DNA of 64,000 bases from Armatimonadota bacterium (lineage in GTDB: Bacteria; Sysuimicrobiota; Sysuimicrobiia; Sysuimicrobiales; Sysuimicrobiaceae): assembly GCA_031432545.1 (NCBI GenBank), contig JAVKGX010000004.1, positions 1-64,000 on the forward strand, in the 5' to 3' direction. Each line of letters opens with the position of its first letter. Position 1 is the stretch's first letter. The notes beneath the pieces were generated by a model. That model saw only the letters and a list, made by a program, of their open reading frames with translations, ran no database searches and was not told the DNA's origin. The translations under genes and the position numbers were made by a program. Below are positions 1 through 64,000 of this stretch, in pieces.

Positions 1-2
1 AG

Positions 3-347
3 GAGTTCGAGGGGTGGTGCCAGCAGCATGGGGACGGGAAGGCGGCGGAGACGTTGGGACGGGACTGGGACCGAATGGTGACGTTTTACCGGTACCCCCA
101 GGAGCACTGGCGGCACCTGCGGACAGTCAACGTGGTGGAATCCCCCTTTGCGGCGCTGCGGCTACGGACGGATGCGGCCAAGCGGTTCAAGAAGGTGGAG
201 CGGGCCACGGCGGTGATCTGGAGGATGCTGATGGTGGCCCAGACGAGGTTCCGGCGGCTGAACGCCCCGGAGCTGCTGGCCAAGGTTTACGTGGGGGTCC
301 GGTACGAGGACGGGATCGAGGCCGCCGGGAAGGAGGTCGCCGCCTGA
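3..347 (+). CDS. IS256-family transposase, C-terminal part (5' end outside window)
   Basis: The frame is open from the left edge to a TGA at 345-347 and gives about 114 residues. The segment around HWRHLRTVNVVES, followed by the RLRTDAAKR and RRLNAPELL stretches, matches the C-terminal end of IS256-family DDE transposases (family knowledge). The catalytic DDE core must lie upstream, outside the window. The terminal-repeat-like sequence right after the stop supports an intact 3' end of the element. Whether the element is complete cannot be judged here. No coding relation to the genes that follow is seen. Confidence 0.85.
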   Translation, partial: EFEGWCQQHGDGKAAETLGRDWDRMVTFYRYPQEHWRHLRTVNVVESPFAALRLRTDAAKRFKKVERATAVIWRMLMVAQTRFRRLNAPELLAKVYVGVRYEDGIEAAGKEVAA

Positions 348-374
348 GTGTTTACACACTTTTGACGGAACCTC
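348..374 (+). mobile_element. Right terminal region of the IS256-family element
   Basis: Immediately after the transposase stop comes GTGTTTACACACTTTTGACG and then GAACC. IS256-family ends typically have this form, with a TGTTTACACA-like core next to TTTTGACGG. The exact outer boundary and target duplication cannot be fixed because the left end is outside the window. Confidence 0.6.
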
Positions 375-472
375 ACGGAAGGGGGTTGAGCGGGCAAGGG
401 ACCGATACTCGGCCTTTGGAGGTGAGGCGGCCTCGCGAGAGCTGGCTCCGTTGGGGTGAGCTGGACGAGGGA

Positions 473-753
473 ATGGTGTTCAGCGTTCGGGACTTTCACA
501 GGCTGGTAAGGCTCCTGGAGGAGCGGCCGGAGCGGAGGGTCGAGTCTCGGGCTTTCTGCTCCGCCAGGAGCTGCTGTGCCTCCCGCGGCTGGTACACCAC
601 CTGCCTGCGGAGGTCCCGAAGCTCCGGCAGACCACCGAGGAGCTGGTGGAAGCGCAGAGGGCGAGGGAGCAGCGCCTGGAAGAGGCTGCTGCGGGCCTGA
701 CCGGGGCGCAGGGCCATCATGGTGGGGAACCCGGTCGTAGCCGCGGGAAGTAA
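473..753 (+). pseudogene. Frameshifted remnant of a DUF3782-like / PD-(D/E)XK-associated coiled-coil protein
   Basis: From ATG 473 the frame reads FSVRDFHRLVRLLEERPE, a typical N-terminus of the DUF3782-type nuclease-like proteins common in thermophilic bacteria. Around 555-560 the homology jumps frame and continues as RQELLCLPRLVHHLPAEV and then a Glu/Arg-rich heptad-like stretch (TEELVEAQRAREQR), ending at TAA 751-753. One missing base near 557-560 explains the shift. The protein is also far too short: the C-terminal nuclease domain is absent. It sits between the IS256 end and the damaged alkyltransferase-like gene, so it is best read as a decayed fragment. The family assignment is from recall. 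Confidence 0.6.
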
Positions 754-1110
754 GTTTTGGAAGCAAACACCCGTTCGCGTTTGAAATCCGGTTGAAACTG
801 GAGCCTGCGTCGGCAAATGGCGTAATTTAGCGGCTTCTGGCCTGCGGGTGGCGGTCTCCAAAGCCGCGCGGTGGCCCTGCCTTCCTCCTTCGTAGCCTCG
901 GGCGAGGCCGCCCGTCGCGTTGACCACGCGATACCACGGCAGCCCGACACCGCCTGCGTGAGCAATCCACCCCACTTCCCGTGCGGCGCCCGGACGCCCC
1001 GCCAGGGAGGCCACCTGCCCGTACGTCACGACCCTACCAACGGGCACCGCCGCCACGATGGCCCTCACGCGTTCCGTAAAGACTGCGGATCGGGTGCGCT
1101 CGATCCTCAT
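496..1110 (-). CDS. MGMT/alkyltransferase-like protein with replaced C-terminus (probably defective)
   Basis: The first about 85 residues (1110 down to about 856) are a clear MGMT-family DNA-binding domain: PVGRVVTYGQVASLAG, then GLPWYRVVNATG. The Cys of the alkyl-acceptor PCHRV motif is Trp (PWYRV), as in alkyltransferase-like (ATL) proteins, which bind alkylated guanine without repairing it and hand it to nucleotide excision repair (family knowledge). After HRAALE the expected C-terminus is missing. The frame continues for about 120 residues of unrelated sequence antisense to the neighbouring gene remnant and stops at 496. The true gene was probably truncated by the rearrangement that brought in the IS element. 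Confidence 0.6.
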   Translation of the reverse strand: MRIERTRSAVFTERVRAIVAAVPVGRVVTYGQVASLAGRPGAAREVGWIAHAGGVGLPWYRVVNATGGLARGYEGGRQGHRAALETATRRPEAAKLRHLPTQAPVSTGFQTRTGVCFQNLLPAATTGFPTMMALRPGQARSSLFQALLPRPLRFHQLLGGLPELRDLRRQVVYQPREAQQLLAEQKARDSTLRSGRSSRSLTSL

Positions 1111-1252
1111 GGTAGATGTGGCGTCGAACGGATTCTACCCCGTGTAGGTCCCTCGCCGCACCTACCATTCCCTTGCCCACTCAGCATGGCACCGGTCTTG
1201 CTACCGAACCCGCACACGAAGGCTCCACACTGCGGGTCGACCGCGGGGAGCG

Positions 1253-4200
1253 GTGATGACCACGGACGAGACCAACCGACAGGTGTTCGTACAGGGCCGA
1301 ATTCCTTCTCACTGGCTTGTCGAGCAGATGCCGGAGGCCATCTGGGCCACGGACGCTGCGTTGCGGTTCGTGGCAGCGGGAGGGCTGGCCGCGCGCGACT
1401 TGGATCTCGATCCGACGCGAGTGGTTGGTGCCACGGTATACGAGTATTTCCAGACGACCGACCCCTCCTATCCCCCCCTCGCGGCGCACCTGCGCGCCCT
1501 GCACGGTGAGACCGGCGGCTACCAGTTCGCCCGCGGCGGCCACACGTACCTCGTGCGCACGGCCCCGGTACGCCACGGGATCGGCAGGGTCGTCGGCGTC
1601 GTGGCCTGCGCGACCGACGTAACCGATCTGGTGCGCCTTGCGGGCCAGACGCCCGAGCGGACCGTGCTGAGCGAGCTGCCGCTACCGGTAGTACGCGTCG
1701 ACGCCCAACTGCGCGTGAGGTTTGCGAATCCGCAGGCCCGGTCCGCACTGGGCGCCTCAGTCGCCGAAGATGCCCCGTTCGACGAGGGACCGGCTCCTGC
1801 GGTTCTCGTCGAAGCGGCCGGCAGCGCCCTGCGCAGCGGCCAGCCATCGACCGTCGATTGCGAGGGGTACCGCTGGTACGCCGCACCCGCTCCCGGCACC
1901 TCCGGCGCTCCCGACGGCGCGATCCTCGTGGGCACTGACCTCGCCCTCACGCCCAGCGCCCCCTGGGGCCCTGGCGATCCACGGTGGTGGCACGAGTGGT
2001 CGGAAGCCGTCGGCCTGCTGACGACGCGCCAGACTGTGTCGGAAATCGCCCAGACCCTGGTCGACCGTGCCTGCGCGCTCGCGGGTGCAGACTTGGGAGT
2101 CGTACGTCTGTGGGCGATGGAGGACCAGCGGTTGCTGGCCGATGTCGCCGTCGGCGGATGGGAAGGCGCTTGTTGGGATCGTCTGCGGCCCGACCTGCCG
2201 CTCCCATGGGGTGAAGCCGTATGGCTGGATGTCGACGGGCCGCATGCTCGCGAGTTGGGGCTTGCCCCCGGCGGTGTCGGCCGCGCCCTTGCCGTGACCG
2301 CCGCCGGCGCGCTCGTCCGGGGTATCGTTTGCTTGGCGTGGGAGCAAGGGGATCCCCCATCGGGTGATCAGTACGTCGCCCCTGTGATGAGGCTCGTCGG
2401 CCTCGCGCAGGCCGTGGCCTCGCTGCACGTCGGGCTGGATCGGGCGCAGGGCGAGCGGGCCGCTCTGGAGGCCGAGCGCCGCCTACTGGAGAGTTGGGTC
2501 GACTCGGACGCATCCGAGCAAGCCGCGGCTGGATGCCTGAACACCCTAGTCTCGTTGCTGCGGGCCACAGGCGGCGCCGTGTACGTACGTGAAGGGGACC
2601 TGTGGGTGCGGGCGCATCACATCGGTCCCCGCGAGCCGGCCCGTACCTTTCCCGTGCACGACGGGGCGGCCCTGGGGGCCGTGCTCGAAGGCCGCCCGCG
2701 CATGGTCCGGCCTACCGGTGCCGACCCTGCGTTCACCGGGGAAGGGCTGGAAGGGGTTCACGTTGCACTGGCCTCTGAGGGTCTGGAGGCCGTCCTCAGT
2801 GTCGAGAGCGCCACGGATCGCGCCTTCTGTGCAGCCGACCTGGACGTGGTCCAGACCGCCGCGCGCCACTTTGGCTGGATCCTAAGCCGGCGCCGGGCCG
2901 ACCCCACGTCGCAGACGGAGCGGTTTCGGGCGATCGTCGACCGGCACCCACTGGGGATGGCCGTCCTGGACGGCGGGCGCATCGTGCGCTACGTGAACGC
3001 GCGCGCCACCGACCTCCTCGGCCTTCCTCTCGACGAAGTCTCAGGACGCCCGCTCGCGGAGTTCGTGCACCCCGCAGACCGCGCCACCGTCGATGCCGCG
3101 CTCGTCAGGCTGTATGCGCATCCGGACGCCACGACCGATTGGGCAGCCCGGTTGCTGCGCCCGGATGCCGAGTCCAGGTGGGTCGAGTTCGTCGGCCGCA
3201 ACCAGATGCTCGACCCCGCCGTGGGAGGTGTCGTGCTCAGCCTGCGCGACGTCTCCGCCGAGCGCCAGACCTGGGAGGACCTGTTGCGGCAAGCCGCCGA
3301 CCTGGAAGCCGGGCGCGAGCTGGCGGCCAGCCTCCGCCAGACCTACAACCTGCGGGAGGTCTGCGTGCGCGCCACGGAACGCGCCGCCGATCTGATGCGA
3401 GCCGACCACTCGGCCCTCGCGCTGTTGGACCCCGAAGGCGAGTCCCTCACGCTGTGCCACGTACAGGGGCCCCTGGAGGCGCTTGCGAATGCGAGTTTTC
3501 CCTTGTCGGGTGTCCTCGCGGAGGTGATCGGCAGCGGCCGACCGCGACGGATCGACTGGCCACAGGGCGATCCGATTTTCTCCGAACGCGCCGGGTTCGG
3601 CTCCACGCTCATCGTGCCCTTGGGTGGGCCGCCTTCGGCGATCGGAGCGCTGTGCGTCGCGCGCCGGTCTGCGGGCGAGGCGTTCGACGACCTCGACCTG
3701 CGGCGCCTGCAGACGTTGGCGGACCCGGTCGCAGACGCCATCGGCCGGGCGCAGGCGGCCGGCAATCTGGAACGCGCGTACATCGACGTGGTGCTCGCGC
3801 TGGCCCGCGCCATGGACGCGCACGACGCCCTGGGCTCCGGGCACGGGAGTGCCGTGGCCCATTGGGCCGAGGCCGTCGCCCGTCGGCTGGGCTGCTCCGA
3901 TCAAGAGAGCCGAGATGTCCGCTGGGCGGCCCTGCTGCACAACGTCGGAAAGGTCGGTGTCCCCGAGGAAATCCTGCGCAAGACCTCCCCCCTGTCCAAG
4001 GACGAGGCTGCGCTGCTGCGTCAGTACCCCGTCATCGGTGCCGAGATGCTGCGACCCGCCCCGGGCCTGCGGAGGGTCGCCGAGCTGGTGAGACACCAGC
4101 AGGAGCGGTGGGACGGCACCGGGTATCCCGATGGCCTGCGTGGCGAGGAGATACCGTTGGGGTCGAGGATCATCGCTGTCGCCGATGCCTACAACGCGAT

Positions 4201-4339
4201 GACCGAACACCGGCGATACAAGGTGGCTCGAGGCCACGCCGAGGCCGCCTCCGAGCTCAGGCGGGGCGCCGGAGCACAGTTCGATCCGAACGTGGTGAAG
4301 GTGTTCTTGGACCTTTTGGCAGAGTCACGGGCGGTGTAA
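1253..4339 (+). CDS. Multi-sensor PAS/GAF protein with a degenerate HD-GYP output domain
   Basis: Predicted cytosolic signalling protein of 1028 residues with no membrane segment. Order seen: PAS (about 24-125), PAS-like (137-225), GAF (245-405), GAF (415-545), PAS (555-675), GAF (690-840), HD-GYP (845-1025). Active HD-GYP domains hydrolyse cyclic di-GMP with a metal centre built from an HD pair and further His/Asp residues. Here the HD pair is H896-N897 (LLHNVGKVG) and the usual HH pair of the GYP segment is H948-Q949 (RHQQERWDGTGYP), so catalysis is doubtful and a binding or sensor role is possible. GTG 1253 and ATG 1256 are adjacent; GGGGAG just upstream fits either. It stands alone, followed by a promoter for the next gene. 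Confidence 0.9.
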   Translation: MMTTDETNRQVFVQGRIPSHWLVEQMPEAIWATDAALRFVAAGGLAARDLDLDPTRVVGATVYEYFQTTDPSYPPLAAHLRALHGETGGYQFARGGHTYLVRTAPVRHGIGRVVGVVACATDVTDLVRLAGQTPERTVLSELPLPVVRVDAQLRVRFANPQARSALGASVAEDAPFDEGPAPAVLVEAAGSALRSGQPSTVDCEGYRWYAAPAPGTSGAPDGAILVGTDLALTPSAPWGPGDPRWWHEWSEAVGLLTTRQTVSEIAQTLVDRACALAGADLGVVRLWAMEDQRLLADVAVGGWEGACWDRLRPDLPLPWGEAVWLDVDGPHARELGLAPGGVGRALAVTAAGALVRGIVCLAWEQGDPPSGDQYVAPVMRLVGLAQAVASLHVGLDRAQGERAALEAERRLLESWVDSDASEQAAAGCLNTLVSLLRATGGAVYVREGDLWVRAHHIGPREPARTFPVHDGAALGAVLEGRPRMVRPTGADPAFTGEGLEGVHVALASEGLEAVLSVESATDRAFCAADLDVVQTAARHFGWILSRRRADPTSQTERFRAIVDRHPLGMAVLDGGRIVRYVNARATDLLGLPLDEVSGRPLAEFVHPADRATVDAALVRLYAHPDATTDWAARLLRPDAESRWVEFVGRNQMLDPAVGGVVLSLRDVSAERQTWEDLLRQAADLEAGRELAASLRQTYNLREVCVRATERAADLMRADHSALALLDPEGESLTLCHVQGPLEALANASFPLSGVLAEVIGSGRPRRIDWPQGDPIFSERAGFGSTLIVPLGGPPSAIGALCVARRSAGEAFDDLDLRRLQTLADPVADAIGRAQAAGNLERAYIDVVLALARAMDAHDALGSGHGSAVAHWAEAVARRLGCSDQESRDVRWAALLHNVGKVGVPEEILRKTSPLSKDEAALLRQYPVIGAEMLRPAPGLRRVAELVRHQQERWDGTGYPDGLRGEEIPLGSRIIAVADAYNAMTEHRRYKVARGHAEAASELRRGAGAQFDPNVVKVFLDLLAESRAV

Positions 4340-4437
4340 AGCCCCGGCGCGAGTCCAGCGCGGCCCTCTCCCCAGGCCGCCCAGGCCTTCAGGCTCGTCC
4401 GCCCACGGAACGATCGACTCGAAAGCACCGTCGCTTC

Positions 4438-4466
4438 CTGACGTCTGCCGCACCCACCGGTACAAT
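4438..4466 (+). promoter_or_regulatory. Sigma70-like promoter before the coxL-type gene
   Basis: CTGACG (4438-4443) and TACAAT (4461-4466) are separated by exactly 17 bases. This places a transcription start near 4473 and a 5' leader of about 24 bases with GGGAG before ATG 4497. It suggests the molybdenum hydroxylase gene is transcribed separately from the HD-GYP gene. Confidence 0.6.
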
Positions 4467-4496
4467 AAGCACCGACACCGTGCACGGGAGTCGGAG

Positions 4497-6785
4497 ATGG
4501 CGCAGGGTCCGAGTTGGGCCGGGCGGCGGATGCCACGGATCGAGGATCCGAAGCTGATCCGCGGCCAGGGGGCGTTCCTCGACGATCTCGCCCTGCCGGG
4601 TGCGCTGCATCTGGTCGTGGTGCGCAGTCCGCACGCCCACGCGCGCGTGCTCGGTGTCGATCCCGCGAAGGCCACCCAGCAGCCGGGTGTGGTTGCGGTG
4701 CTCACCGCTGCCGATCTGGACATCGACGCCGTTCCGGCCGAAGTGCCACGGGGAGCGAACCCCGCGTTGCACCCTCCGCTGGCCCGTGACGTGGTTCGCT
4801 ACGTAGGACAGCCCGTCGCCGCAGTGCTCGCGGCAAGCCGCCCCGCGGCAGAAGACGCCACCAACGCCGTCGAAGTCGCCTACGAGCCCCTCGACGCCCT
4901 CGTGGATCCGCTGGAGGCAGTCGAAGACCGCTCGCTTGTGCATCCGGACCTGGCCACGAATGTCGCCTATCGCAGGCGCATCCGCGCTGGAGACCCCGAT
5001 GCGGCGTTCGCGCGCCCGCACCGGGTGATCCGGCAGCGCATCCGAAGCCAGAGGGTCGCCGGCATCCCCATGGAGACCCGGGGCACCGCCGCGGCGTGGG
5101 ACGGCAGTCGCGGCACCCTCACGGTGTGGTCTTCCACCCAGGTACCGCACGACCTGCGCGACACGCTCGCGGAGGTGCTCGATCTCCCGACCACCCGGGT
5201 GCGGGTCATCGCCCCGGACGTCGGAGGTGGCTTCGGGGTCAAGCTCAACGTCTACCCCGAAGACGTGCTGGTGGCCGCGCTCGCCCAGCGGTTCGGGCGA
5301 CCCGTGAAGTGGGTGGAGACGAGGCGCGAGAGCCTGGTGGCGACCGCACACGGACGCGACCAGGTCTGCGACCTCGAAGTCGCCTGCGATCGACGCGGCA
5401 AGGTGCTGGCGTTGCGTGCCCGCATCGTCGCCGACGTCGGTGCCTACCTGTTGACCACCACCGCCGAGGTCCCCACGCTGACGCTGCGGATGCTCCAGGG
5501 TCCATACTCGATCCGCAACATCGACGCTGAGGTCGTCGAGGTCTATACGCACAAGACACCGACGGGTGCCTATCGCGGCGCGGGAAGACCGGAGGCCACG
5601 TACTACCTGGAGCGCGCGATGGATTTGGTGGCGGCCGAACTCGGCTTCGATCCTGCGGAGGTCCGCGGGCGCAATCTGCTGCCCAAGAGCGCCTTTCCCT
5701 ACCGCGCCGCGACCCGCCTGCGCTACGACAGCGGCGACTACCGACGAGCGCTCGACATGCTGCTCGAGCGCGCCGACTACGCTCGGCTACGCGAAGAACA
5801 ACGACGCGCGCGTCAGGCCGGGCGCTACGTCGGCATCGGGTTGTCGACCTATGTGGAAGTGTGCGCGTTCGGATGGGAACGCGCCACGGTGAGGGTGGGG
5901 CCCGACGGCAGCGCCGTCGTCTACACCGGCACCTCCCCCCACGGGCAGGGAGCGGCCAGCGCCTTCGCGCAGATCGTCGCCGACCGCCTCGGCATCCCGC
6001 CCGACCGCGTGCAGATCGTGCACGGCGACACGCTGGCGGTCCCGACGGGAATGGGAACGGGGGGCAGCCGCACGCTCGTCGTCGGCGGGTCGGCCATCCT
6101 CCGCGCGGCCGACAGGGTCCGCAAGAAGATGCTGCGCATCGCCGCGCACGTGCTGGAAGCCTCCGTGCGGGACCTGGAGGTCCGCGACGGGGCGATCGCG
6201 GTGCGGGGGGTGCCCGACCGCGTGCTCTCCGTAGCCGAGGTCGCCGAGTTGGCGCACAGCACCCGCAGGTGGTTCCCAGGGTCGGAACCGGGTCTGGAGG
6301 AGAGCGCGACGTTCTCGATCGGCGACTCGACGTTTCCGTTCGGCGCACACCTGTGTGTCGTCGAAGTCGACCCCGGCACGGGCCAGGTGGGCGTACTGCG
6401 CTACGTGAGCGTCGACGACTGCGGCGTGGTCATGAATCCGCTGCTCGTAGAAGGACAGATCCACGGTGGTATCGTCCAGGCCATGGGCCAGGCCCTGTTC
6501 GAGGAGGTCGCCTACGATGCGGGCGGGCAGCCGCTGCAGCTGACCCTCGCGGAGTATCCGGTTCCGCGGGCCGCCCACGTCCCGCCCATAGAGACGCATC
6601 GCACCGTCACACCTTCCCCGACCAATCCCCTGGGCGCCAAGGGTGTGGGCGAAGCGGGGACGATCGGTGGCACCCCGGCGTTCGTCAACGCGGTCGTCGA
6701 CGCGCTGGCACCTTTTGGCATCCGCCACCTGGACATGCCCCTGCGCCCGGAACGGATATGGCGTGCCCTCCGGCAGACGCAGTGA
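4497..6785 (+). CDS. CoxL-type molybdopterin-binding large subunit (form II, xanthine dehydrogenase family)
   Basis: Protein of 762 residues of the xanthine dehydrogenase/aerobic CO dehydrogenase large-subunit family, which holds the Mo-pterin cytosine dinucleotide cofactor and hydroxylates or oxidises small substrates. The full-length fold is visible, including VGGGFGVKL (about 242), AYRGAGR (358-364) and the catalytic Glu of GVGEAGTIGG (E719). AYRGAGR is the form II loop; true CO dehydrogenases (form I) carry AYRCSFR, so CO oxidation should not be assumed. No FAD (CoxM) or 2Fe-2S (CoxS) subunit gene is adjacent, which is unusual. The substrate is unknown. Confidence 0.85.
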   Translation: MAQGPSWAGRRMPRIEDPKLIRGQGAFLDDLALPGALHLVVVRSPHAHARVLGVDPAKATQQPGVVAVLTAADLDIDAVPAEVPRGANPALHPPLARDVVRYVGQPVAAVLAASRPAAEDATNAVEVAYEPLDALVDPLEAVEDRSLVHPDLATNVAYRRRIRAGDPDAAFARPHRVIRQRIRSQRVAGIPMETRGTAAAWDGSRGTLTVWSSTQVPHDLRDTLAEVLDLPTTRVRVIAPDVGGGFGVKLNVYPEDVLVAALAQRFGRPVKWVETRRESLVATAHGRDQVCDLEVACDRRGKVLALRARIVADVGAYLLTTTAEVPTLTLRMLQGPYSIRNIDAEVVEVYTHKTPTGAYRGAGRPEATYYLERAMDLVAAELGFDPAEVRGRNLLPKSAFPYRAATRLRYDSGDYRRALDMLLERADYARLREEQRRARQAGRYVGIGLSTYVEVCAFGWERATVRVGPDGSAVVYTGTSPHGQGAASAFAQIVADRLGIPPDRVQIVHGDTLAVPTGMGTGGSRTLVVGGSAILRAADRVRKKMLRIAAHVLEASVRDLEVRDGAIAVRGVPDRVLSVAEVAELAHSTRRWFPGSEPGLEESATFSIGDSTFPFGAHLCVVEVDPGTGQVGVLRYVSVDDCGVVMNPLLVEGQIHGGIVQAMGQALFEEVAYDAGGQPLQLTLAEYPVPRAAHVPPIETHRTVTPSPTNPLGAKGVGEAGTIGGTPAFVNAVVDALAPFGIRHLDMPLRPERIWRALRQTQ

Positions 6786-6815
6786 GGTCGGTGCCCGTGC
6801 CGGAGCGTCGGCCGA

Positions 6816-7343
6816 CTATAACCGGTAGGCCTTCACCGCAGCCGGCGGGAACTCCGCCCGGTCGATCGCTGCTGTGAGGTTTCGGAGGGTCGTCCGTGCC
6901 TGGATCACCTGTACTCGGCTCAGGTGTCCCTTGCGGATCGCTTCTTCGAACTCGTCCTCGTCCAAGACCGAATAGGTTCCGTCCGGCGCCACCCAGATGT
7001 CGAGGAACAGATCGACCAGCGGCTCCAGGGTCTTCGGGTCCGCTCCTCGCCACCGCACCGGCTTGAGGACGTCGACGTAGTACCCCATCCAGCTTCCATC
7101 CGGACGGTAGACGCGGCCGACGTCGTAGGGCCGCCCTTTGAACAGGAACCACACCGCCCAGTACCCGGTGTCCAAGACCACCTCCCCGAGGTGTCGCAGC
7201 GGCCTGGAGGGCGACAACGCGTGAGCGAGGACGATCTTCTTTTCGCTCGCCTCGAGGAGTTCCGACTCGATGCGCAGGCGGTGCGACGGCGGTCGGACGA
7301 ACTCGAAGGCGAGCCGGCCGATGACGCGTTCTGGGGGGATCAT
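6816..7343 (-). CDS. DUF402 family protein
   Basis: Protein of 175 residues. The C-terminal part has the DUF402 pattern: WMGYYVDVLKPVRW, then DLFLDIWVAPDG and a DEDEFEEAIRKG segment. Family members include nucleoside tri-/diphosphatases and the FAU-1 RNA-binding protein; the acidic residues of VDLFLDI and LDEDEFEE are the usual metal ligands (family knowledge). The frame is open upstream through the tRNA gene, so the internal ATG at 7343 (MIPPERVIGR), where homology begins, was chosen. It lies downstream of tRNA-Pro on the same strand and may share its transcript. It converges on the coxL-type gene. Confidence 0.75.
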   Translation of the reverse strand: MIPPERVIGRLAFEFVRPPSHRLRIESELLEASEKKIVLAHALSPSRPLRHLGEVVLDTGYWAVWFLFKGRPYDVGRVYRPDGSWMGYYVDVLKPVRWRGADPKTLEPLVDLFLDIWVAPDGTYSVLDEDEFEEAIRKGHLSRVQVIQARTTLRNLTAAIDRAEFPPAAVKAYRL

Positions 7344-7469
7344 GGGTGGTGACTGGTTCCCCGCCCCCGAACCGGCAACCACGACTTGCCGGGGACCCCG
7401 GACCGGAGGTCGGCGGTTTCCGGGCAAGTCACGCGACCCGCCCTCGATACGATTCCTTGGCCAAGCGAC

Positions 7470-7546
7470 TGGTCGGGCCGGGCGGACTTGAACCGCCGAC
7501 CTCCTGAACCCCATTCAGGCGCGCTACCAGGCTGCGCTACGGCCCG
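7470..7546 (-). tRNA. tRNA-Pro (anticodon GGG)
   Basis: Read on the minus strand: 5' acceptor arm CGGGCCG pairs with 3' CGGCCCG; the D stem is GCGC/GCGC; the anticodon stem CCTGA/TCAGG encloses loop ATGGGGT with anticodon GGG; the T arm is GGCGG-TTCAAGT-CCGCC. The terminal CCA is encoded (TGG at 7470-7472 on the plus strand). All stems pair fully, so it should be functional. GGG reads Pro CCC and CCT codons, CCC being frequent in this G+C-rich genome. Confidence 0.96.
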
Positions 7547-7559
7547 ACCGGACGGCCGC

Positions 7560-7565
7560 ATTATA
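7560..7565 (-). promoter_or_regulatory. -10 element of the tRNA-Pro promoter
   Basis: A perfect TATAAT on the minus strand lies 13 bases before the tRNA 5' end, the expected distance for a start a few bases upstream of the mature tRNA. No convincing TTGACA-like -35 is seen 16-18 bases further up. Confidence 0.5.
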
Positions 7566-7623
7566 ACACGCGCCCCACGCGCGCCGGCCACACGACGAGC
7601 GCGCGCGATCGGAATGCGCCACC

Positions 7624-8655
7624 TCAGATCGTGTCGGAGATGCCGATCCGCTGGGCGAGGGCCAAGGGGTTCCGCCAAAAGGCCTCGCGCCGCCGACCGC
7701 CAGCCAGCAACTCGAGCAAGACCGCTGTCAGGGCCTCGTTGACCGGCGCCGCCATCCCCACCTCGCGGGCGATGCGCGATACGGCGCCGTTGAGATAGAC
7801 GACCTCCGACTCCCGCGCCGTCTGGTGCACGTCGTACCACAACGACGGCATCTTGCTGCCGCGGCCGGCGCCGGCCCTCGGTGCGAGCAGCGCGCGGGCC
7901 AACGGCGACGGCATGGCGATGACGGACGGGAGCAGCCGCGTTGGATAGGCGGGCAGGTTGACGACCCGCGCGCCCACCGTGCGCATCACGGAGAGCGCCT
8001 CCCGCAGCATCCGACGCTCGATCGCAAACGCCACCGGGTCCCGGTAGATCTCCGCTGCAGACATGTCGAGGATGGCGGAGGTGGCGTTTGCGACGAGGTT
8101 CAGCAAGAGTTTCGACCACTTCAGGTCCACCCCACGCCGGTAGGCGCGCGTCCGCAGACCCGAGGCGGCCAGCATCCGGGCGATGTCGCCCACCTCCGCG
8201 CCCTGCCAGGGCGCCACCCCGATGCCCCCCCGATTATGGCGGACGACCCGTCCGGGTGAGACAAGCGATGCGCCGATGGTGGCGGCGCCCGCGACCACCC
8301 GGCCAGCGCCCAGACGGCCCGCCAGCGTCTGCTCGTGACCGACGCCGTTCTGCATCGCCACCACCCGCACCGAATCCCCGACGCCATCGGCCAGGTCGGC
8401 AGCCGCCGCCTCCGTCTGATACCCCCTGACGGTCAGGAAGACGACATCGGGGGCGTAGGGGACGTCCGACAGCCGTGTGACCGGCAACGGCCGGGATCGG
8501 ATTCCGCCGTAGGGGCCGACGAGCTCAAGCCCGTCCTGCCGTATCGCGTCCGCGTGCTCCCGACGGCACATGAGGGTCACGCGGTGGCCGGACGCGGCCA
8601 TGTACCCGCCGATGAGCGACCCGAGTGCGCCCGCACCGTACACGAGGACGTTCAT
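7624..8655 (-). CDS. 2-dehydropantoate 2-reductase family protein (PanE/ApbA-like)
   Basis: Protein of 343 residues starting MNVLVYGAGALGSLIG, the NADP-binding GxGxxG fold of ketopantoate reductases. A motif near residue 190, KWSKLLLNLVANA, contains the Lys and Asn that the family uses for hydride transfer and substrate binding. These enzymes reduce 2-dehydropantoate to pantoate for coenzyme A synthesis, though many paralogues have other substrates. Start ATG 8655 follows GGGGGAG by 10 bases. It lies 39 bases after plsY in the long minus-strand run, where many Firmicutes have gpsA; the substrate is therefore not certain. Confidence 0.8.
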   Translation of the reverse strand: MNVLVYGAGALGSLIGGYMAASGHRVTLMCRREHADAIRQDGLELVGPYGGIRSRPLPVTRLSDVPYAPDVVFLTVRGYQTEAAAADLADGVGDSVRVVAMQNGVGHEQTLAGRLGAGRVVAGAATIGASLVSPGRVVRHNRGGIGVAPWQGAEVGDIARMLAASGLRTRAYRRGVDLKWSKLLLNLVANATSAILDMSAAEIYRDPVAFAIERRMLREALSVMRTVGARVVNLPAYPTRLLPSVIAMPSPLARALLAPRAGAGRGSKMPSLWYDVHQTARESEVVYLNGAVSRIAREVGMAAPVNEALTAVLLELLAGGRRREAFWRNPLALAQRIGISDTI

Positions 8656-8694
8656 CGTGCGCCGGCTCCCCCACACCCGAGGATGGGGCCTCGC

Positions 8695-9297
8695 TCACTG
8701 CGCGCGGTCACCGATGCGGAGTTCGCTGCCCTCGATCAGCCGCCGGATGTTCGACCGATGGCGGTACAGGGCCAACGCCGCGGCGATTGCGCCGAAGACG
8801 ACGTAGGGCACCGGTTTCCGCAGCACCAGCATCGCAACCGGCACGGACAGCATCGCGAGTATTGAACCGACCGACGCGAAGCGCGTGACGGCGACCGCCG
8901 CCACCCAGACGGCCACGGCCACCGCCCCCACACCGGCCGACAGCGCCAGCACGACGCCGAAACTCGTCGCGATCCCTTTGCCCCCGGCAAAGCGCAGGAA
9001 GACCGACCAGTTGTGGCCTACGATCGCGGCGAGCCCGGCGGCCACGGCCCACCCGGCGTCGAGGTCGGCACGCTGCGCGACCCACACAGGAACGGCCCCC
9101 TTGAGCCCGTCCGCCACCAGCACCAACGCCCCCAGCAGCGGCCCCGCCACCCGGTACACGTTCACCGTCCCAATGTTGCCGCTGCCGTGCTGGCGGATGT
9201 CGACGCCGAGGAAGGCCCGCACCGCCACCAGCCCAGTCGGAAGCGAGCCACAGACGTAACCGAGAGCGACGGCCAGGACGCCGACCATCGGGGCCAC
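8695..9297 (-). CDS. plsY: Glycerol-3-phosphate acyltransferase PlsY
   Basis: Integral membrane enzyme of 200 residues that transfers the acyl group of acyl-phosphate to glycerol-3-phosphate, the first step of phospholipid synthesis in PlsX/PlsY bacteria. All three family motifs are visible: GSLPTG with GSGNIG, then VGHNWSVFLRFAGGKG, then RHRSNIRRL near the C-terminus. Several hydrophobic spans alternate with these loops. The GTG start at 9297 is set by GAGGAA, which overlaps the der stop codon. It follows der with a gap of 7 bases. Confidence 0.93.
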   Translation of the reverse strand: MAPMVGVLAVALGYVCGSLPTGLVAVRAFLGVDIRQHGSGNIGTVNVYRVAGPLLGALVLVADGLKGAVPVWVAQRADLDAGWAVAAGLAAIVGHNWSVFLRFAGGKGIATSFGVVLALSAGVGAVAVAVWVAAVAVTRFASVGSILAMLSVPVAMLVLRKPVPYVVFGAIAAALALYRHRSNIRRLIEGSELRIGDRAQ

Positions 9298-9304
9298 CGA
9301 TTCC

Positions 9305-10645
9305 TCAGGCTCTGGAACCCGCCCTGCGAGCGCGCACGAACAGGCGCAGCGGCGTTCCCTCGAAGTCGAACGCCTGCCGCAGCCTGCCCTCCAAGTAACG
9401 CACGTACGCCGGGTCTGCGATCTCGGGGTGGTTGACGAACAGGACCATCGTCGGCGGGCGCGGCGCCACCTGCGTCGCGTAGTAGATCTTCAACCGCCTC
9501 CCGCGGCGGTCGGCCGGCGGCGCCACGGCGGCTTCTGCTTCCTCGATCGCCCGGTTCAACGGCCCGGTGGCGATCCGGCGGGCATGCGCGGCGTCCGCGC
9601 GCTCGACGGCGTCGAGGATCCTTGCGACGTTGCGTCCGGTTTTGGCGGACACGAAGACCACCGGAGCGAACCGGACGTGCCTCAGCTCGTGGTGCAGCCG
9701 CCTGGCATGTTCGGCCGCGTCGGCCCCGCGCATGAGGTCCCACTTGTTCGCGGCGATGACCATCGCCCGACCGGCTTCCGCCGCGTAGCGCGCGATCTGT
9801 TGATCCTGGTCTGTCACCCGCTGCGAAGCGTCGACGACCAGCACCACGACGTTGGCCCCGGCGATGGCCCGGCGGGCGCGGCTCACGCCGTAGACCTCCA
9901 CCCGCTCGTGCACGCGGGACCTCCGCCGCATCCCGGCCGTGTCCACCAGGACGAACGTCCGTCCCCCCCGGCGGAGCACGGTGTCGACCGCGTCGCGCGT
10001 GGTGCCCGGACGGTCGTCGACGATCACCCTCTCCGTGCCCACCAGCGCGTTGACGAGCGACGACTTCCCCACATTGGGACGGCCGACGAACGCAACCCGT
10101 ACCGCTTCCTCCGTGTCGGCCGCCTCCCCCGGAGCGGCCTGGCCGTCGGGAAGCCGCCGCACCACCTCGTCCAGCAGTTCCGCCACCCCGATCCCGTGGT
10201 GGGCGGATACCGCGATCGGCTCGCCCAGCCCCAGCCGATGGAACTCAGCCGCCGCCTCGGCCAGGCGGGGGTTGTCGGCCTTGTTGGCGACCAGCAGCAC
10301 GGGCACGCGTGCCCGGCGCAGGACTTGCGCCACCTCGGCGTCGTCCGGCACCATGCCGGTCTGGACGTCGGTGACGAGGAGGACGACGTCGGCTTCGCGC
10401 ACCGCGATCTCAGCCTGGCGCCGCACCTGCTCGACGATCGGGTCCTGCGCGTCGACCACGATGCCGCCGGTGTCCGTCACGACGAACCGACGGCCGTCCC
10501 AGTCCGCCTCCGCGTAGAGGCGGTCGCGGGTGATCCCCGGGGTGTCCTCCACGATCGCTAGGCGGCGGCCGACGATGCGGTTGAACAGGGCCGACTTCCC
10601 CACGTTCGGCCGGCCTACGATCGCGACCACGGGCAGCGGACGCAT
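9305..10645 (-). CDS. der: Ribosome biogenesis GTPase Der
   Basis: Protein of 446 residues, the usual length of Der/EngA, essential for 50S subunit maturation. Two tandem GTPase domains are visible: the first begins VAIVGRPNVGKSALFNRI with NKAD further on, the second VAFVGRPNVGKSSLVNAL (from about residue 185) with ANKWD. A C-terminal KH-like domain (about 350-440) follows. The tail is short and Arg-rich, as is common. It lies between ispH and plsY, an order seen in Firmicutes. Confidence 0.97.
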   Translation of the reverse strand: MRPLPVVAIVGRPNVGKSALFNRIVGRRLAIVEDTPGITRDRLYAEADWDGRRFVVTDTGGIVVDAQDPIVEQVRRQAEIAVREADVVLLVTDVQTGMVPDDAEVAQVLRRARVPVLLVANKADNPRLAEAAAEFHRLGLGEPIAVSAHHGIGVAELLDEVVRRLPDGQAAPGEAADTEEAVRVAFVGRPNVGKSSLVNALVGTERVIVDDRPGTTRDAVDTVLRRGGRTFVLVDTAGMRRRSRVHERVEVYGVSRARRAIAGANVVVLVVDASQRVTDQDQQIARYAAEAGRAMVIAANKWDLMRGADAAEHARRLHHELRHVRFAPVVFVSAKTGRNVARILDAVERADAAHARRIATGPLNRAIEEAEAAVAPPADRRGRRLKIYYATQVAPRPPTMVLFVNHPEIADPAYVRYLEGRLRQAFDFEGTPLRLFVRARRAGSRA

Positions 10646-10687
10646 GGCATCGCAACCAGGCGGATGCGAGACGGCGAATCGAGAGCG

Positions 10688-11539
10688 TCACGCGCCCAAC
10701 GAGAGGCGGATTTCGTCCAGCCGCAGCAGGACCTTCTCGATGATCCAGTCAGGCGTGGACGCGCCGGACATGACGCCCACGGTGCTGTCGGCAGCGAACC
10801 AGTCCGGACGGATCTCGTCGGGCGTTTCGATGTGGTACGTGGGCAGTGCACGGGCGCGTCCGATCTCCGCGAGCCTCGTGGTGTTCGCGCTGTGATGCCC
10901 GCCGACGACCAGCAGCACGTCCACCTCTTCGACCATCCGCTTGGCCTCCTCCTGCCGCACGGTGATCGCCGGACACAGTGTGTTGATGACCTTGGTTTCC
11001 TTCACCCGCAGGACGATCTCTCCGACGATGCGCCGGAAGTTTTCCATGGACTGTGTCGTCTGGGAGATCACGCCCACCCTGCCCCGCAGCCGCAGGGCCG
11101 ACGCCTCCTCCGGCGTGTGGACGATCGCCACGCGATCCCCCAGTTTCTCCTTGAGCGTCACCATCTCCGGATGCCCATGGTCTCCGATGGCGACCAGGAA
11201 GTACCCTTCCTCGACGAGGCGGTCAGCCAGCGCATGCGCCCGTGTCACCACAGGGCACGTGGCGTCGACGACCTCCATTCCCCGTTCGCGCACCGCGTCC
11301 AGCACCCGCTGCTCGACACCGTAGGCGGAAACAACGAACGCCTCGCCCGCGAGGTCGTCCACGGCTTCGGCCACACGCACACCCGCCTCCTGCAGGCGGC
11401 CGACCACCTGCGGGTTGTGGATCAGCGGCCCCCACGTGAACACCGGCCCGGAGTGAGCCTGTGCAGTCTGACGGGCCATCTCCACGGCACGCTTGACGCC
11501 CCCGCAGAATCCCATGTGCTTGGCGACGACGATCTTCAT
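10688..11539 (-). CDS. ispH: 4-hydroxy-3-methylbut-2-enyl diphosphate reductase IspH
   Basis: Protein of 283 residues, last enzyme of the MEP isoprenoid pathway, converting HMBPP to IPP and DMAPP with a [4Fe-4S] cluster. The three cluster cysteines are C12 (GFCGGV), C95 (ATCPVV) and C189 (TLCPAI); the proton-relay Glu is E125 (HPE). The ATG at 11539 gives the family N-terminus MKIVVAKHMGFCGG; an in-frame GTG 13 codons upstream lies next to a TATCCT -10-like sequence (11569-11574) and is less likely. The ribosome binding site is weak. The pathway also needs IspA, found in this window at 56447-57334. Confidence 0.96.
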   Translation of the reverse strand: MKIVVAKHMGFCGGVKRAVEMARQTAQAHSGPVFTWGPLIHNPQVVGRLQEAGVRVAEAVDDLAGEAFVVSAYGVEQRVLDAVRERGMEVVDATCPVVTRAHALADRLVEEGYFLVAIGDHGHPEMVTLKEKLGDRVAIVHTPEEASALRLRGRVGVISQTTQSMENFRRIVGEIVLRVKETKVINTLCPAITVRQEEAKRMVEEVDVLLVVGGHHSANTTRLAEIGRARALPTYHIETPDEIRPDWFAADSTVGVMSGASTPDWIIEKVLLRLDEIRLSLGA

Positions 11540-11590
11540 GAGCAACCCAACGACGCCGGCTCCACCCAAGGATAGCACACCGTCGGCCGG

Positions 11591-12223
11591 CTACCCCTTG
11601 GTGCTCGCCGCCTTCTCGTGCACCGGTGGTTCGACGCCCAGCAACTCGGCGATGGCCCGCATGATGCGGTCGCTCACCTCCCGGATCGCATCTTCCTGTG
11701 GGATGTCGTCGAGGTGGATCGGTGGTCCGATGCGCACGCGAATCCTGCGCAGTCTCGGCATTCTTGCGCCCTTGGGCAGCACGTCCAGCGTCCCGAGGAT
11801 GCCGACCGGCAGGATCGGTACGCGCGCCCGCAGCGCCAGGAAGGCTGCCCCGGGTTCGGCCGGCAGGAGGTAGCCGCGCGGATTGCGCGTGCCCTCCGGG
11901 AACATCCCGAGCACTCCGCCGCGACGGACGATCTCCAACGCGGCCCGGATCGCCGCCCGGTCGGGCTCGCCGCGGCGCACCGGAAACGTCCCAACGGCCC
12001 GCATCCAGCTCCGCAGCACCGGGATGCGGAACAGTTCCTCTTTGGCCATGAAGTGCACCTTGTTGCGCAGCGCACAGCCCAAGACCGGAGGGTCGAAAGC
12101 GCTCCAGTGGTTGGACACGACGATGAACGGACCGCGTCGGGGTTCGTGCTCGCGGCCGGTCACCCGCATGCCGAACAGCGCGCGTAGGATGAGCGTAAAG
12201 AAGAACTTGCTGATCCAGTACAT
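11591..12223 (-). CDS. plsC: 1-acyl-sn-glycerol-3-phosphate acyltransferase PlsC
   Basis: Protein of 210 residues that acylates lysophosphatidic acid to phosphatidic acid at the membrane. The HX4D motif is NHWSAFD (H39, D44) and the EGTR motif is FPEGTRNPRG (about 109-118). A hydrophobic N-terminal helix (YWISKFFFTLILRALFG) fits membrane association. ATG 12223 starts the homology, although the frame is open further upstream. It lies 38 bases after cmk; cmk-plsC-ispH order is conserved in many Firmicutes. Confidence 0.93.
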   Translation of the reverse strand: MYWISKFFFTLILRALFGMRVTGREHEPRRGPFIVVSNHWSAFDPPVLGCALRNKVHFMAKEELFRIPVLRSWMRAVGTFPVRRGEPDRAAIRAALEIVRRGGVLGMFPEGTRNPRGYLLPAEPGAAFLALRARVPILPVGILGTLDVLPKGARMPRLRRIRVRIGPPIHLDDIPQEDAIREVSDRIMRAIAELLGVEPPVHEKAASTKG

Positions 12224-12261
12224 ACCCGTCCGTCGCGACCGACTCTTCGATAGGCAGGGGC

Positions 12262-12933
12262 CTACCGGCTGTTTCGCGCCAGCCCCAGGATCTCCTCGAT
12301 GACCTGCTCGGGCGTCTTGCCGGTGGTGTCGATGCGGTGGGCGTCGGGCGCCCGTCGCAGCGGCGCCACCTCGCGGGCCGTGGCGACCTCGTCGTCCCGG
12401 CGCAGGATCTCCTTGACCTCGTCGAGCGGGACGTCCTCGCCCCGGTCGCGCAGCTCCTCCCAGCGTCGGCGCGCGCGTTCGTCTAGGGAAGCGTCGAGGT
12501 AGATCTTCAGGTCGGCGTGGGGGAGCACGACCGTCCCGATGTCCCGCCCCTCCATGACCAACCCACCGGACAGGGCCAACTGCCGCTGCCGCTCCGTCAG
12601 CACCGACCGCACGCCGGGGTTGGAGGCCACGGCAGACACCGCCGCGTTCACCTCCAGCGAACGGATGGCCGCCGTCACGTCCTCCCCGTCGCACATCACC
12701 CGCATCCCCCCCTCGGCGGGTTCCAGCCGGATCTGCGTGTGGCGCGCGAGCTCGGCCACCGCGTGCCGATCGTGCAGGTCGACGCCGGTCTGCAGCGCCT
12801 TCCATGCGATCGCCCGGTACATCGCCCCGGTGTCGACGTAGCGGTATCCGAGCCTCTGCGCCAGCAGGCGCGCGATCGTTCCCTTGCCGGCGCCCATCGG
12901 ACCGTCGATCGCGATCGTCATCGGGCGCCTCAT
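12262..12933 (-). CDS. cmk: Cytidylate kinase
   Basis: Protein of 223 residues that phosphorylates CMP and dCMP. The P-loop is DGPMGAGKGTIA; the VDTGAMYRA segment (CMP binding) and EGRDIGTVV are characteristic of Cmk. LID residues follow in the RARRRWEEL region. The ATG at 12933 overlaps the stop of the upstream ABC ATPase gene as ATGA, which suggests translational coupling and fixes the start. Full length. Confidence 0.96.
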   Translation of the reverse strand: MRRPMTIAIDGPMGAGKGTIARLLAQRLGYRYVDTGAMYRAIAWKALQTGVDLHDRHAVAELARHTQIRLEPAEGGMRVMCDGEDVTAAIRSLEVNAAVSAVASNPGVRSVLTERQRQLALSGGLVMEGRDIGTVVLPHADLKIYLDASLDERARRRWEELRDRGEDVPLDEVKEILRRDDEVATAREVAPLRRAPDAHRIDTTGKTPEQVIEEILGLARNSR

Positions 12934-13766
12934 GGCTGCCCCTCCAACGACGGCAACACGACCGGCCCGCCGGTCTGGGGATGGGACGCCACCAGGGCCT
13001 CCGCGCCGTAGACCTTCCTGACGAGCCCCGGGGTCAAGACCTCGGCGGACGGTCCGTGCGCGACCACCCGCCCATCGCTCAACAGGGCGATCTGGTCACA
13101 GAACAGTGCCGCGAGGTTCAGCTCGTGCATCGCCGCGATCGTCGTGATGCCCTCGCCGCACAGCGAGCGCAGGAGGCGCATCGCCTGGACCTGGTGCGCG
13201 ATGTCCAGGTGTGCGGTCGGCTCGTCGAGGACCAGCACCCGTGCACCCTGGGCCAGGGCGCGGCTCAAGAGCACGCGCTGCCGTTCGCCGCCGCTGGTCT
13301 GGTGGAAGGGCCGGCGGGCGAGGTGCGCGGTCCCGGTGCGCTCCATCGCACGAAAGGCCGCCTGACGGTCCGCCGCGGACCAAGCCATCCCTCCGGCGTG
13401 GGCATACCGGCCCATGGTCACTACCTCGAGGCAGGTGAACCCCACCGGCGACGCCGGGTCCTGCGGGAGGTAGGCCAGCAGCCGCGCCCGATCCCTCGGT
13501 CCCAGATCGCCGATCGCCCAGCCGCCCACGCGCACCCCACCTCCCCACGGCCTGAGCAACCCCGCCACGCAGCGAAGCAGCGTCGTCTTGCCGGCGCCGT
13601 TCGGCCCGCACACTGCGGCCAGTACGCCGTGCCCGATGGACACCGAGACGCCCCGCAGCACGTCGACGTCCCCATAGCCGGCGCGAAGGTCGTGGACTTC
13701 CACCGCCGACAGATGCCGTCCCCGTGCGGACGGGCCATCTTGGCGCGCACTCACGGGCGCCGTCAC
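12930..13766 (-). CDS. ABC transporter ATP-binding protein (FecE/BtuD type, iron-siderophore/B12)
   Basis: ATPase of about 278 residues. Walker A is CGPNGAGKTTLL, the signature is TSGGERQRV, Walker B is VLVLDEPTAHLD, and the H-loop lies in AAMHELNLA. The short form with a LAYLPQ segment is typical of the iron-siderophore, haem and cobalamin importer family. The GTG at 13766 overlaps the stop of the binding-protein gene (GTGA); a second in-frame GTG at 13754 is possible. A matching FecCD/BtuC permease gene is missing between or beside the two genes, so the transporter must get its permease from elsewhere. B12 would suit the mutase in this window, but iron complexes are equally possible. Confidence 0.85.
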   Translation of the reverse strand: MTAPVSARQDGPSARGRHLSAVEVHDLRAGYGDVDVLRGVSVSIGHGVLAAVCGPNGAGKTTLLRCVAGLLRPWGGGVRVGGWAIGDLGPRDRARLLAYLPQDPASPVGFTCLEVVTMGRYAHAGGMAWSAADRQAAFRAMERTGTAHLARRPFHQTSGGERQRVLLSRALAQGARVLVLDEPTAHLDIAHQVQAMRLLRSLCGEGITTIAAMHELNLAALFCDQIALLSDGRVVAHGPSAEVLTPGLVRKVYGAEALVASHPQTGGPVVLPSLEGQP

Positions 13767-14656
13767 CGGAACCGGTCGGCGTGGAGCCGGCTTGCGATCT
13801 GCTCCAGGCCCAACACCAGTCGGGGGCCGGGCCGCGACACCCACGCGGGTGTCAATGCGTAGACCCGTCGGTTCCGCACCGCTGCGATCCGCCCCCACCC
13901 CTCCCGCCCCAGAATCCGCTGCGCGCTCGTACCCATCGACAGGATCACCTCGGGGTCGCGGGCAACGATCTGCTCCTCGGAGACCTGCGGCCACCCGACG
14001 AGGTCACCGAAGACGTTGGCGCCTCTCGCCAGCCGCAACAGGTCGTCCACGAAGGTATCGCGTCCGGCGGTCATGAACGGCTGATCCCACACCTCCACGA
14101 ACACGCGCGGTCTGGGCAGGCCGGCAACCGCCTGCACGACGCGCGCCTCGCGCCCCCGCATGCCCTCGACGACGGCCATGGCCGCACCGGCACGCCCCGT
14201 GACCGCGCCCAGGGTCAGGATCGCCTGGTACGTCTGCCGCAGCGTTCGGGGGTCGATCGCCATCACACGGTGTCCCAGCGCCCGGAGCCGCTCCAGCGCC
14301 GGACGCTGCAGGCCGGCCACACCCACGACCAGATCCGGGCGGAGGGAGGCGATCCGTTCGTAATCCAGGTGCACACCGCCCACGCGCGGTTTGTGCCGCA
14401 CATCTGGAGGATGGTCGTCCGCCGAAGACACCCCCACGACCTGTGAGGACGCACCGATCGCAAACAGGATCTCGGTGACGCTCGGCGCGATCGAGACGAT
14501 CCGTCTCGGCGGCGCGGAAAACACGAGCCGCTGTCCGAGGGCGTCGGTGACGACCAGGGGAGATGCGCCGACCGCCGGTGCGGCCAGCGCCGCCCCAAGT
14601 GCCACCAGACAGCCCACGCAGCGCAGGCGACGCGCGCGCCGTCGCACGGACCGCAC
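13763..14656 (-). CDS. Cobalamin/iron-complex substrate-binding protein (BtuF/FecB-like)
   Basis: Secreted protein of about 297 residues. A basic N-terminus followed by LVALGAALAAPAVGA is a Sec signal peptide; there is no lipobox Cys. The mature part has the class III binding-protein pattern: RRIVSIAPSVTEILFAIG, DLVVGV, then VFVEVWDQPFMTAG and FGDLVGWPQVSEEQIVARDPEVI. GTG 14656 follows GGGAG by 7 bases. It lies 11 bases after dacA and overlaps the ATPase gene, so all three are probably co-transcribed. Ligand specificity (B12, haem or siderophore) cannot be read from the sequence. Confidence 0.85.
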   Translation of the reverse strand: MRSVRRRARRLRCVGCLVALGAALAAPAVGASPLVVTDALGQRLVFSAPPRRIVSIAPSVTEILFAIGASSQVVGVSSADDHPPDVRHKPRVGGVHLDYERIASLRPDLVVGVAGLQRPALERLRALGHRVMAIDPRTLRQTYQAILTLGAVTGRAGAAMAVVEGMRGREARVVQAVAGLPRPRVFVEVWDQPFMTAGRDTFVDDLLRLARGANVFGDLVGWPQVSEEQIVARDPEVILSMGTSAQRILGREGWGRIAAVRNRRVYALTPAWVSRPGPRLVLGLEQIASRLHADRFR

Positions 14657-14667
14657 GCCGCGTCTCC

Positions 14668-15816
14668 CTACCGCCCCAACAACCCCAGCAGCCACCGCCA
14701 CATCATGACGAACACCGAAGGCCTGCCGAGGGTTTCCGCGGCAACGAGGTCGACCGATCCGATCCGCCTGCCGTCGGCCAGGAACTCCACGTACCCCACG
14801 GTTTGCCCCGCGTCGATCGGCGCGCGCAGGTCCGCGCGGAAGACGACGTGCGTGCGCACTTGCGCGTCGCGATGGATGGACCGAACGACGTCGGACGCCG
14901 CCGCCCCGCGGACAACTGAGCCGAACCGGTCCACGCGGTGCTCGCCGAAGACCTGGCCCCGCGAGGCGAGCCGCCGCAACGCGAAGCCCCCGAACCCGTG
15001 GTCGAGGAGCCGCGCGGTGTCGCGGTACATGTGCGGCGCGTTGAGCACGACGGCGATGAGGCGCCTGCCTTCCCGCGAGGCCGAGCCGACCAGGCACGGG
15101 CCCGAGGGCCCCACCCACCCCGTCTTGACGCCGTCCGCGCCCGCGTACTGCCGGAGGAGGCGGTTGCTGTTGACGATGCGCTGGGCCCCGGCGGATCCCA
15201 CGTACTCGTACACCTCGGACCGCACGATGCGGACGAAAAGCTCGTGACGCATCGCCTCCCGTGCGAACAGCGCCAGGTCGTACGCCGAGCTACGGTGCGC
15301 GGGATCGTGCAGCCCGTGCGGATTGACGAAGTGCGTGGCGCGCGCACCCAGCTGGCGGGCGCGCAGGTTCATCCGCGCGACGAACGCCTCCACCGATCCG
15401 GCCACAGCTTCCGCCAGCGCCACCGCCGCGTCGTTGGCGGACTTCATCAGCATTGCGTGCAGCAGCTCTGCGACCCGGCGTCGCTCCCCAACCTCCAGCC
15501 CGATCGTCGCCCCTGAGCGCTCCACGCTTGCGCGGACGCCCACGACGACCTCGGCGTCGGGCGCAAGCGACTCCAGGACTAAGATCGCGGTCATGATCTT
15601 CGTGGTGCTGGCCGGAGGAAGCGCCAGGTGCGGGTTGTGCGCCGCCAGCACCTGTCCGGTCGCTTCCTCCATCAACAGGTAGGCGGCCGCCTCGATCCTC
15701 GGAGCGGGCGCAGCCTCGGATGGGCGCGCGGTCGCCGAGACCATGCAGCTCACGAGCGCCCACGCGCCGGCGGCGAACGCGCGCACCCCCCACGCGGTCA
15801 CCTCTCGTCCGCCCAT
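14668..15816 (-). CDS. dacA: D-alanyl-D-alanine carboxypeptidase (S11, DacA/DacF type)
   Basis: Penicillin-binding protein of about 382 residues that trims the terminal D-Ala of peptidoglycan pentapeptides. A signal peptide covers roughly residues 1-36. Catalytic motifs: S70-T-T-K73 (PASTTKIM), S126-A-N (KSANDAAVA) and K231-T-G (GVKTGWVG). The C-terminus ends in an amphipathic or hydrophobic anchor (FVMMWRWLLGLLG), as in membrane-tethered S11 enzymes. Start ATG 15816 overlaps the scpB stop as TGATG; a GTG directly before it (15819) is the alternative. scpA-scpB-dacA order is typical of Firmicutes. Confidence 0.94.
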   Translation of the reverse strand: MGGREVTAWGVRAFAAGAWALVSCMVSATARPSEAAPAPRIEAAAYLLMEEATGQVLAAHNPHLALPPASTTKIMTAILVLESLAPDAEVVVGVRASVERSGATIGLEVGERRRVAELLHAMLMKSANDAAVALAEAVAGSVEAFVARMNLRARQLGARATHFVNPHGLHDPAHRSSAYDLALFAREAMRHELFVRIVRSEVYEYVGSAGAQRIVNSNRLLRQYAGADGVKTGWVGPSGPCLVGSASREGRRLIAVVLNAPHMYRDTARLLDHGFGGFALRRLASRGQVFGEHRVDRFGSVVRGAAASDVVRSIHRDAQVRTHVVFRADLRAPIDAGQTVGYVEFLADGRRIGSVDLVAAETLGRPSVFVMMWRWLLGLLGR

Positions 15817-16415
15817 CACCCGGAGCGCATCGCTTCCGACGGATCGCCGAGCATCTCCTTCAGGTGTTGCTCGCTGCCCACGGGTGGCAGGTCGCTCAAT
15901 GCCCGCAGCCCGAAGTGGCGCAAGAACAGTTCGGTGGTTCCGTACAGGATGGGCGATCGGGGCCCCGGCCGTCGGCCAACCTCACGGATCAGGTTGCGAT
16001 CGGCGAGCTTGCGCAGGTGGTGGTCCGAGCGCGCGCCCCGCACCGCCTCGATCTCCGCCCGGGTGACCGGCTGCTTATACGCCACGATGGCAAGCGTCTC
16101 GAGCGTCGCCCGCGTCAGCGGCTCCGCCTGCGCCGCGACGAGGCGTCCGACGAAGTCCGCATACTCCGGTCGCGTGCAGAGTTGATAGCCGCCTGCGACC
16201 GCCTGGATCATCAGACCACGCCCTTCGTAGTCCCGCCGGAGCCTTGCGAGGAGGTCGGCCGTCTGCTCCGGCGTTCGCTCGATCGTCTCCGCCAGCCGCT
16301 CCAGAGAGACCGGCCCGCCGCCGACCAACAGCAGGCATTCCAACGCCGCCAGCAGCGTCCGCTCGTTCGGAGCGTCGCGTTCATGCACGGACCGCGCGTC
16401 CCAGTCGGCGCTCAT
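15816..16415 (-). CDS. scpB: Segregation and condensation protein B
   Basis: Protein of 199 residues, winged-helix kleisin partner of the SMC-ScpAB condensin. Family segments visible: LLAALECLLLVGGGPVSLE near the N-terminus, then LETLAIVAYKQPVTRAEIE, and near the C-terminus SPILYGTTELFLRHFGL. ATG 16415 overlaps the scpA stop as ATGA, which fixes the start. It acts with ScpA on the nucleoid. Confidence 0.95.
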   Translation of the reverse strand: MSADWDARSVHERDAPNERTLLAALECLLLVGGGPVSLERLAETIERTPEQTADLLARLRRDYEGRGLMIQAVAGGYQLCTRPEYADFVGRLVAAQAEPLTRATLETLAIVAYKQPVTRAEIEAVRGARSDHHLRKLADRNLIREVGRRPGPRSPILYGTTELFLRHFGLRALSDLPPVGSEQHLKEMLGDPSEAMRSG

Positions 16416-17176
16416 CTCCCGTCCTCTTTGTGGCGCCCCTCCCGCCCATCGTCGGGCGAACCCACTGGATACAGGAGGATCGGGGCGAGGGGGCCGTCCT
16501 GACGGACACCTACGCGGCGCCGCCGGATGAGTTCCAGCAGGGCGAGGAACGTCACGATCACGACGATCCTCGGCGTGCCCTGCCCGAACAGACCGTCGAA
16601 CGCAAGCCCGTCGGCTGCCGACGCGAGCGCGCGCAGGATGCGTCGCATGCACTCGGCAACTGTTACCCCTTCGGCAGGGATCTCGGTCACGACGTCCCGG
16701 GACCGTTCGAGCACGCGCCGGAAGGCAGCGAACAGGTCAAAGACGGTCACGCCGACTAGGGGCAGATCGCCCGGCCGCACATCGGCCGCAGGACGCGTGA
16801 AGATAGCGCGTTGGACCGCCTCGAGCTCGGCGAGCGCCGCCGCAGCCTCCTTGAATGTCCGGTATTCCTCCATCTGAGCTTCGAGGCTGGCAGCCAGGTC
16901 ACCCTCTTCCTCGGGTTGGGGTACCGGTTCGGATTCCGGCTTGGGCGGCAGCAACAGCTTGCTCTTCATCTCGACCAGCTGCGCCGCGTGCCGCAGGAAC
17001 TCCGTCGCCTCGTCGAGGTCGATCCCGTCCCGGATCGCCTCCAGGTAGCCACGCACGATGTCGCCGACGGACACCTCGCGGAGATCCACCTCACCTTGGT
17101 GCGCGCGCTGCACGAGGTCTTCGATCGGCCCCGCGAAGCTCGGTAAGTGCACCACGTAAGCCGCTCGCCCGCCCAC
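16412..17176 (-). CDS. scpA: Segregation and condensation protein A
   Basis: Kleisin subunit of about 254 residues that bridges SMC heads. The N-terminus, AAYVVHLPSFAGPIEDLVQRA, matches ScpA, followed by DLREVSVGDIVRGYL and ATEFLRHAAQLVEMKSKLLL, the conserved helices that contact SMC. An acidic linker (PEEEGDLAASLE) separates the N- and C-terminal winged-helix regions. GTG 17176 has GAGG 8 bases upstream; a GTG at 17185 is in frame but lies right next to that GAG. Confidence 0.93.
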   Translation of the reverse strand: MGGRAAYVVHLPSFAGPIEDLVQRAHQGEVDLREVSVGDIVRGYLEAIRDGIDLDEATEFLRHAAQLVEMKSKLLLPPKPESEPVPQPEEEGDLAASLEAQMEEYRTFKEAAAALAELEAVQRAIFTRPAADVRPGDLPLVGVTVFDLFAAFRRVLERSRDVVTEIPAEGVTVAECMRRILRALASAADGLAFDGLFGQGTPRIVVIVTFLALLELIRRRRVGVRQDGPLAPILLYPVGSPDDGREGRHKEDGR

Positions 17177-17224
17177 TCGCTTCACCTCAAGCGACAGTTC
17201 GCCCTGCGCAACACGTGCCCTGCC

Positions 17225-17833
17225 TCACAGCGGCAGGCCCGTCCCCCAGCGGATCAGCCACAGGACCGGGGGCGTCAGGATGCGTCCCAAAGACCCTGTG
17301 AACAGCAGCACGACCAGGACCACGATCCCGATCGGCTGCAGGCGCGCGTACCAGACGGCATACGGACCCGGGAGCAGCGACGCCAGGATCCTCGATCCGT
17401 CCAGGGGCGGGATCGGCAGCAGGTTGAACACCGCCAGCACCGCGTTGATGCGGATCATCGCCGACCACAGGTCCACGGCCCATTCCGCCGGCGGGACGCT
17501 CCCCAGCCGGACGGGCAGCCCGAGCAGGGCCACGGCGGCGACGTTGGCGAGGGGGCCCGCGACAGCGACCAACAGAACGCCGCGCCTCCAGTCGGAGAAG
17601 TTGGCCGGCTGGATCTCCACGGGCCGTGCCCACCCGAAGCCCACCAAGAAGATCATCAGCGACCCGATGGGATCCAGGTGCGCCAGCGGATTCAACGTGA
17701 GCCTGCCCTGCTGTTGGGGCGTGGGATCGCCCAACCGCACCGCGGCGTAGGCGTGCGCGAACTCGTGGATCGTGGCCGCCACGATCAGGGCGACCGCGGT
17801 GTACGCAAGCGTCTCCGGACTGAGGCCGATCAC
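17225..17833 (-). CDS. Site-2 protease family (M50) membrane metalloprotease
   Basis: Integral membrane protein of 202 residues. The zinc motif HEFAH lies in the first hydrophobic segment (about residues 23-27) and the third ligand in NLLPIPPLDGSRI (about 134-146), the NPxPxxDG-like signature of short M50 proteases. About five hydrophobic spans are seen. There is no PDZ domain, so it belongs to the short YwhC/YdaF type rather than RseP. Substrate unknown. GTG 17833 follows AGGGG, which overlaps the lysA stop; it sits between lysA and scpA as in several Firmicutes. Confidence 0.9.
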   Translation of the reverse strand: MIGLSPETLAYTAVALIVAATIHEFAHAYAAVRLGDPTPQQQGRLTLNPLAHLDPIGSLMIFLVGFGWARPVEIQPANFSDWRRGVLLVAVAGPLANVAAVALLGLPVRLGSVPPAEWAVDLWSAMIRINAVLAVFNLLPIPPLDGSRILASLLPGPYAVWYARLQPIGIVVLVVLLFTGSLGRILTPPVLWLIRWGTGLPL

Positions 17834-17840
17834 GACGCCC

Positions 17841-19148
17841 CTACGCGCCCCGCTCGATCGGGGCGTCCAGCCGCACCAAGTCGGCGTACGTCTCTGCCCT
17901 CACGACGACCCGCGCGCGTCCGTCCTCCGCCAGCACGACCGCGGGCCGCGGGAACCGGTTGTAGTTGCTCGCCATCGAATACGTGTACGCGCCGGTCGCA
18001 AAGACCGCCACCACATCCCCACGCCGCACCTCGGGGAGTTGCGCCTCCCAGATCAGCACATCCCCGGACTCGCAGCACCGCCCCGCCAGCGCCACGGTCT
18101 GCGTGGCGTCGGCATCCGGGCAAGATGCGAGGGCGGCCTCGTACCGCGCGCCGTACAGAGCCGGGCGCGGGTTCTCGTACATGCCGCCGTCGACGGAGAC
18201 ATACGTCCGGACGCCCGGAATGCGCTTGACGGCGCCCACGGTGTAGAGCGTCACGCCCGCGGGGCCGACGACCGATCGGCCCGGCTCCAAAAACAGCCGC
18301 GGCGGTGGCAGGTCCATCCGCACGCAGGTCTGGCGGACAGCATCGGCCACCGATCGCACGAACGCCTCGATGGGAGGTGGGCTTTCCTCGCGTCGATAGC
18401 GGATGCCCAGACCTCCCCCCAGGTTGAGCTCTTCGGCCGCATACCCGAACTCGTCGCGTACGCGCGCGGCGTACTTTACCATCGTGCGCGCGTTCAAGAC
18501 GAACGGTTCGAGTTCGAGAATCTGCGAGCCGATGTGGCTGTGGAAGCCGCGCAGCCGCAATCCCCGGCTCTTTAGGGCACGGCGCACCGCGCGGTCGGCC
18601 GTCCCATCGGCGATCCCGAATCCGAACTTCGTGTCCACGCCGCCGGTCACGATCGCCCTGTGCGTGTGCGGCTCGATCCCCGGCGTCAGCCGCAGCCAGA
18701 CGTCCACCGCGCCGTCACCGTCGGCCGCGAGTTCCTCGAGCAGGTCGATCTCGTCGAAGTTGTCGACGACGATGCGGCCGACGCCGGCTTCGAGCGCGTA
18801 CCGCAGTTCCTCGGGCGTCTTGTTGTTGCCGTGGAAGACGAGGTCCCGAGCCGGGACGCCCGCCACCAGCGCCGTGTGGATCTCTCCCCCTGATGCCACG
18901 TCGAGTCCGAACCCGGCGTCGTGGGCCAGCCGGCACGTCGCGATCACACAAAGGGCCTTGGACGCGAACACGGGACGGCCGTCGGGGACGTGGCGCGCGA
19001 ACGCTTCACGGTACGCTTTGAGGTTCGCGCGGAGTCTGCCGCCGTCGAGGACGTGCAGCGGGGTGCCGAACCGATGCGCCAGATCGACGGCTGCGCAGCC
19101 GCCGATCTCCAACCCTCCTGATCCAGTGCGCCCGAACTCATCGTGCAA
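17841..19148 (-). CDS. lysA: Diaminopimelate decarboxylase
   Basis: PLP enzyme of about 435 residues that decarboxylates meso-diaminopimelate to lysine. Seen: FGTPLHVLDGGRL at the N-terminus, the PLP Lys in VFASKALC, the phosphate loop GGGLGIRY, SVVGPAGVT, and the C-terminal CESGDVLIWEAQLPEV with the catalytic Cys. A TTG at 19148 is chosen because GGGAGG lies 8 bases upstream and a good promoter ends just before it; the in-frame GTG at 19208 would lie upstream of that promoter's start point. First gene of the long minus-strand run. Confidence 0.93.
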   Translation of the reverse strand: MHDEFGRTGSGGLEIGGCAAVDLAHRFGTPLHVLDGGRLRANLKAYREAFARHVPDGRPVFASKALCVIATCRLAHDAGFGLDVASGGEIHTALVAGVPARDLVFHGNNKTPEELRYALEAGVGRIVVDNFDEIDLLEELAADGDGAVDVWLRLTPGIEPHTHRAIVTGGVDTKFGFGIADGTADRAVRRALKSRGLRLRGFHSHIGSQILELEPFVLNARTMVKYAARVRDEFGYAAEELNLGGGLGIRYRREESPPPIEAFVRSVADAVRQTCVRMDLPPPRLFLEPGRSVVGPAGVTLYTVGAVKRIPGVRTYVSVDGGMYENPRPALYGARYEAALASCPDADATQTVALAGRCCESGDVLIWEAQLPEVRRGDVVAVFATGAYTYSMASNYNRFPRPAVVLAEDGRARVVVRAETYADLVRLDAPIERGA

Positions 19149-19178
19149 CCCGAATCCCTCCCGTCGATGGTCCCTGCC

Positions 19179-19207
19179 AGGATACCAGAACCGATCCGGC
19201 CTGTTCA
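19179..19207 (-). promoter_or_regulatory. lysA promoter
   Basis: On the minus strand TGAACA (-35) and TATCCT (-10) are 17 bases apart, predicting a start near 19172 and a 24-base leader carrying GGGAGGG. The region is shared with the divergent thiolase gene, whose own TACAAT -10-like sequence lies at 19215-19220. Confidence 0.5.
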
Positions 19208-19270
19208 CCGGCGTTACAATGGTATTCGGCGCACGCGGCGCGCCGCACCCCCGATTTCAGGAGGACCATG

Positions 19271-20446
19271 ATGGCCGAAGCCCTGATTCTGAGCGCCGTC
19301 CGCACCCCCATCGGGAGGTTCATGGGCGGCTTGAGCGAAGTCCCTGCACCGCGCCTGGGCGCGATTGTCGTGCGCGAGGCCGTACAGCGTGCCGGCATCG
19401 ATTCGGTGTCGGTCGACGAGGTGATCATGGGAAACGTATTGCCGGCCGGGCTCGGTCAGGCGCCCGCGCGACAGGCCGCGATCGGCGCGGGGCTGCCCGA
19501 CACCGTGGGTGCGCTGACGATCAACAAGATGTGCGGATCCGGGTTGAAGGCGGTCATGCTGGCCGCGCAGGGGATCCGTGCCGGGGACGGCGAGGTCTAC
19601 GTCGCGGGCGGCATGGAGAACATGAGCCTCGCACCCTACCTGCTGCCCAAGGCGCGGGCCGGATACCGCCTGGGACACGGCGAGATCACGGACTCGATGA
19701 TCCGAGACGGGCTGTGGGACGCCTACCGGGACTGCCACATGGGCTCGTGCGCCGAGCTGCTGGCGGCCGAATACCGGATCAGCCGCGCGGACCAGGACGA
19801 GTACGCGGTGCGTTCGTACCGGCTGGCGATCGAAGCGCTCGACCGCGGCTGTTTCGCCTCGCAGACGGTACCCGTCCCCGTCTCAGACGGCAAGACTCCC
19901 ACGGTCGTCACCGAAGACGAGGAACCGCGCCGCGTCAACTTCGAGAAGATCCCCACGCTGCGCCCCGTGTTCGAGCGCGACGGGACGGTGACGGCCGCCA
20001 ACGCCAGCAGCATCAGCGACGGTGCCGCGGCTCTCGTCGTGGTTTCCGATGCCGTCGCGGAACGGGCAGGGCGCCCGCCAATGGCCCGCATCGTGGGCTA
20101 CGCGACCGCCGCGACGGCGCCGGAGTGGTTCACGATCGCGCCGGCGTACGCCATTGAGCGGCTGTTGGGACGCGTGGGCTGGTCGAAGGACGACGTCGAC
20201 CTGTACGAGATCAACGAAGCGTTTGCCGCCGTGGTGTTGGGCGTGTGCCGGAAGATCGGGCTGCCGCTGGACAAAGTGAACGTCCACGGCGGCGCGGTCG
20301 CCCTCGGACACCCCTTGGGGGCCAGTGGGGCGCGCATCCTCACGACGCTGTTGTATGCGATGGCTGAGCGGGATGTCCGACGGGGGGTCGCCGGGATCTG
20401 CCTGGGCGGGGGCGAGGCGGTCGCGGTCGCGGTCGAACGCGTCTGA
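19271..20446 (+). CDS. Acetyl-CoA C-acetyltransferase (thiolase)
   Basis: Protein of 391 residues of the thiolase family, which condenses two acetyl-CoA or splits 3-ketoacyl-CoA. The nucleophile is C88 (NKMCGSGLKAV), the catalytic His is in ALGHPLGASGARI, and the second Cys is C377 (CLGGGEAVA). The LYEINEAFA segment is the usual thiolase signature. ATG 19271 is preferred over ATG 19268 because AGGAGG lies 6 bases before it. It is divergent from lysA and could complete the breakdown of acetoacetyl-CoA made by the acyl-CoA pathways in this window. Confidence 0.94.
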   Translation: MAEALILSAVRTPIGRFMGGLSEVPAPRLGAIVVREAVQRAGIDSVSVDEVIMGNVLPAGLGQAPARQAAIGAGLPDTVGALTINKMCGSGLKAVMLAAQGIRAGDGEVYVAGGMENMSLAPYLLPKARAGYRLGHGEITDSMIRDGLWDAYRDCHMGSCAELLAAEYRISRADQDEYAVRSYRLAIEALDRGCFASQTVPVPVSDGKTPTVVTEDEEPRRVNFEKIPTLRPVFERDGTVTAANASSISDGAAALVVVSDAVAERAGRPPMARIVGYATAATAPEWFTIAPAYAIERLLGRVGWSKDDVDLYEINEAFAAVVLGVCRKIGLPLDKVNVHGGAVALGHPLGASGARILTTLLYAMAERDVRRGVAGICLGGGEAVAVAVERV

Positions 20447-20452
20447 CCCGAC

Positions 20453-22246
20453 GTGACCCCGGCCGCGGTCACGACGCTCATCATCCTCGCCGCCGCGGCG
20501 TTGCTCCTCTCGTGGGGACGCTGGCGGGCGGACTTCGTGGCCCTGTGCGTTCCGCTGGCGCTCGCGGCGAGCGGCGTGCTCGCGGTGGAGCGCGCCTTCT
20601 CTGGATTCGGAAGCCCCGTACTCATCACGGTCGCCGCCATCTTCATCATCAGTGCCGCGCTGGAGCGAACCGGGGCCGCGGCGTTGCTCGGCCGCCGCCT
20701 GATGGGCCTCAGCACGCACTCCGACCTGCAGCTGGCGGCGCTGCTCATGACCACCGTGGCCGTCCTGTCGGGTTTCATGAACAACCTCGGGGCGCTGGCG
20801 GTGCTGCTCCCGGTCGCGGTCGCCGTCTGCGTCGAGCGCGGCATCGTTCCGTCGCGCCTGCTCCTGCCGCTGGCGCTCAGTGCGCGGCTGGGGGGTGTGC
20901 TGACGCTGGTGGCGGGTCCGAGCAACCTCATAGCGTCCGCGATGCTCGCGGACCGGCGCGGATGGGGGTTCGGGTTGTTCGAATTCCTGCCCCTGGGCGT
21001 CGCCTTCGTCGCGGTCGGAATCCTGTTCTTCCTGATCGTCGGGCGCCGACTGCTGCCGGATCGTCCCACGGAAGCGTTCTTGCGCATGCGGCGTACCCGC
21101 GACCAGTCCCTGGTCGGCGTCTACCGCATGCACGAGCGGTTGCGCGAGTGCCGCATCCAGGCCGCCTCGCCCCTCGTCGGCCGCACCGTTGCCGCCACCG
21201 AGCTGGGCCGGCTGCACGGCGCGGTGATCCTGGGCATCCTGCGCAGGGACCGGACCATCCTCAATCCGTCGGCCTCCGAGACGCTGCAGCGGGGGGATCG
21301 TCTGCTCGTGGGCGGCGTCCGCGACCCGGCGCTGGTCGACCGCCTCCGCGAACTGGGGCTGGACGTCCACGAACCCACCGACGTCACGCTGGAGTCGTTC
21401 GACGTGGGCCTCGCCGAGGTCGTGGTGTCTCCGCGTTCGGCGCTGGCTGGCAAGACCCTGCGGGATCTGGACTTCCGCAAGCGCTACGGCGTGTCGGTCC
21501 TCGCGATCTGGCGCAGGGGGCAGCCGCGGCGCAGCGGGATCGCCGACATCCCCCTCGAAGTCGGGGACGCCCTGCTCGTGCAGGGTCTGCGGTCGCAGCT
21601 GCGCGTGCTGGCCGGCGACCCCGACTTCCTGCTTTTGGAACAGCACCTGCACGTACCGCCTCGGACCCATCGAATTCCGGCCGCGCTCGCGGCGGTTGCG
21701 GGCATGTCGGTAGCGATCGCCACCGGCTTTGCCGATGTCGCGGTCGCCACGCTGGGTGCCGCTCTGTTCGTCCTGGCGTCGGGTTGCCTGCCCGGTGAAG
21801 AGGCCTACCGCACGGTCGACTGGCGGAGCTTGGTCTTCATCGGCGGGATGCTGCCGCTGGGCCTGGCTCTGGCCGACACCGGAGCGGCCCCCCGCATCGG
21901 CGAGGCCGCGCTCGCGCTGATCCACAGCCCGTTTGGGTCCTTCGCGGCGCTGTACGCGGTCGCGATCGCCCTCAACCAGGTCGTACCCAGCGTGGCGGCC
22001 ACCGTGGTGCTCGGGCCGGTCGCGCTGGAAGCCGCATCCCGCCTGGGCGCAAGCCCGGCCGCCTTCATGATGGCGGTCGTCGCCGCCACCGGCACGACCT
22101 TCACCCCCGTCAGCAACCCGGTAAACCTGCTCGTCATGGGCCCTGGCGGTTACACCCTGCGCGACTACTTCCGCGTGGGCGCCCCGCTGGCGGTGCTGCT
22201 GTACGCCGTCGGCCTGCTCGTGATCCCCCTGGCATGGCCGCTGTAG
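20453..22246 (+). CDS. SLC13/DASS-type permease with two TrkA-C (RCK_C) domains
   Basis: Membrane protein of 597 residues. An N-terminal half of hydrophobic helices contains FMNNLGALAVLLPVA and AGPSNLIAS; a soluble insert of about residues 228-395 holds two RCK_C/TrkA-C domains (LVGRTVAATELG and LAGKTLRDLDFR repeats); a second membrane half ends with TTFTPVSNPVNLLVMGPGG. This layout is that of sodium-coupled anion (sulfate, dicarboxylate) transporters. The two SN-type re-entrant motifs (GPSNL, PVSNPVN) form the substrate/Na+ sites in the family. Substrate not predictable. GTG start 6 bases after the thiolase stop. Confidence 0.85.
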   Translation: MTPAAVTTLIILAAAALLLSWGRWRADFVALCVPLALAASGVLAVERAFSGFGSPVLITVAAIFIISAALERTGAAALLGRRLMGLSTHSDLQLAALLMTTVAVLSGFMNNLGALAVLLPVAVAVCVERGIVPSRLLLPLALSARLGGVLTLVAGPSNLIASAMLADRRGWGFGLFEFLPLGVAFVAVGILFFLIVGRRLLPDRPTEAFLRMRRTRDQSLVGVYRMHERLRECRIQAASPLVGRTVAATELGRLHGAVILGILRRDRTILNPSASETLQRGDRLLVGGVRDPALVDRLRELGLDVHEPTDVTLESFDVGLAEVVVSPRSALAGKTLRDLDFRKRYGVSVLAIWRRGQPRRSGIADIPLEVGDALLVQGLRSQLRVLAGDPDFLLLEQHLHVPPRTHRIPAALAAVAGMSVAIATGFADVAVATLGAALFVLASGCLPGEEAYRTVDWRSLVFIGGMLPLGLALADTGAAPRIGEAALALIHSPFGSFAALYAVAIALNQVVPSVAATVVLGPVALEAASRLGASPAAFMMAVVAATGTTFTPVSNPVNLLVMGPGGYTLRDYFRVGAPLAVLLYAVGLLVIPLAWPL

Positions 22247-22954
22247 TCACGGAGCCAGCGCGATTTCGATCCGGCGGTTGACGCGACCCTTGTTGTCGGT
22301 CCGCACCACGCGCAGGGCGCCGATCTCCCCCGTCCGCGCGACGTGCGTTCCGCCGTCGGCCTGCGCGTCGTAGCCCTCGATCTCCACCACGCGGACCGGG
22401 TCCAGGCCCTGTGGGATCCGGTTGCGTGCCAGACGCAGCAGATCCGACCGCTCGAACTCCTCCCGTGAGACGAACCGCACGCGGATGGGCAGATCGGCTG
22501 CGATCACCCGGTTCGCCTCCTCCTCGATGGCCGCAACGCGTTGGGGGTTGAGGTCTTCCAGCGAGAAGTCCATGCGTGCGCGGTCCGGATGGATCGCGCC
22601 ACCGGTCACCAACGCGCCGAACAGACGATACACCGCTCCGACCAGCACGTGCAGCGCCGAGTGGTGCCGCATGATGGCGTACCGGCGCTCCCAGTCCAGC
22701 GCGCCCCGCACCCTCTCCCCAATTGCCGGTGGCAACCCCTCCAGGCGGTGCCAGACGACCTGCCCGTCCGTGCGCGAACCCACTACGGTCCGCTCCGCCG
22801 TCCCCCAACGCAGCCACCCGGTATCCGCCGGTTGGCCCCCACCACCGGGGAAGAACGCGGTCCGATCCAGCGCCACCTCCGCGTCGCCGGTCGCTGCGAC
22901 GACCGCGTCGAACTCCCACACGTAGCCGCCGCGCAGATACAGCCGGTCGGTCAT
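22247..22954 (-). CDS. Alanyl-tRNA editing protein, AlaX type
   Basis: Stand-alone editing protein of 235 residues related to the editing domain of AlaRS, which hydrolyses mischarged Ser- or Gly-tRNA(Ala). FPGGGGQPADTG lies near the N-terminus, as in AlaX-M. The zinc motif HxxxH is H98-S-A-L-H102; the second motif, usually CxxxH (CGGTHV), reads D200-G-G-T-H204, so the Cys ligand is Asp. GGGAGG is 6 bases before ATG 22954. Its stop directly abuts the stop of the convergent transporter gene. Confidence 0.88.
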   Translation of the reverse strand: MTDRLYLRGGYVWEFDAVVAATGDAEVALDRTAFFPGGGGQPADTGWLRWGTAERTVVGSRTDGQVVWHRLEGLPPAIGERVRGALDWERRYAIMRHHSALHVLVGAVYRLFGALVTGGAIHPDRARMDFSLEDLNPQRVAAIEEEANRVIAADLPIRVRFVSREEFERSDLLRLARNRIPQGLDPVRVVEIEGYDAQADGGTHVARTGEIGALRVVRTDNKGRVNRRIEIALAP

Positions 22955-23015
22955 CGTCGGCCTCCCAGCCGCAAGGTCACGAGGGGGGCAATCGAAGGGC
23001 CCACGGGCGTGACCT

Positions 23016-24365
23016 TCAGAACTCTGTCACCCCGGTGAACGTGAACTCGCTCACAGACAGCGCAGGCACGCGGACGCTGCCGAAACCCCCGGACAGCAGC
23101 CAGGTGTCGGCGCCGACCCGGTTGACCGCCGCCAGGGCCTGGACATAGCCCTGGGTGAACCGTAGGTTGCGTACCGGGTAGGCGATCTCCCCGTCCTCGA
23201 TCCAAAAGACGCCGTCGCGCGTCATGCCGGTGACGACACAGTCCCGGGGGTGCACCAGCCGCGTGTACCAGAACCGGGTCACATACAGTCCGCGCGACAC
23301 CTGCTGGACCATCTCCTCGATCGCGGCATCCCCGGCCGCCACGAACAGGTGCACCGGAAGCGGACCGAAGGCGGCGAACTCTGGCCACGCGCGCGGTACG
23401 GCGTGTCCCGTCGACCGCCGGCCTTCTTTGGCCGCCGTCGTCGTGTCGTAGACGGGCCCGACGGGTACACCGCGGTCCACGATCGTGACCCGCTCCTTGG
23501 GCACGCCCTCGTGGTCAAACGGCATCGGCAGCCCGGCGGTGTCGCAGCCGTCGTCGATGATCGTAATCCGCTCGGACATCGCCCGATCGCCCAACCGCCC
23601 GTTCATCCAGCTGCGGCCTTCCTGTACCGCCAGCGCGCCCATCCCGGAGAAGGCCAGGTGGCCGACGATATCCTGCACCGCGTACGGCTCCAGCACGACC
23701 GGGTAGGTCCCGGGCTCCACCGGTCGTGGCTGGCGGGCGCGCAGCGCCCTCTGTACCGCGGTGCGCGCCAGCCCCTCGAAGTCGAGGTCGTCGAGGCGCC
23801 ACGCCGCACGCTGTGCGTGCCCCGACGCACCGTCCTTCGAGATCACCAGGTTGAACCGCGCCCGCGTTCCGGCGTGGTAGCAGAACACACCGCGGGAGTT
23901 CGCGACCGCGACCTCGGCAATCCCTGCGCAGAGCGCGCCGGCAGCCATCGCACCGCTCGATTGGGCCAGGCGCAACACCTCGCGAACTCGCTCCGCGCGC
24001 CACCGGGCAGACGCGCCCGCTACGGCGTCGTCGAAGGCGCGGACCGGCTTTGGCGTCTGCGGTTCCGGCAGACCGGGAAAGTCCGCCGTCTCCGGCGCCA
24101 GGCGGGCCACCGATGTCGCCCGGTCGATCGCCCGGCCCAGCGCGTCGGCCATCGGCCGGTTGGTGATCGCAGACCCCAGGTGCCTGCCGACCGCGACGCG
24201 CACGGCGATGCTCACGTCGGTCTCCGCGACGTTCTGGTGGATCGTGTTGTTCGCAAAGCGCGTGAGCGCCTGGTCACCCGACAGGAGCACGACCTCGGTC
24301 TCGTCCGCCGGAGAACGGGCGATCGCGCTCGACAACAGCTCTCGGATCTTCGCCTCGCCCAGCAT
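23016..24365 (-). CDS. tldE: TldE/PmbA family metallopeptidase-like protein
   Basis: Protein of 449 residues, partner of TldD in the TldD/TldE protease that cleaves unfolded or ribosomally made peptides. It lacks the metal-binding HExxxH, as TldE proteins do. Seen: RFANNTIHQNVAETD near the N-terminus, then LPMPFDHEGVPKERV and, near the C-terminus, MTRDGVFWIEDGEI. The ATG at 24365 is one base after the tldD stop (TGACATG), so the two are translated in tandem and form the heterodimer. Confidence 0.92.
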   Translation of the reverse strand: MLGEAKIRELLSSAIARSPADETEVVLLSGDQALTRFANNTIHQNVAETDVSIAVRVAVGRHLGSAITNRPMADALGRAIDRATSVARLAPETADFPGLPEPQTPKPVRAFDDAVAGASARWRAERVREVLRLAQSSGAMAAGALCAGIAEVAVANSRGVFCYHAGTRARFNLVISKDGASGHAQRAAWRLDDLDFEGLARTAVQRALRARQPRPVEPGTYPVVLEPYAVQDIVGHLAFSGMGALAVQEGRSWMNGRLGDRAMSERITIIDDGCDTAGLPMPFDHEGVPKERVTIVDRGVPVGPVYDTTTAAKEGRRSTGHAVPRAWPEFAAFGPLPVHLFVAAGDAAIEEMVQQVSRGLYVTRFWYTRLVHPRDCVVTGMTRDGVFWIEDGEIAYPVRNLRFTQGYVQALAAVNRVGADTWLLSGGFGSVRVPALSVSEFTFTGVTEF

Positions 24366-24366
24366 G

Positions 24367-25839
24367 TCAGCGCTTCCCGAACACCCGCACGTTGCGGAAC
24401 CGCGCAGGCGCCGCGCCATGTCCTGTGTGGCCCACTTGCATGGGCTCGCCCTTCCCGCAGTTCGGCGTGCCCCACAGGACCCAATGGTCCGCGTTGCAGA
24501 CCGCATCGCACGAGCTCCAAAACTGCGGCGTCATCCCGGTGTAGATCGGGTTGCGCAGCATTCGGGTACGTCTTCCCCCCTTGATCTCCCAGGCGATCTC
24601 GCAACCGAACTGGAAGTTCAGCCGCCGGTCGTCGATGCTCCAGGACCGATTCGTGTCCATGAGGATCCCCTCGTCCGTATCCGCGATCAGGTCCTCCAGC
24701 CGCCACGTCCCCGCAAGCAAGTTGACGTTCGTCATGCGGATCATCGGGATCCGGTTCCACCCCGACGCCCGCGACGTCCCGTTGGATCGGCCGGTCGCCA
24801 GATCGCTGCGACCCACCGTACGGGCCAGTCGGCGGGCGCTCTCCCGATCCGTCAAGTAGCCGACGAACCGACCCTCCTTCACGATGTCGGTCCGCTGGGC
24901 CGGCACGCCCTCGTCGTCCCAGCCAAAGGTCCCCAGACCCCCCGGCAGCGTGGCGTCCGCGGTGATGTTGACGAACTCCGATCCGTAGCGGAACGTCCCC
25001 AGCTTGTCGGGTGTCAGAAAGGACGTGCCGGCAAACGCCGCTTCGTTCCCGAACACGCGGTCGAGCTCGATGGCGTGCCCGCACGACTCGTGGATCTGCA
25101 GCGCCACCTGGTTCCCGCTCAGGATCACCGTGGTCACGCCCTCTGGACACGGATCGGCGAACAGCAGTGCTACGGCCTCCTCGGCGATGCGCTCGGCGTT
25201 GCCCGGCAGGTCCCACTCCTCCACGAACTCCCACCCGCGCGTCTGCTGGTGGCGTCCGACCGAGTTCGGATAGGAGCGCCGCTGGACCTCGCCGTCTCCG
25301 ACCGCCGTCGCCTGGATCCCGCACCCGGACTCCACGATCTCCTGCTCGATCAGGCTGCCCTCCGTGCTGGCAAAGATTTTCCGCTGGCGGACAAACACCA
25401 TGCTCGCCTCGGTCGTCCGGACGCCGGCCACGCCACGCATCCCCGCGTCGGCACGCAGCAACACGTCGACTTTGCGCTCGACGGGAACCGAGAAAGGATC
25501 GACCTCGAACGGCGTACGATAGGTGCCGCGTTGGACGACCGGAGGGCCGATGTCGACGTCCTCGGTCTTGGTCAGCGCACTAGCCCTCGCGATCTGCACT
25601 GCGAGGTCGGCGACGCGTTCGGCCTCGTCTGGCTCGAGGCGGAAACTGGAGGCAAAACCCCAGGCACCGTCGGCGATCACGCGGACGCCGAAGCCGGTGT
25701 CCTCGGTCTGGCTGATCCCCTGGACGGCCCCGTTGCGGACGACGATGGTCTGCTCGGCGGTCTCGACCAGCCGAGCATCCGCATACGTCGCACCCTTGAG
25801 TTGCGCGATGTTTAGAGCCCTTGCCAGCAAGTCGTCCAT
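24367..25839 (-). CDS. tldD: TldD family metalloprotease
   Basis: Protein of 490 residues carrying the zinc-binding motif HExxxH as HESCGHAIE. The GFGVRVIADGAWGFA segment near the N-terminus and DTNRSWSIDDRR, NPIYTGMTPQFWSSCDAV and GTPNCGKGEPMQ near the C-terminus are family hallmarks. GGGAGG lies 5 bases before the ATG at 25839. It heads the tldD-tldE pair; in other bacteria the pair matures peptides such as microcins or CcdA, but no peptide precursor is seen nearby. Confidence 0.94.
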   Translation of the reverse strand: MDDLLARALNIAQLKGATYADARLVETAEQTIVVRNGAVQGISQTEDTGFGVRVIADGAWGFASSFRLEPDEAERVADLAVQIARASALTKTEDVDIGPPVVQRGTYRTPFEVDPFSVPVERKVDVLLRADAGMRGVAGVRTTEASMVFVRQRKIFASTEGSLIEQEIVESGCGIQATAVGDGEVQRRSYPNSVGRHQQTRGWEFVEEWDLPGNAERIAEEAVALLFADPCPEGVTTVILSGNQVALQIHESCGHAIELDRVFGNEAAFAGTSFLTPDKLGTFRYGSEFVNITADATLPGGLGTFGWDDEGVPAQRTDIVKEGRFVGYLTDRESARRLARTVGRSDLATGRSNGTSRASGWNRIPMIRMTNVNLLAGTWRLEDLIADTDEGILMDTNRSWSIDDRRLNFQFGCEIAWEIKGGRRTRMLRNPIYTGMTPQFWSSCDAVCNADHWVLWGTPNCGKGEPMQVGHTGHGAAPARFRNVRVFGKR

Positions 25840-25886
25840 CGCATCCTCCCGTTCGTGGCCTCACTCGCTGCGGCCACCGGCGACCT

Positions 25887-26666
25887 TCATCCGGCCACAC
25901 GCCGGGCGACCGTGACGAACCCGGTATGGGCGACCATCCGGTGGACCGGCCGCACGCTCTGGCCTTCGAGATTCCAGGGCCGGACGAGCGTCTCGGTCGT
26001 CTCGATCAGCGCGAACGCACCCGAGGCCCGCAACGCCTCGGATGTCCGATGCGCCTGGAGCACGGTCGGCACGTACGACGCGAAGATCCCGCCCGCCGGC
26101 AAGGTCGCCGCGGCGTGCTCCACCACCCGCCAGGGCTCGGGCAGATCCAGGATGATGCGTTCCGCAGGCGCGTCCGGGATCCCTTCGTAGACGTCGTGGA
26201 TGCGCGCCACCAGACGATCCTGGGGCCCCAAGAACGCCTCGACGTTGCGCAAAGCGCGGCGTTGGAAGTCAGCCCGCACGTCGTACGTGAAGACCTTCCC
26301 CTGTGGTCCCACGGCCCGCAGCAACGCCATCGTCAGCGATCCGGATCCGGTTCCCGCCTCCACCACGGTCGCTCCGGGGTACACGTCGGCTGCCATCAGG
26401 ATCTGCGCCAGGTCCTTGGGATAGACGATCGTGGCCCCGCGGGGCATCTCCAGCACGTAGTCTGCGAGTGTAGGCCGCACGGCCAGGAAACGCTCGCCCG
26501 CCGATGTGCGCACGAACGTCCCCTCGTCGCGCCCGATCAGGTCGTCGTGCGCCAGGCGGCCCCGCAGGTCTTGGACCTTGCCGGCTTGGAGCGTGATCGG
26601 ATAGCTACGCCGGCGGCGGTCGATGAGCAGGACGAGGTCGCCGGCCTGCAGGGGGCCCGTGCGCAT
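25887..26666 (-). CDS. trmI: tRNA (adenine(58)-N1)-methyltransferase TrmI
   Basis: SAM-dependent enzyme of 259 residues that makes m1A58 in the tRNA T-loop. The N-terminal small domain is followed by QILMAADVYPGATVVEAGTG (SAM motif I about 93-110), LTMALLRAVG and the catalytic LDLPEPWRV (about 173-181). The ATG at 26666 overlaps the stop of the TtuA-type gene as TGATG, so the two are coupled. In Thermus thermophilus loss of m1A58 impairs 2-thiolation of T54, which makes the pairing with the upstream thiolase meaningful. Confidence 0.93.
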   Translation of the reverse strand: MRTGPLQAGDLVLLIDRRRRSYPITLQAGKVQDLRGRLAHDDLIGRDEGTFVRTSAGERFLAVRPTLADYVLEMPRGATIVYPKDLAQILMAADVYPGATVVEAGTGSGSLTMALLRAVGPQGKVFTYDVRADFQRRALRNVEAFLGPQDRLVARIHDVYEGIPDAPAERIILDLPEPWRVVEHAAATLPAGGIFASYVPTVLQAHRTSEALRASGAFALIETTETLVRPWNLEGQSVRPVHRMVAHTGFVTVARRVAG

Positions 26667-27655
26667 CAACGCTCGGCGGCCGACCGCGCGGGACCGACCG
26701 CAAAGACGTCCACCGCGTCTTCGCGGTCTTGGCCTGCGGCCGTGCGCACACGCATCCGCCGGGCCGCGCGCTCGGTCATCCGGCAGAAGGCGCACACCTC
26801 GGCGGTCGTCGGCTGGCCGCAGTGGACACACGAGCGCACCTCGGCGGGCTCCCGCTGGGCTCGAAGCAGTGGCCGCACCCGATCGAGGAAGTTCCAGTAG
26901 AGGTTCTGCTTGGTGCCGGGTGCCTGATGCTCCAGGAGGTTCAACGCTTCCTTCAAGAGCAGCGAACGCGCCCCGACGCTGTTGGGGCACTCTTCGAGGA
27001 TGTAGTCGATGCCGCGCAGCACCGCGTAGGCGGCGGTCTCGCGTTCGGCGATCCGGTACAGGGGCTTCACCTTCTTGACCAGCGCCGGGTGCGTGCTCTC
27101 CAGCACCGGCGACTGCCGCACGAGCGCGTCGACGTTGCCCGAGATCAGGTTGCCCAGCAGAACCGCAGCCTCGTCATCGAGGTTGTGGGCGGTGGCCACG
27201 ACGTCGAATCCCCGATCCAGGGCGAGCTTGTTGAACAGGTAGCGTTTGCTGAGCCCGCACGCAGAGCAAGACACGCGGCCCGTCGCCTCCGCCAGACCCT
27301 CCACGCCCACGCCGTACTCGGTGGGGATGTCGACGACGATCAGTTCTGCGCCGCGCACCGCCGCAAACGACGCCGCCTTCTCTTCCGACTCCCGCGAATA
27401 CTCGTGGATGCCCAGATTCAGGTGCAGTCCGGTCGCCTGGTAGCCGAACCGCAACAGGACGTCCCACAAAACCAGGCTGTCCTTGCCTCCCGACACCGCG
27501 ACCAGCACACGGTCGGCCCGGGTGAACATGCGTTCCCGCTCGATGGCGCGCCGGACCTGACTCTCGAACCACTCAAGAAAGTGGGGGCCGCAGAACGCCG
27601 CGTGATGTCGGCGCACCTCGACGGAAGCGGTCGCCCTGCAGGTGGTGCAGCGCAT
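26666..27655 (-). CDS. ttuA: tRNA-5-methyluridine(54) 2-sulfurtransferase, TtuA type
   Basis: ATP-dependent tRNA thiolase of 329 residues. Seen: N-terminal zinc-binding CxxC (C3, C6) with C22 and H25; PP-loop SGGKDS (55-60); cluster cysteines C130 and C133 (SCSACGLSKRYL) and C223 (EECPNS), almost the positions reported for T. thermophilus TtuA; C-terminal zinc pair C276/C279 and C288/C291. TtuA makes s2T54 in the T-loop, a heat-stabilising modification typical of thermophiles. A TtcA (s2C32) role is less likely because of the two zinc fingers and the adjacent sulfur-carrier and trmI genes. ATG 27655 overlaps the upstream stop as TGATG; GGAGG is 5 bases before it. Confidence 0.92.
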   Translation of the reverse strand: MRCTTCRATASVEVRRHHAAFCGPHFLEWFESQVRRAIERERMFTRADRVLVAVSGGKDSLVLWDVLLRFGYQATGLHLNLGIHEYSRESEEKAASFAAVRGAELIVVDIPTEYGVGVEGLAEATGRVSCSACGLSKRYLFNKLALDRGFDVVATAHNLDDEAAVLLGNLISGNVDALVRQSPVLESTHPALVKKVKPLYRIAERETAAYAVLRGIDYILEECPNSVGARSLLLKEALNLLEHQAPGTKQNLYWNFLDRVRPLLRAQREPAEVRSCVHCGQPTTAEVCAFCRMTERAARRMRVRTAAGQDREDAVDVFAVGPARSAAER

Positions 27656-27927
27656 CAAACCCTCCGCCGGCGAGTCGGCATCCGGACGCGGGGCCGCGAT
27701 GTCATCCCCCCACCGCCCGGGGTCCGATCCCGCCCGCCACCCGACACCACCGGCCGGATCTCGACCTCGTCGTCCGGGCTGAGCACCGCGTCTGCGGTCA
27801 GCAACTCGCCGCCGCGAATGACGATCACCGTCTCCGGGTTGAGGTCGAGTTCACGCAACATCTCCCGGACCGAGCGCGGCCCCTGTAGGGCGACGTACCG
27901 GCGCTGGTGGCCAATGTGGACCTTCAC
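27655..27927 (-). CDS. ttuB: ThiS/MoaD-type ubiquitin-like sulfur carrier (TtuB-like) with a C-terminal extension
   Basis: Protein of 90 residues. Residues 1-62 have the beta-grasp pattern with VREMLRELDLNPETVIVIRG and DDEVEIRPVVSGGG. Sulfur carriers are thiocarboxylated on a terminal diglycine; here GG (63-64) is followed by about 25 more residues, rich in Arg and including a second Gly run (PGGGG, 70-74). It would therefore need trimming, or uses a different end. It overlaps ttuA, so it is very likely the sulfur donor for T54 thiolation. The GTG at 27927 lies only 6 bases after a TATCAT -10-like sequence, so the mRNA may be leaderless. Confidence 0.82.
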   Translation of the reverse strand: MKVHIGHQRRYVALQGPRSVREMLRELDLNPETVIVIRGGELLTADAVLSPDDEVEIRPVVSGGGRDRTPGGGGMTSRPRVRMPTRRRRV

Positions 27928-27999
27928 GCGGTCATGATAACAGCGACGGGCGCGGTGCGGGTAGCCGCCACGCCCGACCACCGCCGACGGGTGAACCAT

Positions 28000-29757
28000 T
28001 CACGGGTCGGCGTAGAGCCGTTCACCGCGGTGCAGTCGGTGCGCGATCTGGAACGTCTGTCCCTGCGAACGCATCGTCGGCGCGTGGGCCGCCAGGTAGC
28101 GCGCCGCGGCGATCAGGACGTGCGCACCCGCGGGTGTGTTGCCCAGGTGGCGGAACTGGCGGAAGGCTGCCTCGATCATCTGCACCGTGTGAAAGTCGCG
28201 GTCCTCTCGCAGGAGCAACGCGCCTAGGGCGGCCAGCAGTCGGCCCGGCGCCCCGCCGCTGGCGAGGTAGTCCGCGACCAGCGCGCCCGCCTCGTCCACC
28301 TGTTGCTGGCGGTCCAGCACATCCGCCAGCTCGCGCAGGAGGCCTTCGGGGTCCTGCACCCGCGCCGGTTCGGGCAGCCGCGCCGGCGGCACGTTGAGGA
28401 AACGGTCCAGGTAGACGCTCATCGCCGCATCGAACACGCCCCGCAGCAACGCCGGCGGATCCTCGGTCGAATCTCCGTCCAGGCGGCGCAGTCCCTGCTC
28501 GACCGCGTTGGCGAACGTGAAGGTGTGAAGCGCCGTATCCCAGTCGCTGAATTCGTTGCTTCTGGCGAAGTGCGCGACCCGCAGCGCCGCGGCATAGCTC
28601 ACCGCGGCGGCGAGCTCGACGGCGGTCGCTCCCTGCCGAAGTCCGTCCACCAGCGCGTCTGCGATGGCCTGCGGATCGTGACCAAGGAGGATCGGGACGA
28701 GCGCTTCGCGGCCCGACCAAGAACCCCGCTTGGACCTGCCGGCGGGCGCGGCGTCGGGGATCACCTCGAAGGCCGCCTCGACGACCTCGACCAGGTCGAT
28801 CGGGTGACGCCAAGCGTTGGATTCCTCCATCCTCTCAGCCTGCGCGTAGCCGGGCGCGAGGCTGCCCAGAACGGGTTCCGCAAACTCCCACCCGGCCAGG
28901 TCCAACGCCTCGAGGGCCTTGTTCGTGAAGTCCAGCAAGTGCCCGCCTGCGGCGTACCGGTGGTCGGTCGCGGCCGCGAACAGCATGTCCGCGATCTGCC
29001 GCGCGCCCGCCCCCGCCCGCACCGCCGACACGATGCACCGTTCCGCGCCCTCCGCGTCCCGCACCTCCACGAACCGCCGAAACCACCGCCGCAGCGCCGC
29101 AACATCGGCCGGCTGACCGGGGAGCGGACGGACGCCGTGGCGCGGCGGGCTGCCCGCGCAGTCCACGGCCACGTGCGACAGGCCGTGGTACAATGCCCGC
29201 GCCCGGTCCTCGGGGTAGAGGCAGAAGATCAGGTTCATCAAACAGGCGAGCGTCGTCAGCCCACGACCCCATCCGGTTTCCCGATGCCGCGCGCCGAACT
29301 CCAGCCCGATGCGGAAGGGCTCGGCCGCGTCCTCGCCTGCGGCCAGCAGGCCGATCACCGCCTTAGCGATCACCAGGTTCAGTCCCCGCTCCAGTCCGTC
29401 CCGCAGTCTGGTCCGCTGATGGGTGACTGCGTCCTGGCGTGGCGAGACGTCCACCCACACCTCGCCATCCCGGACTTCCACCGGAAAGGTACGCACGTCA
29501 TCGGCCCACAGGTCGAAGGTACCGCCGGTGGCGAGGTCAAACCGGGCGTGGTGCCAGTGGCACGTCAGGATCCCGTCGTGCACCGAGCCGCGATGCAATG
29601 GAAAGCCCATGTGCGGGCAACGGTTGTCCACCGCGTAGATGCGGCCCTGGTGCGCGAACAGGGCGACGGTGTGCCCGGCCACCGCGACCGCCAGACAACC
29701 GGCGCGCTGCACCTCCTCCAGCCGCGCCGCCCGTGTGAACCCTCCTGCCGAACCCAT
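28000..29757 (-). CDS. Rieske 2Fe-2S domain fused to a large uncharacterised helical domain
   Basis: Protein of 585 residues. Residues about 10-108 form a Rieske domain with both cluster motifs intact: C47-P-H49 (NRCPHMGFPLHRG) and C66-H-W-H69 (LTCHWHHARFD). The remaining about 470 residues are predicted mostly helical, rich in Ala, Leu and Arg, with no motif I recognise; it has conserved-looking His segments (RYAAGGHLLDF, SNEFSDWDTALHTF). There is no signal peptide or membrane span, so it is cytosolic, unlike bc1-type Rieske proteins. Possibly an oxidoreductase or regulator. GGAGG is 7 bases before ATG 29757. It stands alone between the ttu operon and the aminotransferase. Confidence 0.75.
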   Translation of the reverse strand: MGSAGGFTRAARLEEVQRAGCLAVAVAGHTVALFAHQGRIYAVDNRCPHMGFPLHRGSVHDGILTCHWHHARFDLATGGTFDLWADDVRTFPVEVRDGEVWVDVSPRQDAVTHQRTRLRDGLERGLNLVIAKAVIGLLAAGEDAAEPFRIGLEFGARHRETGWGRGLTTLACLMNLIFCLYPEDRARALYHGLSHVAVDCAGSPPRHGVRPLPGQPADVAALRRWFRRFVEVRDAEGAERCIVSAVRAGAGARQIADMLFAAATDHRYAAGGHLLDFTNKALEALDLAGWEFAEPVLGSLAPGYAQAERMEESNAWRHPIDLVEVVEAAFEVIPDAAPAGRSKRGSWSGREALVPILLGHDPQAIADALVDGLRQGATAVELAAAVSYAAALRVAHFARSNEFSDWDTALHTFTFANAVEQGLRRLDGDSTEDPPALLRGVFDAAMSVYLDRFLNVPPARLPEPARVQDPEGLLRELADVLDRQQQVDEAGALVADYLASGGAPGRLLAALGALLLREDRDFHTVQMIEAAFRQFRHLGNTPAGAHVLIAAARYLAAHAPTMRSQGQTFQIAHRLHRGERLYADP

Positions 29758-30059
29758 CCTGCGCCCTCCCCGGCTCGTGTCGAGACGGCGATCCGCCGCT
29801 CCCGCGGAGAGCGGAGCCTTTCGTTACAAAGTATCAGGCGGAGATCGCCGAACCTCCTGCCACGGTGCCTGGATCCAGCGCCGCGCGCTAGGCGTCGCGC
29901 CGATGTTACGTCCCTCCGCCCGGCTCACGGCTGCCCTCCTGCGCCGTAGGCCACCTGGCCTGTACCTCACAGGCGTCTGGGGACGGTCCCCACCGGGCCC
30001 CGGCAACGGGGTTCCCGCGCGATCCTCCAAGGGGGTTCCGGGGTGAGGGGCACAGGCGG
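29758..30059. other. Intergenic region between the aminotransferase and Rieske genes
   Basis: About 300 bases with no credible gene. It holds the upstream region of the Rieske gene on the minus strand and the 3' end of the aminotransferase transcript. A perfect 7-1-7 inverted repeat (29978-29992) and a smaller 5-2-5 one (GGCCA/TGGCC, 29949-29960) are seen. I recognise no riboswitch. Confidence 0.5.
29978..29992. repeat. Perfect 7-1-7 inverted repeat TGGGGAC/GTCCCCA
   Basis: TGGGGAC-G-GTCCCCA reads as a near-symmetric palindrome 220 bases upstream of the Rieske gene and 67 bases downstream of the aminotransferase stop. There is no T run, so it is not a canonical terminator. A dimeric regulator operator or a simple RNA hairpin are both possible. 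Confidence 0.4.
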
Positions 30060-31394
30060 CTAGCCGGCGGTGCGGATGGACTCGCGGAGGATGTCGACGA
30101 TGCGATCCACCTGGGACTCGGAGACCACAAAGGGAGGCGCCACGCAGACGACGTCGCCGATCGGGTGGTCGCCCCGCTGCCCTGCCCTCATGCGGGTCAG
30201 CAGCCCGCGCCGGCGCGCCTGCGCAAGCACCCGTGCGCCCGATCCCAGCGCCGGTTCCTTCGTGTCCTGATCTTCGACCAGCTCGATCCCGCACATCAGT
30301 CCCAGCCCGCGGACGTCGCCGACACGGGGAAGATCACCGAGGGTTCGGAGGCCGTCGAGGAGTCGGCGCCCCAACACCGCGGCGCGCTCCACCAGGCCCT
30401 CTCCCTCGAGGATGTCGAGATTCCGCAGCGCCACCGCGCAGCACGTGGGGTGGGCGGAGTAGGTGGCCGCGTGCATGAACCGCTCCGCCGCCGGCGCGTC
30501 GAGGATCGTCCGGTGGATCTGCTCCGAGACCATGATGCCTCCCAGCGGCAGGTATGCACTCGTCACCCCCTTGGCGAAGGTGACGATGTCGGGGCGGACG
30601 CCCCAGTGTTCGAGTGCGAACCAGCGCCCGGTCCGGCCAAAGCCCGTGATGACCTCGTCGGCGATCAGCAGGACGCCGTGGCGGTCGCAGATCTCGCGAA
30701 CCCTGGGAAAGTAGTCTCCATCCGGCGGGATCACGCCGCCGGCGCCGATCACCGGCTCGGCGATGAACGCCGCCACGGTCTGCGGGTCCTCCCGGACGAT
30801 CGCCTCCTCGAGGGCTTCCGCCGCAGACCCCTCCTCGCGGTAGGGATAGGGTGGTGGGACGTGGACGAAGCCGGGAACCGTCGGCGCGAACATGCGGTGG
30901 TACGCCGGAATCCCCGTGGCGCTCATGGCGGCTAGCGTCACGCCGTGGTACGCGTGGTGGCGGCTGACGATCTTCGTCTTGTCCGGTAGACCGCGCCGCT
31001 TCCAGTAGTAGCGGGCGATCTTGAACGCGGTCTCGTTGGATTCGGCCCCTCCGGTCGTGAAGTAGACACCCGACAGGCCTCGATAGGAGAGGGAGAGCAG
31101 CCGTTCGGCCAGGCGGGCGGCTGGTTCGTTCGTGAGCCCTGCATACGCCGAGGCGTACGCCAGCTGCGCCATCTGCCGGGCGGCCGCGTCAGCTAGCTCC
31201 TCCCTGCCGTGTCCCACGTTGACGTTCCACAGCGAGGAAAGACCGTCGATGTACTCCCGGCCATCCGCGTCGCGCAGCACCGCGCCCTGGCCTTGGACGG
31301 TGACTACGGCGTCCGCCTGCTCCGCGGGGTCATGCAGCGGGTGGATGAGAAACCTGCGATCCAGCTCGAGAATCCTCTCGCGGTCACCGGGCAT
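30060..31394 (-). CDS. Class III (omega) aminotransferase
   Basis: PLP-dependent protein of 444 residues. Fold and motifs: YIDGLSSLWNVNVGHG, TTGGAESNETAFKIAR, HHAYHGVTLAAMS, LIADEVITGFGRTGRWF (PLP-ring Asp) and the Schiff-base Lys in TFAKGVTSAYLPLGG. This SLWNVNVGHG form is common in beta-alanine, taurine or omega-amino-acid:pyruvate aminotransferases. The amine donor cannot be fixed. ATG 31394 has GGGGGAG upstream; an in-frame upstream start 13 codons earlier lacks homology. Probably transcribed on its own from the 31395-31598 gap, in which I see no other feature. Confidence 0.9.
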   Translation of the reverse strand: MPGDRERILELDRRFLIHPLHDPAEQADAVVTVQGQGAVLRDADGREYIDGLSSLWNVNVGHGREELADAAARQMAQLAYASAYAGLTNEPAARLAERLLSLSYRGLSGVYFTTGGAESNETAFKIARYYWKRRGLPDKTKIVSRHHAYHGVTLAAMSATGIPAYHRMFAPTVPGFVHVPPPYPYREEGSAAEALEEAIVREDPQTVAAFIAEPVIGAGGVIPPDGDYFPRVREICDRHGVLLIADEVITGFGRTGRWFALEHWGVRPDIVTFAKGVTSAYLPLGGIMVSEQIHRTILDAPAAERFMHAATYSAHPTCCAVALRNLDILEGEGLVERAAVLGRRLLDGLRTLGDLPRVGDVRGLGLMCGIELVEDQDTKEPALGSGARVLAQARRRGLLTRMRAGQRGDHPIGDVVCVAPPFVVSESQVDRIVDILRESIRTAG

Positions 31395-31598
31395 TCGCTC
31401 CCCCGTCTCTTGGAAACACGCCGCGCCACGCAAACGATCCCGTCTGCGTGTGGATGCCCTGGCCCAACCTGTTCAGAATCGAGCTCGTGTGGGTCTGGGC
31501 GGCGTACGCCGTGACCGGCCCGCCTGCGGTCCGTACGTAGGGACGGCGCGCCGTCACCCTGCGGCGGGAGGTGGGGACGCTCCGGTCGGGCTCACCGC

Positions 31599-32012
31599 TC
31601 AGGCGGCCACTCCCCGCGGCCTCACGTTCTCCCGTACCCACCTCACGACCTCGGCCAAGGAGGTGCCGGGCGTGAAGATCTGCCTGATGCCGGCCGCCCG
31701 CAGGCCGGGGATGTCGTCTTCGGGGATGATGCCGCCGCCGAAGACCACGATGTCGTCGGCCCGCCGCTCGCGCAGCAGCTCCATGACGCGCGGGAACAGG
31801 ACGTTGTGCGCGCCCGACAGAATCGACAGACCGATCGCGTCGACGTCCTCCTGGATCGCCGCGCTGACGATCATCTCCGGGGTCTGGTGCAGACCCGTGT
31901 AGATGACCTCGAACCCCGCGTCGCGCAGCGCGCGCGCCACGACCTTCGCCCCCCGGTCGTGCCCGTCCAGCCCGGGCTTGGCGATCAGGATCCGGATGCG
32001 CGGTTCGGCCAT
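31599..32012 (-). CDS. B12-binding (small) subunit of an acyl-CoA mutase
   Basis: Protein of 137 residues with the cobalamin-binding signature D-x-H-x-x-G as [14 protein letters not shown], then the GLSILSGAH and [11 protein letters not shown] segments. It supplies the lower-ligand His to adenosylcobalamin. Stand-alone B12 subunits pair with a separate large subunit in archaeal-type methylmalonyl-CoA mutases and in isobutyryl-CoA mutase (IcmB). Its partner ends 98 bases upstream on the same strand. The ribosome binding site is weak; a TATCAT -10-like sequence lies at 32033-32038. Confidence 0.92.
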
Positions 32013-32110
32013 CTGCGTTCGCACCCCGCACCATGATAGGTCACCCCCGCGCCCGTGCGGAAGGGATGGCGCATGCCATCGGACGCGGGGGCCGAGCACG
32101 CCCGAGACGT

Positions 32111-33793
<1,683 letters not shown>

Positions 33794-33807
33794 GTGCCTC
33801 CCTCCCC

Positions 33808-34797
33808 TCACCCAGCCCGGGCCTTGCGCACCTGCTCGGTCAGTTTCGGCACGATCTGGAACAAGTCCCCCACCACGCCCAGCGATGCGATCTGGAAGAT
33901 AGGGGCGTTTGGATCCTTGTTGATCGCCACGATGTACTTCGAGCCGGACATCCCAGCCAGGTGCTGCGGCGCCCCAGAGATCCCCACCGCGATGTAGACC
34001 TGCGGGCTGACTGTCTTGCCGGTCTGTCCGATTTCGTAGTCGTGCGGCACCCAGCCGGAGTCGACCGGCGGTCGGGAGGACCCCACTGCGGCGCCGAGGG
34101 CCTCGGCCAGTTCGTCTAGCATCGCGAAGTTCTCCGGCCCCCGCAGCCCGCGGCCCCCCGAGACCACCACGTCGGCCTCGGCCAGCGACACCCGCTCGCG
34201 CTGCAGCTGCCTGGTCTTTAGGAACTTCGTGCGGATCTGCGCGGCATCGAGGTCGACGGGAAGCGCCTGCACGTCCGCCGAACGCCCCTCCTGCCGTGGC
34301 GCGGCCGAGAACACCTTCGGCAGGACGACGGCGATCTGGGTGCCCTCGCCGACGAACGCGGCCGCGCCGACGACCTTGCGTGTGTACATCGGGCGGGTGG
34401 CCACCAGCCAGCCGTCTTCGATCCGCAGATCCTCGACGTCGGTGACGATCCCACCCGACGCCCGCACGGCCACCCGCGGTGCGAAGTCCCTTCCTGCCGC
34501 CGTCGACGGGACCATCACCAGCCACGGTCTTTGTTCGGCGATCGCTGACGCCAGGACCTCGGTGTAGCCATCGGTCGTGTAGGTTTCCAGTAGCGGGTGG
34601 TCGGCGACCAACACCCGGTCGGCCCCGCATTCGCCCAGGGGCACGGCCAGCCCGCCCACCCGGTGCCCCAGGAGGATGCCCACCACCTGCCCGCCGCGGG
34701 CATCGGCCAGTTCCCTCGCCTTGCCCAGCAGTTCAAACGTGATGCGGCGCAGACTGCCCTCGGCGTGATCGGCCACCACCCAGACGTCGTCGCCCAT
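33808..34797 (-). CDS. etfA: Electron transfer flavoprotein alpha subunit
   Basis: Protein of 329 residues that binds FAD in its C-terminal domain. The motif [13 protein letters not shown], then [23 protein letters not shown] and [16 protein letters not shown], is the ETF-alpha FAD site. It accepts electrons from acyl-CoA dehydrogenases together with EtfB. It lies 21 bases after etfB and 14 before the mutase gene, in the operon acd-etfB-etfA-mutase. Confidence 0.96.
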
Positions 34798-34818
34798 GCG
34801 CAGTTCCTCCCGGCGTCG

Positions 34819-35607
34819 TCAGATGACCTTTGCGGTCTGCCGCAAGAACTCGACGATGCGCCGCGCCCCCTCTTCGGGGCTGTCCGGCGTGACCACCTCA
34901 CCGGCCTGTCGCTTCGGTGGCGGCGAGAACCGGACCCAGCGCGTGCGCGCCGCCGGCATCCCGACCTCTTTCGGGTTCAGTCCGAGGTCTGCCACGGTAA
35001 GCATCTTGATCTCCTTCCGTTTGGCCTTCATGATGCCCGGAAGGGTCGGGTAGCGCGGCTCGTTGATCGTCCGCTCGACAGTGAAGACCGCGGGCAGCGG
35101 GACTTCGAGCGTCTGGGCTCCGCCCTCCACCTCGCGCTCCACCGTGGCGGTACCCTCGTGCAGTTCGAGCTTGGAGATCGCCGTCGCCTGAGCCACACCC
35201 AAGAACTCGGCCAGCGCCGCCCCGACCACCGACGCGTTGTCGTCGGTCGCCAGGCGTCCGCAGAGCACGAGGTCCCACTCGAGCGAGCCGACGACCCTGC
35301 TCAGCACCCGGGCGACCGTGAGGTGGTCGGAGCCGTCCAGCGCCGGATCCCGGACGAGGATGCCCTCGTCGGCGCCCATCGCTAGCGCGGTTCGGACCGC
35401 CTCCGTCGCCCTCTCCGCGCCCAGGCAGACCACCGTTACGCTGCCGCCCACCTTCTCCTTGATGCGCAGCGCCTCCTCGACCGCGTGCTCGTCGTAGTAG
35501 TTGAGGATCCAGTTGATCCCCTGTTCCTCGATGCCGCTGCCGTCCGGCTTCACCCGGATCGGCTGCTCGGTGTCCGGCACCTGCTTGACGCAGACGACGA
35601 CGTTCAC
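34819..35607 (-). CDS. etfB: Electron transfer flavoprotein beta subunit
   Basis: Protein of 262 residues. VCVKQVPDTEQPIRV at the N-terminus, NYYDEHAVEEALRIKE, GRLATDDNASVVGAALAEFLG and the ETF-beta C-terminal signature region VERTINEPRYPTLPGIMKAKRK are all present. Lies 28 bases downstream of the acyl-CoA dehydrogenase gene, its likely electron donor. No bifurcating-type features can be judged from the sequence alone. Confidence 0.96.
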   Translation of the reverse strand: MNVVVCVKQVPDTEQPIRVKPDGSGIEEQGINWILNYYDEHAVEEALRIKEKVGGSVTVVCLGAERATEAVRTALAMGADEGILVRDPALDGSDHLTVARVLSRVVGSLEWDLVLCGRLATDDNASVVGAALAEFLGVAQATAISKLELHEGTATVEREVEGGAQTLEVPLPAVFTVERTINEPRYPTLPGIMKAKRKEIKMLTVADLGLNPKEVGMPAARTRWVRFSPPPKRQAGEVVTPDSPEEGARRIVEFLRQTAKVI

Positions 35608-35635
35608 GATCCACCTCGCATCGGCGGGCTCTCGG

Positions 35636-36781
35636 CTATCTGCTGCCCACCAGGTTCCTGGCGATCACCAGGCGCTGGATCTCCGAAGTCCCCTCGTAGA
35701 TCTCCGTGATCTTCGCGTCTCGGAAGTGCCTCTCTGCCGGGTAGTCCTTGACATAGCCGTAACCGCCGAAAATCTGGATCCCCTGGGTCGCCGCCCACAT
35801 GGCGGTCTCCGACGCGAACAGCTTGGCCATCGATGCCTCCTGGGTGTGCCGGCGGCCCCGGTCTCGCAGCCAGGCCGCCCGGTAGGTGAGCAGCCGGGCC
35901 GCGTCGATCCGCGTCGCCATGTCGGCGATCTTCCACTGGATGGCCTGAAACTCCGCGATCGGCCGGCCGAACTGCCTTCGCTCCCTCGCGTAGGCCGCGC
36001 TTTCTTCCAGCGTGGCCCGCGCGATGCCGATCGCCTGCGCCGCGATGCCGATCCGGCCGCCATCGAGCGTCGCCAGGGCGATCTTGAAACCCTGCCCGCG
36101 CTCGCCGAGCAGGTTGTCCTTGGGGATGCGGCAGTCCTCGAGCAGAATCTCGCACGTCGACGACGCGTTGATCCCCAGCTTGCGTTCCACCTTGCCCACG
36201 CGGATGCCCGGTCGGTCCTTCTCCACGATGAATGCCGAGATGCCGTGCGCCCCTTCTTCGGGTTCGCTGCGCGCGTAGACGATGCAGATCGAAGCCTCCA
36301 CGCCGTTCGTGACGAAGATCTTGGTGCCGTTGAGCACCCATGTGTCGCCATCGTCGCGCGCCGTCGCCCGAAGCGACGCCGCGTCGGAACCGGCGGCTGG
36401 CTCGGTCAGGCAGTAGCACCCCACCTCGCGTCCTGAGGCCAGCGCCGGGAGGAAGTGCCGCTTTTGGGCCTCCGTCCCGTTCCGGAGGATGGGGTCACAG
36501 ACCAGGGAGTTGTTGACCGACATGATGACCGCCGTGCCGGCGCACGCGCGCGCGATCTCCTCGAGCGCCACGACATAGGACACGCAGTCCATACCCGCGC
36601 CCCCGTACGCTTCCGGTACGATCATGCCCATCATCCCCAGCTCGCCGAGCTGGCGTATGATCTCCGTTGGGAAGCGGTGCTCGGCGTCGAGCTGGGCGGC
36701 TACCGGAAGGATCTCTCGGGTTGCGAAGTCTCGGGCGGTCTGCTGAACGAGGCGCTGTTCTTCGGTGAGCGCGAAGTCCAT
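35636..36781 (-). CDS. Acyl-CoA dehydrogenase, short-chain type
   Basis: FAD enzyme of 381 residues. Seen: [23 protein letters not shown], the [21 protein letters not shown] stretch and [21 protein letters not shown]. The catalytic base is E363 in [10 protein letters not shown], the butyryl-CoA/short-chain type position; isovaleryl-CoA dehydrogenases instead carry the base near a LDLERL segment, which here reads LDGGRIG. It thus looks like a butyryl- or 2-methylacyl-CoA enzyme despite the adjacent leucine-type operon. AGAGGAA precedes ATG 36781. Head of the acd-etfB-etfA-mutase operon and divergent from the carboxylase operon. Confidence 0.93.
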
Positions 36782-36895
36782 TCTGTTCCTCTGGCAGGAA
36801 AGCCGTCCCCGGCGGCTCGCAGCCCCCGGTCCCTGCAAATCGTAGCCTTGGACATTCGCCCAGCGCAATACGGCTGCCGACGCGGAGGAGAAGGC

Positions 36896-36925
36896 GTGAC
36901 GGGTGGTGTATCCCATGGAGGATGA
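36896..36925 (+). other. Possible 9-codon leader ORF overlapping the carboxylase start
   Basis: GTG 36896 is preceded by GGAGGAG at an ideal distance, encodes nine residues (MTGGVSHGG) and stops at a TGA that overlaps the ATG of the next gene (ATGA at 36922-36925). The carboxylase ATG itself has GGAGG only one base away, so coupled translation from this small ORF would explain initiation. It may equally be chance. Confidence 0.3.
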
Positions 36926-38529
36926 AGCGCATCGAGTCGGCGGTGGATCCCCGCAGCCGCGAGTTCGAGGCGAACCGGTCCTACCACCGGGAGCTGGCCG
37001 AGCAACTCCATCAGCGCCTGGCGGTCGTCCGCGCCGGCGGCGGCGAGCGCGCCCAGCGGCGTCAGCGGGAGCTGGGCAAGATGACGGTCCGCGAACGGAT
37101 CGATCGTCTCCTCGACCCGGGCTCGCCGTTTCTGGAACTGTCGCCCCTGGCCGCCTGGGAGATGTACGACGGCGAAGCCCCGGCCGCCGGCATCGTCACG
37201 GGGATCGGTCGCGTGTCCGGACAGGAAGTGATGATCGTCGCCAACGATGCGACCGTCAAGGGCGGCACGTACTTTCCGATCACCGTCAAGAAGCATCTGC
37301 GGGCGCAGGAGATCGCCTTGCAGAACCGGCTGCCGTGCGTCTACCTGGTGGACTCCGGGGGCGCCTTCTTGCCGTTGCAGGCCGAAGTCTTCCCCGACCG
37401 CGACCACTTTGGCCGGATCTTCTACAACCAGGCGCGGCTGTCTGCCGAGGGGATCCCCCAGATCGCGGCGGTGATGGGGTCGTGTACCGCCGGGGGAGCC
37501 TACGTGCCGGCGATGAGCGACGAGGCGGTCATCGTCCGAGGCACCGGGACGATCTTCTTGGGCGGGCCACCGCTGGTGAAGGCCGCCACCGGTGAGGACG
37601 TCTCGGCCGAAGAACTCGGCGGTGCCGACGTGCACGCCCGCCGGTCCGGGGTGGTGGATCACTACGCTCACGACGACGCCCACGCCATCGAGGTCGTGCG
37701 CGACATCGTGGGGACGCTGAATCGCCGCAAGACCGTCGATGTGGACGTCGCCGATCCGGAAGAGCCGTACTATGATCCGGAGGAGATCTACGGGGTCCTG
37801 CCGACCGACCTGCGGAAGGGCTACGACGTGCGGGAGGTGATCGCCCGCATCACGGACGGCAGCCGCTTCCACGAGTTCAAGGCCCTGTACGGGACCACGC
37901 TCGTGTGTGGGTTCGCGCGCATTCACGGCATCCTCGTGGGCATCCTCGCGAACAACGGCGTCCTGTTCGTCGAGAGCGCAGAGAAGGGAGCCCACTTCAT
38001 CGAGCTGTGCGGGCAGCGCCGGATCCCGGTGGTGTTCTTGCAGAACATCACAGGGTTCATCGTGGGCCGACAGTACGAAGCCGCCGGTATCGCCCGCGCC
38101 GGGGCGAAGATGGTGCATGCCGTCGCCACCTGCGGCGTGCCACGGTTCACGGTGATCATCGGCGGCTCGTACGGGGCCGGCAACTACGCGATGTGCGGGC
38201 GCGCCTACGAGCCGCGTTTCCTGTGGATGTGGCCGAACGCGCGGATCAACGTCATGGGCCCCGAGCAGGCCGCCGGCGTCCTCGTAACCGTCAAGCGCGA
38301 CCAGCTGGCTCGCGAGGGCAGGGTTCTCTCCAATGAGGAAGCCGAGGCGATCGCGCGCCCGATCCTCGACAAGTACGAGCACGAGGGGAACGCCTACTAC
38401 AGTACGGCACGGCTGTGGGACGACGGCATCATCGACCCGCCGGCCACGCGCGACGTCCTCGGCCTGGCGCTGTCGGCGGCGCTGAACGCGCCGATCCAGC
38501 CGATGAAGCCGGGCGTGTTTCGCATGTGA
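36922..38529 (+). CDS. Acyl-CoA carboxylase carboxyltransferase subunit (methylcrotonyl-CoA carboxylase beta type)
   Basis: Protein of 535 residues, the usual size of MccB/LiuB. It transfers carboxyl from biotin to the acyl-CoA. Seen: [75 protein letters not shown] and the C-terminal [15 protein letters not shown], which is typical for methylcrotonyl-/geranoyl-CoA carboxylases rather than propionyl-CoA carboxylase. First gene of a five-gene operon with hydratase, biotin carboxylase, biotin carrier and HMG-CoA lyase. Start context is discussed in the leader ORF entry. Confidence 0.93.
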
Positions 38530-38537
38530 GGGTGAAC

Positions 38538-39317
38538 GTGCTCCGCGTGGAGGTCGACGGATCGAGCCTGTCGATCACGCTGTCGCGGCCTGAGGTGCAC
38601 AACGCCCTCAGCGCCGACCTGATCGATGCGCTCGGCGCGGCGTTCCGGGACGCCGCCCGGCGGCCTGGCATCCGCTACGTCGTGCTGTCCGGGGAAGGTC
38701 CGTCGTTCTGCGCCGGCGCGGACCTGCACTGGATGCGCTCGACGGTTCACGCCTCGCTGGAGGACAACCGTCGCGACGCGGCGCGACTGGCCGAGATGCT
38801 CGACGCCGTGGTCGGCTGCCCGCGGCCGGTCGTGGCCCGCGTCCACGGCGCGGTGCTGGGCGGTGGCATGGGGTTGGTGGCCGCCTGCGACCTCGCGGTG
38901 GCCGAACCGGGCGCGGTCTTCGGACTCACCGAGGTGCGGCTGGGGTTGGTCCCGGCGATGATTTTCCCCTTTCTGCTCCGGAAGGTGTCGCGCTCCCACC
39001 TGCTGTGGGCCGCGCTGACCGGTGAGCGTTTCCCGGCCCATCGCGCCCTGGAAATGGGGCTGGTGAACGCGGTCGCCGACGACCCCGACGACGTCGTCGC
39101 CGGATGGGCGCGCAGCCTGCAGGCGGGGGGACCCGAAGCGCTGGCCCAGGTGAAGCACCTGTTCGACCAGGTGCACCGCCTCAGTCCCCAGGAGGCGAGG
39201 GAGTTCACCGTCGACCTGATCGCCCGGCTCCGCACCGGACCCGAAGGTCAGGAGGGCATGCGGGCATTTCTCGAAAGACGCAGACCCAGCTGGATGGCAA
39301 CGCACGACTCGGAGTGA
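38538..39317 (+). CDS. Enoyl-CoA hydratase family, probable methylglutaconyl-CoA hydratase (LiuC-like)
   Basis: Crotonase-fold protein of about 259 residues. The oxyanion-hole segments are SFCAGADLHWM and HGAVLGGGMGLVAACDLAVA; FGLTEVRLGLVPAMI supplies one catalytic Glu. The other canonical Glu (GGGxE) is Gly, a pattern shared with LiuC/AtuE hydratases that act on branched glutaconyl-CoA. GTG 38538 is chosen because GAGG lies 6 bases upstream; GTG 38526, overlapping the carboxylase stop as GTGA, is the alternative. Position between the carboxylase subunits fits 3-methylglutaconyl-CoA to HMG-CoA. Confidence 0.88.
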   Translation: MLRVEVDGSSLSITLSRPEVHNALSADLIDALGAAFRDAARRPGIRYVVLSGEGPSFCAGADLHWMRSTVHASLEDNRRDAARLAEMLDAVVGCPRPVVARVHGAVLGGGMGLVAACDLAVAEPGAVFGLTEVRLGLVPAMIFPFLLRKVSRSHLLWAALTGERFPAHRALEMGLVNAVADDPDDVVAGWARSLQAGGPEALAQVKHLFDQVHRLSPQEAREFTVDLIARLRTGPEGQEGMRAFLERRRPSWMATHDSE

Positions 39318-39349
39318 GCTCACGTGCTCGGCCGGCACCCGACTCCGAC

Positions 39350-40834
39350 ATGACCCTCTCGAAGATCCTGATCGCCAACCGCGGGGAGATCGCCGTCCGG
39401 GTCATCCGGGCATGCCGCGATCTGGGTGTCGCCGCCGTCGCCGTCTACTCGGACGTCGACCGTACCTCGGCCCACGTCCTGCTGGCGGACGAGGCGGTTT
39501 CGATCGGGCCCCCCGAGCCGGCCGCGTCCTACCTCAACATCGACCGCATCCTCGAAGCCGCCCGACGGGTGGGCGCAGACGCCATCCACCCCGGGTACGG
39601 ATTTTTGGCGGAGAACGCTGCCTTCGCGGAGGCCTGCCGCCAAGCGGATGTCACGTTCATCGGTCCGCCCCCGGAGGTCATCTCCGCCCTGGGGGACAAG
39701 GCCAGGGCCCGCCGCCTCGCCGCGACAGCCGGCGTGCCGGTCGTGCCAGGCCACGACGGACCCTCCGGCGACGAGGATCTGGCCCGCGCAGCAGCGCGGC
39801 TGGGTTACCCGGTGTTGGTCAAGGCGGCGGCGGGTGGGGGTGGCAAGGGGATGCGCGTCGTGCGCACCGCCGCCGAACTGGCCCCCGCCCTCGCATCCGC
39901 GCGGCGCGAGGCGCGCTCGGCTTTCGGGGACGACGCCTTGATCCTCGAGAAGTACATCGAGGGAGCCCGCCACATCGAAGTCCAGATCCTCGCCGACGGA
40001 TACGGCAACGCCGTCCACCTCGGTGAGCGCGAGTGCAGCGTACAGCGGCGCCACCAGAAGATCGTGGAGGAGGCGCCGTCGGTCGTCGTCGATGCCCAGT
40101 TGCGGGCGCACCTGGGAGACGCCGCGCTGCGCGTGGTGCGGGAGGCGGGCTACGTCAACGCGGGCACCGTCGAGTTCCTCGTCGACCGGGACCGTTGCTT
40201 CTACTTCCTGGAGGTCAACACACGTCTCCAGGTCGAGCATCCCGTCACCGAAGCGGTCACGGGGATCGACATGGTGTGCGAGCAGATCCGCATCGCCGCC
40301 GGGCAGCGCCTCGACCTGACGCAGGACGACGTCGTCCTGCGCGGGCACGCCGTCGAGTGCCGCATCTACGCGGAAGACCCCCAAGCCGACTTTGCGCCGT
40401 CGCCCGGTACCGTGCTGCGCCTGGTCGAGCCCCACATCCCCGGCGTGCGGATCGACTCCGGCATCCGCGCCGGTCAGGTCGTGCCCGTGCACTACGACCC
40501 AATCCTCGCGAAGGCGATCGCATGGGCACCGCACCGCGACGCCGCCCTGCGGCGCATGGTCCAGGCCCTCGAGGAGTACGTGATCCTGGGCATCCAGACC
40601 AACATCCCGCACCTGCGCGCCATCGTCACGCACCCCTCCTTCCTCGCGGGTGAACTGTCGACGGACTTCCTGTCCGAGCACCTGGCTGGTTGGCGGCGTT
40701 CGCCCCCGCCCGCAGAAGCACTCGCGATCGCGGCCACGCTCGCCGCCCGGCAACGCCCCTCGACCGCCCGCCCCGCCACGCCGGCCGCTTTCCCTGATCC
40801 GTGGGACCGGCTGTCGGGATGGAGGATGCCGTGA
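39350..40834 (+). CDS. Biotin carboxylase subunit of an acyl-CoA carboxylase
   Basis: ATP-dependent biotin carboxylase of 494 residues. KILIANRGEIAVRVIRACRD starts the fold; ATP-grasp motifs are KAAAGGGGKGMRVV, HIEVQILAD, FLEVNTRLQVEHPVTEAVTG; the C-terminal VHYDPILAKAIAW is present. It lacks the biotinyl domain found in usual MccA (about 660 residues), which is encoded by the next, overlapping gene. ATG 39350 begins the homology without a clear ribosome binding site; GTG 39314, overlapping the hydratase stop as GTGA, would add 12 residues. Confidence 0.93.
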   Translation: MTLSKILIANRGEIAVRVIRACRDLGVAAVAVYSDVDRTSAHVLLADEAVSIGPPEPAASYLNIDRILEAARRVGADAIHPGYGFLAENAAFAEACRQADVTFIGPPPEVISALGDKARARRLAATAGVPVVPGHDGPSGDEDLARAAARLGYPVLVKAAAGGGGKGMRVVRTAAELAPALASARREARSAFGDDALILEKYIEGARHIEVQILADGYGNAVHLGERECSVQRRHQKIVEEAPSVVVDAQLRAHLGDAALRVVREAGYVNAGTVEFLVDRDRCFYFLEVNTRLQVEHPVTEAVTGIDMVCEQIRIAAGQRLDLTQDDVVLRGHAVECRIYAEDPQADFAPSPGTVLRLVEPHIPGVRIDSGIRAGQVVPVHYDPILAKAIAWAPHRDAALRRMVQALEEYVILGIQTNIPHLRAIVTHPSFLAGELSTDFLSEHLAGWRRSPPPAEALAIAATLAARQRPSTARPATPAAFPDPWDRLSGWRMP

Positions 40835-41394
40835 CCTTCAACGCCGGGCATCACCCGCCGCGCGTCGCGCCGCAGCGATTCGTACTGCGGACGGGTGGAG
40901 CGGAGTTTCCGGTGGAGGTTTTCGGCGACGGCCAGCAGCTGGTCGTGAGGGTCGACGGCCACCAGTGTCGGGTGGCGCTGGAAGAGATCGACGGGGGTCT
41001 GTTCGCCGCGACCTGTGACGGCCGGCGGCTCATCGTCCACCACGCCGAACGGTCGGGCGTCCATCACCTCCACGTCCGGGGCGAGGCTTATGCCTTCGAG
41101 ACGGGCCGGGCGGATCGGCCGGCTGCGCATCAGGTCGCCCACCACGACCTGCGGGCACCCATGCCGGGCGTCGTGACCCGGCTGTTCGTGCGGCCGGGCG
41201 AGGTCGTGGACGCCGGGGCGCCGTTGTTCGCCCTCGAGGCGATGAAGATGGAGACCGTCGTCCGGGCCGGCGCCCGCGCGCGCGTTAGGCAGGTCCACGT
41301 CTCCGCCGGTGGGCAGGTGGACGCAGGCGCCATCGTCGTAGAGGTGGAGGACCTCTCCGATTCCGCACCCGGGCAGGGGGAGGACGGCGCGTGA
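40831..41394 (+). CDS. Biotin carboxyl carrier subunit with BT-like domain
   Basis: Protein of 187 residues. The C-terminal biotinyl domain has the attachment motif LEAMKMET with the biotinylated Lys, flanked by LRAPMPGVVTRLFV and GQVDAGAIVVEVED. The N-terminal about 95 residues resemble the BT linker that ties biotin carboxylase to carboxyltransferase in MccA/PccA proteins. GTG 40831 overlaps the biotin carboxylase stop (GTGA), with GGAGG 5 bases upstream. So the usual single MccA chain is split into two tightly coupled genes. Confidence 0.92.
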   Translation: MTFNAGHHPPRVAPQRFVLRTGGAEFPVEVFGDGQQLVVRVDGHQCRVALEEIDGGLFAATCDGRRLIVHHAERSGVHHLHVRGEAYAFETGRADRPAAHQVAHHDLRAPMPGVVTRLFVRPGEVVDAGAPLFALEAMKMETVVRAGARARVRQVHVSAGGQVDAGAIVVEVEDLSDSAPGQGEDGA

Positions 41395-42299
41395 AGGTCC
41401 CCGATCGGGTCCGAATCGTCGAGGTCGGCCCGCGCGACGGGCTCCAGAACGAACCCGACATCGTGCCGACCGAAACCAAGGTCGCGTTCATCGAGATGCT
41501 GGCCGACGCCGGGGCACCGATCATCGAGGTCGGCTCGTTCGTCCGGCCCGACCGCGTCCCACAGATGGCCGACACCGAGCAGGTCGTACGCCGTCTGCGG
41601 GCCCGGGAGGACACGACGTACGTGGCGCTGGTGCCCAACCGCCGGGGTCTGGAGCGCGCGCTGGACTGTGGGCTTCGCACCGTCGCGGTGTTCACCGCAG
41701 CCACCGACGACTTCGCCCGCGCCAACATCGGGATGACGGTCGACGGTTCCCTGGCACACTTCCGCGAGGTCGTCCGCGAAGCCTCCGCCGCCGGCGTCCG
41801 TGTGCGCGGGTACGTCTCGGTCTGTTGGTGGTGCCCCTACTCCGGGAGGGTGCCGCCGGAAGCGACGCGGCGGGTGGCGGTGGAACTGGTGGAGATGGGC
41901 TGCACGGAGGTGGGGATTGGGGACACGGTCGGCGCCGCCACCCCCACCGAGGTTCAAACGCTCCTCGCGCTGCTGCTGCGGGAGATCCCGGCCGACCGCA
42001 TGGGCGTTCACTTCCACGACACCCGGGGCACGGGACTCGCCAACGTCCTGGCCTCCCTCGAGCTGGGGATCGCCACGGTGGACGCCTCAGCCGGCGGGCT
42101 GGGCGGCTGCCCGTTCGCCCCCGGGGCGTTGGGCAACGTCGCCACGGAGGACGTGCTCTACATGCTCCACGGCATGGGGATCCACACCGGAGTGGACCTC
42201 GAGGCCGTCACAGCCGCCTCGCGCTACATGGAGTCGGTGCTCGGGCACGGGCTGCCCTCGCGCTACCTCCAGGCAGGACCCCCGTCGGGCGCCCGCTGA
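41391..42299 (+). CDS. mvaB: Hydroxymethylglutaryl-CoA lyase
   Basis: TIM-barrel enzyme of 302 residues that cleaves HMG-CoA to acetoacetate and acetyl-CoA, the last step of leucine breakdown. Seen: VEVGPRDGLQNEP (catalytic Arg-Asp), HFHDTRGTGLANV with metal ligands, and GGLGGCPFAPGALGNVATED with the catalytic Cys loop. GTG 41391 overlaps the upstream stop (GTGA) and has GGAGG 5 bases before it. Its last 37 bases overlap the 3' end of the convergent MoaD-like gene. Confidence 0.95.
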   Translation: MKVPDRVRIVEVGPRDGLQNEPDIVPTETKVAFIEMLADAGAPIIEVGSFVRPDRVPQMADTEQVVRRLRAREDTTYVALVPNRRGLERALDCGLRTVAVFTAATDDFARANIGMTVDGSLAHFREVVREASAAGVRVRGYVSVCWWCPYSGRVPPEATRRVAVELVEMGCTEVGIGDTVGAATPTEVQTLLALLLREIPADRMGVHFHDTRGTGLANVLASLELGIATVDASAGGLGGCPFAPGALGNVATEDVLYMLHGMGIHTGVDLEAVTAASRYMESVLGHGLPSRYLQAGPPSGAR

Positions 42300-42670
42300 G
42301 CCGACCTCCTCCCTCTGGTCCGGGTCGGCTGCGCGCCGCCGGCGATCGCGCCCAGGATCCGCAGGGGCTCGAGGCCATCGCGGACGGCCGGGGGCAGGAC
42401 GGCGGACAGTCCGGACGTGGTCAGGTCCTCGGACCCGGCGAAGACGCGGATGTGTGGCCTCACCCGCCGCACACCCGACCCCGCATCCCGCAGCGTGCCC
42501 CGCAGTGCTGGGTACACCCGCTCGAGCGCGGCCACGACGTCGCCCACGGTCACCACGCCCCCGATCGGCAGCGGAACGTCGACGGTCACGACGGTCGAGG
42601 CCAGGCCGACGAGCCGCCGCAGGTGGCCGGGCAGGTGGACGTGAATGCGCGCGCTGTGCCTCGGTGGCAT
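42263..42670 (-). CDS. MoaD/ThiS-family ubiquitin-like protein with a C-terminal extension
   Basis: Protein of 135 residues. Core (about 8-112) has TVGDVVAALERVYPALRG, RPHIRVFAGSEDL and the end LRILGAIAGG, matching a MoaD/ThiS subfamily that normally terminates at this diglycine. Here GG (111-112) is followed by 23 residues, Arg-rich and ending PDGGPAWR, so the Gly pair is internal. It begins two bases after the stop of the BNR-propeller gene; MoaD-like plus Asp-box propeller pairs occur in other bacteria (from recall). Target unknown: molybdopterin synthesis is not supported by any neighbour. Confidence 0.75.
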   Translation of the reverse strand: MPPRHSARIHVHLPGHLRRLVGLASTVVTVDVPLPIGGVVTVGDVVAALERVYPALRGTLRDAGSGVRRVRPHIRVFAGSEDLTTSGLSAVLPPAVRDGLEPLRILGAIAGGAQPTRTRGRRSAQRAPDGGPAWR

Positions 42671-42672
42671 GT

Positions 42673-43803
42673 CTACCCGAGCGTCTGAGCCTCCACCGAG
42701 AGCACCGCGGGGAGGTAGCCGACGATCAGGTTCCACGTCTCGCCGCCGTCGCTCGATCCGTAGACCTGCCCGCCCGTCGTGCCGAAGTACACCCCGCACG
42801 GGTCGAGTCGGTCGGTCGCCATCGCGTCGCGCAGCACGTTCACGTAGCAGTGTTGGTCCGGAAGGCCCCGGGTCAACGGCTCCCAGTTCCCTCCGCCATC
42901 GCGGCTGCGGTAGACGCGCAACGCCCCCTCCGGCGGGTAGTGTTCTTCGTCGCTGGCGATCGGCACGACGTAGACCGTATCCGGCTCGTGCGGGTGGACC
43001 GCGATCGGAAACCCAAAGTTCGAGGGCAGGTCACCGCTGACGTCCCGCCAAGACTCGCCGGCGTCGTCGCTCCGGTACACACCGTAGTGTTTCTGCATGA
43101 ACAGTACGTTCGGCCGATCTGGGTGCATCGTCACCTTGTGCACGCAGTAGCCGACCTCTGGCTGCTCTTCGGGCAGGTACTTCGCGCTGAGTCCACGGTT
43201 CATCGGCCGCCAGCTGGCCCCCGCGTCGTCGGACCGGAAGACGCCCGCGGCGGAGATCGCCACGTACAACCGCTGCGGGCGCATCGGATCGAACAGGATC
43301 GTGTGCAGGCACAGACCACCCGCTCCCGGCATCCACCGCAGGTGGGAGGGATGCTTGCGCAGGGCCGACAGCTCGGTCCACGACGTGCCGCCGTCGCCGG
43401 ATACGAACAGCGCGGCGTCCTCCGCCCCGGCCACGACCGCCTCGCCGCCGCCCGGCACCGGCCAGTCGTCCGGAGCCGGCTCGATGTGCCACACCCGCCT
43501 GAACTTCCAGGGCTGCTGCTCACCGGAGAAGTCCTGGTGGGTGGTGCTGCCGTCGGCGTAGGCGAACTCGTTGCCCACCGGATGCCACGAGCGTCCGCCG
43601 TCGCCGCTGCGCTGGATCACGACGCCTGACCACGAGGAGCAGATCGCGGCGTACACGCGGTCGGGGTCCGAAGACGACCCCTGCATGTGGTACACCTCTG
43701 CGCCGAACAGCGGGCCGCGCACGTCCCACCGACCCCGGGTCTCGTCCGATGTCAGGACGAACCCGCCCTTGCGGGTCCCGACGAGCAACCTCACGCCCTG
43801 CAT
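42673..43803 (-). CDS. BNR/Asp-box beta-propeller protein (sialidase-like fold), cytosolic
   Basis: Protein of 376 residues with six Asp-box turns of the S-x-D-x-G-x-T/S-W type: [40 protein letters not shown] and SSDGGETW. That suggests a six-bladed propeller. Sialidase catalytic residues (Arg triad, FRIP) are not recognisable, and there is no signal peptide. Function unknown; it is translationally adjacent to the MoaD-like gene (two-base gap) and probably acts with it. A 95-base gap without features separates it from hbd. Confidence 0.8.
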
Positions 43804-43898
43804 GGTCTGCCTCCCAAAGCAGTCTGGCGTCGGCGGTGGGCGGCTGGCACGCGCCGGGGTCCGCTTGTCTGGAGATCTCGATGGGCTGCCGACTGCCG

Positions 43899-44756
43899 CT
43901 ACGCCTTCGAGTAGTCGTAGAATCCCCTGCCGGACTTGCGCCCGTGATGGCCGCTGAGGACCATCTGCTTCAACAGCGGCGGGGGCGCGTACCGAGGATC
44001 CTTGAACTCCTCGTACATCGCCTCGGCGATGTAGTACGTCGTGTCAACCCCCACGAAGTCCAGGAGCACGAATGGGCCCATGGGGTGGTTGAGCCCGAGT
44101 TGGACCGCGGTGTCGATCTCCTCCTTCGTAGCCACACCCTTTTCCAGCGCGCGCACCGCGTCCAGCAGGTAGGGCACCAGCAGGAGGTTCACGATGAACC
44201 CCGGATAGTCCTTCGTGACGACCACGGTCTTGCCCAGCGACTCCACGAACGTCCGTGCGGTCTGCAGCGTCTGGTCGCTCGTGAGGTACCCACGGACGAT
44301 CTCGACCAGCTTCATCACCGGCACGGGGTTGAAGAAGTGCATTCCGCACACACGGTCCGCTCGCTTCGTCACCGAAGCCTGCTCGGTGATCGACAGGGAC
44401 GAGGTGTTGCTCGCGAACACCACGTGGTCCGGGCAGACCGCGTCCAGCTCCCGCCAGATCTCCTTCTTGACCTCCATCCTCTCCACGGCCGCCTCGATCA
44501 CAACGTCGCAGTCCCGCAGGTCGGCCAAGGTGACCGTGCCCCGGATGCGGGATCGTGCGGCGTCGCGCTGCTCGGCTGTCATCTTCTGTCGGTCCACCGC
44601 GCGGGCCATGGACGCCTCCACGCGCTCCAGCCCCTTGCGCAACAGCGCGTCGTCCACCTCCCGCACCACCACCTCGTAGCCGGCTCGAGCACACGTCTCC
44701 ACGATGCCCGAGCCCATCAACCCACACCCGACCACGCCTACCCGCCGGATCTCCAT
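43899..44756 (-). CDS. 3-hydroxyacyl-CoA (3-hydroxybutyryl-CoA) dehydrogenase
   Basis: NAD-dependent enzyme of 285 residues. N-terminal Rossmann motif [14 protein letters not shown]; catalytic Ser/His/Asn in [22 protein letters not shown] and [13 protein letters not shown]. It oxidises (S)-3-hydroxybutyryl-CoA to acetoacetyl-CoA and so links to the thiolase. Single-domain size matches Hbd/PaaH. GAGGAGG lies 6 bases before ATG 44756. It follows the kinase gene by 16 bases. Confidence 0.94.
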
Positions 44757-44772
44757 GCGCGCCCTCCTCAGC

Positions 44773-45357
44773 TCACCTTCTGTCCCCACGCCACGCCTCG
44801 CGCCAGTAGTCCAGCTTGATCTGTTCTGTGTTGGGTTCGGGCGGCCGCCGTCCGACGACCTCGACCGCAGCCTCCTCCTGCGCTGCCTCGTCGAGGACCC
44901 ACCACCCGTCGTAACCTTCCTTGGGAATCGCCCGCAGCGCCTCCTGCATCATCTGGTGCTGCCTCTCGATCACCTCGCGGCCCACCCTTCGGTCGCGGCC
45001 AGCGTCCCGCATCACGCAGACTTCAAGCGGTGTGTCGAACGCGATCACGTATACCGGCGCGCCGCAGCGCCCTGCCAGCGCACGCAGGTCGGCCCGCGCA
45101 CGCGGCGACACCGCAGTGCTGTCGGCGACAGCCAGGCGGCCGAGTTCCAGGCGATGCCGGAGGATCTCGTGAAACAGCGCGAACGCCCTCCCGCTCACCG
45201 CCAGGGACGACTCGTCGTCCGCGATCATGGCCCGGCACCGGTCCGAGGAGACGACCTCCGTCGGGCGGAAGTGGCGATGGGCGAACGTGCTCTTGCCGCT
45301 CCCTGCCGGCCCCACCAGGACCACGAGCGCATGTCCGGGAATTTCGATCGGCGTCAA
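44773..45357 (-). CDS. P-loop kinase of the Pnkp/AAA_33 type
   Basis: Protein of 194 residues: VVLVGPAGSGKSTFA (Walker A), EVVSSDRCRAMIADDE, and RAFALFHEILRHRLELGRLAVADST, a pattern close to the 5'-polynucleotide kinase domain of bacterial Pnkp RNA-repair proteins, here without phosphatase or ligase domains. Substrate unknown: RNA 5'-OH ends or a small metabolite are both possible. The TTG start at 45357 overlaps the pdp stop (TTGA). Its place inside a nucleoside salvage operon may hint at a nucleoside or nucleotide substrate. Confidence 0.7.
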   Translation of the reverse strand: MTPIEIPGHALVVLVGPAGSGKSTFAHRHFRPTEVVSSDRCRAMIADDESSLAVSGRAFALFHEILRHRLELGRLAVADSTAVSPRARADLRALAGRCGAPVYVIAFDTPLEVCVMRDAGRDRRVGREVIERQHQMMQEALRAIPKEGYDGWWVLDEAAQEEAAVEVVGRRPPEPNTEQIKLDYWREAWRGDRR

Positions 45358-46658
45358 TCGACGATCCGGTGTATGAGGGGGCGGACTTCCGGCCGCTCGG
45401 GGCCGATCAGGTACGCCCCCCGCACGCGCTCGGATGCCTCGGGCACGCTCTTTTCGCTTCGAGCATGCAACCGTGCCAGCGGGGTGCCCCGCTCGACGCG
45501 GGCTCCGACCTTCTCCAGCACCACGACGCCGACCGCGGGGTCGATCGGATCGTCCTTCCTGGCGCGGCCCGCACCCAGGGTCATCGCGGCCCGCCCGATG
45601 GCCTCTGCGTCGATGGCCTGGACGTAGCCGCCGGATTCCGAGGTCACGTCCGCGACCACCGGCGCCGCTGGAAGGCGGCCGGCTTCTTCCACCACCGACG
45701 GGTCTCCGCCCTGCGCCTCGATCATCTGACCCAGCTTGCGCAGCGCCTCACCAGAGCGGATCCGACTGCGCAGCTCGTCCCTGCCGGCTTTCGCGTCGGG
45801 TACACGCCCCCCAAGCCGCAGCATCTGGGCCCCCAGTTCCAGACACAGCTCCGTCAGGTCCCCCGGTCCCTCGCCGCGCAGGGTCTGGATGGCCTCGGAG
45901 ACCTCGAGCGCGTTGCCCACGGCGTGCCCCAGGGGTTGGTCCATATCGCTGATCACCGCCACGGTGCGCCGCCCCAGCGCGGTCCCGATGTCGACCATGG
46001 CGCGCGCCAGCGCTTCGGCCTCCGGGACGGTCTTCATGAACGCGCCGCTGCCGGTCTTGACGTCGAGCACGATCGCATCCGCTCCTCCTGCGATCTTCTT
46101 GCTCATGATGCTGCTGGCAATCAGCGGCACACTGTCGACCGTGGCCGTCACATCCCGCAGCGCGTAGAGCTTCTTGTCCGCGGGCACCAAGTTCGCGGTC
46201 TGACCCACGATCGCGCATCCGATGCGCGCGACCTGCTCGCAGAAGGCTTCCAGGGTGAGCTCGGTGCGCAATCCGGGGACGGACTCCAGCTTGTCGAGCG
46301 TGCCCCCGGTGTGCCCCAGCCCGCGCCCGGACATCTTCGGGACCGCCACACCCGCCGACGCCACGAGCGGGACCAGCACGATCGACGTCTTGTCGCCCAC
46401 CCCACCGCTGCTGTGCTTGTCGACCTTCGTGCCGGGGATCCGCCTCAGGTCGACCCTCTCCCCGGACTCCGCCATGGCCAGCGTCAGGTCGGCGGTCTCC
46501 CGACTGCTCATCCCGCGGAAGTAGATCGCCATCAGCAGGGCGCTGATCTGGTAGTCTGGGATCTCGTCGCGGACAAACCCGTCGATCAGGAAGCGAATCT
46601 CGTCGCCTCTCAGCTCGCCGCCATTGCGCTTCTTGAGCAGCAGATCGTAGACGCGCAC
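45354..46658 (-). CDS. pdp: Pyrimidine-nucleoside (thymidine) phosphorylase
   Basis: Protein of 434 residues splitting thymidine, deoxyuridine or uridine to base and (deoxy)ribose-1-phosphate. Seen: RGMSSRETADLTLAM, DKHSSGGVGDKTSIVLVPLV (phosphate binding), the family signature around SGRGLGHTGGTLDKLE, and KTGSGAFMKT. Third of the salvage enzymes encoded in tandem with punA and deoB. Start GTG 46658 has GAGGGA just before it. Confidence 0.95.
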   Translation of the reverse strand: MRVYDLLLKKRNGGELRGDEIRFLIDGFVRDEIPDYQISALLMAIYFRGMSSRETADLTLAMAESGERVDLRRIPGTKVDKHSSGGVGDKTSIVLVPLVASAGVAVPKMSGRGLGHTGGTLDKLESVPGLRTELTLEAFCEQVARIGCAIVGQTANLVPADKKLYALRDVTATVDSVPLIASSIMSKKIAGGADAIVLDVKTGSGAFMKTVPEAEALARAMVDIGTALGRRTVAVISDMDQPLGHAVGNALEVSEAIQTLRGEGPGDLTELCLELGAQMLRLGGRVPDAKAGRDELRSRIRSGEALRKLGQMIEAQGGDPSVVEEAGRLPAAPVVADVTSESGGYVQAIDAEAIGRAAMTLGAGRARKDDPIDPAVGVVVLEKVGARVERGTPLARLHARSEKSVPEASERVRGAYLIGPERPEVRPLIHRIVD

Positions 46659-46713
46659 TCCCTCACCGCCCTGGGTGCGGTCTGACCACCAGACCGCGTG
46701 CCTGGCACCGCCG

Positions 46714-47535
46714 TCAGCGCATCTCGCGGAGGATCCGCCGCACCAGGCGCACGAACCTGGGTTCCAGCTCCCGGGCCACCGCCAGGACCTCCTCGTGTGT
46801 CACCGGCACCACCACCTCTCCCGTTGCCATGTCGGTGATCGCGGTGATGCCCAGTACCCGCATGCCCAAGTGGCGGGCGGCGATCACCTCCGGCACCGTC
46901 GACATCCCCACCGCGTCCGCTCCCAGTCCGCGCAGCATCCGCAACTCCGCGGCGGTCTCGTACGAGGGCCCCGTCACCGCCACGTACACGCCCTTGCGGA
47001 TCGCAATCCGCTCGTCGACCGCGCACCGCTCCGCGAGGGCCACCAACTCCGGGTCGTACGGCCGCGACATGTCCGGAAACCGCGGGCCCAGCGACTCGTC
47101 GTTCGGTCCGATCAGCGGATTGGTGCCCTGGAAGTTGATGTGGTCGGAGATGATCATGAGGTCGCCGGCCTTCCACTCCCGGTTGAGGCCGCCGGCGGCG
47201 TTGCTCACCAACAGCGTCCGGCATCCCAGCGCGAACAGTACCCGGATCGGAAAGACGACGTCCTGGATCGCGTATCCTTCGTAGAAGTGAATGCGCCCCT
47301 GCATCGCGCCGACGCGCTTGCCCTCCAGGGTTCCCAGAACCAGGCGCCCCGCGTGGCCTTCAACGGTGGACCGCGGGAAGTGCGGGATCTCGTCGTAGGA
47401 CACCGCGCCGGCCAGTTCGATCGCGTCGGCGAGCGCACCCAGCCCCGATCCGAGAACGATTCCCACTTCCGGATCGAATGGCACACGCTTGCGGACCGCA
47501 GCGGCGGCCTCTTCCATTCGCCTGCGGATTCCCAA
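46714..47535 (-). CDS. punA: Purine-nucleoside phosphorylase (trimeric, PunA type)
   Basis: Protein of 273 residues cleaving inosine and guanosine. Motifs: GIVLGSGLGALAD (phosphate site), GRIHFYEGY, SNAAGGLNREWKAGDLMIISDHIN, and VGMSTVPEVIAARHLGMRV (base-binding). TTG 47535 is chosen because GGAGGG lies just upstream and the N-terminal helix then matches family length; ATG 47517 is the alternative. 14 bases after deoB. Confidence 0.94.
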   Translation of the reverse strand: MGIRRRMEEAAAAVRKRVPFDPEVGIVLGSGLGALADAIELAGAVSYDEIPHFPRSTVEGHAGRLVLGTLEGKRVGAMQGRIHFYEGYAIQDVVFPIRVLFALGCRTLLVSNAAGGLNREWKAGDLMIISDHINFQGTNPLIGPNDESLGPRFPDMSRPYDPELVALAERCAVDERIAIRKGVYVAVTGPSYETAAELRMLRGLGADAVGMSTVPEVIAARHLGMRVLGITAITDMATGEVVVPVTHEEVLAVARELEPRFVRLVRRILREMR

Positions 47536-47549
47536 GGATCCCTCCTGGC

Positions 47550-48743
47550 TTAACCGCGACCTCCGGCCCCAAGGACGCTGACTTCGGAAAAGAAACTCTT
47601 CCCGGGCCCCGACCACGGGACGCCGAGGGCCTGGGCCACAGTGGCGCCGACGTCGGAGAAGGTTTCGCGCGTCCCCAGGTCGACACCTGCGCGAACGGCG
47701 GGTCCGCAGACCAGCACAGGGACGTATTCCCGGGAATGGTCGGTGCTCGGGGTGGTCGGGTCGTTTCCGTGGTCGGCCGTAAGCACCAAGATGTCATCGG
47801 CGGACAACGCGTCCACCACACCGACCAAAGCCGCGTCGATCCGCTCGAGGTTCTCCGCGTAACCCTTGGGGTCGTTGCGGTGACCGTACCGCGTGTCGAG
47901 GTCTACCAGATTGCCGAAAACCAGTCCCCGACCCATCCTCCCCATCGCGGCGATTGTCTGGGCCACGCCGTCGAGGTCGTCACGCGTGTGGACCGCCTCC
48001 GTAATCCCCCTGCCGGCAAACAAATCCTCGACCTTGCCCACCGCACAGACGTTCAACCCCGCCTGTCGGATCGCGTCCAGCACCGTGGGGGCGACCGGTT
48101 CCAACGAGAAGTCCTTCCTCCGGTCGGTGCGCTGGAAACTGCCGGCAGCCCCGACGAACGGCCTGGCGATCACCCGACTGACGGCGTGCTCGCCCACCAG
48201 GAGAGCCCGCGCGACCCGGCACATCTCGTACAGGCGCTCCGGTGGGATGACGTCTTCGTGCGCGGCGATCTGGAAGACGCTGTCGGCAGAGGTGTACACG
48301 ATCGGGCAGCCGGTCCGCATGTGCTCTGGGCCGAGCCTGTGGATGATCTCCGTCCCCGATGCCGCCACGTTGCCCAGCGTGCGCATGCCGATCGCCGCCT
48401 CGAACGCCTCGATGACCTCGGCGGGGAAGCCGTTCGGGTACGTCGGAAACGGCCGCTCCAGACGTACCCCCATCAACTCCCAGTGACCGGTCGTGCTGTC
48501 CTTGCCCGCCGACACCTGTGCCATGCGGCCGAACGACGCCCGCGGCGCGCGTGCCGGCGGCACGCCCTCGACGGGCACGATGTTGCCCAGACCCAGCGAT
48601 CCCAGCAGGGGCAGATGCAGCCCGCCGACGGCGCGGGCCGTGTTCTGGAGCGTCGCGCTGCCGGTGTCCCCGTACCGGTCGGCGTCGGGCAGCTCCCCGA
48701 TCCCCAGACCGTCCAGCACCAGGACGACGGAGCGCGCGTACAT
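47550..48743 (-). CDS. deoB: Phosphopentomutase
   Basis: Alkaline-phosphatase-fold enzyme of 397 residues that interconverts (deoxy)ribose-1- and -5-phosphate. Metal-binding motifs: [15 protein letters not shown] at the N-terminus, [12 protein letters not shown] with the phosphorylated Thr, and near the C-terminus [17 protein letters not shown] and [19 protein letters not shown]. It feeds the products of PunA and Pdp into the pentose pool. Order xerD-deoB-punA follows Bacillus. Confidence 0.96.
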
Positions 48744-48753
48744 GGGGCGGCGG

Positions 48754-49746
48754 TCAACGATAGGCGGCGCCCCGACGGCGTCTTGGGGGCCGACCGGTGC
48801 CGGCAACGCCCATCCGGTCGCGCGGGTGGGCACGGTCGAACACCTCCCGGATGCGTTGGCGCGCCACGTGGGTGTAGACCTGTGTCGTCGAGATGCTCGC
48901 ATGTCCCAGCATCTCCTGGACCGCTCGGAGGTCGGCTTCCCCCTCCAACAGGTGGGTCGCGAAGGAGTGCCGGAGGACGTGCGGGGTCACCGCCAGGCGC
49001 AGCCCGGCCTGCCGCCCGTACTTCCGCACGACCGCCCACGCCGACTGGCGGCTCAGGCGCTGTCCGCCGCGACCGACGAACAACGCCCCCGTCGCGCGCC
49101 CCCGGACAAGCAGCGGTCTGGCGCGTTCGAGATAGGCGCGAACCGCCCGCACCGCACACACCCCCACCGGCACCAAGCGTTCCTTGTTCCCCTTTCCCAC
49201 CATGCGAACGGTCTCCGCAGCCAGGTCCACGTCCCCCACGTCCAGCCCGACGAGCTCGGAAACGCGCAGCCCGCTCGCGTACAGCAACTCCAGCATCGCC
49301 CGGTCCCGTGCGCCCTCGGGCGTCGTGGGATCCGGTCGGGTCAGGAGGGCCGCCACCTCCTCGACCGAGAGGACCTTTGGCAGACGACGGCCCATCTTGG
49401 GTCCGACCACGTCCTCTGTAGGATCCCGCGTCGCGACCCCCTCGCGCACGAGGAACCGGTAGAAGGACTTCAGAGCGGCCAACCGGCGGCCTACGGTGGC
49501 CGGCGCGGCCCCGCGGCGGCGCAGGGCGAACAGGTAGAGGGTCACGACCGACCTCGGGACGTCGCGCGGGTCGCGGACGCCGCGGGGTGCGGCAAACCGA
49601 GCGAAGTCCGCCAGGTCGTTCCGGTACGCCAGACACGTGTGCCGGCTCAGGCCCAGTTCCACGAGGGCGTGGTCGATGAACGCATCCACCAGACGCAGGA
49701 ACGCTGCGGTCTGTCCTGGGGAATCAGCGGGGGGCAGACCGGCCAT
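48754..49746 (-). CDS. xerD: Tyrosine recombinase XerD
   Basis: Protein of 330 residues, expected to resolve chromosome dimers at dif. N-terminal SAM-like core-binding domain (about 15-105), then catalytic residues: Arg in [11 protein letters not shown], Lys in [10 protein letters not shown], HxxR in [12 protein letters not shown], His in LGHAS and Tyr in TQVYTHV. A basic tail of about 25 residues (GRPPRRRRG) extends past the usual end. ATG 49746 overlaps nudF by 23 bases. Housekeeping position next to deoB supports XerD rather than a phage integrase. Confidence 0.92.
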
Positions 49747-50260
49747 GGCCCTCGGCGACCAGCAGGATCCCGATCACGCTCTTGGCGTCCTGGATCTCGC
49801 CGCTGTCCACCCGGCTGCGGGCCTCGGCCAGCGGTAGAGGCACGACCTCCAGCCCTTCTTCCTCCGCCGCCAGGCGATGCGGACGCAGGTCGGTGCAGGC
49901 GTAGACGTGAACGCGCTCGGTGAGGAATCCCGGAGAGGGGAAGAACGTGATCAGGTGCTCGATGCGCCCGGCCTGCATGCCGACTTCTTCGGCGAGCTCG
50001 CGCTGCAGGCACTCGGTGACGTCCTCACCGGGTTCGATCGTGCCGGCCGGCAACTCGAGCAGCCACGCGTCCAGCGCCCGCCGATACTGGCGCACCATGA
50101 GGACCTCGCCGGCAGGCGTCAGCGGTACCATCGCGACGGCGCCGCGGTGCTCGACGATCTCGCGGGTCGCCGTGCGACCGCTGGGGAGTGCCACTTCCTC
50201 CACGCGGACGCGCACGACCCGCCCCTCGAAGACCGTACGCGACCGGATCGGACGCTCCAC
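49724..50260 (-). CDS. nudF: ADP-ribose pyrophosphatase-type Nudix hydrolase
   Basis: Protein of 178 residues. The Nudix box reads G-TIEPG-E-DVTECLQ-RELAEEVG and is complete. AVAMVPLTPAGEVLMVRQYRRALDAWLLELPAG ahead of it and FFPSPGFLTERVHVY after it match the NudF/YqkG ADP-ribose pyrophosphatases. The nudF-xerD-deoB-punA order is as in Bacillus. GTG start at 50260, with a weak GGCGGCG ahead of it. Confidence 0.9.
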   Translation of the reverse strand: MERPIRSRTVFEGRVVRVRVEEVALPSGRTATREIVEHRGAVAMVPLTPAGEVLMVRQYRRALDAWLLELPAGTIEPGEDVTECLQRELAEEVGMQAGRIEHLITFFPSPGFLTERVHVYACTDLRPHRLAAEEEGLEVVPLPLAEARSRVDSGEIQDAKSVIGILLVAEGHGRSAPR

Positions 50261-50270
50261 CGCCGCCGGC

Positions 50271-52912
<2,642 letters not shown>

Positions 52913-52967
52913 CCGCTCGTGATGACCGCACCGTCGAGTTGTGTCCGCCGTCCCATGTCGCTGTGTG

Positions 52968-52997
52968 ATTCTACCACGCGCTGCGGCCTCCCTGTCA
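52968..52997 (-). promoter_or_regulatory. Candidate pyrG promoter
   Basis: On the minus strand TGACAG (overlapping the recN stop) and TAGAAT are 18 bases apart, predicting a start near 52961 and a leader of about 125 bases that includes the GC-rich hairpin. Confidence 0.4.
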
Positions 52998-54710
52998 CCT
53001 CGGTGCCGAAGGCGCCGGACGCCTCAGCATCTCGCGTGCGTGGCGGCGCGCCATCTCCGTCGGCTGTGGGCCGGCCAGCATCCGCGCGACCTCTTCGACG
53101 CGCGCCTCGCGCTCCAGCCGCTCGACGACCGCCCGCGTACGGCCGCGCTCGGTGACCTTCCCGACCGCGTAGTGGTGGTCGGCGAAGACGGCGATCTGCG
53201 CCAGATGCGTCACGCACAGGACCTGCGACCGGGTCGCGAGCGCCGCCAGCTTCTGCCCGATGACGTGGCCGGTGCGCCCTCCTACGCCGGCGTCGATCTC
53301 GTCGAAGACCATGATCGGCGGCGGGTCGCCGCCGATCAGCGCCGAGCGCAGGGCCAGCAGGACCCTGGACAGCTCGCCGCCTGAGGCGACGCGGTGCAAC
53401 GGCCTGGGCGGCTCGCCCGGGTTGGCGGAAAACAGAAATTCCACCCGGTCGGCGCCCCGCTCACCGACCGCCACGATCTCTCCGCCGACGGGGACCCCCT
53501 GCGCATCCTCCCGCCGCCCGAACGCCACCTCGAACCGCGCAGCGGGCATCGCCAGTTCCCGCAGGTGCACCAGGACGGCCTTCTCCATGCGCCCGGCCGC
53601 CTCCCTACGCAGCCTTGACAGCCGCGAGGCCTCTTCGGCCAGCTCCGACTGCAGGGCGGTCAGCTCGGACGCGATCTCCTCACGCCGGGCATCCGCCGCG
53701 CTCAGAGTCTCGATCTCCGTGGCGGCCTGCTCCCGGTAGGCCATGACGTCTTCGAGGGAGTCGCCGTACTTGCGCATCAGCGCCTGCAGCGAGGCCAAGC
53801 GCGCTTCCACCCGCTCGAGCTGCGCGGGGTCCGCCTCCACCCGATCGAGCGCGCGGCGGGCCTCCCTGGCCGCCTCCACGGCGCCCTCACGCAACGCCTG
53901 CACGGTCGCCGCGAGTTCGCCCAGCTCGGCGGCCCACGTCGCGGCCTGCGCCAGCGACGCCGCCGCGCGCCCCAGCGCGTCCGACGTCGAACCGTCGGCG
54001 CCGTACAGCGCGTCGTACGCGCGTCCCAACGCCTCGCGCAGGCGTTCCGCGTTCGCCAGCCGCGTCCTCGCCTCCTGCAGCGCGTCGAGTTCGCCGGGCC
54101 GCAACCGCGCGGCGTCGATCTCGGCGACCTGGAACCGGAGCAGATCCAGACGCTGCGCTCGCTCTCGCTCGTTCGTCTCCACTGCCCGCAGCGCCGCGCG
54201 TCGCTCCGACCACCGCCGCACGAGTTCGGCCACCCGCCGTCGTTGCGCGAGCACCCCTTCGCCGCCAAACGCGTCCAGCAGGTCGAGGTGACTGGACAGT
54301 TCGAGCAGGCGCTGTCCTTCGTGCTGCCCGTGGATCTCCAGCACGATCTCGCCGATCCGCCGCAGGGTCGAGACCGAGACGGGTGCACCGTTGGCGTACG
54401 CCCGCCCGCGGCCGCCCACCTCACGCGCCAGCACGAGGAGGCCCTCTTCTACCCCGACACCCAGCGCGTCCACCCGCGCCGCCAGCTCCGGCACTCTGGA
54501 CAGGTCGAATACAGCCGTCACACGCGCCTCCTCGGCCCCGGCCCGCACCAGGTCGGAGCTCGCGCGCTGACCCACGGCGACGCCGAGCGCATCGACGAGG
54601 ATGGACTTGCCGGCGCCGGTCTCGCCGGTAAGGACGTTCAGACCCGGTCCGAACTCGACGCGGACCGCCTCCAGCAGCGCGAAGTCGCGGACGTGGAGTT
54701 CACGCAGCAT
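52995..54710 (-). CDS. recN: DNA repair protein RecN
   Basis: SMC-like ATPase of 571 residues acting in double-strand break repair. Walker A is LNVLTGETGAGKSILVDAL; a long coiled coil spans about 155-380 (REALGRAYDALYG, REARRALDRVE); signature and Walker B are HRVASGGELSRVLLALRS and IMVFDEIDAGVGGRTG. Full length. It lies in the conserved nusB-ispA-tlyA-nadK-recN type cluster. Confidence 0.96.
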   Translation of the reverse strand: MLRELHVRDFALLEAVRVEFGPGLNVLTGETGAGKSILVDALGVAVGQRASSDLVRAGAEEARVTAVFDLSRVPELAARVDALGVGVEEGLLVLAREVGGRGRAYANGAPVSVSTLRRIGEIVLEIHGQHEGQRLLELSSHLDLLDAFGGEGVLAQRRRVAELVRRWSERRAALRAVETNERERAQRLDLLRFQVAEIDAARLRPGELDALQEARTRLANAERLREALGRAYDALYGADGSTSDALGRAAASLAQAATWAAELGELAATVQALREGAVEAAREARRALDRVEADPAQLERVEARLASLQALMRKYGDSLEDVMAYREQAATEIETLSAADARREEIASELTALQSELAEEASRLSRLRREAAGRMEKAVLVHLRELAMPAARFEVAFGRREDAQGVPVGGEIVAVGERGADRVEFLFSANPGEPPRPLHRVASGGELSRVLLALRSALIGGDPPPIMVFDEIDAGVGGRTGHVIGQKLAALATRSQVLCVTHLAQIAVFADHHYAVGKVTERGRTRAVVERLEREARVEEVARMLAGPQPTEMARRHAREMLRRPAPSAPR

Positions 54711-54739
54711 GGACCGTCAGCGGGCGGGCTGAGACGACC

Positions 54740-55618
54740 TCACCGCTCTCCCCAGGCGAACTTGCGGCGCAGCAACTCGTAGAACATCGGTCTGCGCAGC
54801 CGCACCAAGCGGGCGCGCTGCTCGGCCCTGCGGATGCGCACGACGTCGCCTCCTTCCAGGGGACACCCGACCTGGCCGTCCACCGTCAGCAGCACGCCCT
54901 CGGTGTCGGAGGCGACCTCCACGGAGGCCACGTCGTCCGCGTCCACGATCACTGTCCTGGCGTTCAGCGTGTGGGGGCAGATCGGTGTGATCACGATCGC
55001 CTGGACCCCGGGACTGACGATGGGGCCGCCCGCGGAGAGGTTGTATGCGGTCGAGCCGGTCGGCGTGGCGACGATGAGGCCGTCGGCGAGGTAGGTCGCA
55101 AGGTGTTCGTCGTTGATCCGCGCCCGGATGGGCATCAGCCGCGCGTACCCGCTCTTGGTGACCACCATGTCGTTTAGGGCCGTAAAACGCTGAGCCGCCT
55201 CGCCCTCACGGACCACCTCGGCGGCCAGCATCATGCGCTCCTCGATGTCGTACTCGCCATCGAGCAGACGCTCGACCGCTTTCGGCAATTCCGCCGGTCC
55301 GACCTCGGCGAGAAACCCGAACCCACCCAGGTTGACGCCCAGGATCGGGATGCCGCGCACGGCGGCTGCGCGGGAGGCGTGCAGGATCGTGCCGTCGCCG
55401 CCAACCACGATCAGCGCGTCCGAACGCGAGACGATCTCCTGCTCGTCCGCGGCCCAGTCGGCCATCCCCAGCAGAGCGGCGCTGGCGGCGTTCACGGCGA
55501 TCCGCACCCCGCGCTCGCGCACCCGCCGCCCGACGGCGGCCAGCACGGCCGCACCCTCAGGGTAGGCTTCGGCCTTCTCCGCGTTGACGAGCATCCCTAC
55601 GGTCTTCGTCAGCGGCAA
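54740..55618 (-). CDS. nadK: NAD kinase
   Basis: Protein of about 292 residues producing NADP. Catalytic GGDGTILHASR, then LGVNLGGFGFLAEV, LNDMVVTKSG (NE/D motif), DGLIVATPTGSTAYNLSAGGPIV and TPICPHTL. Start uncertain: TTG 55618 keeps the first beta strand but sits directly at GGAGG and overlaps tlyA by 10 bases; a CTG at 55612 or ATG 55594 are other options. Between tlyA and recN. Confidence 0.93.
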   Translation of the reverse strand: MPLTKTVGMLVNAEKAEAYPEGAAVLAAVGRRVRERGVRIAVNAASAALLGMADWAADEQEIVSRSDALIVVGGDGTILHASRAAAVRGIPILGVNLGGFGFLAEVGPAELPKAVERLLDGEYDIEERMMLAAEVVREGEAAQRFTALNDMVVTKSGYARLMPIRARINDEHLATYLADGLIVATPTGSTAYNLSAGGPIVSPGVQAIVITPICPHTLNARTVIVDADDVASVEVASDTEGVLLTVDGQVGCPLEGGDVVRIRRAEQRARLVRLRRPMFYELLRRKFAWGER

Positions 55619-56418
55619 CCTCCTCCCCGAACTATTTCCCTCGCTTCTTCGACGGCGCGTGCAATCCTCTCGTCGGTCAACTCCGGTGCCGCGTCCCTGC
55701 GGAGCAGCAGGAAGAACTCGACGTTTCCCCGCTCGCCGCGGATCGGCGAGGGCGTCACCGCTACCGCGCCCAGCCCGTGTGGGGCCAGCGCGTCGGCGAC
55801 GGTCCGGATCACGTGCCGGTGGACCTCGGGGTCGCGGACGACCCCTCTCTTGGCGACGCCGCGGCCCGCCTCGAACGGCGGCTTGACGAGCGCAACCACC
55901 GGCGCCCGCGGACGCAGCAGCGGCACGACAGGCGGGAGGGCGCGCGTCAGCGAGATGAACGAGACGTCGGCACAGGCCACATCCAGCGGATCGGGGACGA
56001 TGTTGCGCTTGAGGTCTCGGGCGTGAGTCCGCTCCAGGACGACGACGCGCGGATCCGCGCGCAGTCGCAGGTCCAGCTGTCCGTACCCGACGTCCACCGC
56101 GTAGACCTTCCGCGCTCCGTGTTGCAGCAGACAGTCGGTGAACCCTCCGGTGCCGGCCCCGAGGTCGAGGCAGACGGCACCACGGACGTCCAGACCGAAC
56201 GCCCGCAGCGCGTGTTCCAGCTTTAGACCGCCCCGTCCGACATAGGAGTGATCCGGGCCACGGACCTCGATCCGGCTGGTCGGTGTGACCGCCACGCCGG
56301 ACTTGTCCACACGTCGGCCGTCCACGAAGACGCGCCCGGCCAGGACCAAAGCCTGGGCACGCTCGCGCGATGGCGCCAACCCGCGCTCCACCAGGGCGAG
56401 GTCCAGCCGACGCCTCAC
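55609..56418 (-). CDS. tlyA: TlyA family rRNA (cytidine-2'-O)-methyltransferase
   Basis: Protein of 269 residues: N-terminal S4 RNA-binding domain (RLDLALVERGLAPSRERAQ, about 1-62), then an FtsJ-like methyltransferase with SYVGRGGLKLEHAL, CLDLGAGTGGFTDCLL and the ADVSFISL segment, ending KRGVVRDPEVHRHV. TlyA methylates C1409 of 16S and C1920 of 23S rRNA, the latter and capreomycin sensitivity known in mycobacteria. GTG 56418 begins the S4 homology; the frame is open further upstream. Confidence 0.94.
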   Translation of the reverse strand: MRRRLDLALVERGLAPSRERAQALVLAGRVFVDGRRVDKSGVAVTPTSRIEVRGPDHSYVGRGGLKLEHALRAFGLDVRGAVCLDLGAGTGGFTDCLLQHGARKVYAVDVGYGQLDLRLRADPRVVVLERTHARDLKRNIVPDPLDVACADVSFISLTRALPPVVPLLRPRAPVVALVKPPFEAGRGVAKRGVVRDPEVHRHVIRTVADALAPHGLGAVAVTPSPIRGERGNVEFFLLLRRDAAPELTDERIARAVEEAREIVRGGGCR

Positions 56419-56446
56419 CCGTGACGCCCTGCCTCGGGCCCCACGG

Positions 56447-57334
56447 TCAGCGGTCGCGCTCCACGACGAACCTCGCCAGGCCACGCAGGACTTCTGCGCG
56501 CGCTCCCAGCGCCGCCAGGGCATCGATCGCCATGTGCATCTGCTCGACGGCCATCGCCCGGGAGCGGTCCAGGCCAAAGACAGCCGGGTAGGTGGCCTTC
56601 GCTGCGGCGGAATCGCCGCCCGGAGGTTTGCCCATCTTTTCGGCTTCGCCGACGACGTCGAGGATGTCGTCGGTGATCTGGAACGCCAGCCCCAGGTGCT
56701 CGCCGTAGCGTCCGAGCGCACGTGCGTCGGCTTCCGAACCACTCAGCAGCGCCCCGCAACGCGCGCAGGCACGCACCAGTGCTCCCGTCTTCCGCCTGTG
56801 GATCTCCGTGACCGCATCGGCCGGCAACTGCCTGCGCTCTGCGAGTAGGTCCAGGACCTGACCGCCGACCATGCCCCCCGTGCCGATGGCCGCGGCGACC
56901 TCCCGGATCACCGCCAGCACGCGATCTGCCGGAAAGGACGCACGCAGGTCTGTTATCCACTCGAAGGCGCAGTCGTGGAGCGCATCGCCCGCAAGCACCG
57001 CGACGGCCTGCCCATACTTGACGTGACAAGTCGGCTTTCCGCGCCGGGTGTCCGAGTCGTCCATGCTGGGCAGGTCGTCGTGGATCAGCGAGTAGGTGTG
57101 CACCGCCTCGACGGCACACGCCAAGGGCATCGCCGTCGCGGGGTCCACACCGCAGGCGTCGGCCGACGCCAGGACCAGTATCGGCCGGAACCGCTTGCCG
57201 CCCGCGAAGACGCTATAGCGCATGGCTTCGTGGATGACCGAGGGGTCGGCGTGGGCCGGAGGCAGCAGGGCGTCGAGCGCAGCCTCGACCCTGGGCGTCC
57301 AGGCCGTGAAGAATGCGTCCAACGGGTCGGGCAT
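56447..57334 (-). CDS. ispA: Polyprenyl (farnesyl) diphosphate synthase
   Basis: Protein of 295 residues condensing IPP with allylic diphosphates. First Asp-rich motif is IHDDLPSMDDSDTRRG (about 90-105), second is FQITDDILDVVG; MRYSVFAGGKRFRPIL carries the diphosphate-binding Lys/Arg. Size and sequence match IspA/FPS more than octaprenyl synthases; exact chain length is not certain. It uses the products of the MEP pathway, of which ispH lies in this window. Confidence 0.92.
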   Translation of the reverse strand: MPDPLDAFFTAWTPRVEAALDALLPPAHADPSVIHEAMRYSVFAGGKRFRPILVLASADACGVDPATAMPLACAVEAVHTYSLIHDDLPSMDDSDTRRGKPTCHVKYGQAVAVLAGDALHDCAFEWITDLRASFPADRVLAVIREVAAAIGTGGMVGGQVLDLLAERRQLPADAVTEIHRRKTGALVRACARCGALLSGSEADARALGRYGEHLGLAFQITDDILDVVGEAEKMGKPPGGDSAAAKATYPAVFGLDRSRAMAVEQMHMAIDALAALGARAEVLRGLARFVVERDR

Positions 57335-57371
57335 CACGAGGATCAATCCACCGCCGCAGGCCGGCCACGAC

Positions 57372-57653
57372 CTACATTCGAATGCGAAACCCGTCCTCAC
57401 CCCGAGGCGTCTCCCACGCGACGTGCATGCCCATCACGGTGGCGCCCTCCGGGCCGGAGCGCATCGTCTCCAGGAAGTCCTCGACGGCCCGGCGGGGTCC
57501 CTCGGCGACGACCTCCAGCGTTCCGTCGTGCAGGTTTCGCGCGTACCCCGCCACGCCCAGACGCGAGGCCCAGCGCTCGGCGAAGAAGCGAAACCCCACA
57601 CCCTGGACCCGTCCTCGCAGGATCGCCCGGGCACGTACGGTTGGTTCGTTCAT
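57372..57653 (-). CDS. acyP: Acylphosphatase
   Basis: Protein of 93 residues with both catalytic residues: Arg22 in GRVQGVGFRFFAERWA and Asn40 in GYARNLHDGTLEV. It hydrolyses acyl phosphates such as carbamoyl- or 1,3-bisphosphoglycerate. Full length for the family. A 37-base gap separates it from ispA. The ribosome binding site is weak. Confidence 0.94.
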   Translation of the reverse strand: MNEPTVRARAILRGRVQGVGFRFFAERWASRLGVAGYARNLHDGTLEVVAEGPRRAVEDFLETMRSGPEGATVMGMHVAWETPRGEDGFRIRM

Positions 57654-57721
57654 CTGCGGTCGAGGGTGAACGGCCCACCGCGTCCTCAGCTGCAGGACGG
57701 CCGGCGACCGCCGGGCCACCG

Positions 57722-58180
57722 TCAGCCACCGACCACCCGTTCCTCCCGCTCCACGTGCTCCCGGTAGATCCGGCCCAGGATGCCGTTCACGAATCGCCCC
57801 GATTCCTCGGTACTGTAGCGCTTGGCGAGTTCGACGGCCTCGTTGATCACCACACTGGGGGGCGTGTCCGTGTGGAGCAACTCGTAGACGGCCATCCGCA
57901 GAACACAAACGTCCACCCGGGGCATCCGTTCCAGCGTCCATCCCTCCGCATAGCGAGCGATCAGTGCGTCGGTCTCGCTCCTTCCCTCCCACGCACCGCG
58001 GCTCAGCCGGACGATGAACCGCCAGTCGTCGTCGTCCCACCCCTTTTTGACCACGCGGTCGTCTTCGTCCGGCCATCCGTCGGCATACGACGCGACGACC
58101 TGCTCCAAGGGAAGGCCGCCTACCTCTGCCTGGAACAGGATGCGCAGTACAGCTTCCCGTGCCATGCGACGGCTGCTCAC
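57722..58180 (-). CDS. nusB: Transcription antitermination factor NusB
   Basis: All-helical RNA-binding protein of 152 residues: RRMAREAVLRILFQAEV at the N-terminus with the Arg-rich patch, and MPRVDVCVLRMAVYELLHTD, then SVVINEAVELAKRYSTEESGRFVNGILGRI. It binds boxA RNA with NusE in rRNA antitermination. GTG 58180 follows GGAGG by 6 bases. First gene of a long minus-strand run with its own TATAAT. Confidence 0.94.
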   Translation of the reverse strand: MSSRRMAREAVLRILFQAEVGGLPLEQVVASYADGWPDEDDRVVKKGWDDDDWRFIVRLSRGAWEGRSETDALIARYAEGWTLERMPRVDVCVLRMAVYELLHTDTPPSVVINEAVELAKRYSTEESGRFVNGILGRIYREHVEREERVVGG

Positions 58181-58216
58181 GCCCGACCCTCCGATCGCAT
58201 CCGACGCTCCCGGTTC

Positions 58217-58222
58217 ATTATA
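58217..58222 (-). promoter_or_regulatory. -10 element of the nusB operon promoter
   Basis: Perfect TATAAT on the minus strand, 37 bases before the nusB GTG. No clear -35 is seen 16-18 bases upstream; the sequence there is GC-rich. Confidence 0.5.
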
Positions 58223-58423
58223 CGGGCGGGGATCGCCGGTCCGCTGAAACGCCTTGGCCGCCCCTCCCATCCGACTCTACCTGGAGAACGAGTGAACTTT
58301 TCGTGCCTTCGGAAGCAGGAATTCCCCCCGGGGCGCGAAGAATAGGGGACATTCGGACGATTGCGTCGATTTTCGATATCGACCACCCGGGACGGCTGTG
58401 GTCCAGCAAAAGGGGGGTCCCAG
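58223..58423 (+). other. Upstream region of the first pilin-like gene
   Basis: About 200 bases between nusB and the surface-organelle locus. It contains TCGAT-TT-TCGATATCGA (58366-58382), whose second part is a perfect 10-base palindrome and might be an operator. I see no clear sigma70 promoter, and the class I c-di-GMP riboswitch core found at the other end of the locus is absent here. Confidence 0.4.
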
Positions 58424-58930
58424 ATGCAGCACAGACGCAGCTGGAGAGTCGTCCTGGCCGCATCGGCCGTCTTGATGATCGCCTCGGCAGGCTATGGCGG
58501 ACCGTCCGCGACCGGTTCGCAGACCGCCACCGTCATCGTGCAGCAGGCGATCACGCTCAGCATCGCCAGCCCGACCCTATCGATCACGGTGGCGCCGGAC
58601 GAGTGCGGGACGGTGAACTCCGGAGCCCTGACGGTCCGCAGCAACGTCAGCTACAACCTGAACCTCCGCGCCAACCCCACCGCCAATCCGAACGCCAGGC
58701 CGCGGAGCGGTACGACCGACATGACGAACGTCTTCCAGTGGCGGACCACCTCCCCGACCACCGGGGCGTGGACGGACATCACGACCTCCTATGTCCTCGC
58801 GTACTCGGGCACGTCTACGGGAGCGGCCGGCCGCAGCCACGACGTCGACTACCGCCAGTGCGCGACGTTCGACGACGCGCCCGGCGACTACACCATACAG
58901 ATCGACTGGCAGGCGGTCGGCAACCCGTAG
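58424..58930 (+). CDS. Small secreted pilin-like protein (SCPU/fimbrial-subunit-like)
   Basis: Protein of 168 residues. Sec signal peptide VVLAASAVLMIASAGYG with cleavage near residue 25. The mature part is beta-rich with two Cys, C61 (PDECGTV) and C146 (DYRQCA), and segments VRSNVSYNL (71-79) and GRSHDVDY (136-143). The same pattern is repeated in the product of 62301-62771. Domains of the spore coat U/fimbrial type have a comparable disulfide and small beta-sandwich size (from recall), but no standard family was recognised with certainty. The neighbours are chaperone- and usher-like. ATG 58424 follows an AGGGGGG stretch. Confidence 0.6.
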   Translation: MQHRRSWRVVLAASAVLMIASAGYGGPSATGSQTATVIVQQAITLSIASPTLSITVAPDECGTVNSGALTVRSNVSYNLNLRANPTANPNARPRSGTTDMTNVFQWRTTSPTTGAWTDITTSYVLAYSGTSTGAAGRSHDVDYRQCATFDDAPGDYTIQIDWQAVGNP

Positions 58931-58981
58931 TCGGATGGTTGGCCAAGCGGACGGAGGTTCGCTCCGGCCGTCACCGGATCG

Positions 58982-59827
58982 ATGATTCTCCAGACGGTTC
59001 CCGCGCCCGCGGTCCGGACGGCGTGCGCGATTTGTGCCCTGTTCGTGCTGACGGCCGCCAGCCGGCAAGTGGCGGCCCAGTCGGCGATCCGGTTCACCGT
59101 CATGCCCGCCGACGTCGAGGTCTCCGTCCCGACTGGCCAGACCGTCGTGACCGGCATCGTGGTGCAGAACGACTCGGCCCATGCGTTGCGGTTCCGGGCT
59201 GTGCTGGCCGACCTGTTCCTGCGCCGCGACGGTGTCGCCGACACGCTCGAGGACCGCAGGCTGCCGTGGTCGGTCGTACCCTTCGTCCGCATGGCGCCGG
59301 CGGAGTTCGAGATCCCCGCCTCCGGACGACAGTTCGTCCGCATGGCGATCACGCTCCCGCGGGAGACGCGAGGAGGCCGCTACGGTGCGGTGGTCGTCTC
59401 CGCGCCGCCCGTGCTCCAGCTTCCCGCCCGGCCACGCCCCGGTGCGGTGGTGATCGCCACACCGAGGATCGCCGCGCGCTTGCTAATCAGCGCAGCCGGA
59501 ACCGCCGAGGTGGGAGGGCGGATCACGGCCATGGTCGCCAGCCCTAGGTCGGCTGGCCGCGGCATCGACATCCTCGTCACGTTCCGCAACACCGGTAACG
59601 TCCACGTACGGGTCAAGGGGGACGTCGCCGTGCTCGATGGCGGTGGCGAGGCCGCAGGGGTGGCTCCATTACCAGAGGGAGTGGTCCTCCCCGGCACGGT
59701 GCGGGAGTTCCGCCTGTCGGTGCCTGCAAGCCTCAGGCCGGGCCGCTACACGGTACGGGCGACCCTGGACTATGGTGCGGACGTCCTGCTGGTCGGGCGC
59801 CAGGAGTTCACGTATCCCGCCCGCTGA
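58982..59827 (+). CDS. Secreted Ig-like chaperone-type protein (fimbrial chaperone-like)
   Basis: Protein of 281 residues. Signal peptide through about residue 33 (AICALFVLTAASRQVAAQ). Mature N-terminal half: FTVMPADVEVSVPTGQTV, PWSVVPFVRMAPAEFEIPAS, QFVRMAITLPRETRGGRYGA, the layout of the first Ig domain of PapD/EcpD-type periplasmic chaperones, where P..F.I...Q.VR precedes a G-rich turn. A second beta domain follows (LVTFRNTGNVHVRVKGDVAV). The chaperone Arg/Lys pair cannot be fixed confidently, so this is inference from fold pattern and position. It lies between the pilin-like and usher-like genes; the ribosome binding site is weak. Confidence 0.55.
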   Translation: MILQTVPAPAVRTACAICALFVLTAASRQVAAQSAIRFTVMPADVEVSVPTGQTVVTGIVVQNDSAHALRFRAVLADLFLRRDGVADTLEDRRLPWSVVPFVRMAPAEFEIPASGRQFVRMAITLPRETRGGRYGAVVVSAPPVLQLPARPRPGAVVIATPRIAARLLISAAGTAEVGGRITAMVASPRSAGRGIDILVTFRNTGNVHVRVKGDVAVLDGGGEAAGVAPLPEGVVLPGTVREFRLSVPASLRPGRYTVRATLDYGADVLLVGRQEFTYPAR

Positions 59828-59828
59828 C

Positions 59829-62294
59829 GTGCGAGAGTCCACCCGTCACGTCCGAACCGTCGATCGCTCGGACGGCCGCCGTGGCTGGGAACTTGCGCCC
59901 GGGTTGTCGAAGGCGTGGCGGGGTGCGGCCGGGCTCGCCCTGGTCACCCTGGCCCTGGCCGCGGCGCTGCCCGCAGCCCCCGCGCCGGCTGTGCGCCTGT
60001 TCCTCGACGGTTCACCGCTGGGGCTGAGGCCCGCACCCTTGCTTGTCGACGGTCTCGTCTATCTGCCGCTGCGTCCGCTCGCCGCGCTCTTTGGGGCGGA
60101 AGTCGTCGCCCGACCCGGCATCGTCGAGGTGCGCAAGGCCGACGCCAACGCCTACACCCTCCGACCGGGACGTTCGGAGGTCTGGCAGGCCGATCTGGTC
60201 ATAGCCGTCCTCCCCGGACCGGTACGCGTCATGAATGGTTCCACCCGGATCCCGCATCCGGCTGCGGAGGTGCTCTTCGACGTCCTCGTCGACTGGGACC
60301 CGGCCTCAGGGCGGCTTTCGATCACGACCGCTGATTCTGCGCAGACCACCACGGTCGCAGCGTCGCGACCTCGGGCCACACCCCGTCCGGGCGGGACCAC
60401 GGACTTCGTCTCCGAGTTTCGGCAGGACCTCACACCCCCGGTTTTTGCATCCGGCCACGTCGTTCTCGGCCTGTCCTTCGACGGCCGTCGGATCGGGCCG
60501 AGCGTCGATCTGACCTTCGGGACTCTCGGTCTGCTGGCCGACCGAACGTCGGGGCGATTTTACTTGGGCGCATTCGACCGACTCACCTACGCTGGCTCGG
60601 CCATGCTGGAGTGGTCGGATCTGAGGTTGCACTTAGGGGAAGTGGTCTTGGACGACTCTCCCCTCACCCTCTACGAGCAGGGACTGGTCGGGGCCATCGC
60701 GCAGACGCGGGTGGGAAGCCTGAGCATGGTCCTTTGGGGCGGCGCGCTGCCCGGTGCTTGGACGCCCGTGTACGGCGCGCAGCTGCGACTGCCACGCATG
60801 GGGGATTGGTCAGTCGGCGCGACGCTGCTGTACGACCCCGCATCCACTGCCTTCGTCGTCAAGAGCCTCTTGCGCTGGGATCCGTTCGCGCACCTCGCAC
60901 TGTTCGCCGAGGTCGCCACGGGCGGTTCACCCGAGGGTAGCGGGTTCGCGTGGCGGGCCGGTGCCGCGGCGTCGTTTGCGAACCTCGGAGCGGAACTCAG
61001 TTACCTCTGGCTGGGGCCTGGCTTCCCCACGATGGGCAATGCGACCCAGTTCGCCGACCGCCACGGCGGTCTCCTCAGACTCTTCTACGTGCCCGACGAC
61101 CGCTGGTACGTCGCCGCCAGCGCCGCGTTCCTGCGTGCCAACGCGCCCGGCACAGCCGATCGATCCGCCTATGGCCTCCTGGCGACGTATCGCGCATCGC
61201 AGGAGCTTTTGCTTGCGGGGACGTTCTCTCACAGGGACGACGCTTCGGTTCGGGTGACCCAGGGAAGCCTGCACGCCCTGTACGCGCGCAGCCCCTGGGC
61301 GGTCTCGCTGTCGGCCGGCTACGTGTTGCAGGCCGGGGTACTCGGAAGCCCGTCGTCTTGGCGGGTGGAGGTGCGTCCCGTTCTACAGCTGCCCGCGGGA
61401 GCCTACCTCTCCGGCGAGCTGGCCCGCCACTTCGGCTCTCCAGACGGGTGGATCTTCGGTGTCGGCGGCTCGTTTCGGATCGGCCCGGACCTCCACCTCC
61501 GTGCCCAGGCTCGATACGCGGCGCTGGACTCCGGCTACGAAGGGCTGGTGGAAATCGGGGTCGCCAGGCAGGTCGGCGGAGGCGCGAGCGTGTCTGTCGG
61601 CGGCGGTCTCCGCCTGCGGTCGGGTGCCACGACGCCGTATGCGACCGTACACTACGCTTTCCCCCTCTCGTTCCGCGGAAGCGTCCCGGTCGGGCGCCTC
61701 GAAGTGGTCGTCTTCCGGGACATCAACGGCGACGGTCGGCGTGACGAGGACGAGCCGGGAGTCCCCGACGTGGTCATCCGCATCGACGGGCGCCGCGCCG
61801 CCCTCTCCGGGTCCGGCGGGCAGGCCACCATGGATCCGGTCCGCGAGGGATCCTACACGGTATCGGTGGACGAGGATACGGTACCGGTTGACCTCATGGT
61901 CGAGGAGGGAGCGCTGCGGGCACAGGTCCACGCAGGAGGGACCACCGTGGTCCAGGTCGCGCTCGTGCCGGCGGCGACGGTGCGGGGTACCGTCTACGTG
62001 GACACCAACAACAACGGGCGGCGGGATCCCAGCGAGCCGGCGGTCGAGGGCGTCATCCTCGTCCTGTGGCCGGGCGAAGAGCGCAGGACCACCGACGAAC
62101 GCGGGGCATTCGAGTTCTTCCCCCTACGCCCGGGAGACCACCGAGTGCGGCTGCTTGCGGACTCCCTTCCACCCCACCTGGCCGTCCCGGCGGATGGAGC
62201 CGAGTTCACCGTCCGTGTGGCCCCCGGGCAGACCCTCGAGCTGGCGGTGCGGCTCATCCCGAGGACCAGGCCCGTCGTGCCGAGCTTCCCGTAA
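59829..62294 (+). CDS. Large exported barrel-like protein with stalk domain and two B repeats (usher-like candidate)
   Basis: Protein of about 821 residues. The signal segment is AGLALVTLALAAALPAAPA; either GTG 59829 or TTG 59904 is the start, the latter giving a normal signal length. Residues about 55-165: copper-amine-oxidase N-terminal (stalk) type domain, VRLFLDGSPLGLRPAP with DGLVYLPLRPLAALFGAEV. About 190-615: alternating short beta strands with aromatic ends, looking like an outer-membrane barrel. C-terminus: two SdrD-B-like repeats with Ca-binding loops, FRDINGDGRRDEDEPG (about 626-641) and VDTNNNGRRDPSEPAV (about 722-737). The layout resembles a usher with two C-terminal plugs, but homology to FimD is not shown. 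Confidence 0.55.
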   Translation: MRESTRHVRTVDRSDGRRGWELAPGLSKAWRGAAGLALVTLALAAALPAAPAPAVRLFLDGSPLGLRPAPLLVDGLVYLPLRPLAALFGAEVVARPGIVEVRKADANAYTLRPGRSEVWQADLVIAVLPGPVRVMNGSTRIPHPAAEVLFDVLVDWDPASGRLSITTADSAQTTTVAASRPRATPRPGGTTDFVSEFRQDLTPPVFASGHVVLGLSFDGRRIGPSVDLTFGTLGLLADRTSGRFYLGAFDRLTYAGSAMLEWSDLRLHLGEVVLDDSPLTLYEQGLVGAIAQTRVGSLSMVLWGGALPGAWTPVYGAQLRLPRMGDWSVGATLLYDPASTAFVVKSLLRWDPFAHLALFAEVATGGSPEGSGFAWRAGAAASFANLGAELSYLWLGPGFPTMGNATQFADRHGGLLRLFYVPDDRWYVAASAAFLRANAPGTADRSAYGLLATYRASQELLLAGTFSHRDDASVRVTQGSLHALYARSPWAVSLSAGYVLQAGVLGSPSSWRVEVRPVLQLPAGAYLSGELARHFGSPDGWIFGVGGSFRIGPDLHLRAQARYAALDSGYEGLVEIGVARQVGGGASVSVGGGLRLRSGATTPYATVHYAFPLSFRGSVPVGRLEVVVFRDINGDGRRDEDEPGVPDVVIRIDGRRAALSGSGGQATMDPVREGSYTVSVDEDTVPVDLMVEEGALRAQVHAGGTTVVQVALVPAATVRGTVYVDTNNNGRRDPSEPAVEGVILVLWPGEERRTTDERGAFEFFPLRPGDHRVRLLADSLPPHLAVPADGAEFTVRVAPGQTLELAVRLIPRTRPVVPSFP

Positions 62295-62300
62295 GCCCCG

Positions 62301-62771
62301 CTACATCACCAGGATCACCAGCAGCTGTCGGGCAGCTTCCGAGACGACGGCATCACCCCGTGCCACGTACTCCAGCTCCGCGGTCGTCTGCCGCAAGGCC
62401 AGATCCGCGGCGATGCAGGCGCGGACGACCACGTCGTGCGTCCGACCCGTGGTCCTGCCCTGGCCGGAAGCCACCGTAACGAAGTTGCCGGCGAGGGGCG
62501 ACCCCCCGACCTGCCAGGAGAGTCCCGGTCCGCCCGTCCGCAGCCGCACGGTCAGTTCGTAGGTCACGTTGCTCCTGACGTGCACGGTCGTCACCAGGGA
62601 CCCGCACCGGCGGGCAGGGATGGACAGGTGCTGTGGCGCAGACAGCAGTGTGACCTGGATGCGGGGGAGTACGGTGATGCCTACGGTCTGCGTTCGCCCG
62701 GCGCCAGAGACACCGGGTGCGGGGTAGAACAGCGCCACAACCACGACGATCCAGGCAGCGCCGTTTCGCAC
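62301..62771 (-). CDS. Second small secreted pilin-like protein, c-di-GMP riboswitch-controlled
   Basis: Protein of 156 residues. Signal peptide AAWIVVVVALFYPAPGVSGA. The mature part repeats the pattern of the product of 58424-58930: Cys at 56 (RRCGSL) and 119 (VRACIA), VRSNVTYEL (65-73) and GRTHDVVV (109-116). It is thus a paralogue, likely another fibre subunit or tip. GTG 62771 is chosen because GGAGGAG lies 8 bases upstream; an in-frame start 12 codons earlier would break up the signal peptide. It converges on the usher-like gene with 6 bases between stops. A class I c-di-GMP aptamer precedes it. Confidence 0.65.
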   Translation of the reverse strand: MRNGAAWIVVVVALFYPAPGVSGAGRTQTVGITVLPRIQVTLLSAPQHLSIPARRCGSLVTTVHVRSNVTYELTVRLRTGGPGLSWQVGGSPLAGNFVTVASGQGRTTGRTHDVVVRACIAADLALRQTTAELEYVARGDAVVSEAARQLLVILVM

Positions 62772-62810
62772 GTCTTCCGCTCCTCCGCGCGAGCAGGCGC
62801 CCAGCACAGC

Positions 62811-62841
62811 GGCCCTGCCTCACGACCGAGGAAGCAGGGCC
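62811..62841 (-). promoter_or_regulatory. Hairpin in the expression platform of the c-di-GMP riboswitch
   Basis: GGCCCTGC and GCAGGGCC are perfect 8-base arms with a 15-base loop that can add a CTC/GAG stem. It lies 15 bases after the aptamer and 24 bases before the GGAGGAG of the pilin-like gene. There is no T run, so control of translation or a Rho-dependent mechanism is more likely than intrinsic termination. The direction of regulation cannot be told. Confidence 0.55.
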
Positions 62842-62856
62842 ACACATGGACCCTCG

Positions 62857-62942
62857 CTTCGGCAGCCCGGCGACCGTGGCCCCGATGGGGCTGTAGGCCC
62901 GTGGCTTTGCGTCCCCGGGTTTCCCTGGGTTTGCCCTTTCGG
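62857..62942 (-). ncRNA. Class I cyclic-di-GMP riboswitch (GEMM-I aptamer)
   Basis: On the minus strand the conserved core is present in order: AGGGCAAACCC, a stem closed by a GAAA tetraloop (CAGG-GAAA-CCCG), GGGACGCAAAGCC, then ACGGGCCTA (tetraloop receptor), and CGCCGGGCTGCCGAAG at the 3' end. This matches the Vc2-type class I consensus nearly base for base. The aptamer binds c-di-GMP and here precedes the 62301-62771 pilin-like gene by 85 bases. It begins 63 bases after the efp stop. Confidence 0.92.
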
Positions 62943-63005
62943 TCGAGCGCTATTCGGTTTTCACCCACTCTCTAATGCAAGAAGCGTGCCACGCCACAGA
63001 CACCT

Positions 63006-63566
63006 CTACCGGACGCGTTCCAGGTACTGACCCGTGCGGGTGTCCACGCGGATCTTCTCGCCCTGGCCCACGAACAGGGGAACATGGACCACCGCCCCGG
63101 TCTCCAGTTTTGCGGGCTTGCTGCCGCCCGACACCGTGTCGCCGCGCACGCCCGGAGAGGTCTCGACCACGGTGAGCTCGACGCTGTTGGGCAGCTCCAC
63201 TTCCAGTGGTCTGCCCTCGTGGAAGACCACCTCGACCGTCATCCCGTCCTTGAGGAAGCGCCTGCCGTCGCCGACGACCTCGGCGGGCAGCGTGATCTGC
63301 TCGTAGGTCTCGTTGTCCATGAAGTGGTAGGCCTCGCCGTCGTGGTATAGGTACTGCATCTCCTTCGTCTCGAGATAGGCGCGGGGCACGCGCTCACCGG
63401 CGTTGAACTTCCGCTCCACGATCGCACCCGTGCGCATGTTCCGGATCTTCGCCCGTACGTACGCCGACCCGCGGCCGATCTTGACGTGCTGCGATTCCAC
63501 GACGGTGTACAGCTCACCGTCCAGTTCGATGTGCACACCGGGCCGAAAGTCGTTGCTGGAGATCAT
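63006..63566 (-). CDS. efp: Elongation factor P
   Basis: Protein of 186 residues, three beta-barrel domains, which relieves ribosome stalling at polyproline. MISSNDFRPGVHIELDGELY at the N-terminus and GDTVSGGSKPAKLETGAVV in domain III are typical. The tip of the domain I loop (VKIGRGSAYVR) carries Arg32, where E. coli has the modified Lys34; Arg is rhamnosylated by EarP in some bacteria, but no earP is seen here. GGAGGA is 9 bases before ATG 63566. Confidence 0.95.
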   Translation of the reverse strand: MISSNDFRPGVHIELDGELYTVVESQHVKIGRGSAYVRAKIRNMRTGAIVERKFNAGERVPRAYLETKEMQYLYHDGEAYHFMDNETYEQITLPAEVVGDGRRFLKDGMTVEVVFHEGRPLEVELPNSVELTVVETSPGVRGDTVSGGSKPAKLETGAVVHVPLFVGQGEKIRVDTRTGQYLERVR

Positions 63567-63710
63567 CCTGCCGTGTCCTCCCGCTCGTTCCACATCGTTC
63601 TGCCCGCGCGATGGCACCATCGTACCATCGACCGACCCCGCACGTAGATGGGGGTGCGGGCAATGGACCGCTGAAGACCCTCGGCCTGCACCTGATGGCT
63701 GATGGGGCCG

Positions 63711-64000
63711 CTAAGACGAGACGATGGCCACGTCGCCGCCCATCTGCTCGGCCAGTGCCAGCGCCTGCTCCGCCTTCTGCAGCAGGGGTCCCGGCTCGTC
63801 CGCGTGCTCGGGACAGGCCGCCACCCCCGCGCTGATCTGCGGCGCGAGCCCGCCCTGGTGCATTTCGGCGCGCGCCGCCAGGTCCTCGCGAAGGCGCTCG
63901 ACGACGAGCATCCCCGATGCGCCGTCCGTCTCCGGCAACAGCACCGCGATGCGATCCGCGGCCAGGCGGCACTTCGCGTCGACCGAGCGGGTGGACTCCT
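63711..64000 (-). CDS. C-terminal part of a degenerate GGDEF-domain protein (runs off the right edge)
   Basis: The minus-strand frame is open from 64000 to a TAG at 63711-63713, about 95 residues. It matches the second half of a diguanylate-cyclase domain: the GGDEF stretch reads RLAADRIAVLLPETDGASGM, then VVERLREDLAARAE, ISAGVAACPEHAD, and a C-terminal QKAEQALALAEQMGGDVAIV helix. GGDEF is replaced by AADRI, so cyclase activity is unlikely; a binding or allosteric role is possible. The N-terminal sensor region is outside the window. Confidence 0.75.
   Translation of the reverse strand, partial: ESTRSVDAKCRLAADRIAVLLPETDGASGMLVVERLREDLAARAEMHQGGLAPQISAGVAACPEHADEPGPLLQKAEQALALAEQMGGDVAIVSS

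Follow-up and report, generated by a model that had tools for sequence, protein, structure and literature searches.

TtuB-type sulfur carriers act through their C-terminus. The last glycine of TtuB is adenylated and thiocarboxylated (PMC3980101), and the TtuB C-terminus coordinates the unique iron of the TtuA [4Fe-4S] cluster (PMC9821441). In the window analyzed here (64,000 nt; Armatimonadota bacterium GCA_031432545.1, contig JAVKGX010000004.1, positions 1-64,000, from a draft genome in 21 contigs) a ttuB gene runs on for 26 codons beyond those of its diglycine. Because thiocarboxylation and iron binding are impossible with residues attached, the protein can be a carrier only if this tail is taken off.

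The ttuB-ttuA operon and the encoded tail

The gene belongs to a minus-strand operon, whose features and downstream neighbors are the following:

27655-27927, minus strand: putative pro-TtuB coding sequence, 90 aa, GTG start at 27927, TGA stop at 27657-27655
27736-27927, minus strand: TtuB core, residues 1-64, ending in RPVVSGG (alignment of 21 orthologues; AlphaFold2 beta-grasp)
27736-27741, minus strand: codons GGT GGC of the functional diglycine, position invariant; cleavage predicted after residue 64
27658-27735, minus strand: C-terminal tail GRDRTPGGGGMTSRPRVRMPTRRRRV, 26 codons, lineage-specific, predicted disordered
27660-27665, minus strand: GGAGGG within the tail codons, likely the ttuA Shine-Dalgarno by consensus match
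26666-27655, minus strand: ttuA, tRNA 2-thiouridine(54) synthetase (PF22082 and PF01171 over cut-off)
25887-26657 (start approximate), minus strand: trmI-like tRNA m1A58 methyltransferase, same operon (PF08704 and PF14801)
24367-25839, minus strand: TldD-type metallopeptidase (PF01523/PF19289/PF19290)
23016-24506 (start approximate), minus strand: TldE/PmbA-type partner of TldD (PF19289, 162.8 bits)

The open reading frame at 27655-27927 is a TtuB orthologue. Its core falls in the ThiS family (PF02597, 30.4 bits with a cut-off of 22.5), the first PDB match of a profile of 21 relatives is a pair of Thermus TtuB chains (67 bits), and the top Foldseek matches of the predicted structure are the TtuB chains 5ztb and 5gha, with a TM-score on target of 0.81-0.88. 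Since the profile extends to the final residue of the Thermus chains, or to the one before it, GG is where Thermus TtuB ends. The window protein reads ...EIRPVVSGG up to residue 64, with GG at 63-64, followed by GRDRTPGGGGMTSRPRVRMPTRRRRV and the stop, and the diglycine is thus not its encoded C-terminus. The first-pass annotation had described a TtuB-like carrier with an internal diglycine here, which the reading frame, the ThiS and TtuB matches and the 26 codons after GG bear out; the VVSGGG motif that it placed at residues 61-65 is present but occupies 60-65, and PGGGG follows at 70-74. In the AlphaFold2 model the core forms a beta-grasp with pLDDT ~78-93, while the tail, at pLDDT 56-66 and with no secondary structure, is predicted to be disordered.

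The gene downstream carries the LIM and PP-loop domains of TtuA and matches Thermus TtuA 5b4e with 353 bits. The TGA of ttuB and the ATG of ttuA have one A in common (TGATG), and the GGAGGG sequence lies 5-10 nt ahead of this ATG, inside the ttuB tail codons; the proposed overlap of the tail with the ttuA ribosome-binding site is therefore supported in the window species. A trmI-like gene adjoins ttuB-ttuA in 41 of the loci checked. TrmI methylates A58 and TtuA thiolates U54, and since both positions are in the tRNA T-loop, ttuB-ttuA-trmI makes sense as a tRNA-stabilizing unit. Directly downstream of this unit lies the tldD-tldE (pmbA) metallopeptidase pair (window 23016-25839, minus strand). 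The gene upstream of ttuB (window 28000-29757, minus strand) encodes a Rieske domain and then a long region with no confident Pfam assignment.

What follows the diglycine in other sulfur carriers

We sampled 43 genomes of the phylum, 22 of them with TtuA, and took in the 21 with readable upstream DNA. In all 21 loci ttuB is directly upstream of ttuA or joined to it, and in the alignment of these orthologues S62, G63 and G64 are invariant. Nineteen of the loci, including one fusion, continue past S-G-G. No residue follows GG in two species of one genus (sister genus g3), two residues follow it in seven loci, and the longer tails have 5, 7, 7, 8, 9 (four times), 25, 26 (the window) and 54 residues; in genome G007 there is no stop after GG and TtuB runs in frame into TtuA. 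Orthologues lacking any tail, a case raised in the first-pass annotation, do exist, namely these two among the 20 other phylum members, but in the remaining 18 GG is followed by 2-54 aa or, in the fusion, by TtuA.

In the nearest relatives the ttuB stop lies either immediately after GG or a few codons into ttuA. Since the window tail has no match among the 20 other TtuBs of the phylum, it is recent and probably not conserved as a peptide. Congruently, the suggestion that the tail was recently added holds for the window species, as no relative shares it and the sister genus has a stop at GG. We found no tail sequence shared across relatives in the phylum, in a further scan of 80 loci or in 115 Acidimicrobiia loci, and with no such common sequence the tail was rejected as a conserved domain. 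Once GG is no longer followed by a stop, a length of 26 residues is unremarkable: with 69% GC in the window, 26 codons would be free of stops with a probability of ~0.60.

The 80 loci came from scanning named genomes (Nitrospirota, Actinomycetota, Acidobacteria, Rokubacteria and others), and the 115 from 296 searched genomes of the Acidimicrobiia, the class of one actinobacterial match. In Nitrospira defluvii (L102), for example, TtuB continues past GG with the two residues SV. Together with the phylum this gave 216 TtuB loci, about 209 of them distinct, as a few species occur twice. Only 68 of the 216 end at GG, and a GG at the encoded end does not define the TtuB family; 103 loci have 1-3 extra residues, 29 have 4-19, 12 have 20-64 and four are fusions, so that tails of 1-64 residues are present in 144/216. 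The position of GG is invariant in the 115 Acidimicrobiia loci. One of these, L220, has a 55-residue tail with an internal duplication (SGASVRSLTEVQPRSTD... repeated), which illustrates one way in which tails may lengthen.

The four in-frame TtuB-TtuA fusions are:

L019:1306-2451, window's own phylum (G007)
L088:3001-4140, Acidobacteria MAG
L097:3001-4146, Actinomycetota MAG
L144:2974-4080, Actinomycetes MAG

TtuA domains follow GG in all four. Three have a ThiS match (L019 and L097 exceed the cut-off, and L088 narrowly misses it), and the L144 fusion was picked up with the TtuB profile. No ATG, GTG or TTG occurs between GG and the TtuA Cys-x-x-Cys zinc motif in any of them, and the lack of a start codon at the junction indicates that each is made as one chain. 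AlphaFold2 modeled the G007 fusion as two folded domains with S-G-G (62-64) between them, in one of the few stretches where pLDDT drops under 50. Neither the spread of TtuB tails nor the TtuB-TtuA fusions appear to have been described: we found no description of either in the searchable literature, although subscription journals may hold one, and the accessible text of PMC9821441 makes no mention of a TtuB-TtuA fusion.

The arrangement of ttuB and ttuA suggests a reason for the shifting position of the stop. The commonest layout, found in 52 of the 139 loci with ttuA within 20 nt, places the ttuA start 5 nt past the GG codons, and the ttuB stop then overlaps ttuA and adds exactly two residues. 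The sequence GGAGG lies in the two glycine codons in 51/139 loci with ttuA within 20 nt vs. 13/77 (p = 0.003), a real but partial effect of these codons serving as the ttuA Shine-Dalgarno. Because the close layout adds two residues and GGAGG is enriched in the glycine codons, tails may be in part a by-product of ttuB-ttuA coupling. The window gene (GGT GGC) does not use its GG codons in this way and carries GGAGGG in the tail instead.

TtuB is one of three ThiS-fold carriers in the genome, and the other two also have an internal GG. One is part of a MoaD-MoaE fusion (L001:1057-1728), and the other, a CysO-like carrier, ends in AMAGG-ARRPPVGVLP, with 10 residues after GG. What the first-pass annotation had missed is that TtuB in the window's phylum and in the Acidimicrobiia usually has its GG in an internal position, that this reaches as far as fusions, and that the other two carriers are alike in this respect. 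Elsewhere in the phylum we observed further MoaD-MoaE and ThiS-ThiG fusions with an internal GG (L148, L147 and L163) and, in two genomes, a CysO-like carrier joined via AMAGG to a CBS-domain cysteine synthase (L146:64-1755 and L154:25-1761). MoaD-MoaE and ThiS-ThiG are kinds of fusion already described in 2006 (PMC1779556).

Proposed maturation of the carrier and competing explanations

We propose that the ribosome would make all 90 residues and that the bond after Gly64 would then be cut, exposing the diglycine and making the carrier active. The exposed diglycine would be adenylated by the single E1-like enzyme of the genome (ThiF family, 271 bits), thiocarboxylated, and passed to TtuA for the 2-thiolation of U54. 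The cutter would most likely be a JAMM (Prok-JAB) metalloprotease whose gene lies in another part of the genome, next to those of the CysO-like carrier and two cysteine synthases, and the same JAMM would free MoaD from MoaD-MoaE and remove the extra residues of the CysO-like carrier. With a terminus made by cutting, the stop codon could drift freely: selection on it would be relaxed, it would sit where coupled ttuA translation wants it, and tails of any length could arise, with TtuB in frame with TtuA as the limit case. In the window species, an ~80-nt leader bearing the ttuA Shine-Dalgarno would have turned into the tail. We consider it probable that TtuB is made as a precursor and trimmed after GG by JAMM, its stop being thereby free to drift. 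That the tail is removed by some means is very likely, and JAMM is a moderately likely agent.

A search of the genome for a JAMM-type protease returned one clear candidate (G000 C6 20064-20390; PF14464, 92.3 bits). It bears the metal-site motif HSHP...PSxxD and matches JAMM1 of Pyrococcus (PfJAMM1, from the JAMM1-SAMP2 complex) with 54 bits. The gene is not near ttuB; the row of genes to which it belongs also encodes the CysO-like carrier, two PLP cysteine-synthase-type proteins and one Cys/Met PLP enzyme. JAMM is present in 40/41 genomes of the phylum, and its deletion in Thermus thermophilus perturbs TtuB conjugates and lowers tRNA thiouridine to half (PMC3980101). Ala or Ser occupies the first tail position in 46/53 diverged Acidimicrobiia representatives, compared with 9/53 at the second position, a bias that would fit a protease P1' pocket wanting a small residue; CsRpn11 shows steric limits of such a pocket (PMC6043591). 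The window's phylum lacks this preference: D, H, I, W and E are among its first tail residues.

Across the genomes compared, the presence of JAMM did not predict tails. Among the Acidimicrobiia, tails are present in 80/102 genomes with JAMM and 10/13 without (p = 1), and in a mixed set of 50 genomes with TtuB the figures are 27/40 and 4/10, a weak trend (p = 0.15). With JAMM nearly universal and the genomes being drafts, these comparisons say little about the mechanism. JAMM is commoner in Acidimicrobiia with TtuB than in those lacking it (102/115 vs. 126/181, p = 0.0001), a co-occurrence that is confounded because many of the latter have reduced genomes of ~1 Mb. No JAMM match was found in the Acidobacteria genome with a TtuB-TtuA fusion (G060) or in one with a MoaD-MoaE fusion (G014, 97% complete), in a set of mostly draft genomes; either these genomes are incomplete or another protease is used, and the absence still counts against JAMM. 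The suggestion that the protein is a pro-form that is cut agrees with the conservation of GG and the part before it, with the 0-64 residues or whole TtuA that follow, and with a JAMM that has its active-site motif, but gains nothing from the distribution of JAMM, and the cut itself is predicted from these features. Precursor and recent tail are not exclusive readings: in general there is good support for the former, and for the window sequence the latter is right.

Trimming by another enzyme, either carboxypeptidases for the common tails of 1-3 residues or the TldD/TldE pair, is on the whole unlikely. The TldD/TldE family acts on unstructured peptides, and the tails are predicted to be unstructured; moreover, TldD and TldE domains over the Pfam cut-offs lie in the same gene row, two and three genes past ttuA, and tails are present in some genomes with no JAMM match. 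This pair is the main alternative to JAMM. However, TldD is beside ttuA in no other locus examined, some of them with 3 kb flanks, and a carboxypeptidase cannot part folded TtuA from TtuB, or MoaE from MoaD. The JAMM precedents, by comparison, cut exactly after GG (PMC6043591).

It is quite unlikely that the tail stays on, with a TtuB that is inactive or otherwise used (e.g., as a structural partner of TtuA) while the CysO-like protein or another carrier feeds TtuA. The genome does offer three ThiS-fold carriers, and processing after GG is deduced rather than seen; yet both other carriers have an internal GG as well, so none would be active, and S-G-G is invariant in every tailed TtuB and every fusion, which is unexpected for a dead terminus. 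These same two observations make it unlikely that the protein is not a carrier.

A functional tail, acting as a basic nucleic-acid-binding extension or carrying in PGGGG the true end of the protein, is very improbable: 5/10 of the last residues are Arg and the tail has a second run of four glycines, but nothing like this tail was found on any other TtuB sampled, and PGGGG as the true terminus was rejected by the alignment, in which the first GG lines up with that of every orthologue, Thermus TtuB among them. Least credible is a sequence or assembly error hiding a true stop just after GG, as envisaged in the first-pass annotation. The draft is in 21 contigs and the tail is G-rich, with six consecutive G, but none of the single-base deletions tried around the junction shortens the part after GG to fewer than 10 residues, and every single-base insertion abolishes the ttuB stop and opens the frame into ttuA. 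No single indel can thus restore a stop near GG, and tails and fusions recur across many independent assemblies.

If a JAMM-trimmed precursor is the correct reading, several consequences would follow. In several bacterial phyla ttuB genes usually continue past the GG codons, in the extreme as a TtuA fusion, and the annotation rule that ThiS-fold proteins have GG at their encoded end would need to change once JAMM maturation is confirmed; one protease would then control several sulfur pathways at once. The broadest form of this idea, that in this phylum and several others one JAMM is obligatory for all ubiquitin-fold carriers (TtuB, MoaD, ThiS and CysO-like), which would be made either as precursors or joined to the enzymes that accept their sulfur, and that it jointly gates the thiolation of tRNA and the synthesis of molybdopterin, thiazole and cysteine, is tentative and may well prove too wide. 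Were it true, JAMM gating would correspond in bacteria to the maturation of ubiquitin, and TtuB-TtuA would be a previously undescribed self-delivering fusion. The sulfur carriers are the prokaryotic ancestors of ubiquitin, and TtuB doubles as a protein modifier in Thermus; the tails bear on whether precursor maturation was anciently shared. The natural tails are a ready comparative set for the cleavage preference of JAMM.

Comparison with known systems

Among the closest known systems is the TtuA/TtuB/TtuC pathway of Thermus thermophilus, which likewise has a beta-grasp carrier that works with TtuA in the 2-thiolation of U54, an SGG end, a single E1-like enzyme and a JAMM. The PDB chains of Thermus TtuB end at GG, whereas the window TtuB has 26 further residues that would have to be trimmed. 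In the QbsE and HcyS carriers, one or two residues after GG are removed by a JAMM protease. These resemble the present case as bacterial sulfur carriers that lose a short tail and are partnered with a JAMM; their JAMM is in the same operon, and they serve siderophore or amino-acid sulfur chemistry.

In Caldiarchaeum, CsJAMM cuts SAMP precursors and CsRpn11 cuts the ubiquitin precursor, in both cases exactly after GG (PMC6043591). Here too a ubiquitin-fold protein has residues after GG and JAMM-type processing, but the archaeal work is experimental and concerns fixed proteins, whereas our processing step is predicted and the tails vary freely across a bacterial family. For bacteria, Iyer et al. 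(2006) predicted that JAB proteins free the carrier C-terminus from ThiS-ThiG and MoaD-MoaE fusions; the available text of that study (PMC1779556) contains neither TtuB-TtuA nor CysO-like/cysteine-synthase fusions, nor the broad variety of tails that are not enzymes. The MoaD-MoaE fusion of Deinococcus, cut by DRJAMM (PMC8832034), is similar in that a carrier is fused via GG to the enzyme that receives its sulfur, and the window genome has a MoaD-MoaE fusion as well. The pair described here is that of tRNA thiolation, TtuB-TtuA, and not molybdopterin synthase, and in the window TtuB bears a tail and not a fused enzyme.
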